Shown: positions 1 to 36,719 of the stretch, one piece after another
Position numbering within the stretch: position 1 is the stretch's first letter
Layout: the number at the start of each line of letters is the position of its first letter
DNA from: Bacillota bacterium
GTDB lineage: Bacteria; Bacillota; Clostridia; Peptostreptococcales; Anaerovoracaceae
Length of the DNA: 36,719 nucleotides
Reading direction: 5' to 3'
Assembly (NCBI GenBank): GCA_029008005.1
Contig: JAQXIX010000045.1
Coordinates: forward strand, 1 to 36,719
Program-made: the position numbers and the translations under genes
The notes under the pieces: generated by a model
The model's input: the letters and a program-made list of their open reading frames with translations, nothing else
Database searches by the model: none
Told to the model about the DNA's origin: nothing

Positions 1-20
1 AAATCCTGCCACCCCGACCA
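1..20 (+). tRNA. tRNA-Pro, 3' end only (cut by window start)
   Basis: The first 20 bases look like the end of a tRNA. They read as a T-stem 3' strand CCTGC (5-9), an acceptor 3' strand CACCCCG (10-16), discriminator A and an encoded CCA (18-20). The acceptor strand would pair with a 5' CGGGGTG, which is typical of clostridial tRNA-Pro. The anticodon lies outside the window, so the identity is inferred from the acceptor only. Confidence 0.7.
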
Positions 21-32
21 TTTTTAAGATGT

Positions 33-109
33 GGGCCATTAGCTCAGTTGGTTAGAGCGTCCGGCTCATAACCGGCAGGTCCTGGGTTCGAGTCCCCGAT
101 GGCCCACCA
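33..109 (+). tRNA. tRNA with CAT anticodon: tRNA-Met (elongator) or tRNA-Ile2
   Basis: A full cloverleaf is visible: acceptor GGGCCAT/ATGGCCC, D-arm AGCTCAGTTGGTTAGAGC, anticodon loop CTCATAA with anticodon CAT, T-loop TTCGAGT and an encoded CCA. A CAT anticodon may read AUG or, after lysidine modification, AUA. The sequence alone does not settle which. The T-stem CTGGG/CCCCG has one U-C mismatch. It lies 27 bases upstream of tRNA-Phe, and the two are probably processed from one transcript. Confidence 0.93.
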
Positions 110-136
110 CTTAATAATTTAATAAAAATGAAGTTT

Positions 137-212
<76 letters not shown>

Positions 213-245
213 TTTTTTTTTAAAATTAAAAACTAATCTTTAAGT

Positions 246-1214
246 TTATCTTTTATCCTCCAGTGCTTTTCCCTGCCATGTATTTCGGATTTTCATTTCG
301 CGATGGATACCGTTAAGGATGGTTCTTTTTTTATAACTCCAGTGGGGAGCAATCAGTATTTCTCTCGGAGCGTCTCCGGATATTCTGTGTACTGTGATTT
401 CCGGAGGAATAATTTCTACTGAACGAATAAGCAAATCAATATAGTCATCCATTGTTTCGAAGGATACATAGTCGGGATATTTCTGTTCCATCATGGAACC
501 TTTCACAAGGTTCAGCATATGGAGTTTTATTCCGAATATTTTACCGAATTCCGATTCTCTGCAAACATATCTGACTGAATCCAGCATCATTTTTTCCGTT
601 TCTCCGGGCAGTCCGAGAATCAGATGTGTGACAACGGGTATACCGCGAGAAAGAAGTGCTTTGCATGATTTATCGTAGTCCTGTAAGTTATGGCACAGAT
701 TCATGGCTTTTGCCGTGGAATCGTGGATTGTCTGAAGACCGAGTTCAACCCACAGGAACGTTCTGCTGTTCAGCTCTGCGAGAAGATCGATGACTTCGTC
801 GGGAAGACAGTCTGTACGTGTTGCTATTGCCAGCCCCACCACATCAGGATGATTCAGGGCTGCTTCGAATTTGCTGCGAAGCTCCCGGACAGGAGCATAG
901 GTGCTTGTGTTACTCTGAAAGTAAGCGATATATCCTGCATCCGGCCATTTGTCCGAAAGAAGATTAATCTGCCTGTCAAGGGCATGTTTTATCGATAGAG
1001 AATCATCTTCGCAGAAACTGCTGGCTCGATCGCCGGATCCTTTTTCTGAGCAGAAAAGACAGCCGCCGTAGCCTTTGCTTCCGTCTCTGTTAGGGCATGT
1101 GAAACCACCGTCAAGGGAAAGCTTGACGATCTTTCTCGAGAAGGTCTTTTTTAAGTGGGAGCCTATCATATTTATCCGGAGCTCCTGTCCGTCTGATTTA
1201 TCAAAAATATTCAT
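246..1214 (-). CDS. TIGR01212-type radical SAM protein (YtqA/YhcC family)
   Basis: This 322-residue protein has the cluster motif of the YtqA/YhcC family, CPNRDGSKGYGGCLFC (about residues 40-55), in which three cysteines bind a 4Fe-4S cluster for SAM cleavage. Further blocks such as YFQSNTSTYAP, WVELGLQT and HLILGLPGE are also family-typical. In Bacillus subtilis YtqA (MnmL) takes part in wobble-uridine modification of tRNA, and the same role is plausible here next to tRNA genes. A good promoter-like pair at 1221-1249 would put transcription start almost on the first ATG. The mRNA would then be nearly leaderless, or translation would begin at the second Met (1169), which has AGGAG 12 bases upstream. 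The start is therefore uncertain. Confidence 0.88.
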   Translation of the reverse strand: MNIFDKSDGQELRINMIGSHLKKTFSRKIVKLSLDGGFTCPNRDGSKGYGGCLFCSEKGSGDRASSFCEDDSLSIKHALDRQINLLSDKWPDAGYIAYFQSNTSTYAPVRELRSKFEAALNHPDVVGLAIATRTDCLPDEVIDLLAELNSRTFLWVELGLQTIHDSTAKAMNLCHNLQDYDKSCKALLSRGIPVVTHLILGLPGETEKMMLDSVRYVCRESEFGKIFGIKLHMLNLVKGSMMEQKYPDYVSFETMDDYIDLLIRSVEIIPPEITVHRISGDAPREILIAPHWSYKKRTILNGIHREMKIRNTWQGKALEDKR

Positions 1215-1220
1215 GAGTTG

Positions 1221-1249
1221 ATTTTATCAGAATGTGATGATTTCGTAAA
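1221..1249 (-). promoter_or_regulatory. Candidate sigma-A promoter of the radical SAM gene
   Basis: On the minus strand TTTACG (1249-1244) and TAAAAT (1226-1221) are separated by 17 bases. The predicted start point falls at about 1214, the A of the first ATG. Confidence 0.45.
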
Positions 1250-1274
1250 TTTTCAGAATTTTGTGTATGTAAGG

Positions 1275-1303
1275 TTGAATGTGTTTTGAAGAGATGTTAG
1301 AAT
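1275..1303 (+). promoter_or_regulatory. Sigma-A promoter of hpf
   Basis: TTGAAT (1275-1280) and TAGAAT (1298-1303) are separated by exactly 17 bases, directly upstream of the hpf ribosome site. Confidence 0.65.
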
Positions 1304-1326
1304 AAATCAAAAGGAGGTTGACAGAC

Positions 1327-1854
1327 ATGAAGACTATTATTACAGGCAAAAACTATACTCCGAGTGATAAGCTTAAGGAAACTATCGAAAAGAAATTTGC
1401 TAAGCTTGACAAGTATTTCCCTGAGGAAAATACCGGAAACGTAATGGTTCTCAAGGAAAGAGATGGGTACAAGGTTGAAGCGACGATTAATGGGAAAGGG
1501 ACGATTTTTAGAGCGGAAGTGAAAGCAAGCGATCCTTATGACTGTGTTGACAGAGTTATTGAGAAGCTTTCAAATCAGATGAGTAAGTTCAAGACGAAAC
1601 TGCAGAAAAAATATAAGGGACAGAAAGGATTTGCCTTTGAGGAACTTCCGGAATACGAAGACGAAATGGAAGAAATTTCAGTCGTTAAGACTAAGAAATT
1701 CCAGTTAGAGCCAATGTCTTCGGAAGAAGCGATAATGCAGATGGAAATGCTGAATCACGAGTTCTATGTTTATATGAACATGGGAACGGATTCGGTAAAT
1801 GTCGTTTACAAGAGAAAAGACGGCCAGTACGGAGTTCTTGAAACAGTATATTAA
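1327..1854 (+). CDS. hpf: Ribosome hibernation-promoting factor, long form
   Basis: The 175-residue product has an N-terminal S30AE/RaiA fold domain (about 1-100, KTIITGKNYTPSDKLKETI) and a C-terminal dimerisation domain (about 115-175, containing HEFYVYMNMGTDSVNVVYKRKDG). Long HPF binds the 30S mRNA channel and pairs ribosomes into inactive 100S dimers in stationary phase or stress. I place the start at ATG 1327 because AAGGAGG ends nine bases before it. An in-frame TTG at 1318 would sit directly on the ribosome site. The gene is alone between its own promoter and terminator. Confidence 0.95.
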   Translation: MKTIITGKNYTPSDKLKETIEKKFAKLDKYFPEENTGNVMVLKERDGYKVEATINGKGTIFRAEVKASDPYDCVDRVIEKLSNQMSKFKTKLQKKYKGQKGFAFEELPEYEDEMEEISVVKTKKFQLEPMSSEEAIMQMEMLNHEFYVYMNMGTDSVNVVYKRKDGQYGVLETVY

Positions 1855-1884
1855 GGCTGTTTGCGATATATCGAATGAGTGTGA

Positions 1885-1911
1885 ACGGAGTCCCTGAAGG
1901 GCTCCGTTTTT
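1885..1911 (+). terminator. Rho-independent terminator after hpf
   Basis: The stem ACGGAGTCC/GGGCTCCGT (one G-U pair) has loop CTGAA and is followed by TTTTT. Confidence 0.85.
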
Positions 1912-1925
1912 GTGTCCCCTTTTTA

Positions 1926-1954
1926 TTGAAAAAAAGACGATTTTACTGTAGAAT
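1926..1954 (+). promoter_or_regulatory. Sigma-A promoter of the cdaA-glmMS operon
   Basis: TTGAAA (1926-1931) and TAGAAT (1949-1954) are separated by 17 bases. The cdaA start at 1989 is preceded by AAAAAAGGAGC. Confidence 0.7.
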
Positions 1955-1988
1955 GAAGTGATAACGAATTTGGTAAAAAAGGAGCAAA

Positions 1989-2894
1989 ATGAAAGATTTT
2001 TTTAGTACTGCATTTTCGGATTTCACGTTGACCGATGCAATAGACATTTTGATAGTTGCCTTTGTTGTATATAAACTGATTGGATTTGTTCTGGAAACAA
2101 GAGCGGAACAGATCCTTAAGGGTATTATTATACTTGTTCTCACGACCTTCGTTTCAGATGTTTTCGATCTTCACGTATTGAACTGGATATGTAAGGGGGC
2201 AGTAACACTGGGAGCTGTAGCTATTCTCATAGTGCTCCAGCCTGAACTCAGAAGAGCATTGGAGTTTATGGGAAGAGGTAAGCTCGTTCGAGGCAGACTG
2301 ACCCAGGAAGAAAAAACGAAGAATAAGCGTATTGTATCAGGTATTGTCAAGGCAGTTGAGGAACTCAGCAGAGAAAAAACGGGAGCGCTGATAGTTTTTG
2401 AACGCCAGACTATGCTTGAAGACATTGCCGAAACAGGTACTGTAATAAACGGAGAGATAACAGAGCAGCTTATCGGAAACATATTTTATGAAGGTTCACC
2501 TCTACATGACGGAGCAGTAATAATAAGTAACGGGCTGATATATGCAGCCGGATGTGTACTGCCCCTGACGAAAAGCCAGGAGATAAGCAAAAAGCTTGGA
2601 ACACGTCACAGAGCCGGAATAGGAATTACGGAAAACTCCGATGCCTTTGTAATAATTGTTTCGGAGGAAACGGGAATTATAAGTATAGCAGAGGATGGAC
2701 GTCTGGAAAGATTTCTCGATACTAAGACAGTTGAGAAGAAACTTCTGGGAATCTATCTGAATGATGAGGATTTACCTCATACTCTTTCAAAGATTCCGGG
2801 AGCCAAGGGGTTATTCAGGCACATGAGAGAAAAAGACGAGATGGAGAAAAAGATCTACGGCAAGGGGAAGGAGGAGAACGATGCTGAGGAATAA
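1989..2894 (+). CDS. cdaA: Diadenylate cyclase (c-di-AMP synthase) CdaA
   Basis: The protein has 301 residues. Three hydrophobic segments in the first 85 residues anchor it in the membrane, and a DAC domain (about 90-270) follows. The catalytic motifs DGA (174-176) and RHR (206-208, GTRHRAGIGI) are intact. CdaA joins two ATP into c-di-AMP, which controls potassium and osmolyte uptake and cell-wall homeostasis. The gene overlaps cdaR by 14 bases and is followed by glmM, the conserved order in Bacillota, where CdaR and GlmM both bind and tune CdaA. The last 25 residues are very charged (Lys/Glu). Confidence 0.97.
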   Translation: MKDFFSTAFSDFTLTDAIDILIVAFVVYKLIGFVLETRAEQILKGIIILVLTTFVSDVFDLHVLNWICKGAVTLGAVAILIVLQPELRRALEFMGRGKLVRGRLTQEEKTKNKRIVSGIVKAVEELSREKTGALIVFERQTMLEDIAETGTVINGEITEQLIGNIFYEGSPLHDGAVIISNGLIYAAGCVLPLTKSQEISKKLGTRHRAGIGITENSDAFVIIVSEETGIISIAEDGRLERFLDTKTVEKKLLGIYLNDEDLPHTLSKIPGAKGLFRHMREKDEMEKKIYGKGKEENDAEE

Positions 2895-3261
2895 AAAAAT
2901 TCTGGCAATCCTCTCATTGCTGATTTCCATTGCCATGTGGACATATGTAATGGGAACGGTGGATCCGGTGACAACGAAGATGGTAACCGGAATAAAGGTT
3001 ACATCATCCGGTGATGATTATCTTAAGAATCATAATCTTGAGGCAGAACTGACAGGACCGGAGGTAATTGATATTAAAATAAGGGGAAAGAGATCTGCGA
3101 TAAACAAGGCAGTTAAAGGCGGAATAACAGCTACTGTTGATGTATCTCACTGTGAATACGGTGAAAATGAAGCTGAGATCAGTGTGATTATACCGAGAGG
3201 GATACGTGGTGTATCTGTATTAAAGATGTCAGATGAGACTGAGACTTTCGTAGTCAAATGA
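2881..3261 (+). CDS. cdaR: Short CdaR-like (YbbR) regulator of CdaA
   Basis: This 126-residue protein has one N-terminal membrane segment (about 6-24, ILAILSLLISIAMWTYVMG) and then about one YbbR-like beta domain with the pattern VxxELTGPxxxIxxI and an ATVDVS strand. CdaR proteins of relatives usually carry three or four YbbR domains and exceed 300 residues, so this is a very reduced form. It is not obviously broken: the reading frame is open, the stop codon is normal and glmM begins 14 bases later with its own AAAGGAG. The function as membrane partner of CdaA is inferred from position and topology. Confidence 0.8.
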   Translation: MLRNKKILAILSLLISIAMWTYVMGTVDPVTTKMVTGIKVTSSGDDYLKNHNLEAELTGPEVIDIKIRGKRSAINKAVKGGITATVDVSHCEYGENEAEISVIIPRGIRGVSVLKMSDETETFVVK

Positions 3262-3274
3262 AAGGAGAAAATAA

Positions 3275-4630
3275 ATGGGAAGATTATTTGGGACAGACGG
3301 TGTTCGCGGAATTGCTAATTCAGAACTGACACCCGAACTTGCATTTAAGCTGGGGAAGGCAAGCGGATATGTCCTTGGCAAAAAAAATGAAAAAGAAAGA
3401 CCGGTTTTTATTATCGGGAAAGACACAAGAATTTCCGGCGACATGCTTGAAGACGCAATCAGTGCCGGTCTTATGGCAACAGGAGTTAATGTTATTAAAG
3501 TAGGTGTGCTGCCTACGCCGGCAATTGCTCATCTTGTAAGGGAATACGGAGCAGATGCGGGAATAATAATAAGCGCATCTCATAATTCCTTCGAATACAG
3601 CGGGATAAAATTCTTCGGCTGTGAAGGATTCAAGCTGGATGATGACTTTGAAGACCAGGTTGAAACTATTCTTCTGCGGGACATTGATGTAAACAGCCAT
3701 ATTACAGGCGAAAGAATAGGAAAATGTCTGGATGCGGACGATGAAGCGGAATTAAGATATGCGGGATTCCTTGAGAGCACAATCGATACGGCAGTAAGAG
3801 ACACTAAAATTGTTGTGGACTGCGCCAACGGGGCAGCATCAAAAGTAGCAAAGACTGTTTTCGATAATCTCGGAGTTGAACTGATTCTTATTAACAGCAA
3901 TCCTAATGGACTGAACATAAATGAAAAGTGCGGTTCTACACATCCGGAACAGCTTCAGAAGGAAGTTGTTGAGCAGGGCGCAGCAATGGGATTCGCCTAT
4001 GACGGAGATGGAGACAGAGTAATTGCCGTTGATGAAAAAGGCAGAATTGTTGATGGAGATAAAATAATGTGCATTTGCGCAGATATGATGATTGCCAGAA
4101 ACGAACTGCCGGAAAAATGCGTTACGGCTACAGAGATGAGCAACGCAGGATTTTTCAAACATATGAAGGAAAAGGAATGTACAGTTGACGTTACTCAGGT
4201 AGGCGACAGATACGTACTCGAAAAAATGCTGGAAACAGGATGTATGCTTGGTGGAGAACAGTCAGGTCATGTTATTTTTCTCAATCATGCAACGACAGGT
4301 GACGGCATACTCACAAGCCTTCAGTTTATGCAGGCTGTTAAACTGTCGGGTAAAACAGCATCTCAGCTGAGCGATGAAATAAAGATTTACCCGCAGGTAC
4401 TTAAAAACGCTCGTGTGAGAGAAGAAAACAAAGGTAACTTCACGAAGGATGCTGAAATTATGAACAGGATAGAGGAAATTCGTAATGAGCTGGGAGAATC
4501 CGGTAAGGTATTCGTGAGACCTTCAGGGACAGAGTCACTTGTCAGAGTAATGATAGAAGGCGAAGATACAGAAGTAATTACAGGCTATGCTCAGGAGCTG
4601 ACACGTCTGATTACAAAACGCTTCAGTTAA
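3275..4630 (+). CDS. glmM: Phosphoglucosamine mutase
   Basis: GlmM converts glucosamine-6-phosphate to glucosamine-1-phosphate on the way to UDP-GlcNAc and peptidoglycan. The 451-residue sequence has the four expected blocks: the active-site SASHN (100-104) with phosphoserine at Ser102, the metal loop DGDGDR, the sugar loop GGEQSGH and the phosphate-binding RPSGTE near the C-terminus. After SASHN the sequence reads SFEYSG where most homologues have NPFEDNG, a mild variation. GlmM also inhibits CdaA in other Bacillota, and the shared operon fits that. Confidence 0.97.
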   Translation: MGRLFGTDGVRGIANSELTPELAFKLGKASGYVLGKKNEKERPVFIIGKDTRISGDMLEDAISAGLMATGVNVIKVGVLPTPAIAHLVREYGADAGIIISASHNSFEYSGIKFFGCEGFKLDDDFEDQVETILLRDIDVNSHITGERIGKCLDADDEAELRYAGFLESTIDTAVRDTKIVVDCANGAASKVAKTVFDNLGVELILINSNPNGLNINEKCGSTHPEQLQKEVVEQGAAMGFAYDGDGDRVIAVDEKGRIVDGDKIMCICADMMIARNELPEKCVTATEMSNAGFFKHMKEKECTVDVTQVGDRYVLEKMLETGCMLGGEQSGHVIFLNHATTGDGILTSLQFMQAVKLSGKTASQLSDEIKIYPQVLKNARVREENKGNFTKDAEIMNRIEEIRNELGESGKVFVRPSGTESLVRVMIEGEDTEVITGYAQELTRLITKRFS

Positions 4631-4640
4631 GGAGGATAAT

Positions 4641-6470
4641 ATGTGCGGAATAGTTGGATATATTGGCACTGATCATGCTAAAGAAAAAATAATTGACGGA
4701 CTTAAACGACTGGAATACAGAGGATACGATTCGGCGGGAATAGCTCTGCCTATTAACGGCAGCATCGAAATCAGAAAAGCAGTCGGAGAAATAAAGAATC
4801 TCGAAAGTAAAATATCGGAAGCTGAATTCGATTCATCAGTAGGAATCGGACATACGAGATGGGCTACGCACGGTAAGCCGACAGAAGCTAATGCACATCC
4901 TCACGGAAATATGGAGCAGAACATAGCGATAGTCCACAACGGTATTATCGAGAATTATCAGGAAATCCGCGAATGGCTTGCGACAGAGTACGGCATCAAA
5001 TTCAAGTCGGAAACAGATTCGGAAGTAATAGCACATCTGATCGGACTTTACTATGACGGAGATCTTCTCGCTGCAGTAAACAAGGCAGTGGCAGAGATGA
5101 AAGGCGCATATGCCGTTGCTGCGATTGCAGCCGAAGAACCGGATAAAATAGTTGCCGTTCGTAAGGACGCACCCCTTGTAGCCGGAATAGGCAAGGGCTT
5201 TAACTTTATTGCATCGGATATTCCTGCAGTTCTGAAGTACGTTCAGGATGTGTACCTTATCGAGAACAATGAAACCGTTGTTCTGACAAAGGACAATATT
5301 GTTATATACGATGAAAACGGCAATACAGTAAAGAGAGATGTATATCCTGTAGAATGGAAGGCAGACGCGGCAGATAAGGCTGATTACGACCACTTCATGC
5401 TCAAAGAGATTCATGAGCAGCCGAAGGTTATCAGAGAGACCCTGATGAACAGACTTAACGAAGACGGCAGCATCAGACTTGACGATATCTCCATGACAAA
5501 GGAAGATATTGAGAATTTCAACAAAATATATATTGTAGCCTGCGGTACAGCGTACCACGCAGGACTTGTAGGCAAAATGGTAATTGAGCGTATGGCCAAG
5601 ATACCGGTGGAAATTGATGTTGCATCCGAATTCAGATACAGAGATACATTTATTGATGACAATACATTGTTTATTGCCATCTCCCAGTCAGGAGAAACAC
5701 TTGATACTCTTGAAGCTCTCAGAGATGCAAAATCCAGAGGAGCAAGAATACTGAGTGTTGTAAATGCAGTCGGAAGTTCGATAGCCAGAGAATCAGACGA
5801 TGTTTTCTATACACTGGCAGGACCTGAAATTGCAGTAGCATCAACAAAGGCATACACAACACAGCTTATCTGCATGTACCTGATCGGACTTTATATGGGA
5901 AGTACTAGGGGCACGATGGATAAGGAATACTATGACCGTGTTCTTGATGAACTGAAAGCACTTCCGGGAAAAGTTGAGAAAATCCTTTATTCAGAAGAAA
6001 AGATAAAGGATATGGCCAAGAGATATCACTTCAATGACCATGTATTCTTCATAGGAAGAGGACTAGACAGCGGAGTATCATATGAAGGATCACTCAAGCT
6101 GAAAGAAATATCATATATTCATTCATTCGCTATTGCTGCAGGAGAACTGAAACACGGAACAATTGCGCTGATGGATTCGGAGACACTTGTTGTGGCACTG
6201 GCTACACAGGATATCCTGTATGACAAGATGGTTTCCAATATTGAAGAAATCAGAGCCAGAGATGCACATGTTATCGGACTGGCGAAGGAAGGCCGCACGG
6301 AAGTCGAGAAGGTTTCGAATGAGGCTATATATATACCGGAATGTATCGATGAGGTTGCACCGGTTCTGGCAGTAATACCTTTACAGATTTTCGCATATTA
6401 TGTAGCTCTCGAAAGAGGATGCAGCATAGATAAGCCGAAGAATCTGGCAAAATCAGTTACAGTTGAATAA
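4641..6470 (+). CDS. glmS: Glutamine-fructose-6-phosphate aminotransferase (isomerising)
   Basis: GlmS makes glucosamine-6-phosphate from fructose-6-phosphate and glutamine, the entry step to UDP-GlcNAc. The 609-residue protein starts MCGIVGYIG, and Cys2 becomes the N-terminal nucleophile of the glutaminase domain (1-about 240). Two SIS sugar-isomerase domains follow (SQSGETLDTLEAL, and a C-terminal LAKSVTVE tail). The start has GGAGG seven bases upstream. Only ten bases separate it from glmM, so there is no room for a glmS ribozyme. Confidence 0.98.
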   Translation: MCGIVGYIGTDHAKEKIIDGLKRLEYRGYDSAGIALPINGSIEIRKAVGEIKNLESKISEAEFDSSVGIGHTRWATHGKPTEANAHPHGNMEQNIAIVHNGIIENYQEIREWLATEYGIKFKSETDSEVIAHLIGLYYDGDLLAAVNKAVAEMKGAYAVAAIAAEEPDKIVAVRKDAPLVAGIGKGFNFIASDIPAVLKYVQDVYLIENNETVVLTKDNIVIYDENGNTVKRDVYPVEWKADAADKADYDHFMLKEIHEQPKVIRETLMNRLNEDGSIRLDDISMTKEDIENFNKIYIVACGTAYHAGLVGKMVIERMAKIPVEIDVASEFRYRDTFIDDNTLFIAISQSGETLDTLEALRDAKSRGARILSVVNAVGSSIARESDDVFYTLAGPEIAVASTKAYTTQLICMYLIGLYMGSTRGTMDKEYYDRVLDELKALPGKVEKILYSEEKIKDMAKRYHFNDHVFFIGRGLDSGVSYEGSLKLKEISYIHSFAIAAGELKHGTIALMDSETLVVALATQDILYDKMVSNIEEIRARDAHVIGLAKEGRTEVEKVSNEAIYIPECIDEVAPVLAVIPLQIFAYYVALERGCSIDKPKNLAKSVTVE

Positions 6471-6490
6471 AAAAGGAAAAGTAAAGATAA

Positions 6491-7576
6491 ATGAAACACG
6501 CAGATATACTGGAAATGTTCTGTCTCGAAAGTCCGGTTACTGACTGCAGAGAATACGGGAACGGAAATATAAACAGCACATTTCTTGTTACTACAGAAAA
6601 AGGCAGCAGATATATACTCCAGAGATTAAGTGAAGAGGCATTTAAAGATGTGCCGGCTCTTATGGAGAATATAGAGGGGGTAACAGGATTTTTGCAGAAA
6701 AAGGCCGAAAGAGACGGAACACCGGTTCACGTGCTGGCGCCTTTGAAAACAAAAGAAGGAAAAACATTTGTTGAAAGAGACGGCTATTACAGACTTACAC
6801 CTTTTGCAGAGAACTCATTAAGTCTCGAGGCTCCTGAGTCCGACGAGGATTTTCGCGAGTGCGCGAGAGCTTTCGGAACGTTTATTTCCGAGCTGGCTGA
6901 ATATCCGGCAGAGACACTTCATGAAACAATCCCGAATTTCCATAATACGCCGGACAGATACAGAATATTTCGCGAAACTTTAGAAAGAGCAAAGGCAGAC
7001 AGTGAGCTGGCGACAAGGATTGATGAAGCGGCTGAAGAAATCCGGTTCGCTCTTGACAGAGAGGAGGCGGCCGGAACACTTCAGAAAATGAGAGATGACG
7101 GAATCCTTCCGGAAAGAGTAACTCATAACGATACGAAGCTCAATAATGTTCTTCTTGATAAAGATACGAGAAAGCTTATGTATGTTATAGATCTGGATAC
7201 TGTAATGCCGGGACTTTCTCTGTATGATTACGGTGATTGTGTTCGTTTCGGTGCGTCGACGGCGGCAGAGGATGAAAAGGATCTTTCGAAGGTTTCTTTC
7301 GACCTGCATATGTTTAAGGTCTTTACAGAAGGATTTGTAGAGGCGTGTGACAACATGACAGATAAAGAAAAGGAAATGCTTCCATATGGACCGAAGACCC
7401 TGGCGCTGGAGCTGGGAGTAAGGTTTCTGACCGATTATCTTGACGGGGACAGATACTTCCATACAGCATATCCGGGACATAATCTTGTGCGATGCCGCAC
7501 ACAGTTTAAGCTTGTCCGTGATATAGAATCAAAATGGGACGAGATGAACGAAATAGTTAAAGAAATCACTGAGTAA
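6491..7576 (+). CDS. APH-fold sugar kinase, probably N-acetylhexosamine 1-kinase-like
   Basis: The 361-residue protein belongs to the aminoglycoside phosphotransferase/choline kinase fold. The catalytic loop HNDTKLNN (212-219) provides Asp214, and the metal-binding Asp lies in VIDLDTVMPG (232-241). The length and the sequence THNDTKLNNVLLD closely resemble bifidobacterial NahK, which phosphorylates GlcNAc/GalNAc at C1. A position between glmS and a ROK kinase plus nagA supports an amino-sugar substrate rather than drug resistance. The exact substrate is inference. The gene starts 20 bases after glmS behind AAAAGGAAAAG. Confidence 0.78.
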   Translation: MKHADILEMFCLESPVTDCREYGNGNINSTFLVTTEKGSRYILQRLSEEAFKDVPALMENIEGVTGFLQKKAERDGTPVHVLAPLKTKEGKTFVERDGYYRLTPFAENSLSLEAPESDEDFRECARAFGTFISELAEYPAETLHETIPNFHNTPDRYRIFRETLERAKADSELATRIDEAAEEIRFALDREEAAGTLQKMRDDGILPERVTHNDTKLNNVLLDKDTRKLMYVIDLDTVMPGLSLYDYGDCVRFGASTAAEDEKDLSKVSFDLHMFKVFTEGFVEACDNMTDKEKEMLPYGPKTLALELGVRFLTDYLDGDRYFHTAYPGHNLVRCRTQFKLVRDIESKWDEMNEIVKEITE

Positions 7577-7587
7577 GGAGAAGACAC

Positions 7588-8982
7588 ATGAATTATCTTG
7601 GAATTGAAGTTAATGTTAAAAATATGCCTCCCCTTGACAGAGAATTTATACCTATGGGCGTGTGGATGAATGAGTATGAGAAAGAGGCTGCGCGTCCTGT
7701 CGGAATTGCCATCGAAAGAGAAGAAGGTAAAATTACAGTATTTAACACAGCAATAAGAAACGAAGAATACGAAGAAGCGAATCTGCGTTATCTGGAAAGA
7801 TACATTAAATTCTGTCTCTGGAGTGTCGGAGGATGGAAGGTTTCCGTATGCGGATGCGACAGAGAGGCAGCTAAAGTAAAGGAAGCTTATGTTCGCGGAG
7901 CAGCCAGGGATTTTGATGTGGAATTTATGATGAACACATACGAAAGACCTTTTGAATTTGAAATCTGCTCTCCGGAGAATCTTCCTGAAGCAAACGATTC
8001 CGACAAGTCGGTCGGAGGACATCTGGAGGGATGCAGAATCGGGTTTGACGCAGGCGGTTCTGACCGTAAGGTGTCAGCTGTAATAGACGGAGAGACTGTT
8101 TATTCCGAAGAGGTGGTATGGCATCCTAAACTTTCGGAGGATATTTCATATCAGTATAACGGAATCGTAGATTCACTTAAGACGGCGGCATCGAAGATGC
8201 CTCGTGTAGATGCAATAGGTGTTTCAACGGCCGGCGTTCTTATAGGAAATGCTCCGATGGTATCATCCATATTTCTTAAAATTTCAAGAGATGACTGGGA
8301 TGAGGTCAAGACAGTATATGAACGTGCCGCAGCTGAGATCGGTGACGTGCCTGTTGTTGTTGCAAATGATGGTGATGTTACTGCTCTTGCGGGGGCAATG
8401 AGCATGGACATGGCGCCTGTAATGGGAATTGCCATGGGAACAAGTGAAGCCGGCGGATATGTCAATGCAGATAAAAACGTGCTTGGATGGTTTAATGAAC
8501 TGGCCTTTGCACCTGTTGATTTAAATGAAAATGCAATGCCTGACCCGTGGTCAGGTGATACCGGTGTAGGTGCGACATACTTCTCGCAGGACAGCGTAAT
8601 AAAACTGGCTCCGGCTGCAGGAATAACTCTCGACGAAAGCCTGGCACCGGCGGAAAAGCTCAAGGTTGTACAGGATATTCTTCACGGAGAAAAAGGCAAT
8701 GACGAAGAACGTGAAGGTGCAAAACAGATATTCCTTTCGATAGGTGATTATCTGGCACACACACTTGTGCTGTACGGCAAGTATTATGATTTGAAAAATG
8801 TTCTGATTCTCGGACGAGTTGCATCGGGAGAAGGCGGAGAAATAATGATCAGGGAATGTAACAGAGTTCTGGCAGACGAATATCCTGAATTTGCTTCTCA
8901 GCTTAAGGTTATGCTTCCTGATGAGAAAATGCGCAGAGTCGGACAGTCAGTGGCAGCAGCAAGTCTGCCTGAAAAAAGATAA
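7588..8982 (+). CDS. ROK-family sugar kinase-like protein with an extra N-terminal domain
   Basis: The 464-residue protein has a ROK (ASKHA) core from about residue 148. A phosphate-1 motif DAGGSDRK, the catalytic VANDGDVTALAG and a second phosphate loop AMGTSEAGG can be seen. The usual ROK zinc motif (CxCGxxGCxE type) is absent. The first 145 residues match no domain I recognise; they look alpha/beta and acidic. ROK kinases phosphorylate glucose, GlcNAc or ManNAc at C6. With nagA directly downstream, a GlcNAc kinase role is plausible. The start ATG has TAAGGAG upstream. Confidence 0.75.
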   Translation: MNYLGIEVNVKNMPPLDREFIPMGVWMNEYEKEAARPVGIAIEREEGKITVFNTAIRNEEYEEANLRYLERYIKFCLWSVGGWKVSVCGCDREAAKVKEAYVRGAARDFDVEFMMNTYERPFEFEICSPENLPEANDSDKSVGGHLEGCRIGFDAGGSDRKVSAVIDGETVYSEEVVWHPKLSEDISYQYNGIVDSLKTAASKMPRVDAIGVSTAGVLIGNAPMVSSIFLKISRDDWDEVKTVYERAAAEIGDVPVVVANDGDVTALAGAMSMDMAPVMGIAMGTSEAGGYVNADKNVLGWFNELAFAPVDLNENAMPDPWSGDTGVGATYFSQDSVIKLAPAAGITLDESLAPAEKLKVVQDILHGEKGNDEEREGAKQIFLSIGDYLAHTLVLYGKYYDLKNVLILGRVASGEGGEIMIRECNRVLADEYPEFASQLKVMLPDEKMRRVGQSVAAASLPEKR

Positions 8983-8995
8983 AAGGGGAAAAGTA

Positions 8996-10108
8996 ATGAT
9001 TTACAGGAATGGAATAATATTTAAGGAAGGGAAATTTGTACGTGAGGATTTTATCGTCGAGGACGGAATTTTTGCGGCAGAGGCCACGTCTGAAGAAGAA
9101 ACGGATCTTAATGGCAAGTATGTGATACCGGGACTGATTGATGTTCATACGCACGGTGCAATGGGAGCGGATTTTTCCGATGGAGATTATGACGGCCTCA
9201 AAAAAATGGCTGAGTATCTCGGTCGTTCAGGCATAACCTCATTTGCGCCGGCAGGAATGACATTACCTTATGAAGTGCTTGATAAAGCCTTTGCTACAGG
9301 TAAAAAATTACATGATGAAATGCCGGAGGGACATTCGCGTCTCATGGGAATTAACATGGAAGGACCGTTTTTCTCCGAAAAAAAGAAGGGCGCACAGAAT
9401 GGCGCATATCTTAAGAACCCGGATTTCGATGCATTCGAAAAGCTTTTTGATAACTGCGGAGGCCTGATTGCTCTGGCGGATATTGCTCCGGAGCTTCCGG
9501 GAGCTGTTGAGTTTACTGAAAAAGCATCAAATATGACGACTGTATCAATAGCTCATACAGATGCTGACTACGAACAGGCAAAGGCAGTAATAGATGCGGG
9601 AGCGACACATCTGACTCATCTTTACAACGCAATGCCGCCGATTCACCACAGAAAACCAGGTGTAATCGGTGCGGGAGCAGAGTGTGATGACGTAATCGCC
9701 GAGCTGATATGCGACGGATATCATGTGCATCCGTCATCTGTCAGGATGGCCTTCAAGCTGTTCCCGGGCAGAATATGTCTCATCAGTGACTCCCTTCGCT
9801 GCTGCGGCATGCCTGAAGGTAAGTATGAGCTGGGAGGGCAGGATATTTTCCTTAAAGAAGGAGTGGCTCGCCTTGAAGACGGAACAATTGCAGGTTCCGC
9901 CAGCAATGTGTATACGTGTATGCTTAATGCTATCGAGTACGGAATCGATAAGGAAACTGCAGTGACTGCAGCTACGCTGACACCTGCTGTGCAGATCGGA
10001 GCAGATGACAGAGTCGGTTCGATAGATACAGGTAAATATGCGGATTTCGTAGTATGTGACGAAAATCTCAAGCCTCATGATGTATATATTGGAGGGAAAA
10101 AGCTTTAA
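8996..10108 (+). CDS. nagA: N-acetylglucosamine-6-phosphate deacetylase
   Basis: NagA removes acetate from GlcNAc-6-phosphate, giving glucosamine-6-phosphate, the product of GlmS. The 370-residue protein has the amidohydrolase HTHGA motif early on (PGLIDVHTHGAMGADFSD), the metal ligand in MEGPFF, THLYNAMPP, and the catalytic Asp in LISDSLRCCG. I chose ATG 8996, which follows AAAAGGGGAAAAGTA and lies 13 bases after the ROK stop; a longer reading from 8891 lies inside the ROK gene. The stop TAA shares its last A with the start of the next gene. Confidence 0.92.
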   Translation: MIYRNGIIFKEGKFVREDFIVEDGIFAAEATSEEETDLNGKYVIPGLIDVHTHGAMGADFSDGDYDGLKKMAEYLGRSGITSFAPAGMTLPYEVLDKAFATGKKLHDEMPEGHSRLMGINMEGPFFSEKKKGAQNGAYLKNPDFDAFEKLFDNCGGLIALADIAPELPGAVEFTEKASNMTTVSIAHTDADYEQAKAVIDAGATHLTHLYNAMPPIHHRKPGVIGAGAECDDVIAELICDGYHVHPSSVRMAFKLFPGRICLISDSLRCCGMPEGKYELGGQDIFLKEGVARLEDGTIAGSASNVYTCMLNAIEYGIDKETAVTAATLTPAVQIGADDRVGSIDTGKYADFVVCDENLKPHDVYIGGKKL

Positions 10109-11376
10109 TGGAATATGATATTCGTGATATAAATCTCGCTCCATCGGGTGAAATGAAAATACAGTGGGTAAAAGACAATATGCCGCTTTTGAGAGGTCTT
10201 GAAAAGGAATTTTCCGAAACAAAGCCTTTTGAAGGTGTCAAAATATCTCTGTCAGTTCATCTTGAGGCGAAGACAGCTTATCTGTGCAGAGTACTTGCGG
10301 CCGGCGGCGCGAAAATGTCTGTTACAGGTTCAAACAGCCTGTCCACACAGGATGACATAGCGGCAGCTCTCGCCGACGGAGGGATGAAAGTCTTCGCATA
10401 TCACGGTGCAACTGACGAGGAATATGCGCGACATATCGAAATGTGCCTGGGACATAAGCCTAATATTATTATTGATGACGGGGGAGACCTTGTCGGTCTG
10501 ATCCACGAAAAACGACCGGAACTCGGTGAGGAATGCTGGGGCGGATGCGAAGAAACCACGACAGGTGTAATCAGGCTCAAGGCTATGGAACGTGACGGTA
10601 TACTGAAGTTTCCTATGGTAGCAGTCAACGATGCCGACTGCAAGCATCTTTTTGATAATCGTTACGGTACAGGACAGTCGGTATGGGACAGCATTATGAG
10701 AAATACCAACCTTATTGTCGCTTCCAAGACAGTGGTTGTTGTAGGTTACGGATGGTGCAGCAGAGGAATTGCCATGAGGGCTTCATCATTGGGAGCTCGC
10801 GTAATCGTAACAGAAATCAATCCTGTTAAGGCAATAGAGGCTAAAATGGACGGTTACGATGTTATGCCTATGGCTGATGCGGCACCTTTAGGAGATATAT
10901 TTGTAACAGCGACCGGGTGTATGCATACCATTACTGTTGAACATATGCTTACAATGAAGGATAAAGCAATACTCGCCAATGCCGGGCATTTCAACGTTGA
11001 AATAGACATGGCCGGTCTTGAAGCGGCTGCTGTCAGGAAATTTGAAGCCAGAAAGAATATTACGGGATATGAACTTTCAAACGGAAGAACGGTTAATGTA
11101 ATAGGAGAAGGCAAGCTGGCTAATATTGCGGCAGGAGACGGTCATCCGGCAGAAATAATGGATATGAGTTTCGCAGTGCAGGCTCTCAGCGCAATGTATG
11201 TATTGGATGCACACGCAAAGGCAGAAGGAGGCAAATCGATATTGCCGGATGCAGTCATTGATGTGTCATCGGAAATAGACAGTGTCGTTGCCGGACGAAG
11301 ACTTGATGCATGGAATATACAGATTGATGCATTAACGGAAGAACAGGAAAAATATCTTAATTCCTGGAAAGTTTAA
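10108..11376 (+). CDS. ahcY: S-adenosylhomocysteine hydrolase family protein
   Basis: The enzyme splits S-adenosylhomocysteine to adenosine and homocysteine, relieving inhibition of methyltransferases. The 422-residue protein is the short archaeal/Thermotoga-like form. It has the NAD-binding VVVGYGWCSRGIAMRA, MADAAPLGDIFVTATG, NAGHFNVEID and a C-terminal YLNSW. Related archaeal enzymes prefer S-inosylhomocysteine, which cannot be excluded here. It overlaps nagA by one base and so belongs to the same operon, although no metabolic link to amino sugars is obvious. A 13-bp terminator follows. Confidence 0.92.
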   Translation: MEYDIRDINLAPSGEMKIQWVKDNMPLLRGLEKEFSETKPFEGVKISLSVHLEAKTAYLCRVLAAGGAKMSVTGSNSLSTQDDIAAALADGGMKVFAYHGATDEEYARHIEMCLGHKPNIIIDDGGDLVGLIHEKRPELGEECWGGCEETTTGVIRLKAMERDGILKFPMVAVNDADCKHLFDNRYGTGQSVWDSIMRNTNLIVASKTVVVVGYGWCSRGIAMRASSLGARVIVTEINPVKAIEAKMDGYDVMPMADAAPLGDIFVTATGCMHTITVEHMLTMKDKAILANAGHFNVEIDMAGLEAAAVRKFEARKNITGYELSNGRTVNVIGEGKLANIAAGDGHPAEIMDMSFAVQALSAMYVLDAHAKAEGGKSILPDAVIDVSSEIDSVVAGRRLDAWNIQIDALTEEQEKYLNSWKV

Positions 11377-11405
11377 TAAAGACAAGTATAATTGACAGTA
11401 ATTTG

Positions 11406-11443
11406 CGAGTGGTGTTTCGTTTATGAAACACCACTCGTTTCTT
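11406..11443 (+). terminator. Terminator of the cdaA-ahcY operon, overlapping an activator-site dyad
   Basis: A perfect 13-bp stem (11406-11418 with 11425-11437) has a six-base loop GTTTAT and is followed by TTTCTTATATT. Its upper half is the dyad TGTTTC-N6-GAAACA at 11413-11430, which recurs in related form upstream of the permease gene. Confidence 0.8.
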
Positions 11444-11462
11444 ATATTCCGTAATTGGAACG
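11413..11462 (+). promoter_or_regulatory. Candidate upstream activator sequence (two dyads) for the aldehyde dehydrogenase gene
   Basis: Two 18-bp dyads, TGTTTC-N6-GAAACA (11413-11430) and TATTCC-N6-GGAACG (11445-11462), start 32 bp apart, which is about three helical turns. The same architecture with closely related half-sites occurs at 14617-14666, inverted. They lie about 90 bp upstream of a sigma-54 promoter, the usual range for enhancer sites of sigma-54 activators. The regulator encoded at 13170 is the natural candidate to bind them. Confidence 0.65.
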
Positions 11463-11524
11463 GTTTTTTGGCTTTTGCGAGAGAAAAAACGGTTATTTTC
11501 ATGAAAATGAGGGTGTAAAACAGT

Positions 11525-11540
11525 TGGCATGGTTGTTGCT
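11525..11540 (+). promoter_or_regulatory. Sigma-54 promoter of the acylating aldehyde dehydrogenase gene
   Basis: TGGCAT-GGTTG-TTGCT has the invariant GG (11526-11527) and GC (11538-11539) exactly ten bases apart. It is followed by CTTAT, as in the second promoter at 14800. The predicted transcript start is near 11551. Confidence 0.88.
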
Positions 11541-11596
11541 CTTATATAAGGCATCACGTATTAATGAAAACAGTTCATTTAGGAGGACAACAGGAT

Positions 11597-13027
11597 ATGG
11601 AAAAAAACTATACAGAATATATTGAAGGCTTAATGAAACGTTCAAGAGCTGCACAGGCTGTAATCAACGATTACACTCAGGAACAGGTTGACGAACTTGT
11701 TAAGGCAATCGCGTTCTACGGCACAAGACCTGATTTCATGAGAGCTGTTGCAGAAAGAACAGTAGAAGAATCCGGAATGGGTAATGTTGAAGATAAGATT
11801 ATGAAAATCTGGAACAAGACTATCGGACATTATCGTGAAATGAAGGATGAAAAGTCAGTTGGCCTTATCGAATATGATGAAGTAAGAAACATTGCGAAAT
11901 ATGCTAAGCCTATGGGCGTTATCGGAGCACTTGCACCTGTAACAAATGCAGAAAACACTGCAGTTGTAAAGCCTATGAATGCAATCAAAGGCAGAAACTC
12001 AATAATACTCGCTCCACATCCAAAGGCTGCTAACGTTAATAAATTTGTCATTGACTACCTGAGAAAAGTACTGGCTAAGTTCAATGCACCTGAAGATCTC
12101 ATCATTGGAATCGACCCTGAAATGGTTAGCATTGACTGCTCAGGCGAACTTATGAAGCAGTGTGACTTCATTCTCGCAACAGGCGGATCAGGACTGGTTA
12201 AGGCTGCGTACAAATCAGGAACTCCTGCTATCGGCGTAGGTACAGGAAACGATGCAGTATACGTTGACGGAACTACAAATCTTGAAGAAGTAGCTGCAAT
12301 GGTAAGATCATCAAAGATCTTTGACAATGCAACAAGCTGTTCAACAGAAAACGTTCTTCTCGTTCAGAAAGAATGTTATGATGAATTTGTTGCTGCACTG
12401 GCACATAACAACGGACACCTTATTAAAGAAAACACAGAAGAAAAGGCTAAACTCCTTAAGACAATGTGGCCTGAATCACCTGCAAATCATACACTCAACA
12501 GACACATTGTTGCACAGCCGCTTGAAAAGATCCTGAGTCTGGCAGATTTGGAAGTTCCTGAAGGAACTGAATTCCTGTGCGTTGAAGAAAATGACGGAAT
12601 CGGTAATGAATATCCGTTTACAGGCGAGAAACTGTCAAGAGTTACTACTCTCATGAAGACTGATTCATTTGAAGATGCAATGGATAAGATGGAAGCTATT
12701 ATGGACTACATGGGTAAGGGCCACGGCTGCGGAATCCATACAAATGATGATGAAAAGATCGATACAATGGCTAAGCGTATGCCTGTTGCAAGAATGATGG
12801 TAAATCAGCCTCAGGGTGCAGGAAACAGTGGCTCATGGGAAAACGGAATGCCTATGACAATGACACTGGGTTGCGGTACTTGGGGTAACAACAGCGTATC
12901 ACATAACGTTAACTGGAAAGACCTTATTAACATTACACACGTTTCAAGGAAACTGCCTCTTAACATTCCGAAGGAAGAAGACTTATTCGGAGCAGATTAC
13001 ATCGAAAAAAATTCTACATCCCTTTAG
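11597..13027 (+). CDS. CoA-acylating aldehyde dehydrogenase (malonate semialdehyde inferred as substrate)
   Basis: The 476-residue protein belongs to the EutE/SucD/AdhE-N/SauS group of CoA-dependent aldehyde dehydrogenases. It has ATGGSGLVKAAYKSGTPAIG, a TGN loop for NAD(P) and the catalytic Cys248 in DNATSCSTENV. It is not of the MmsA type. Such enzymes interconvert an aldehyde plus CoA with an acyl-CoA. Co-control with a pyrimidine-degrading cluster and an omega-type aminotransferase suggests malonate semialdehyde to malonyl-CoA; sulfoacetaldehyde or succinate semialdehyde are alternatives. The start is set at ATG 11597 because AGGAGG (11581-11586) lies ten bases upstream; an upstream in-frame ATG at 11564 would translate through that site. 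Codon use looks like that of a highly expressed gene. Confidence 0.87.
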   Translation: MEKNYTEYIEGLMKRSRAAQAVINDYTQEQVDELVKAIAFYGTRPDFMRAVAERTVEESGMGNVEDKIMKIWNKTIGHYREMKDEKSVGLIEYDEVRNIAKYAKPMGVIGALAPVTNAENTAVVKPMNAIKGRNSIILAPHPKAANVNKFVIDYLRKVLAKFNAPEDLIIGIDPEMVSIDCSGELMKQCDFILATGGSGLVKAAYKSGTPAIGVGTGNDAVYVDGTTNLEEVAAMVRSSKIFDNATSCSTENVLLVQKECYDEFVAALAHNNGHLIKENTEEKAKLLKTMWPESPANHTLNRHIVAQPLEKILSLADLEVPEGTEFLCVEENDGIGNEYPFTGEKLSRVTTLMKTDSFEDAMDKMEAIMDYMGKGHGCGIHTNDDEKIDTMAKRMPVARMMVNQPQGAGNSGSWENGMPMTMTLGCGTWGNNSVSHNVNWKDLINITHVSRKLPLNIPKEEDLFGADYIEKNSTSL

Positions 13028-13040
13028 ATTCAAATTTAAC

Positions 13041-13082
13041 TTAAAAGTGCTGTCGGTTCCTGTGAATCGACAGCACTTTTAA
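13041..13082 (+). terminator. Terminator after the aldehyde dehydrogenase gene
   Basis: A perfect 15-bp stem, TTAAAAGTGCTGTCG with its complement, has a 12-base loop and ends in TTTT. It separates this gene from the regulator gene. Confidence 0.85.
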
Positions 13083-13169
13083 TTATACGGATTTTCTGAT
13101 AATATAAAAAGACTGGGCAATGAGTTGAAATTTCGTAACATGAATGCTTTAGCAAACGAGGTGCATGAA

Positions 13170-14606
13170 ATGATAACGTACAAAGACAAAGTCTACACCT
13201 TCCAAGAGATAAAAGACAAGATAGAACGCAATGATATTGAGGATGAAAAGGAATTTATCATAGAAGCCATGCGGTCATGCTTTTTTACTGAGGACGGAAC
13301 CACAATTGTAGATGAGCACGGTGTGACCGTAATGACAAACGAGGCTCATAAAAAAATTATGGGCATTGACGGTAAAGATATAGTCGGGAAACATGTTGAA
13401 GCTCTGGTCGATGAAGGAGTATTTCAGGAATCCGCATCTCTAAAGGCCTTTCGCAGCGGCAAACAGGAAGTAATCACTCAGACACTGAAGAACGGAAAGG
13501 TGGTTCTTGTTACGTCTACGCCGATATGTGATGACGAGGGAAATGTTGAGAGAATAATAAACAATGTTCGTGATATTCCGATGCTGGAGCAGTTGTACGA
13601 AGAAAGAAATAAACAGGAAGCACTGCTTGACGATTACAGAAACAGAATATTCGGACCTGAATACATGAATAAAAACAATGTTGTAGCGGCAAGTGCATCT
13701 ATGCGTAAAGTGCTTAATCTTGCAGAACGTGCAGCAAACAGTGACAGTTCTGTGCTTATTCTGGGAGACTCAGGAACCGGTAAAACCGTTGTGGCGGAAC
13801 TGATTCATAAGATGAGCTCCAGGAGAGAACAGCCGATGGTATCCATAAACTGCGGAGCTATTCCGGAAAATCTTCTGGAATCGGAGTTGTTCGGGTATGT
13901 GGGAGGTGCTTTTACAGGTGCCAATAAAAACGGTAAAGTCGGTTTGTTTGAAGTGGCAAACGGCGGAGTAGTGTTCCTTGACGAAATAGGCGAACTGCCG
14001 ATAAACCTCCAGCCGAAGCTTTTGTCGTTTCTTGAAAGCGGCGAATTCATGCGTGTCGGAAGTACGAAAATTCTTAAAGTCGACTGCAGAGTTATTGCGG
14101 CAACAAACCGAAATCTCAAGCAGATGATAGAAGAAAATCTTTTTAGAGAAGATCTTTATTACAGACTGAGTGTAATTCCGATAAATATTCCGCCTCTCAG
14201 AGATAGAAAAGAGGACATTGCGCCTCTTGTGGCTGTAATGCTGAAAGAAATAAACGAAAAGAACGGTACGAATAAGACTATTTCGAAAAAAGCAATGAAT
14301 ATGCTTGAAAGAAGAGAATGGCGAGGAAATGTCAGGGAATTGAGAAACGTTATCGAAAGATGTGTTGTGCTCAGTACCGATGATGAGGTGACGGAGGAAT
14401 TCATACCTGAGAAAACAGGAGATGTGTCTGTGATTCAGGTGGATTCGGCAGATGAGCTGCCTGTTAATCTTAAAGAAGTTCTCAATGGAGTCGAGGATAA
14501 ATATATTGAAATGGCATTAAAAGAAGGGGGAACCATACGCAAAGCTGCAGGGCTGCTGGGATTATCCCCGACAACTCTTTTCAGAAAAATAAACAGGTCG
14601 GAATAA
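13170..14606 (+). CDS. Sigma-54-dependent transcriptional activator (PAS-AAA-HTH)
   Basis: The 478-residue protein has a PAS-like sensor region (about 35-135), a AAA+ domain with Walker A GDSGTGKT (199-206), the sigma-54 contact loop GAFTGA (246-251), Walker B VVFLDE (267-272) and an arginine-finger region LFREDLYYRL. A Fis-type helix-turn-helix (TIRKAAGLLGLSPTTLFRKI) ends the protein. The ligand is unknown; a pyrimidine or breakdown product sensed by the PAS domain is a guess. I prefer ATG 13170, preceded by GAGGTG at 6-7 bases; in-frame TTG 13125 and ATG 13140 lack such a site. It lies between the two sigma-54 promoters it probably drives. Confidence 0.95.
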   Translation: MITYKDKVYTFQEIKDKIERNDIEDEKEFIIEAMRSCFFTEDGTTIVDEHGVTVMTNEAHKKIMGIDGKDIVGKHVEALVDEGVFQESASLKAFRSGKQEVITQTLKNGKVVLVTSTPICDDEGNVERIINNVRDIPMLEQLYEERNKQEALLDDYRNRIFGPEYMNKNNVVAASASMRKVLNLAERAANSDSSVLILGDSGTGKTVVAELIHKMSSRREQPMVSINCGAIPENLLESELFGYVGGAFTGANKNGKVGLFEVANGGVVFLDEIGELPINLQPKLLSFLESGEFMRVGSTKILKVDCRVIAATNRNLKQMIEENLFREDLYYRLSVIPINIPPLRDRKEDIAPLVAVMLKEINEKNGTNKTISKKAMNMLERREWRGNVRELRNVIERCVVLSTDDEVTEEFIPEKTGDVSVIQVDSADELPVNLKEVLNGVEDKYIEMALKEGGTIRKAAGLLGLSPTTLFRKINRSE

Positions 14607-14616
14607 TTATTAGAAG

Positions 14617-14666
14617 TATTCCAAAAAAGGAACGCTCCCCGTTTCACATGTTCTGAATATGAAACA
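14617..14666 (+). promoter_or_regulatory. Candidate upstream activator sequence (two dyads) for the pyrimidine operon
   Basis: TATTCC-N6-GGAACG (14617-14634) and TGTTCT-N6-GAAACA (14649-14666) start exactly 32 bp apart. Read on the other strand, the order of the two sites equals that at 11413-11462, so the element is the same in inverted orientation. It lies about 160 bp upstream of the sigma-54 promoter. Confidence 0.65.
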
Positions 14667-14673
14667 AATAATT

Positions 14674-14704
14674 AAAAGACATTTTTTCGGGAAATGTCTT
14701 TTTT
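14674..14704 (+). terminator. Terminator after the sigma-54 activator gene
   Basis: The 11-bp perfect stem AAAAGACATTT/AAATGTCTTTT has loop TTTCGGG and is followed by further T residues. Confidence 0.85.
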
Positions 14705-14799
14705 CTTTGCGGATTCGGTCGGGGAAGAATCCGAAACATATTGAAAATACACATATGTGAAAAGGTGAGGTTAACTTTAAACTATTACGATTTCTCTTT

Positions 14800-14815
14800 T
14801 GGCACAGGAGTTGCT
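14800..14815 (+). promoter_or_regulatory. Sigma-54 promoter of the pyrimidine-degradation operon
   Basis: TGGCAC-AGGAG-TTGCT matches the -24/-12 consensus nearly perfectly, with GG (14801-14802) and GC (14813-14814) ten bases apart. The downstream CTTAT is shared with the promoter at 11525. The predicted start is near 14826, giving a leader of about 67 bases. Between the upstream element and this promoter lies a further inverted repeat, CGGATTC...GAATCCG (about 14711-14734), of unknown meaning. Confidence 0.92.
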
Positions 14816-14892
14816 CTTATTATGAACATCATAATGTAGGCCAATGTTGTGAAATCGTTTAGTAATCAATTATTATTTTGAAAGGAGTCAAT

Positions 14893-16419
14893 ATGGAAAG
14901 TAAATACACCCAGATTGAATTTTCAGAAGGCTTGTTTGTTATGGATGAAGAGGTTAAGAAAAGCTTAGCCGGTTCAAGGTATATCAATGAGGACCTTCGA
15001 CCTACGACTCAGGCTGAAAGAACATGGAACACATACAATGTTTCAATGCTGTGGATAGGAATGGTAATATGTATTACAGGTTTCTCCTATGCAGCTGCAC
15101 TTATCGCTCTTGGAATGAGCCCAATTCTCGCGCTTATTAACGTTGCAATCGGTAACCTGATTGTACTTATCCCTATGCAGCTTAACTCACATGCCGGAAC
15201 AAGATATGGTATTCCGTTCCCGATTTTCGTTAAGTTATCCTTCGGAAGAAGCGGTGGACACCTTCCTTCACTGATGAGAACAATCGTTGCAGGCGGATGG
15301 TGTGCAATCCAGTGCTGGGTAGGCGGTGCTGCATTCTCAGCAATAATCGGCGTATTCAGCAGTTCATGGGAAGTTGACGGATTCGGAAGATATGTTGGAT
15401 TCGCATTATTCCTTATCGTAACTTTGATTCTCGGAATTAGAGGATCCGAAGGTATCAAATGGATTGAGAACCTCGGAAGCCCTGTTCTTATCGCACTCTG
15501 TATAGCACTTATCGTTTGGATTATCTCACTGGGCAACAGTGTAGACGTTTCGGTAGGAGACATGTTCCTGGCAGGAAACGACACAGCACTGCTTGATCAG
15601 AACGGTGGTCTGGCAATGGTATTCATGGCCGGTATCACAAGTAACATCGCAGTATGGGCTACACTGGCACTTAATATTCCTGACTTCTCAAGATATGCTA
15701 AGTCACAGTCAGCTCAGTTCAGAGGACAGATGTTCGCAATGCCTATTTCAGTAATGATTCTGGCAACAATAGGCGCAATGTTCGCTAAGGTTACTCAGGT
15801 TGCATACGGCGAAGCACAGTATGACCCGACTGCAGTACTCCTTCACCTTAACAGCAAAGTTCTCGTAGTTATCGTATCACTTGCTACAATTCTCGGTACA
15901 CTTACAACTAACATGGCAGCTAACGTTGTGGCTCCTGCAAACGGATTCGCAAGTCTGGCTCCAAAGAAGATCAGCTACAAGATGGGCGTTATATTCACAT
16001 GTGTTCTCTGTATTATTTACAGACCATGGTGGATCTTCGGTTCAGCTGGTGCATTCATGTTCACATTCCTCGGAACATGCGGTACTATTCTCGGTCCTGT
16101 AGCAGCTATTCTCGTTGCAGACTACTTCATTGTTAAGAAGAAGAGAGTTGACATCAAAGCACTGTATGACGAAGGCAATGACAGATATGATTATACAAAC
16201 GGTTGGAACATTAAGGCAGTGGCATCATGGATACTCGGAGCCGGAATACCGATGCTCGGAAAATTCATAGGCGGATCATTCATGGGATTCATCGATGCTA
16301 ACAGCTACATCATCGGATTCCTTATTTCATTCATTCTCTACATTGTTCTTATGAAGAGCGAAAAGAAATCATACGTTTCAGAAGAAGAATTTAATGCAAT
16401 CACAAAGAAAGAATACTAA
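14893..16419 (+). CDS. NCS1-family nucleobase permease
   Basis: This 508-residue membrane protein of the Mhp1/NCS1 family has about twelve hydrophobic segments, an N-terminal NEDLRPTTQAERTW, the helix GGWCAIQCWVGG and the family block LNIPDFSRYAKS. NCS1 carriers move uracil, cytosine, allantoin or hydantoins with Na+ or H+. As first gene of the operon it most likely imports uracil, thymine or dihydropyrimidines. The start is ATG 14893 behind AAAGGAG (14881-14887); the in-frame TTG at 14878 precedes that site. Confidence 0.93.
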   Translation: MESKYTQIEFSEGLFVMDEEVKKSLAGSRYINEDLRPTTQAERTWNTYNVSMLWIGMVICITGFSYAAALIALGMSPILALINVAIGNLIVLIPMQLNSHAGTRYGIPFPIFVKLSFGRSGGHLPSLMRTIVAGGWCAIQCWVGGAAFSAIIGVFSSSWEVDGFGRYVGFALFLIVTLILGIRGSEGIKWIENLGSPVLIALCIALIVWIISLGNSVDVSVGDMFLAGNDTALLDQNGGLAMVFMAGITSNIAVWATLALNIPDFSRYAKSQSAQFRGQMFAMPISVMILATIGAMFAKVTQVAYGEAQYDPTAVLLHLNSKVLVVIVSLATILGTLTTNMAANVVAPANGFASLAPKKISYKMGVIFTCVLCIIYRPWWIFGSAGAFMFTFLGTCGTILGPVAAILVADYFIVKKKRVDIKALYDEGNDRYDYTNGWNIKAVASWILGAGIPMLGKFIGGSFMGFIDANSYIIGFLISFILYIVLMKSEKKSYVSEEEFNAITKKEY

Positions 16420-16451
16420 AATAATAATTCCAGACAGAAAGGTTATAACAA

Positions 16452-17783
16452 ATGTACAGTAAAGAAGTTTTAGATCAGATTAATGAAATTGCAGCTGAAC
16501 TTAAAGACGATTGCGTGAAGTTCATCCAGAAGATGATTCAGACACCATCAATCAGCGGTAATGAATATGAAATGACTGAAGTAGTCATGGCTGAATTAAA
16601 CAAGCTCGGCTATGATGAAGTATTCAGAGACAAATACGGCAACATAATCGGTATCATCAAGGGCGACGAAGAAGGTCCGACGATTATGTACAATTCACAC
16701 CTTGACCACGTTGATCCGGGCAACCCGGATAACTGGGAAGGTTATGATCCTTACGGCGGAGAAATTGACGTTTGCGAAGTAGACAGCATGGACGGAACAA
16801 CAAAGGAAATGGTTGAATGTATCCACGGAAGAGCTGCTTCAGACGTTAAGAGCGGACATGGTTTCCAGATTTACGCAGGTGCTATTCTGCTTAAGCTTCG
16901 TGAAAGAGGAGTTAAAATCAAGGGTAACTTCATGTACACGGGTGCCGTTCACGAAGAATCAGGTCAGAATGCCGGAACTCGTAACATGATTAAGGATACT
17001 TTCGTTGAAAAAGGACTTGATTACGATGCAATGGTATCATCGGAAGCTACAAGCCTGAAGCTTTACCTGGGACACAGAGGAAGAATCGAATACCTTATCA
17101 GCGTATTCGGCAGAACAAGCCACGGAGCACAGCCTCAGATGGGTATCAACGCTATTTACAAGTCAATGCCGGTTATCAAGAAGATTCAGGAAGATGTAAT
17201 TCCTAACCTTCCTACAGATCCGGACGGAGAAATCGAACAGGCTTCACTTTCACTGAACATTATCGAATGTAAGCCGGGCGCACTTTCAATCGTGCCTGAC
17301 CAGTGCTATCTGTCATTTGACAGAAGAACTATGATAGGCGAAACTGAAGAAAGCGCTATGGAAGTTCTCCAGAAAGTACTTGACGAATGTGCAGCAGAGG
17401 ATCCTGAATTCAGAGCTACAGTAGAAATGAAGCCTGATGTTGACCACTGCTACACAGGCGAAATTATGAGCGGCTACAAGTTCACTGAAGCTTGGAAGAT
17501 AAAGAAGGATCATCCGTTTGTTCAGGCATGCGCATCAGCTCTCGAAAGCGTTGGACAGCCTGTTGAATACGGTTACTGGTCATTTGCTACTGACTGCTGC
17601 GTAACAGCAGGTCACTACAAGAAACCGACAATCGGTTACTCCGGCATGCAGGAACAGTATGCACACACTCCATATGACAAGTGCAGAATCGATGCGATTG
17701 AAAAGGCAATGGCCGGAAACGCAGCAATTTTCTTAAAGGCTTCTGAAATGAAGAAGGAAGATTTCAAAGCACTCGAATTCTAA
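16452..17783 (+). CDS. M20-family metallohydrolase (YgeY-like), probable N-carbamoyl-beta-alanine amidohydrolase
   Basis: The 443-residue protein has the dinuclear-metal ligands of the M20 family: His83 in NSHLDHVDPG, Asp131 in GRAASDVKSG, Glu168/Glu169 in HEESGQNAGT and the distal His in YAHTPYD. It is closest in feel to YgeY, a hydrolase often found beside hydantoinase genes. M20 enzymes include beta-ureidopropionases, which split N-carbamoyl-beta-alanine into beta-alanine, CO2 and ammonia. That step is otherwise missing here, so I infer this role. A dipeptidase function is the main alternative. It sits 32 bases after the permease gene behind GAAAGG. Confidence 0.82.
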   Translation: MYSKEVLDQINEIAAELKDDCVKFIQKMIQTPSISGNEYEMTEVVMAELNKLGYDEVFRDKYGNIIGIIKGDEEGPTIMYNSHLDHVDPGNPDNWEGYDPYGGEIDVCEVDSMDGTTKEMVECIHGRAASDVKSGHGFQIYAGAILLKLRERGVKIKGNFMYTGAVHEESGQNAGTRNMIKDTFVEKGLDYDAMVSSEATSLKLYLGHRGRIEYLISVFGRTSHGAQPQMGINAIYKSMPVIKKIQEDVIPNLPTDPDGEIEQASLSLNIIECKPGALSIVPDQCYLSFDRRTMIGETEESAMEVLQKVLDECAAEDPEFRATVEMKPDVDHCYTGEIMSGYKFTEAWKIKKDHPFVQACASALESVGQPVEYGYWSFATDCCVTAGHYKKPTIGYSGMQEQYAHTPYDKCRIDAIEKAMAGNAAIFLKASEMKKEDFKALEF

Positions 17784-17817
17784 TCACCTTAATAGCATTC
17801 ACTAGGAGGTAATAACA

Positions 17818-19080
17818 TTGAGTAAGGTAGTAAAAAAAGGTTACTATGACGAAGCAGTTAAAGGCTTCAATTTAAGAACCGCAATTGAAGAAGCTACAAG
17901 ATGTATCACATGTCATGATGCTCCTTGCAGCAAAGCTTGCCCGGCAGGTACAGATCCTGCTAAGTTCATACGTTCACTGAAATTCAAGAACGTTAAGGGC
18001 GCAATCGAGACAATCAGATCAAACAACGCTATGGCAGGAAGCTGTGCTAAGGTTTGTCCTTACGATCAGCTCTGTCAGGAAGCATGTACTAAGTGCGGAA
18101 TCGATAAGCCTATCCAGATAGGTAAGATTCAGAGCTTCCTCGTTGAACAGGAAATGATCTTTGATATGAACATAAACAAAGCTCCGGAAGAAAAGAAGGC
18201 AGGCAAGGTTGCATGCATCGGAGCAGGTCCTGCTTCACTTACATGTGCTGCTGAGCTGGCAAAAGCCGGATATCAGGTAACAGTATTCGAAAGAGAAGCA
18301 AAGGCCGGCGGAGTTCTGACTTACGGAATTATCCCGGCAAGACTTCCGCAGGAAACTGTTGATTTCGATGTTAAGCTGATTGCTGACATGGGAGTTGAAT
18401 TCAAATTCAATACAGAAGTTAAGGCAGGAGATCTGGATGAATACGATGCTGTATTCGTAGGTACAGGTCTTTGGGCAGCTAATATCCCTGCAATCGAGGG
18501 AGCAGAGCTTTCAGGAGTTTACTCAGCTATCGATTTCCTGAAGGAAGCAAGAGTAAAGGGTGAAGACTTTAACCCTGGCAAGACTGTAGTAGTTGTAGGC
18601 GGCGGAGACGTTGCTGTTGACTGCGCTGCAGCAGCTAAGCTCCTTGGTGCGGAAGACGTAAGAATTCTTTACAGACGTTCAATTGAAGAAGCACCGGCAG
18701 AAATGGAAGAATTCAAATACGCTCTCTCACTGGGAATCGGCATCACTACAGGATTCTACCCTGTAGCTGCTAAGGGTGAAGGCAAGCTGGAAACAATTGA
18801 AGCTGCAGGATTCAGAGATGAAGCTGCCAAGATGACAATAAGTGCTGATACTCTCGTATTCGCAACAGGACAGAAGGCAGAAGACCAGAAGGCAGTTGCA
18901 GCTGTTGACGTTACAGAAAAGGGCACAATCGCAGTTGATGAAAACGGTGCTGCAAGCGATAAGTACTTCGCAGCCGGTGACATTGTAAACGGCGGACAGA
19001 CTGTTGTTGAAGCTGTTGCTGAAGCTAAGAAGGCAGCTGCAGCCATGATTGCATATCTCGAAGAGAAAGGAGTAAAATAG
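17818..19080 (+). CDS. preT: NAD(P)-dependent dihydropyrimidine dehydrogenase, PreT subunit
   Basis: The 420-residue protein resembles the small subunit of glutamate synthase. Cysteines 29, 32, 37, 41 and 76, 80, 86, 90 in the N-terminal part bind 4Fe-4S clusters. A FAD fold (GAGPAS, 135-140) and a second Rossmann motif VVVVGGGDVAVDCAA for NAD(P)H follow. PreT passes electrons from NAD(P)H to PreA for reduction of uracil to dihydrouracil. Translation starts with TTG at 17818, well supported by AGGAGG (17804-17809). The preA start lies one base after the stop, so the subunits are translationally coupled. Confidence 0.95.
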   Translation: MSKVVKKGYYDEAVKGFNLRTAIEEATRCITCHDAPCSKACPAGTDPAKFIRSLKFKNVKGAIETIRSNNAMAGSCAKVCPYDQLCQEACTKCGIDKPIQIGKIQSFLVEQEMIFDMNINKAPEEKKAGKVACIGAGPASLTCAAELAKAGYQVTVFEREAKAGGVLTYGIIPARLPQETVDFDVKLIADMGVEFKFNTEVKAGDLDEYDAVFVGTGLWAANIPAIEGAELSGVYSAIDFLKEARVKGEDFNPGKTVVVVGGGDVAVDCAAAAKLLGAEDVRILYRRSIEEAPAEMEEFKYALSLGIGITTGFYPVAAKGEGKLETIEAAGFRDEAAKMTISADTLVFATGQKAEDQKAVAAVDVTEKGTIAVDENGAASDKYFAAGDIVNGGQTVVEAVAEAKKAAAAMIAYLEEKGVK

Positions 19081-19081
19081 A

Positions 19082-20335
19082 ATGGCTTTCAAAAAAGACT
19101 TATCCATTGAATTTGCAGGAGTACAGTGCATAAACCCATTCTTCCTCGCATCCTCTCCTGTATGCAATAACTATGACATGATCGCCAAGTCCTTCGAAGA
19201 AGGATGGGCCGGCGTATTTTACAAGAATCAGGACTCAGTTCCTGAACATGAAATTTCACCTATATTCGGTGTTCAGGACATGGGTGGCCCATGGTCAATG
19301 TTCAAGAACTGTGAACACGCTTCACAGAACTCCATGGAACAGAACATGGAATATATGATGAGACTTAAGAGAGATTATCCGGAACACAGAATTTTCGCTA
19401 CACTTATGGGCGGAAGCGATGAAGACTGGATTAACCTGGTTACATGTGCTATGCAGGCAGGAATCGATGGCGTTGAACTGAACATGTCATGTCCGCACAT
19501 GGGTCGTGATAACATGGGTTCGGATGTAGGCTGCAATCCTGATCTTGTTGAACAGTATGCAAAGGCAGCAAGAAAAGCAGGTGATATGCCGATTATCGCT
19601 AAGATGACACCAAACATCACTAACATGATTCCTTCGGCAATGGCCGCAATCAAGGGCGGAGCTACAGGTATCTCAGCAATCAACACTGTTAAGTCAATCA
19701 TCGGACTTGATAAGGACCTTATGACTACTGAACCTATCGTAAACGGTAAGTCAGCAATTTCAGGACTTTCAGGAAAGGCTGTTAAGCCTATCGCTCTTAG
19801 ATTTATCGCTGAAATGAAGAATTATCCTGGACTTAAGGATGTTCCTGTTTCAGGTGTCGGCGGCGTTTACACTTGGGAAGATGCACTTGACTACTTACTC
19901 CTCGGAGCAAGAAACGTTCAGGTATGTACTTCAGTAATGGAATACGGATATCGTATTATCGAAGACATCATTTCAGGACTTTCATACTACATGGAAGAAA
20001 AGGGCTTCGAAAAGCTTGACGATCTCGTAGGGCTGGCAGTAAAGAACATTACATCACCGTCAGAGTTCACAAGAACATTCAAAATCAGACCGGAATTCGA
20101 TCAGGATAAGTGTATCGGATGCGGAAGATGCTACGTTTCATGTTATGACGGCGGACATCAGGCAATTAACTGGGACGACGAAAAGAGAAGACCTGAGCTT
20201 AATACTGACAGATGTGTCGGCTGTCACCTTTGCCAGAAAGTTTGTCCTGTACTTGATTGTATCAGACCGGGTGAAGTTGCATTTGACGAAGGTGCTACTC
20301 CGGAAAACATTACATTCAAGACACACTTCGAATAA
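19082..20335 (+). CDS. preA: NAD(P)-dependent dihydropyrimidine dehydrogenase, PreA subunit
   Basis: The 417-residue catalytic subunit has an FMN-binding dihydroorotate dehydrogenase-like barrel (about 1-310) and two C-terminal 4Fe-4S motifs, CIGCGRCYVSC and CVGCHLCQKVCP. The N-terminus KDLSIEFAGVQCINPF and the loop ELNMSCPHMG...MGSDVGC closely follow E. coli PreA. It reduces uracil and thymine to the 5,6-dihydro forms. The ribosome site AAAGGAG lies inside the end of preT. Confidence 0.96.
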   Translation: MAFKKDLSIEFAGVQCINPFFLASSPVCNNYDMIAKSFEEGWAGVFYKNQDSVPEHEISPIFGVQDMGGPWSMFKNCEHASQNSMEQNMEYMMRLKRDYPEHRIFATLMGGSDEDWINLVTCAMQAGIDGVELNMSCPHMGRDNMGSDVGCNPDLVEQYAKAARKAGDMPIIAKMTPNITNMIPSAMAAIKGGATGISAINTVKSIIGLDKDLMTTEPIVNGKSAISGLSGKAVKPIALRFIAEMKNYPGLKDVPVSGVGGVYTWEDALDYLLLGARNVQVCTSVMEYGYRIIEDIISGLSYYMEEKGFEKLDDLVGLAVKNITSPSEFTRTFKIRPEFDQDKCIGCGRCYVSCYDGGHQAINWDDEKRRPELNTDRCVGCHLCQKVCPVLDCIRPGEVAFDEGATPENITFKTHFE

Positions 20336-20357
20336 TTAATAATAACGTTTTCAGAAA

Positions 20358-20385
20358 GTAAGGATTTCCGTTTGGAAATCCTTAC
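20358..20385 (+). other. Intercistronic hairpin between preA and the dihydropyrimidinase gene
   Basis: A perfect 12-bp stem, GTAAGGATTTCC with its complement around loop GTTT, stands in the 74-base gap. No U-run follows (AATTCAATC), so it is not a standard terminator. It may stabilise or process the mRNA, or set the ratio between upstream and downstream genes. Confidence 0.6.
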
Positions 20386-20409
20386 AATTCAATCGGGAAG
20401 GCAAATAAG

Positions 20410-21813
20410 ATGGATTTACTAATTAAGAACGGTACTATTGTTACAGCAACTGAAATGTACAAGGCAGACATTGCTGTAAAAGATGAAAAAATCGCAGCTA
20501 TCGGAACAGAATTCAATGAAAGTGAATTCGCAGAGGTAGTAGATGCCGATGGCAAACTGGTACTGCCGGGAGCGATTGACGGACATACTCACCTCGCACT
20601 GGAATTCGGTGGAACGATTTCTTCTGACGATTATTTTGCAGGTACAAGAGCTGCAGCATGCGGCGGAACGACTACAGTATTTGACTTTGTAAATCAGGCA
20701 CACGGTGAAAAAATGCTGGATGCAGTAAAGCGCAGAGACGCTTTATGCTCTGTAGACGCTGCAATTGACTATTCCTTCCATATAGGAGTAAGTGATGTGT
20801 TGTCAGAAGGTATGCTGGATTCAATGGAGGAAGCGGTAGAATACGGAATACCTTCCTTCAAGGTGTTTATGGTATACGATTACGGCGTAGATGACGGCTC
20901 TTTCTTCAAGGTTCTGTCAAAGTCAAAGGAAATAGGAGCCCTCGTCGGTGTTCATGCAGAAAACAGAGACGTTAACAATTTCCTCGTTGAGAAATATCTT
21001 TCTGAAGGCAAGACAGAAGCATGGTGGCATTATATGGCTAAGAATGAGTCTGTTGAAGGTGAAGCAGATGTAAGAGCGGTAAATCTGGCAAGAATGGCTG
21101 AAGCTCCTCTCTACATTGTTCATCTGGCAAACAAGATGGGTATGGAAGCTGTTACAAAAGCAAGGACCGAAGGTTACCCTATTTTCGCGGAAACGTGCCC
21201 TCAGTATCTGAACTTCACAAGTGAGGTTTACAAGAGAGAAAGAGGCAGAGATTTCGTATGCTCACCTCCGATTAAGGATCAGGAGTCTCAGGATGCACTC
21301 TGGAACGGAATCGCCAACGGAAACGTTTCCACAATAGCAACGGACCACTGCCCGTTCAAAAAATCAGAGAAAGATTGGGGAATCACTAAGAAAGACGGTA
21401 CGCCGGGTAACTTTACGACAATTCCAAACGGATGCGCCGGAATCGAAAACATGTATCCATATATGCTTTCACAGGCAAACGAAGGCAGACTCAGTTTTTC
21501 CAGAGTTGTTGAAATGTGTTCTACAAATCCTTCAAAACTCTTCGGACTCGACCACAAAAAGGGAGCTCTTCGCGTAGGTCTTGATGCGGATATCGTAATA
21601 TATGACCCTGAAAAGAATGTGACAATACGCAACGATGAGTTACATGGAGATACAGATCATACAATCTGGGAAGGTGTTGAGCTGAAGGGATATCCGGAGG
21701 CAACTTACAGCCGTGGAAAGCTTGTTTACAAAGACGGAGAGTTCCTCGGAGAACGCGGAAAAGGTCAGCTGGTTAAGTGTCATAAACTTAACTTCAAGGG
21801 ACCTCAGCTTTAA
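20410..21813 (+). CDS. hydA: Dihydropyrimidinase (D-hydantoinase family)
   Basis: This cyclic amidohydrolase opens dihydrouracil to N-carbamoyl-beta-alanine. The 467-residue protein has His59 and His61 (DGHTHLALEFGG), the Lys151 that becomes carboxylated to bridge two zinc ions (SFKVFMVYDYG), metal ligands in VGVHAEN and YIVHLANK, and the catalytic Asp in IATDHCPF. It is the second step after PreTA. A GGGAAGG ribosome site precedes ATG 20410. Confidence 0.95.
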   Translation: MDLLIKNGTIVTATEMYKADIAVKDEKIAAIGTEFNESEFAEVVDADGKLVLPGAIDGHTHLALEFGGTISSDDYFAGTRAAACGGTTTVFDFVNQAHGEKMLDAVKRRDALCSVDAAIDYSFHIGVSDVLSEGMLDSMEEAVEYGIPSFKVFMVYDYGVDDGSFFKVLSKSKEIGALVGVHAENRDVNNFLVEKYLSEGKTEAWWHYMAKNESVEGEADVRAVNLARMAEAPLYIVHLANKMGMEAVTKARTEGYPIFAETCPQYLNFTSEVYKRERGRDFVCSPPIKDQESQDALWNGIANGNVSTIATDHCPFKKSEKDWGITKKDGTPGNFTTIPNGCAGIENMYPYMLSQANEGRLSFSRVVEMCSTNPSKLFGLDHKKGALRVGLDADIVIYDPEKNVTIRNDELHGDTDHTIWEGVELKGYPEATYSRGKLVYKDGEFLGERGKGQLVKCHKLNFKGPQL

Positions 21814-21834
21814 TGTTGTGAAGGAAATTAGAAG

Positions 21835-23379
21835 ATGAGTGATATTTATAAAGAATTTCATGAGAAAAGAGAAGCTCTCAAGCTGAAGAACAACCCTAAA
21901 CGTGTTCAGAAGATGCATGACAAAGGGAAGCTTACGGCAGAAGAAAGAATCGAGCATTTCTTTGATGATGGAACATATACGGAACTTAAACCATGGACGA
22001 AAAACAGATGTGCGGACTTCGGCCTCAATGAAAAAGATCTGGGAAACGAAGGCGTTCTCTGCGGATACGGAAACGTATACGGAAAACCGGTTTTCGCGTA
22101 TGCCAATGATGTAACCATAATGGGTGGATCAATGGGTGAAGCAGGTCGTGATAAAATTATGAACTGCTTTGAAAAGGCCATAGAAGCCGGATATCCGATG
22201 GTGTCCTTTAATGATGCGGCAGGGGCAAGAATTCAGGAAGGTGTATCTGCTCTCCATGCATACTGTTCAACCTTCGGGAAGACAAGTATCGCCTCAGGCT
22301 GGATTCCTCAGATAAGCATCATTGCGGGAACATGTGCGGGAGGAACTGCATACTGCGCTGCTCTTACAGATTTTATCATTCAGGTTAATCCTATAGGTAA
22401 AATGTTTATTACAGGTCCTGCTGTAATCGAATCTGTAACCGGAGAAAAGACAACCTTCGATGCAATCGGAGGAGGCGCTGTTCACGGACAGATAACAGGC
22501 TTGTCGCATTTCGTTGTAAACAGTGAGGAAGAAGCTTTTGCTGTAGCCAGAAGGCTCCTTAGCTTCCTTCCTGCAAACAGCAAGGAGAAACCTCCTAAAT
22601 ATGCGGAAAACGACCCTATAGACAGAAAGACTCCGGAAATAAGAGATGTAATTCCGCTCAGTGCTCAGAAGTCATTTAACGTTAAGGATGTTATTCTGAG
22701 TTTCGTAGATAACAGGGATTTCATGGAAATTCAGGAGAACTTTGCGAAAAACATGGTTGTCGGCCTGGCACGTATGGGCGGAGAAACTGTCGGAATCGTT
22801 GCCAATCAGCCAAATGTAATGGCAGGATGCATAGATGTTAACGCATCATGGAAGGCGGCCAGATTTGTAAGATTCTGTGACTGCTACAATATTCCTATCA
22901 TTACTCTTGCCGATACGCCGGGATATATGCCGGGTGTAAGTCAGGAGCATAACGGTATAATCAGGAACGGAGCAAAGTTGCTTTATGCCTATTCGGAAGC
23001 TACGGTTCCAAAGATTACTGTGGTACTCAGAAAGGACTACGGCGGAGCGTATTCCGCAATGTGCGGTAAGGGAATGGGCGCTGATTTTGTGCTGGCGCTT
23101 CCTACGGGAGAGCTGGCTATAATGGGCGCAGAAGGCGCAGCTAAAATTGTTTTCAAACACGAAATCGAGGAAGCTGAAGATAAGGCTGCCAAAATGGCTG
23201 AAGTATCTGCTAAATACAAGGATACATTCCTTAACCCGTACAAGGGTGCAGAGTATGGCATTGTTGATGACATTATTGATCCTGAAGACATGAGAAGCAG
23301 AATCATCAGCAGCATACGTATTATCAGAAACAAGAAGGGCAATCTGCCGTATAAGAAGCATTCGAACATACCGCTGTAA
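21835..23379 (+). CDS. Acyl-CoA carboxylase/decarboxylase carboxyltransferase subunit (PccB/MmdA family)
   Basis: The 514-residue protein has the twin crotonase-like halves of biotin-dependent carboxyltransferases. The oxyanion loops AGTCAGGTAYCAALTDF and VLRKDYGGAYSAMCGKGMGAD and the family blocks FNDAAGARIQEG and LADTPGYMPG can be seen. Homologues move a carboxyl group between biotin and acetyl-, propionyl-, malonyl- or glutaconyl-CoA. The position that helps set acyl length in PccB/AccB (after GGAY) is Ser here. No biotin carrier, biotin carboxylase or membrane decarboxylase is in the window. In context I infer malonyl-CoA decarboxylation with partners encoded elsewhere; propionyl-CoA carboxylation is the alternative. 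Confidence 0.88.
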   Translation: MSDIYKEFHEKREALKLKNNPKRVQKMHDKGKLTAEERIEHFFDDGTYTELKPWTKNRCADFGLNEKDLGNEGVLCGYGNVYGKPVFAYANDVTIMGGSMGEAGRDKIMNCFEKAIEAGYPMVSFNDAAGARIQEGVSALHAYCSTFGKTSIASGWIPQISIIAGTCAGGTAYCAALTDFIIQVNPIGKMFITGPAVIESVTGEKTTFDAIGGGAVHGQITGLSHFVVNSEEEAFAVARRLLSFLPANSKEKPPKYAENDPIDRKTPEIRDVIPLSAQKSFNVKDVILSFVDNRDFMEIQENFAKNMVVGLARMGGETVGIVANQPNVMAGCIDVNASWKAARFVRFCDCYNIPIITLADTPGYMPGVSQEHNGIIRNGAKLLYAYSEATVPKITVVLRKDYGGAYSAMCGKGMGADFVLALPTGELAIMGAEGAAKIVFKHEIEEAEDKAAKMAEVSAKYKDTFLNPYKGAEYGIVDDIIDPEDMRSRIISSIRIIRNKKGNLPYKKHSNIPL

Positions 23380-23418
23380 TGCAGCAGTTTAATCAATTTT
23401 TATTAAGGGGAAAATTAA

Positions 23419-24738
23419 ATGTTGACAATTAAAGAAAAAGACGCAAAATACAATCTCCATTCATGGAGTGCTCAGAAAGCAATTAATCCAAAAGTAATCA
23501 CAAAAGCCGAAGGCATATATTTCTGGGATGACGAAGGAAACAGATACTATGATATGTCTTCGCAGCTGGTAAACCAGAACCTTGGACATGGTAACAAAAA
23601 CATTATTCAGGCAATTAAGGACCAGGTTGACAACATTCCGTTCTTCAGCCCTGCATTTGCTCTTGATGTGCGTTCAGATGCAGCAGAAGCCGTTGTCAAA
23701 GCGTCAGGACTTAAGAATGCGAAAGTATTCTTCACAAATGCCGGTGCAGAATCAAACGAAAATGCAATCAAGATGGCAAAACAGTACACAGGAAAGTGGA
23801 AGATTTTCTCAATGTACAGATGCTATCATGGTGCTTCCGCCGGTGCCGGAATGCTTACAGGTGAACCTAGACACTTCGCTAACGAACCGGGCCCTGCAGG
23901 ATTTGTCAAGTATGACGGACCATATGCTTACAGAGCTCCTCATCAGGTAAAATTCCGTGACGAAGATGATGTTGCTGATTTCTACCTGGAACTGCTGGAA
24001 AATCAGATTCGTTATGAAGGACCTGAAAGCATCGCAGCTATCTTCCTTGAAACTGTTGTAGGTTCAAATGGTGTACTGATTCCTCCTGCTAAGTGGATTC
24101 GCGGTGTCAGAGCTCTCTGTGACAAGTACAATATCGTAATGGTTTGTGACGAAGTAATGGCCGGATGGTACAGAACAGGCAAGTGCTTCGCATTCCAGAA
24201 CTTCGGTATCGAACCGGATCTCGTTACATTTGCCAAGGGTGTTACTTGCGGATATGTTCCTATCGGCGGTGTAATCGTAAGCGAAAAGATTCAGAAATAC
24301 TTTGACGATCACAAGATGATGTGCGGACTTACTTACAACGCTCATCCTGTAGGCTGTGCTGCTGCAATCGCTACAATCAAGGAATATGAGAGACTTAACG
24401 TTGAAGAAAACGTAGCAGTTCAGGGCAAGCTTCTCGGCGACATACTTGAAGATCTCAAGAAAAAGCATCCTTGCATGGGTGAAATCAGAAGAATCGGTCT
24501 GTTCTCAGCTATCGAGCTGGTTAAGGACGAAACAGGAACTGCGCTTGTAGATTTCAATGATGACCCTGAAAATCTCATGGGCAAAATCATCGGAATGTTA
24601 ATGGCTGAAGGTTTCTTCACATATTCACATGAGAATATGGTTGTTATCGCACCTCCACTTATCATCACATCAGAAGAACTTACTGAAGCAATGAAGATCT
24701 TCGATAAGGTTATGAGTGTAGTTGATAAGATGATTTGA
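23419..24738 (+). CDS. Class III (omega) aminotransferase, probable beta-alanine aminotransferase
   Basis: The 439-residue PLP enzyme has the class III features: GAESNENAIKMA, CDEVMAGWYRTG with the PLP-contacting Asp, and the Schiff-base Lys in TFAKGVTCGY. The start (SWSAQKAINP, KAEGIYFWDDEGNRYYDMSSQ) resembles taurine:pyruvate and beta-alanine aminotransferases. At the end of a uracil-degrading operon the likely substrate is beta-alanine, giving malonate semialdehyde with pyruvate or 2-oxoglutarate as acceptor. Taurine is a close structural analogue and cannot be excluded. A long bidirectional terminator follows. Confidence 0.9.
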   Translation: MLTIKEKDAKYNLHSWSAQKAINPKVITKAEGIYFWDDEGNRYYDMSSQLVNQNLGHGNKNIIQAIKDQVDNIPFFSPAFALDVRSDAAEAVVKASGLKNAKVFFTNAGAESNENAIKMAKQYTGKWKIFSMYRCYHGASAGAGMLTGEPRHFANEPGPAGFVKYDGPYAYRAPHQVKFRDEDDVADFYLELLENQIRYEGPESIAAIFLETVVGSNGVLIPPAKWIRGVRALCDKYNIVMVCDEVMAGWYRTGKCFAFQNFGIEPDLVTFAKGVTCGYVPIGGVIVSEKIQKYFDDHKMMCGLTYNAHPVGCAAAIATIKEYERLNVEENVAVQGKLLGDILEDLKKKHPCMGEIRRIGLFSAIELVKDETGTALVDFNDDPENLMGKIIGMLMAEGFFTYSHENMVVIAPPLIITSEELTEAMKIFDKVMSVVDKMI

Positions 24739-24756
24739 TTTGTTGAAAAATAACTT

Positions 24757-24803
24757 AAAAAGAGTTACTGCACTGAGGATACTCAGTGCAGTAACTCTTT
24801 TTT
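24757..24803. terminator. Bidirectional terminator between the pyrimidine operon and gltX
   Basis: A perfect 21-bp stem (24757-24777 with 24782-24802) closes on loop GATA. It ends in a T-run on the plus strand and has an A-run at its left edge that gives a U-run for minus-strand transcripts. It serves both convergent genes. Confidence 0.92.
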
Positions 24804-24825
24804 GCTGTATTTAATTTTGTCGTGA

Positions 24826-26532
24826 TTACGGAATAAGCGCATTGAGTCTCTGTCTTGTACGTTCCTCGCCGAGTATCTGCTGTATTGCCCATACATCAGG
24901 AGACTGGCTGCGACCCATTACGGCAATTCTTATTACTGTAGATACATGTCCGACATGACCTTTGTATTCTTCCGGGTGTTTCTTGTAATCTTTAGGTTTT
25001 GCCGCATATCCCATTTCAACGGCGATATCTCTGATTTTATCAAACCAGGCACTCTGGTCGTCGCTGTGATTATATCCGGCTTCATACTTCTTCAGAATTT
25101 CAACAGCATCTTCGTCGGAAACCTCTTCAGGAATCTGTTCTCTGATAAGGAAATAATCGTCGTAGAAATAGCTGATGAAATCGAAAATCTGGGAAGCGTA
25201 AACCAGGTCTTTACGTGGTTTTTTGTCATTTCTGCCTAAATCGAGGATTTCTGCCAGATAAGCCTTTGCATCATCACTGCCTCCGAGAAGTTCAGCTACT
25301 GAAGGCTTGAATTCGCGAGCCCATTCAATAAGAAAATCAGCAAGTTCCGGTGCAGGAATTCTCAGAAGTACGTCCTTTGAAATGTCATTGAGCTTATTAA
25401 GGTCGAAAAGCGCACCGCCGCTACTCATTTTCTCAGTCGTGAACGTAAAATCGTCTATTGACGATTCTGGATTTTCGGCTCTCCATTCTTCAAAATTGGA
25501 ATTGAGAATTGTCAGGAGATATTCTTTAACGGCCTGCGGATGATAACCTTTCTGTCTGTAATAATCAAGGCTGAGCTCCGGATCCTTTCTCTTTGACAGT
25601 TTTCTTTTGTTTCCTGTTTCATCGTCAAGTTTCATGAGAACAGCCGTGTGGCAGTATGTGGGTGGTTCGAATCCAAGCTTTTCGAACAGTTCAATATGGA
25701 TAGGCAGTGACATTAGCCATTCCTCACCGCGCACAACATGTGTCGTTCTCATAAGATGGTCATCAACTACATGGGCGAAATGATATGTAGGTATTCCCGT
25801 CGCTTTGAGGATAATAACATCCTGATTGTTGGCGGGCATGCTTAACTTGCCTCTTATAGCATCGTGAACCGTTATGTAACGAAGCTTAGGCGTTCCGTCT
25901 TCCTTCATCTGTCCTGTAAGATTGCCGTCGGATTTAAGACGTACGACATAAGGTTTTCCGGATTCGATATTGCTCTTTATTTCATCGAGAGAAAGGCTGC
26001 GGCTCTTTTCTGCGTATTTGCCGTATATTCCGGTTGTTTCTTTGGCAGTTTCCTGTTCCTCCCTGATTGCAGACAGTTCTTCTTCGGTAAGGAAGCAAGG
26101 ATACGCCAATCCCTGCTGCACAAGAGATTTCGCAAAGGCTCTGTACACAGGACCTCTCTCGGACTGGAAATATGGTCCGTAATTTCCGGTGTCTGCTCGA
26201 ACGCCGTCCTTATCGAGAAGGGCACCTTCGTCAAAGTTTATGTCAAAAAATTTAAGTGACGAAACTATTGTTTCAACTGCTCCTTCAACGAAACGCTTGT
26301 CGTCGGTATCTTCAATTCGGAGATAAAATGTTCCGCCGCTCTGGTGGGCCATTCTCTCGTCAACAAAAGCTCCGTAAAGGTTACCGAGATGGATGAAACC
26401 TGTAGGGCTGGGACCCATACGGGTAACCATGGCACCTTCTGCCATGGAACGTTCGGGATAAAGGTTTTCATAGTATTCCGGCGTTTTATCTATATCCGGG
26501 AAGAGCAGTTCGGCTAATCTGTTGTAATCCAT
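24826..26532 (-). CDS. gltX: Glutamyl-tRNA synthetase
   Basis: The class I synthetase has 568 residues, the longer clostridial size. It has the HIGH-type motif in PSPTGFIHLGNLYGA, the Glu-binding RIEDTDDKRFVEG, and the KMSKS-type KLSKRKD. It charges tRNA-Glu and, in bacteria that lack GlnRS, usually also tRNA-Gln. The start at ATG 26532 has GAAAGGAAT upstream; a 23-codon upstream extension has no ribosome site. Confidence 0.93.
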   Translation of the reverse strand: MDYNRLAELLFPDIDKTPEYYENLYPERSMAEGAMVTRMGPSPTGFIHLGNLYGAFVDERMAHQSGGTFYLRIEDTDDKRFVEGAVETIVSSLKFFDINFDEGALLDKDGVRADTGNYGPYFQSERGPVYRAFAKSLVQQGLAYPCFLTEEELSAIREEQETAKETTGIYGKYAEKSRSLSLDEIKSNIESGKPYVVRLKSDGNLTGQMKEDGTPKLRYITVHDAIRGKLSMPANNQDVIILKATGIPTYHFAHVVDDHLMRTTHVVRGEEWLMSLPIHIELFEKLGFEPPTYCHTAVLMKLDDETGNKRKLSKRKDPELSLDYYRQKGYHPQAVKEYLLTILNSNFEEWRAENPESSIDDFTFTTEKMSSGGALFDLNKLNDISKDVLLRIPAPELADFLIEWAREFKPSVAELLGGSDDAKAYLAEILDLGRNDKKPRKDLVYASQIFDFISYFYDDYFLIREQIPEEVSDEDAVEILKKYEAGYNHSDDQSAWFDKIRDIAVEMGYAAKPKDYKKHPEEYKGHVGHVSTVIRIAVMGRSQSPDVWAIQQILGEERTRQRLNALIP

Positions 26533-26581
26533 TGTAATTCCTTTCGTGTAACATGTTCTTGTCATACTATGTGACTGAATA

Positions 26582-26590
26582 ATTATATCA
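26582..26590 (-). promoter_or_regulatory. Extended -10 promoter of gltX
   Basis: The minus strand reads TGATATAAT, a TGnTATAAT extended -10 element, about 50 bases upstream of the gltX start. No good -35 box is seen. Confidence 0.5.
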
Positions 26591-26660
26591 CAAAGACTCA
26601 TATCTGCGTGTTATTAATCAGCATATCTGACATTTAACATTGAAGATTTTGCAAAAGCAC

Positions 26661-26718
26661 TTGACAATTGAATACACGCTCAACTATAATATTGACAAAC
26701 AATTGAATGCGCATTCAA
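26661..26718 (+). promoter_or_regulatory. Promoter and twin operators of the ArsR-P-type ATPase operon
   Basis: TTGACA (26661-26666) and TATAAT (26685-26690) are separated by 18 bases. Two related dyads overlap the promoter. TTGAATACACGCTCAA (26668-26683) sits between -35 and -10. The perfect palindrome TTGAATGCGCATTCAA (26703-26718) lies just after the predicted start point. Such TTGAA...TTCAA dyads are typical ArsR/SmtB operators, so autorepression released by metal is expected. Confidence 0.82.
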
Positions 26719-26739
26719 CTAAAGTATAAGGAAGTAAAG

Positions 26740-27150
26740 ATGAAAGAAAAAAACTTTAAAGGCTGTGATTGCTGGTGCAAGCACGAAGATGTTGTAAATG
26801 GTGTCAGACAAAGACTGCCGGAGGCAAAAAGCCTGGAGCAGATGACGGAAATATACAGAATTCTCGGTGACAGAACAAGGCTGAATATACTTGCGGCACT
26901 AAACTGCCACGAAATGTGCGTTGGAGATTTAGCCGTTCTGCTTGATATGAGTAAATCGGCAGTATCTCATCAGTTGAGAGTTCTTCGTGAAAACAAACTT
27001 GTCACAAACGAGCGCAACGGGAAAAACATATATTATTATCTGGCGGATAACCATGTTAAGGATATGCTTGATGTAGCGCTGGAGCATGTGTGTGAAAAGG
27101 GCTGCAATCACAATGAAAAAGTACATCATCACGAAATGAAAGGGGATTAA
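26740..27150 (+). CDS. ArsR/SmtB-family metal-responsive repressor (CadC/ZntR-like)
   Basis: The 136-residue winged-helix repressor has the recognition helix SKSAVSHQLRVLRENKLV (71-88). Possible metal ligands are Cys9, Cys11 and Cys13 at the N-terminus, Cys60 in CVGDLA, and a Cys/His-rich tail (HVCEKGCNHNEKVHHH). In CadC the motif is CVCDL; here the second Cys is Gly, so the metal site must differ. ATG 26740 has AAGGAAG upstream. The ATPase gene begins four bases after the stop. Cd, Zn or Pb is the likely inducer. Confidence 0.9.
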   Translation: MKEKNFKGCDCWCKHEDVVNGVRQRLPEAKSLEQMTEIYRILGDRTRLNILAALNCHEMCVGDLAVLLDMSKSAVSHQLRVLRENKLVTNERNGKNIYYYLADNHVKDMLDVALEHVCEKGCNHNEKVHHHEMKGD

Positions 27151-27154
27151 CAAT

Positions 27155-28915
27155 ATGCACGATCATCATCACGATCACGACCATGAACATGACAACTGCT
27201 GCTGCCATGACCATCATCATGAACACGACCACCGGGGCTGTGCCTGCTGCGAAGGTAAAACAGAGTACAAGCTTGACGGAGAAAAGGACAGGTCGGCAGG
27301 CAGTTTCGTGAAAGAACATAAGACAGACATAATTGCTCTGGCAGCAGGTGCGGTGCTGTTTGCTGCTGCCGTAATAGCAGAGCATATTGGGGTACATGGA
27401 GCAGCTGTATTTTCCGCAAGTGCGTTTGCTTACATTATCCTGGGAAGAGAGGTTCTTGTAAACACCTGGCATAACATCAGAAAAGGGCGGGTTTTCGATG
27501 AAAACTTTCTCATGACAGTAGCGACCCTTGCGGCCTTTTGCATTGGCGATTATCCGGAGGCAGCGGGGATAATGCTGTTCTACAGAATCGGAGAAATGTT
27601 TGAAGATGTTTCAGTCGAAAGGAGCCGTGCCAATATAGCGAAGGCCGTGGACATGAGACCGGAGACGGTATGTGTGCTTAATGGCGGAGAGGAAAAAGTA
27701 ATACCTGCGTCAGAGGCGCAGATAGGCGATATTCTCATTATCAAACCGGGAGAAAGGATTCCTCTGGACGGTGACATTATTTCCGGAAGCGGTCTTCTGG
27801 ACACTTCTTCGGTAACGGGCGAATCTGTGCCTGTAAAGGTTGCGAAGGGAGACAGCATATACTCGGGATGCGTCAATATGAGAGGCCAGCTTCAGCTTAA
27901 GGTAACAGCGGAGTTGGGAGAATCAATGGTATCGAGAATACTCGAGTCGGTTGAGAAGGCAGCGGAGACGAAGCCTCAAATCGACAAATTCATCACTAAA
28001 TTCGCTGCAGTATATACACCGATTGTTGTAATCTGTGCCGTAGCCGTTGCCATTATTCCACCTGTAATTACCATAGTGTCGGGAGAACATCCTTTATGGC
28101 AGCACTGGATCCTCACAGCCGTGACATTCCTTGTAATCAGCTGTCCTTGTGCCATGGTGATAAGTGTTCCGCTGGCGTATTTCCTTGGAATCGGACGAGC
28201 ATCGAGAGAAGGGATACTGTTCAAAAGCGGACTGGCACTTGAGGGACTCAGAAAAATCAAGGTTGCGGCTCTTGATAAAACAGGAACCATAACAAAGGGA
28301 ATCGTGGAAGACAGCGGTCTTCTGGATACAGAAGACAAGGGCGAAAGTTTTGAAGAAGCTTTTGCGAAAAAAACAGTTAAAGGCGATGAGCCGAAAGAAG
28401 ATGCAAAATCGGGAATCAGCAAAATCAGGAAGCTGGGAATTATTCCCGCAATGCTTACGGGAGACCGGATGGCACATGCTAAGGCTATAGGAGAAGCCGT
28501 GGGAATAAATGAACAGGATATCAGGGCAGAACTCCTGCCTGAGGACAAGCTGAATGCCCTTCTGGATTTGCGTGAAAAGCACGGACCTATTATGTTTGTA
28601 GGAGATGGAGTAAATGATGCTCCGGTACTTGCCGGAGCAGATGTAGGCGCAGCGATGGGCGAAGGTACCGATGCCGCAATAGAGGCAGCAGACATCGTAT
28701 TTATGAATTCAAATGTGGAGGCGATTTCCAGATCAGTTGAAATAGCCGGAAAGACAGGGAAAATCGCAGTTGAAAATATTGTGATTTCTCTTGGGATAAA
28801 GCTGGCGGTAATGGTGCTGGGACTTGCGGGATTGGCGAATATATGGTTTGCCGTTTTCGCAGATACGGGAGTAGCAATGCTTTGTATTCTGAATTCCCTG
28901 AGAATGATGAAATAA
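27155..28915 (+). CDS. Heavy-metal P1B-type ATPase lacking most of the nucleotide-binding domain
   Basis: The 586-residue protein resembles ZntA/CadA. It starts with a His/Cys-rich tail (about 16 His and 6 Cys within residues 2-32) instead of an HMA domain. The actuator TGES (221-224), the transport motif SCPCAM (329-334), the phosphorylated Asp374 in DKTGT, TGD (435-437) and VGDGVNDAP are intact. Only about 60 residues lie between DKTGT and TGD, against roughly 150 in ZntA. The N-domain with the HP dipeptide that holds ATP is missing, replaced by about 25 charged residues (384-410). The frame is intact. The ArsR partner suggests Zn/Cd/Pb export, but activity is doubtful as it stands. Confidence 0.85.
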   Translation: MHDHHHDHDHEHDNCCCHDHHHEHDHRGCACCEGKTEYKLDGEKDRSAGSFVKEHKTDIIALAAGAVLFAAAVIAEHIGVHGAAVFSASAFAYIILGREVLVNTWHNIRKGRVFDENFLMTVATLAAFCIGDYPEAAGIMLFYRIGEMFEDVSVERSRANIAKAVDMRPETVCVLNGGEEKVIPASEAQIGDILIIKPGERIPLDGDIISGSGLLDTSSVTGESVPVKVAKGDSIYSGCVNMRGQLQLKVTAELGESMVSRILESVEKAAETKPQIDKFITKFAAVYTPIVVICAVAVAIIPPVITIVSGEHPLWQHWILTAVTFLVISCPCAMVISVPLAYFLGIGRASREGILFKSGLALEGLRKIKVAALDKTGTITKGIVEDSGLLDTEDKGESFEEAFAKKTVKGDEPKEDAKSGISKIRKLGIIPAMLTGDRMAHAKAIGEAVGINEQDIRAELLPEDKLNALLDLREKHGPIMFVGDGVNDAPVLAGADVGAAMGEGTDAAIEAADIVFMNSNVEAISRSVEIAGKTGKIAVENIVISLGIKLAVMVLGLAGLANIWFAVFADTGVAMLCILNSLRMMK

Positions 28916-28920
28916 AACTA

Positions 28921-28953
28921 AGGCGGGACCGATTAAAAATATCGGACCCGCCT
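28921..28953. terminator. Bidirectional terminator between the metal ATPase gene and pheA
   Basis: The stem AGGCGGGACCGAT/ATCGGACCCGCCT has one mismatch and loop TAAAAAT. T-rich tracts flank it on both strands, so it can serve both convergent genes. Confidence 0.8.
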
Positions 28954-28984
28954 CATTATTTATTTAGATTTTGATTTGTCGAAA

Positions 28985-30130
28985 TCAGCAACTTTCGGAG
29001 TAGCATCCGAGGAAGTGGAATTCTTCGCATTCGTCAGCCAGACCGTCGAGCATGTGCAGTATTTCGTCAGAATAAACCGAGCCTTCGAAATCAAAGTAGA
29101 ACATGAAATTAAAGTCGCTGCCCGGTATAGGACGTGATTCAAGTTTAGTGATGTTAATGCCCAGCGCTGCAAATCTGGATAAAATATTGTAAAGTGCCGA
29201 TGGAATATGGGGCAGTGACAATATCAGACTGAATTTGTCGGAACCCGGATATACTTCCATATCCTTTGAGATACAGATGAATCGCGTGTAATTGTTTTCG
29301 TTGTTCTGAATATTTGTTTTCAGAGGTTCCAGACCATATATTCTCATGCAGTCTTCCGAGGAGATCGCAGCAACATCTTTTCTGTCACTTTCAGCTATCA
29401 TTCTGGCGGCAGCAGCTGTGTTTTCGTAATCAGTTATTTTCACATTCGGAAGAGCCTTCAGAAATTCGCTGCATTGTCCCAGAGCCTGAGGATGAGAGAA
29501 AATCTCTTTTATATCTTCCAGCCGGCTTCCCGGTTTTGCCAGAAGGCTGTGACTTACATGAAGCTTCAGCGTTTTGGTAATGTGGAAACTGAAATTTCTC
29601 ATAAGGTCGTAAACGGCCGTAACCGACCCGTAAGAGCTGTTTTCGATTGGAAGTACCCCATACCTGCAAAGCCCTTTTTCTACAGCGTTAAAAACGCCCT
29701 CAAAGCTATTAAAGTACATTATTTCAGGTCTGCGGAACAACTTCTCGGCAGCTGATTGCGAGAAGGAGCCTTCAGTTCCCTGGCATGCTACTGTTGCATT
29801 CTTCGGCATGATGTTATCTGTTTTTTTCATTGCTGCTTTAACAGATGCAGAAACAGTATCGGAATTGTTCATTCTAAGAATCTGATGAGCTTTGCTGATG
29901 TTAAAAATACTGCCGAAAAGCAGGGTTACGTACTCGTGATATTTTTCGGGAACTTTGCTGCACAGATTCAGTAAAATTTCCTTTTCTCGTCCCGGATGGT
30001 TCAGAGGAATGCCGGAAGCGGCTTTAACACGGGCAACCTCATCGGATACATCCATTCTCTGAACAAAAAGCTTTACCAGCTCATCGTCTATAGAATCTAT
30101 TTTTTTTCTTAAATCTTTAAGCTCTGTCAT
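28985..30130 (-). CDS. pheA: Bifunctional chorismate mutase / prephenate dehydratase
   Basis: The 381-residue enzyme makes phenylpyruvate from chorismate. A chorismate mutase type II domain (about 1-90, LRKKIDSIDDELVKLFVQRM) is followed by a prephenate dehydratase domain (about 110-290, CQGTEGSFSQSAAEKLF, PIENSSYGSV) and an ACT domain with the Phe-binding ESRP in LESRPIPGSDFNF. Feedback inhibition by Phe is expected from the ACT domain. It is the last gene of the aro operon, 13 bases after aroA, behind GGAGTTAAAC. Confidence 0.96.
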   Translation of the reverse strand: MTELKDLRKKIDSIDDELVKLFVQRMDVSDEVARVKAASGIPLNHPGREKEILLNLCSKVPEKYHEYVTLLFGSIFNISKAHQILRMNNSDTVSASVKAAMKKTDNIMPKNATVACQGTEGSFSQSAAEKLFRRPEIMYFNSFEGVFNAVEKGLCRYGVLPIENSSYGSVTAVYDLMRNFSFHITKTLKLHVSHSLLAKPGSRLEDIKEIFSHPQALGQCSEFLKALPNVKITDYENTAAAARMIAESDRKDVAAISSEDCMRIYGLEPLKTNIQNNENNYTRFICISKDMEVYPGSDKFSLILSLPHIPSALYNILSRFAALGINITKLESRPIPGSDFNFMFYFDFEGSVYSDEILHMLDGLADECEEFHFLGCYSESC

Positions 30131-30143
30131 GTTTAACTCCTAT

Positions 30144-31400
30144 TTATTCCTCTGTATCGCATATTCCTCCAAGAGATGCGAAATCTCTGAAGAACTCAGG
30201 ATACGATTTGTTCACGGCTTCTGAGCGGTCTATGGTAACGGTATTATCGCAAAGGCACGAGGCAACAGCAGCCGCCATAGCGATGCGATGATCGTTAAAG
30301 CTGTTTACAGTGCCGCCCTCAAGCTTGGAATTACCGCGAATTGTCATGGTGCTTTCATTGCTTGTAATCTGTCCGCCGAGTGAATTAATCATCTGGCTTA
30401 CAGAAGCGACTCTGTCTGATTCCTTAATCCTCAGCCTTTCAATACCGCTGACAGACGATTGACTGTCTGCGGCAGTCAGAAGAACCGATAGAGGCGGAAC
30501 GATATCCGGCATCTGTGAAACATTGCAGTCAATGCCGTGAAGCAGGCTGCCTTTCACGCGGATGGAAACAAGGCTTCCGTAAAGTTCCGTTATCTCAATC
30601 AGTGCGCCGGCTTTATCAAGAAGCCGGAGTATCGCTTTATCAGGCTGCGCAGATCTGAGATTAAGACCTTTGCATGTTATATCGCCGCCTAAAGCTCCGC
30701 AAACAAGCCAGAATGCCGAGTTGGACCAGTCACCTTCGACAACAGGGGAATCCGGCTCTGCGTATTGCTGGTTGCCCGGAATCGAGAAAGAAACCGGTCC
30801 CGAAGCGTCACTGCATACTTCCACATTTATTCCAAAGGCTTCGAGAACATCGAGTGTCATGTTTACATAGCCTGCGGATTCAAGAGGTGTGGTAAGCCGA
30901 ATTGTACTGTTTTCGTTTAACAGGGGAAGTGCGAAGAGCAGTCCCGTGATATATTGAGAACTTACATTGCCGGGCAGTGTGAAATCACCGGGCTGAAGTC
31001 TGCCTGTCACCTTAAAGATAATATCGTCACTGTCTTTTGAAAAACAGCATCCTTTCTGAATCATTTCTTCTTTAAGAGGTGAAACGGGTCGGGATGGAAG
31101 CTTGCCTCTGCCTGTAAATGTCGCTTCATCTGTCACAGCCATGGCGACGGGAAGAAGGAATCTCAAAGTTGATCCGCTTTCGCCGCAGTCCAGAAGGGGA
31201 CACTCTCGCGTAAGCTCGTCAAGACAGCCCTTAGTTGCTGCGATGTCATCTGAAAATGACGGGATTTCACAGGTGTTACTGTTTCCGTTTCCCTGCAGGC
31301 GGGCCAGCGCCTGTGCAATCAGCAGCCTGTGGGCATGGGATTTTGACGGCATTGCGTTGATTTCGCCTTTTAGTTTTGCTGGAGTAATTACAGTCTTCAT
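30144..31400 (-). CDS. aroA: 3-phosphoshikimate 1-carboxyvinyltransferase (EPSP synthase)
   Basis: The 418-residue enzyme joins shikimate-3-phosphate and PEP, the sixth shikimate step. It has the N-terminal KSHAHRLLIAQAL, LDCGESGSTLRFLLP (phosphate binding), RIKESDRVASV and FNDHRIAMAAAVA. It lies four bases after the tyrA stop in the operon. aroB, aroC, aroE and aroK are not in this window. Confidence 0.96.
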   Translation of the reverse strand: MKTVITPAKLKGEINAMPSKSHAHRLLIAQALARLQGNGNSNTCEIPSFSDDIAATKGCLDELTRECPLLDCGESGSTLRFLLPVAMAVTDEATFTGRGKLPSRPVSPLKEEMIQKGCCFSKDSDDIIFKVTGRLQPGDFTLPGNVSSQYITGLLFALPLLNENSTIRLTTPLESAGYVNMTLDVLEAFGINVEVCSDASGPVSFSIPGNQQYAEPDSPVVEGDWSNSAFWLVCGALGGDITCKGLNLRSAQPDKAILRLLDKAGALIEITELYGSLVSIRVKGSLLHGIDCNVSQMPDIVPPLSVLLTAADSQSSVSGIERLRIKESDRVASVSQMINSLGGQITSNESTMTIRGNSKLEGGTVNSFNDHRIAMAAAVASCLCDNTVTIDRSEAVNKSYPEFFRDFASLGGICDTEE

Positions 31401-31404
31401 AGTC

Positions 31405-32244
31405 TTAGAAAAGTTCTCCGTCTATACATTCTTTGGCTTTTCGGCCATCATAAAGCAGTTGTTTAAGTTCGTCGGAATCTCCTTGTGAGATTGCATCTCT
31501 GTATTTTGTAAGATTTCCGATAAGAGTGTCGATTTCTTTCAGAAGATTATCTGAGTTCTCGAGGAAAAGCTCTGTCCACATTGTTTCATTAAGTTTGGCA
31601 ACTCTCGTAAGGTCAAGGTAGCTGCCTGCTGAGAAACCATCGTGTTCCATGGCTGTAGGACTCTTTATGTACGCATTTGAAACAACATGAGCCAGCTGAG
31701 ACGTGAAGGCGATTCTTCTGTCATGTTCGGCCGGTGATGATATTTCTATGTGGCTGAAGCCGATATCCGTAAAGAGCTTTTTCAGGGTCTCAAGCTTTTG
31801 GATAGGGCATGAGGAAGCCATGAGAATCATTGAACCTCCGTTAAAAAGTGTTGCATCTGCATTATCGAATCCGGAGTGCTCAAGGCCGGCCATAGGGTGA
31901 CCGCCGATAAAGGTAAAGCCTTTTTCCTCTGCAATAGGCGCTATGCGGCTGCAGACACATTCCTTAACACCGCCGCAGTCGATTACAACAGTCTCGGGGC
32001 TGATTTTATCGGCGTTGGCTTCGATGAAATCTATGGATGCCTGCGGGTACAGAGCGATTATTATCAGGTCGCATTCCGACAGGTCATCTGTTTCAAGGGG
32101 TTTTTCGATTGCTTTAATGAGAAGCGCTTTTCTTACTGCCTGATTATCTATGTCGTAGCCTGATACGGTGTGATCGGTATTGTAGCTTATGGCTTTTGCC
32201 ATTGAGCCTCCAATGAGACCCAGTCCTATTATTCCTATATTCAT
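31405..32244 (-). CDS. tyrA: Prephenate dehydrogenase
   Basis: The 279-residue enzyme oxidatively decarboxylates prephenate to 4-hydroxyphenylpyruvate for Tyr. The N-terminal Rossmann motif is GLGLIGGSMAKAI, and GGHPMAGLEHSG and HDRRIAFTSQLAHV mark the active site. It has no ACT domain, so allosteric Tyr control probably acts elsewhere, for example on AroF. The start overlaps the aroF stop by one base. Confidence 0.95.
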   Translation of the reverse strand: MNIGIIGLGLIGGSMAKAISYNTDHTVSGYDIDNQAVRKALLIKAIEKPLETDDLSECDLIIIALYPQASIDFIEANADKISPETVVIDCGGVKECVCSRIAPIAEEKGFTFIGGHPMAGLEHSGFDNADATLFNGGSMILMASSCPIQKLETLKKLFTDIGFSHIEISSPAEHDRRIAFTSQLAHVVSNAYIKSPTAMEHDGFSAGSYLDLTRVAKLNETMWTELFLENSDNLLKEIDTLIGNLTKYRDAISQGDSDELKQLLYDGRKAKECIDGELF

Positions 32245-33269
32245 TAGAATCCTCCGTTGTTTCCGGCGAAGGCCAGAGGTCTGATTGCTTTAACTGACTG
32301 CATTACATCGTCGAAATCCTCCGGTGTAAGTGACTGAGGTCCGTCGCAAAGTGCCTGAGACGGATTATTGTGTACTTCGATCATAAGACCGTCTGCTCCG
32401 GCAGCTGTTGCAGCCATTGCCATTGGTTTTACAAGTGAAGCGATTCCTGTAGCATGACTCGGGTCAACGATTACAGGAAGATGTGTTTTTTCCTTAAGCA
32501 AAGGAACACACGCCAGGTCAAGAGTATTTCTCATGGCTGTTTCGAAGGTTCTGATTCCTCTTTCGCAGAGAATTACTTTCTGGTTGCCTCCTGCCATAAT
32601 GTATTCAGCACTCATGAGAAGTTCCTGAAGAGTACTTGAAAGACCCCTCTTAAGGAGAATAGGCTTATCGAGCTTTCCAAGTTCCTTGAGGAGTTCGAAA
32701 TTCTGCATGTTTCTGGCACCGACCTGAATAACGTCAACGTTTTCAAAGAGCGGAAGGTGTGAAATGTCCATGACCTCAGTTACAATCGGAAGGCCTGATT
32801 TTTCTTTGGCTTCGGAAAGCAGTCTTATTCCTTCGCTTCTCATACCCTGGAACGCGTAAGGAGAAGTTCTCGGTTTAAATGCACCGCCTCTGTAAAGTCC
32901 TGCTCCTGAGGCTTTTACTGATTCTGCAACTGAGCAGATCTGTTCCTCCGATTCAACTGAGCATGGTCCGGCGATTACCTGAAAATTGCCTCCGCCGATT
33001 TTTATTCCCGGTGCGATTTCAATTACTGTATCGTCAGGATGGAATTTGCGGCTGGCGCTTTTGTATGGTTCCTGAACTCGTTTAACGTCTTCAACGATAT
33101 CAAGAGCATTGATCAAATCGATATCAACCGATGCTGTATCGCCGACAAGTCCCATTATTGTTTTCGTCGAACCTTCTGTGAAATGGATGTCGATATTCAT
33201 GCCTTTAAGCCATGAAATAAGATTATCGAGCTGTTTTTTCTCCGGATTGCTTTTAAGTATTACTATCAT
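32244..33269 (-). CDS. aroF: 3-deoxy-7-phosphoheptulonate (DAHP) synthase, type I-beta with regulatory N-domain
   Basis: The enzyme condenses PEP and erythrose-4-phosphate, the first step to all aromatic amino acids. The 341 residues comprise an N-terminal ferredoxin-like domain (1-about 75), which in Thermotoga-type enzymes mediates Tyr/Phe inhibition, and the barrel with [41 protein letters not shown] and DPSHATG. The start is ATG 33269, behind AAGGAGAGAAAA. An upstream in-frame extension to 33425 runs through the attenuator and is not the gene. It is the first structural gene of the operon. Confidence 0.96.
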
Positions 33270-33284
33270 TTTTCTCTCCTTGTT

Positions 33285-33321
33285 AATAAAAAGTGCTCCG
33301 CAGGGTGGTGTCTGCGGAGCA
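33285..33321 (-). terminator. Attenuator terminator in the aroF leader
   Basis: On the minus strand TGCTCCGCAG (33321-33312) pairs perfectly with CTGCGGAGCA (33303-33294) around an eight-base loop, followed by CTTTTTATT. It lies between a Phe/Tyr-rich leader peptide and aroF. Confidence 0.92.
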
Positions 33322-33426
33322 ATGATAAGTCTGTGGCATATTATGAATATCCTTATTTCTTTCGCAGCAAAACACCCTCTACAATCTAAAGTTCGTAAAG
33401 TAAAAAAAGTAATATTCAGCTGCAAA
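33307..33426 (-). promoter_or_regulatory. Phe/Tyr transcription attenuator: protector and antiterminator segments
   Basis: Four segments alternate as in classical attenuators. Segment 1, UUUGCAGC (33426-33419), lies inside the leader peptide gene and pairs with segment 2', GCUGCGAA (33368-33361), by 8 bp with one G-U. Segment 2, GGUGU (33376-33372) plus CUGCG (33367-33363), pairs with segment 3, CGCAGACACC (33316-33307), over 10 bp with a four-base bulge. Segment 3 overlaps the 5' arm of the terminator. Segment 2 begins two bases after the leader stop codon, so a ribosome ending there would mask it and let the terminator form. A ribosome stalled on Phe or Tyr codons would free it to antiterminate. 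Confidence 0.87.
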
Positions 33427-33441
33427 AAATTTAGTTGCCAT
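33379..33441 (-). CDS. Phe/Tyr-rich leader peptide of the aroF-tyrA-aroA-pheA operon
   Basis: This 20-codon ORF starts at ATG 33441, has AAAGGA eight bases upstream and stops at TAG 33381-33379. Phe occupies positions 5, 6, 12, 13, 15 and 18, and Tyr positions 10, 11 and 14, so nine of 20 codons specify the two end products of the operon. The densest block is YYFFYF (10-15). It lies between the operon promoter and the attenuator hairpins. Its role is to report charged tRNA-Phe and tRNA-Tyr through ribosome speed; the peptide itself probably has no function. Confidence 0.9.
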   Translation of the reverse strand: MATKFFAAEYYFFYFTNFRL

Positions 33442-33472
33442 AGTACTGTCCTTTAATGATTTATTTTTATTT

Positions 33473-33501
33473 ATTCTAACATGTGAAAATACGAATGTAA
33501 A
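33473..33501 (-). promoter_or_regulatory. Promoter of the aro operon
   Basis: On the minus strand TTTACA (33501-33496) and TAGAAT (33478-33473) are separated by 17 bases. Transcription would start near 33466, about 25 bases before the leader peptide, and give a leader of nearly 200 bases. Confidence 0.75.
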
Positions 33502-33540
33502 GTATATTTGTTAAAACCTACAAAAATAATTTTGTTTTTT

Positions 33541-33827
33541 CATTAAAAACGACAAAAACGATAATGACAGGTACGTGAGATAACTCTGCATGCCACAAGA
33601 AGAATGAAAAAACAAGGAGTTTTGATGCAAGTTGTGACATCAGACATTTCACGGAAAAGCATTTGCCATAAGAAACACTAAATAACTGTGAAATGAAGAG
33701 GTTCTTGTGGTAAATGCTTGATAGGCTCCTTTGATAAAGGAACCATATGTCATAAGTGATAAGTGAAATCCATGGATAATTGCAGTTTTTGTGGCAAATA
33801 GGAATCAGGCCTTTGCATATGCAGTAA
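33541..33827. repeat. Gene-free stretch with inverted copies of a TTTGCCAYAAG-like word
   Basis: The gap between the aro promoter and the nuclease-like gene has no convincing gene. It holds an 18-bp inverted repeat, AAGCATTTGCCATAAGAA (33656-33673) against TTCTTGTGGTAAATGCTT (33701-33718), complementary if two G-U pairs are allowed. Shorter copies of the word occur at about 33591 (GCCACAAG) and, inverted, at about 33787 (TTTTGTGGCAAA). A second small hairpin, TCCTTT-GAT-AAAGGA, lies near 33727-33741. ATTTCAC/GTGAAAT pairs also recur. It could encode a structured RNA or be the remains of a mobile repeat. Confidence 0.4.
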
Positions 33828-34610
33828 TCAAGCAGCCATTATCCTATACAAAATCGGCATGAAATCTTCACGACTTCTTACATCCGGCTCGAATGAAACA
33901 AAGACATCGCGCTCCAAAGCAAGACCGTGAAAGGAGTAGGCTATAAGCCTGTCGATGGCTGCAGAAACATATTCTCTAAGATCCATACGGCCGAAATGTT
34001 CCAGAATTATTTTTCGCCCGTCAACAGTCATAATGACAAAATCCGGATGAAAAATCCGGCTGCCTATTCGAAGTTCAGGCTCATATCTGTATGGAATACC
34101 GAAGTCCTCCAGCAGATTTCCGATAAATTGCTCAGATTTGCTTCGCACGAGAACACCATTGTTTGTCCTGTAGCGGAGATCATCCTTTCTGTCTGACTTA
34201 CAGCTCTGGGGACTGCAGGCCCAGTTATACTGCTTAGGGGTGAGGACAATTCGAGACAGCTCAAGTCCGGCAGATGAAAAAGACTGTAGAAGATTATTAA
34301 TTTCTCGACACCATTGAGGGGAATTGTCTGTTCGCTGGTCATCAAGATAAAGTCGGAGGTAATCCCGCCGTGCCATTGAGTAGAGTTTATCTTTGTCTTT
34401 GGTGATGCCGCGCTGGCACCCATTGGAATAGTCCCAGAAATTGCAGTAATTGCCGCGACGGCGCCAGCGTAGCCTGCCGTAACCCTTTGCTTCAAGGTAT
34501 TTTAATTCCTTGCGCAAAAAAGCAAGTTTCCTGCTTTCCGACTGCTGAAAATCGGAAATACAGTAATTGAAAGCGGCATATGCAGCGCCGGCATTGTAAT
34601 TATTAAACAT
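33828..34610 (-). CDS. Orphan PD-(D/E)XK nuclease-like protein
   Basis: The 260-residue protein ends in a PD-(D/E)XK-like fold. Ser159-Glu160 in RSKSEQFIGNLLED, Pro189-Asp190 in HPDFVIM and Glu204-His205 in IILEHFGRMD line up with the catalytic E...PD...ExK pattern, with His where Lys is usual. This EHFG variant is common in orphan proteins of gut Clostridia. The N-terminal half is rich in Arg, Tyr and Cys and may bind nucleic acid. I place the start at ATG 34610, behind GGGGGTAG; a longer reading from 34670 begins inside the promoter. The biological role is unknown, and no methylase or transposase lies nearby. Confidence 0.72.
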   Translation of the reverse strand: MFNNYNAGAAYAAFNYCISDFQQSESRKLAFLRKELKYLEAKGYGRLRWRRRGNYCNFWDYSNGCQRGITKDKDKLYSMARRDYLRLYLDDQRTDNSPQWCREINNLLQSFSSAGLELSRIVLTPKQYNWACSPQSCKSDRKDDLRYRTNNGVLVRSKSEQFIGNLLEDFGIPYRYEPELRIGSRIFHPDFVIMTVDGRKIILEHFGRMDLREYVSAAIDRLIAYSFHGLALERDVFVSFEPDVRSREDFMPILYRIMAA

Positions 34611-34641
34611 AATACTACCCCCGGAAATCTTTACATACCAT

Positions 34642-34670
34642 ATAATATAAAATTTGTTAATAAATGTCAA
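34642..34670 (-). promoter_or_regulatory. Promoter of the PD-(D/E)XK-like gene
   Basis: On the minus strand TTGACA (34670-34665) and TATTAT (34647-34642) are 17 bases apart, about 30 bases upstream of ATG 34610. Confidence 0.72.
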
Positions 34671-34694
34671 TAAAATCGTATGATGTTGTGAGAC

Positions 34695-35256
34695 CTAGTT
34701 CTTTGTGGCCAGGCTGTTGGCAATCATGCCCACGATAATCATTATAATTCCTATAAGGGAAACTGTCGTGGAGAAAGACAACTCCGAGAAGAATGGTAAA
34801 AAATACCTCCCCGGACTGAGTTGCTTCAATAACCGCAAGCTTGGCAGGGTTGTGCTTAACCATATCGGTGGCTTTGAAGAAGAGCAGGGTTGCGGCAACC
34901 CCGGAGAACAGCGCAACCAGGAAGGACTGGAAAATCTGTCCGGAACCGGGCATGCCGGAATGAATGCCGGCGTAGATACTGCAGAGAATCCAGAAAAGCA
35001 TGCTGCACAGCGTCATGCCGAAAACTCTCTAAAGAGCGGTGAGCTTATCACCGCATGCAGCCATCATTTTCCTGTTGACAAGAGGATACGAGAAAGCGGC
35101 AATCATAATGCAAAGTGCAGCAGTGGCAATGCTGCCAAGGTCTATTTCCGTTACCCGTGTTAGCTGCATGAGAAAAATACCAAAGAGTATTATCATAGAA
35201 ATCAGCAGATTTTTGCGAGGTGTTTTCTTGCCGAACAGAGGTGTCAGGTGATAATG
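34695..35256 (-). pseudogene. Decayed DMT-superfamily multidrug efflux transporter (PF13536-like), C-terminal half
   Basis: Read on the minus strand from about 35256, the frame gives LTPLFGKKTPRKNLL and then membrane segments (IILFGIFLMQL, AALCIMIAAFSYPLVNRKMM). At 35031-35029 an in-frame TAG interrupts the sequence where a Gln codon (CAG) probably stood, and the same frame continues RVFGMTLCSMLFWILCSIYAG. Near 34760 the frame shifts by one base, and the C-terminus SLIGIIMIIVGMIANSLATKN ends at TAG 34697-34695. The N-terminal half is absent; an in-frame stop lies at 35259-35257. So there is one truncation, one nonsense change and one frameshift. The family name comes from recall of similar proteins and is moderately sure. 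Confidence 0.72.
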
Positions 35257-35308
35257 TCAATATATATGCATTAATCTCCAATGCTTCGATAAAAACGGCG
35301 GATAACGT

Positions 35309-35338
35309 TTGCATCGCATTAGATATGTAATATATAAT
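35309..35338 (+). promoter_or_regulatory. Promoter of the secreted protein gene
   Basis: TTGCAT (35309-35314) and TATAAT (35333-35338) are 18 bases apart, about 90 bases before ATG 35428. Confidence 0.55.
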
Positions 35339-35427
35339 AGTTAAAAAGTGCATACCCATTATGAGGTTAATTGGGACAGAGATTTCGCAGAGCAAATAAT
35401 AAACAATTACTTTGGGAGGAAGAACGA

Positions 35428-36719
35428 ATGAAAAAACGAATACTTAGCATAGTACTCAGCCTTTGCATGGTATTTACCTTCGTACCACAGATGGCATATG
35501 CTGCGTCGACGTCGGACAGCGCTCCAAGCGTATCGGCGTATGCAACAAAGGCACAGCTGACGGATGGTACATTCGCACCGAATTCCGACGGAACCGCCAA
35601 CAATATCGGTAAGCTGATATTTGGAAAAAGCAGCAGCGGAAGTGCACAGGAATGGTACATACTTGGAAGCGACAGCAAGGTGTCCGGTGACAATACGGTA
35701 ATCTTTGCGGCAAGTCCGATGGTAACAGGACAGAAGTTTGACGGCCAGATGAGTGACCTGTCTCAGAATCCGGAAGGAGATAAAACGCTGGAAGCTGATT
35801 GCACCTATCTGGCCACGGCAGTTTCGGGAATAGTGTACTTAAATCATTACGGTGACAGCGATCTGCGCAGCAAACTGAAGGCTTTAGCTACAGAAAAATT
35901 CATCGCTGCAGAGCAGGGTATGATGAATGATACAACGGTGACAACTAATGATGTAAGGAACAATGCCGACTACACTACGACAGATAAGTTGTATGCTCCG
36001 GCGGCAGATGGCTTCGGTTCAAATTACAAAACAATAAAAGTAGGAAGCACTAATCAGAAAATTCTCGCCGCTGAATCTTATTGGAAGGATGAAACCCTTG
36101 GATTCTGGCTGCGTTCGGCAGGTAAAAATACTAATGATTCCGGGTTTCGAGACAGCCTGTTGTCATTATACGCAACTCCGGACAGTACTGTTTGGTATTA
36201 CATTGTTCCGGCTGAATATAATGTACGGCCTGCTGCGAATCTGAATCTGTCTGACGTGCTCTTCGCATCTGCTGCTACAGTAGAAAGGTCTTCTACAGAT
36301 GCGACATACGGAACGATTGAAGATGGAAAGGCAATGAGCCTGAAGCTTGACGGAAGCGACAAAAACATTGGCTCAGTAACATACAGCACTGCGGCAGGAG
36401 AGATTAACGTAAAAAGAGGAGGAACATCCCTTGTAGTCTCACTTGTTGTTCAGGGCAAGGATGGATCAAAGGATTGGTATTACAGCAGGAAGCTTTCGGG
36501 AACCGATGAGATAACGGTGAAAACATCCGCTATCAAGAGCGCGCTGTCTCTTTCTGATATTGATTTATCATCGTGCAGAATATGGCTGGAGGCATACAGC
36601 GATACTAAAGATAGGGGAGACGGGCTGGTTTATGCTGTTGAAGGTGAGGAAAGGGCAGAACCGGTCAATTCCGCATATGTTACCAAAAAACAGCTAATGT
36701 ATTCCTTCAGGCCATCCAG
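35428..36719 (+). CDS. Large secreted/surface protein with DUF6273-like region, cut by window end
   Basis: An open frame runs from ATG 35428 (behind TTTGGGAGGAAG) to the window end, at least 430 codons without a stop. Residues 1-26 form a signal peptide: MKKR, a hydrophobic core and AYA-A as a cleavage site. The region about 60-290 has the DUF6273-type pattern: EWYILGSDS early, TLGFWLRSAG in the middle and VRPAANLNLSDVLFASAA late. Proteins of this kind in anaerobic Clostridia are long, multidomain and thought to be surface exposed; function is unknown. Downstream domains and any wall anchor lie outside the window. Confidence 0.85.
   Translation, partial: MKKRILSIVLSLCMVFTFVPQMAYAASTSDSAPSVSAYATKAQLTDGTFAPNSDGTANNIGKLIFGKSSSGSAQEWYILGSDSKVSGDNTVIFAASPMVTGQKFDGQMSDLSQNPEGDKTLEADCTYLATAVSGIVYLNHYGDSDLRSKLKALATEKFIAAEQGMMNDTTVTTNDVRNNADYTTTDKLYAPAADGFGSNYKTIKVGSTNQKILAAESYWKDETLGFWLRSAGKNTNDSGFRDSLLSLYATPDSTVWYYIVPAEYNVRPAANLNLSDVLFASAATVERSSTDATYGTIEDGKAMSLKLDGSDKNIGSVTYSTAAGEINVKRGGTSLVVSLVVQGKDGSKDWYYSRKLSGTDEITVKTSAIKSALSLSDIDLSSCRIWLEAYSDTKDRGDGLVYAVEGEERAEPVNSAYVTKKQLMYSFRPS

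Follow-up and report, generated by a model that had tools for sequence, protein, structure and literature searches.

In Firmicutes, the control of amino-acid genes tends to be described in terms of T-boxes, and the question raised by this locus is how an operon for phenylalanine and tyrosine synthesis is controlled when no such element precedes it. The window, by which we mean the whole 36,719-nucleotide stretch analysed (contig JAQXIX010000045.1, from a Bacillota bacterium of the Anaerovoracaceae), had been read in an initial annotation as carrying a clostridial four-segment attenuator with a leader peptide and no T-box. Rfam agrees on the latter point, with neither a T-box (RF00230) nor any other family above cut-off at the window locus, and the clostridial label is correct. 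Elsewhere, the window's genome has four T-box matches, one of them above the Rfam cut-off, followed by a symporter-family gene, an ileS gene, and genes for a TrpB-like protein and for 2-isopropylmalate synthase. Given T-boxes elsewhere and a leader peptide at the aro operon, a T-box-using genome thus appears to read phenylalanine and tyrosine synthesis via a leader peptide. Relatives, structure tests, and the match between codons and genes all support the four-segment reading, and we consider it very probable that the leader is a ribosome-mediated (leader-peptide) transcription attenuator sensing the charging of tRNA-Phe and tRNA-Tyr.

The leader and its alternative helices

The leader and the operon behind it consist of the following features (positions in the window):

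33473..33501, minus strand: promoter, with TTTACA at 33501-33496, TG at 33481-33480, and TAGAAT at 33478-33473; motif present in 11 of 11 leaders
33449..33452, minus strand: Shine-Dalgarno sequence AGGA of the leader ORF, by sequence reading; relatives show a similar site
33379..33441, minus strand: leader ORF MATKFFAAEYYFFYFTNFRL with its stop codon, maintained in relatives
33413..33429, minus strand: segment 1, the protector, partner of segment 2, by folding and family covariation
33362..33378, minus strand: segment 2, the antiterminator strand; 1:2 pairing extends to 33357
33301..33317, minus strand: segment 3, partner of segment 2, or 5' arm and loop of the terminator
33294..33321, minus strand: intrinsic terminator 3:4, 10 bp, then CTTTTTATT
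32244..33269, minus strand: aroF, 3-deoxy-7-phosphoheptulonate synthase (DAHP synthase), downstream of the leader
31405..32244, minus strand: tyrA, prephenate dehydrogenase, aro operon
30144..31400, minus strand: aroA, EPSP synthase, aro operon
28985..30130, minus strand: pheA, chorismate mutase-prephenate dehydratase, aro operon

All the parts named in the initial annotation (promoter, 20-codon ORF, protector, antiterminator, and perfect terminator with U-run) are found on the minus strand, and the four genes behind them serve phenylalanine and tyrosine synthesis, as it had stated. The ORF MATKFFAAEYYFFYFTNFRL has six Phe and three Tyr codons (9/20 aromatic), and an ATG ORF that is similarly rich in them arose in two of 5000 dinucleotide shuffles of 33285-33501. 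Throughout the window, no other ORF of 12-40 codons on the minus strand reaches 40% Phe and Tyr; the plus strand has one such ORF, of 12 codons. The promoter is laid out as TTTACA-N17-TAGAAT with a TG ahead of the -10 element, a pattern that by itself occurs at chance level as a scan (4 sites versus 3.7 expected), and TTTACA-N15-TG-N-TANNNT is present in all eleven window-type leaders, namely that of the window and those of ten same-genus relatives. The terminator has ten perfect pairs directly followed by the U-run CTTTTTATT, and 0.6 such terminators are expected per shuffled region. On the plus strand, an ArsR-family regulator gene is followed by a gene for a cadmium/zinc-type P-type ATPase (26707-28915); the pair runs towards the 3' end of the aro operon, in convergent orientation.

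The ten relatives are the best places besides the window in a search with the leader DNA across 49 same-genus genomes (L075-L084). Promoter motif, ORF, and terminator are present in all ten and aroF is always the next gene, at a distance of ~200-300 bases from the terminator in L077 and L083. Their ORF approximates MLNRxFAAEYFYFYFTFFRGKVNFAAxR and continues through segment 2, with the stop codon behind it. In the alignment of the eleven leaders (A2), the window carries one additional base at column 58 (window 33386-33384), which places a TAG in frame ahead of segment 2; this base may be genuine or may be an assembly error. The statement that segment 2 begins two bases after the leader stop thus describes the window and does not extend to its relatives, and a ribosome at the leader stop would be expected to cover segment 2 with either stop position.

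The window leader RNA is more stable than every one of its 200 shuffles (z -4.65), and its best fold holds protector 1:2 and terminator 3:4 together. Its 1:2 pairing has an energy of -16.8 kcal/mol (z -3.0) and its 2:3 pairing one of -19.8 kcal/mol (z -1.7, the weakest z among the eleven leaders). Terminator and both alternative helices are found in all eleven, with 2:3 energies of -18.5 to -27.1 kcal/mol (z < -2 in 10/11) and 1:2 energies of -13.9 to -19.7 kcal/mol (z < -2 in 9/11). When segment 4 is still unmade, 2:3 is part of the best fold in ten leaders including that of the window, the exception being L079. Once segment 4 is present, the window favours the terminator over 2:3, so the choice between them must be kinetic, as it is in classical attenuators. 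Among 23 scored leaders from other genera or species, 14 have a 2:3 helix with z < -2; at L238 the terminator finder detected no terminator. For window-type leaders, cognate 2:3 duplexes were no better than non-cognate ones when the terminator 3' arm was cut off (-10.6 versus -10.1 kcal/mol; the cognate duplex led or tied in two of eleven columns), and the 2:3 energies were recomputed with the whole terminator and without the non-cognate control.

Covariation had been proposed as a check on the four segments, and it upholds the terminator and, in the family set, the protector, with a weak outcome for 2:3. Across the eleven leaders, 89.8% of terminator cells are paired and 7 of 13 pairs change on two sides, which none of 500 shuffles matched. 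For antiterminator 2:3, 88.3% of cells are paired, a value reached by one of 500 shuffles (slid versions give 30-53%); only two of its pairs change on two sides, which 255 of 500 shuffles equalled. Protector 1:2 is 99.1% paired and invariant in the genus, so that covariation is uninformative there. In an alignment of 36 family leaders (A4), two-sided changes occur in 4 of 7 main 1:2 pairs and 9 of 9 terminator pairs, and none of 500 shuffles reached the covariation of the whole structure, with the qualification that A4 was fitted to model R2 of the window-type leader and hence leans towards the structure. RNAalifold on A4 likewise predicts the protector helix and the terminator.

Distribution of two leader families

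Matches to R2 occur in 74 of the 247 genomes of the window's family and in 30 of 92 genera, at 82 places (78 sense and 4 antisense). The four antisense rows, which are echoes of the palindromic terminator, were dropped, as were the rows of three sense places without a leader ORF (L295-L297, E 0.002-0.009). The initial annotation had named relatives that keep the hairpin and lose the aromatic codons as the observation that would speak against it; this is not what we find, as 71 of the 78 sense places have at least six aromatic codons in the leader ORF, and four have three to five (L250, L257, L277, and L287). The same ORF-picking rule on shuffled regions gave a mean of 8.3 and a maximum of 17 of 78 in 20 rounds, and R2 was built including the aromatic run, which biases it towards aromatic matches. 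At the 75 remaining places, the next gene is aroF in 66 (of 73 with a gene within reach), pheA in two (L231 and L250), a tyrosine-phenol-lyase-like gene in four, and a symporter gene in one (L290), and it is out of reach in two (L219 and L252).

A sample chosen by aroF alone comprised 30 aroF places, window included, of which three were unreadable (two at contig ends, one masked). Aromatic leaders were present at 18 of the 27 readable places, 12 before aroF and 6 before a pheA gene heading the operon. The other nine are without an aromatic leader, and neither R1 nor R2 matches the DNA around them; in these nine the aroF match lacks the first part of the window's protein, starting at its residue 60-88, so that the enzymes are shorter.

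R1 is the model of a sister family, which we call SAG leaders. In six genomes of the window's genus (G001, G004, G010, G011, G016, and G018), TAAYFGFTFQGYYFSAGSLCC-like leaders precede pheA-aroF-tyrA-aroA, and in other families of the order, FYFSWGYFYFSAGYLFYKK-like leaders stand ahead of aroF. Their core is a hairpin within the ORF, P2, whose loop holds two to five Phe/Tyr codons and in whose stem the third position of the Ala codon tracks the middle base of the opposite Gln, Trp, or Leu codon (AU, GU, GC, and UA; 1/16 broken). P2 pairing is 99.1% versus 94.0%, with percentage and score exceeding 500 of 500 shuffles; its counts of two-sided changes are unexceptional, being equalled by 202 and 104 of 500 shuffles. 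A protector 1:2 was also considered for these leaders and is clear in L010, L028, and L103, but it is not claimed for the family because z < -2 holds in just 22 of 90 (one value undefined).

In the order, R1 has matches in 97 of 297 genomes (58 of 135 genera), and the next gene at the 30 loci examined is aroF in 24, pheA in 4, and a shikimate-kinase-like gene in 1, with none in the last. Across the phylum, 13 of 398 genomes have R1 matches at 14 places (13 before aroF and one before an unnamed ORF). Within the window's genus, R1 is found in 7 of 41 genomes, and it has no match in the window's own genome. When named genomes were scanned with a sequence pattern, 102 stretches matched, and 80 were examined as loci; aromatic leaders were seen by eye at 75, and five were judged non-leaders (L140, L141, L143, L154, and L163). 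The genera include Clostridium, Romboutsia, Intestinibacter, Terrisporobacter, Sedimentibacter, Alkaliphilus, Trichococcus, and others, with Tepidibacillus, Caldibacillus, Lucifera, Megasphaera, Clostridioides difficile, and Clostridium beijerinckii among the further taxa. The 69 pattern loci with a gene in reach precede aroF (56), pheA (3), tyrA (1), aroB (3), aroE (1), aroK (1), LarA-like genes (3), and a symporter gene (1). Because the pattern fixes the Trp-Gly/Ser-xxx-Ser-Ala-Gly/Ser codons, their conservation in this set is no proof; what is evidential are the aromatic codons around the fixed ones and the downstream genes. The R1, pattern-scan, and aroF-only sets overlap one another.

Like the window leader, SAG leaders combine an aromatic ORF and a terminator with aro genes, also in the window's genus (before pheA-aroF-tyrA-aroA); they differ in hairpin P2 and the Ser-Ala-Gly codons, both absent from the window leader. 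Leaders of both families begin Ala-Ala-(Glu)-Tyr, and both are found in that genus. We regard R1 and R2 as related-looking families, a likeness by description that does not imply common descent. Rfam run on twelve leader-bearing loci gave a single match, a T-box downstream of the aroF start in L028; this T-box (L028:2573-2832) lies directly behind aroF, and the same aroF has a SAG leader in front. Overall, two leader-peptide attenuator families without an Rfam match as leaders at the scanned loci precede aro genes across clostridia, and the idea that such leader peptides are exceptional in Gram-positive bacteria does not fit R1 and R2 leaders in many clostridia and some other Bacillota.

Proposed mechanism and competing explanations

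What the DNA itself shows are the parts and their conservation, the two alternative pairings, the terminator and protector covariation, and the agreement of codons with genes. These include what is looked for in an attenuator: a short ORF rich in codons that match the operon (9/20 codons; 71/78 places), with predicted translation; an intrinsic terminator that separates the leader from aroF; an antiterminator that excludes the terminator, with weak covariation; and a protector helix within or overlapping the ORF. From them we infer the start site, stalling, the ribosome footprint, termination in the cell, and the response to phenylalanine and tyrosine. With both tRNAs charged, the ribosome would reach the leader stop and cover segment 2, and terminator 3:4 would form ahead of aroF. 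If phenylalanine or tyrosine were short, the ribosome would pause on the Tyr-Tyr-Phe-Phe-Tyr-Phe run, covering segment 1 and freeing segment 2, which could then form 2:3 before segment 4 exists and let transcription proceed into aroF-tyrA-aroA-pheA. If the leader were not translated, 1:2 would form and 3:4 would terminate.

A different possibility is that the peptide itself is the sensor, with nascent FAAEYFYFYFT detecting free phenylalanine or tyrosine in the ribosome and stalling on abundance, as TnaC stalls with abundant tryptophan. The peptide is strongly kept within the genus, and induction by excess tyrosine would suit the four lyase genes better than induction by shortage. However, Phe and Tyr interchange freely in the run, the hairpin loop of the sister family varies from two to five aromatic codons, and read-through on excess would have the wrong sign for a synthesis operon, and we consider such an arrest peptide improbable. 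Less probable still is a T-box or other RNA-only riboswitch with an incidental short ORF: although T-boxes serve other genes of the window's genome, and aromatic-linked elements in Lactobacillales have been interpreted as riboswitches (PMC4448216), the window locus has no Rfam match, aromatic codons are present at 71 of the 78 sense R2 places, and promoter, start, and stop are all conserved. We give the lowest probability of all, a very small one, to the ORF being a small protein in its own right or the hairpin merely a leaky terminator. The ~200-300 bases from terminator to aroF in L077 and L083 would agree with this, as would the result that none of four leader peptides scored above cut-off in NCBIfam or Pfam, whereas the peptide varies in length and tail, and the mutually exclusive helices and their placement before aro genes would be left unexplained.

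Ribosome-mediated attenuation is classical in enterobacteria, with leader peptides at pheA (pheL), pheST (pheM), and trp. The window leader shares with these systems a codon-rich leader, a protector, an antiterminator, a terminator, and genes for the same amino acids, a likeness in features and not in sequence; it differs in belonging to another phylum, in reading phenylalanine and tyrosine jointly before aroF-tyrA-aroA-pheA, and, in the ten relatives of the window, in an ORF that itself spans segment 2. The mechanism class has precedents in Bacillota for other amino acids and genes, namely leader-peptide attenuators with Leu codons at ilv of Staphylococcus aureus (PMC5794164) and with His codons at hisZ/hisS* of bacilli (PMC2965389). 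The nearest in gene context is the uORFC-13-1 motif, which is reported to precede aroF in Acholeplasma and environmental DNA only (24 sequences) and has a short ORF with at least one Phe codon, a promoter, and a terminator, with attenuation proposed (Brewer et al. 2021, PMC8632094); these features are shared with the window leader, the two being compared by description only. The T-box is likewise a tRNA-charging sensor of Bacillota and usual for amino-acid genes, for example at a tyrosine operon in the B. cereus group (PMC2494555); it has no match at the window locus. In the open-licence literature we found no description of the R1 and R2 families, and one elsewhere is possible. What is new are the leader families and their spread; the principle, classical ribosome-mediated attenuation, is already known.

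Leaders ahead of other genes

The codons of a leader forecast what the downstream genes respond to, and the genes for which such a forecast can be made include those for a lyase, for a LarA-like racemase, and for a symporter. The four R2 leaders before a tyrosine-phenol-lyase-like gene (L232, L251, L259, and L291, in genomes G281, G267, G218, and G277) all belong to genus g26. They are four-segment leaders with five to six consecutive Tyr codons and zero to two Phe codons, compared with medians of five Phe and four Tyr in a set of 27 R2 leaders; the aroF leaders L226, L236, and L270 likewise contain a run of five Tyr, plus Phe. The best solved relatives of the g26 enzyme are tyrosine phenol-lyases, with tryptophanases second; it is above the cut-off of the NCBIfam subfamily model for tryptophanase and below that for tyrosine phenol-lyase (441 of 720.7 bits). 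In the four g26 genomes (94-96% complete), a search confined to relatives of the window's aroF and tyrA detected neither, an empty result that is weak on its own. A starvation switch ahead of a tyrosine-degrading enzyme would be odd, and either synthesis from phenol or induction by excess could account for it. As a speculative and rather doubtful extension, the leaders might form an undescribed aromatic-attenuator superfamily of clostridia and some other Bacillota with codons tuned to the gene, in which the Tyr-only g26 leaders would run the lyase in reverse, from phenol to tyrosine, when tyrosine is short.

In Intestinibacter and a close MAG, SAG leaders precede a LarA-like nickel-dependent 2-hydroxyacid racemase gene (L156:2348-3616 on the minus strand, L139, and L153; assigned by scan in L156 and from their letters in the other two), a hint that the substrate may be an aromatic 2-hydroxy acid. 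In an Anaerosolibacter MAG, a SAG leader stands before a sodium:solute symporter family gene (L099, core at oriented position 5152). In L032, an IS200/IS605-like transposase gene, recognised by eye, lies at ~1175-1710 and separates pheA from the aromatic leader and terminator ahead of it. Within the window's genus, the symporters at L246 (G000 C41, the window's genome) and L290 (G004 C12) are 63% identical, the former with a T-box upstream and the latter with an aromatic leader, where the R2 match is weak (E 0.0006); one gene is thus preceded by a T-box in one species of the genus and by an aromatic leader in a second.
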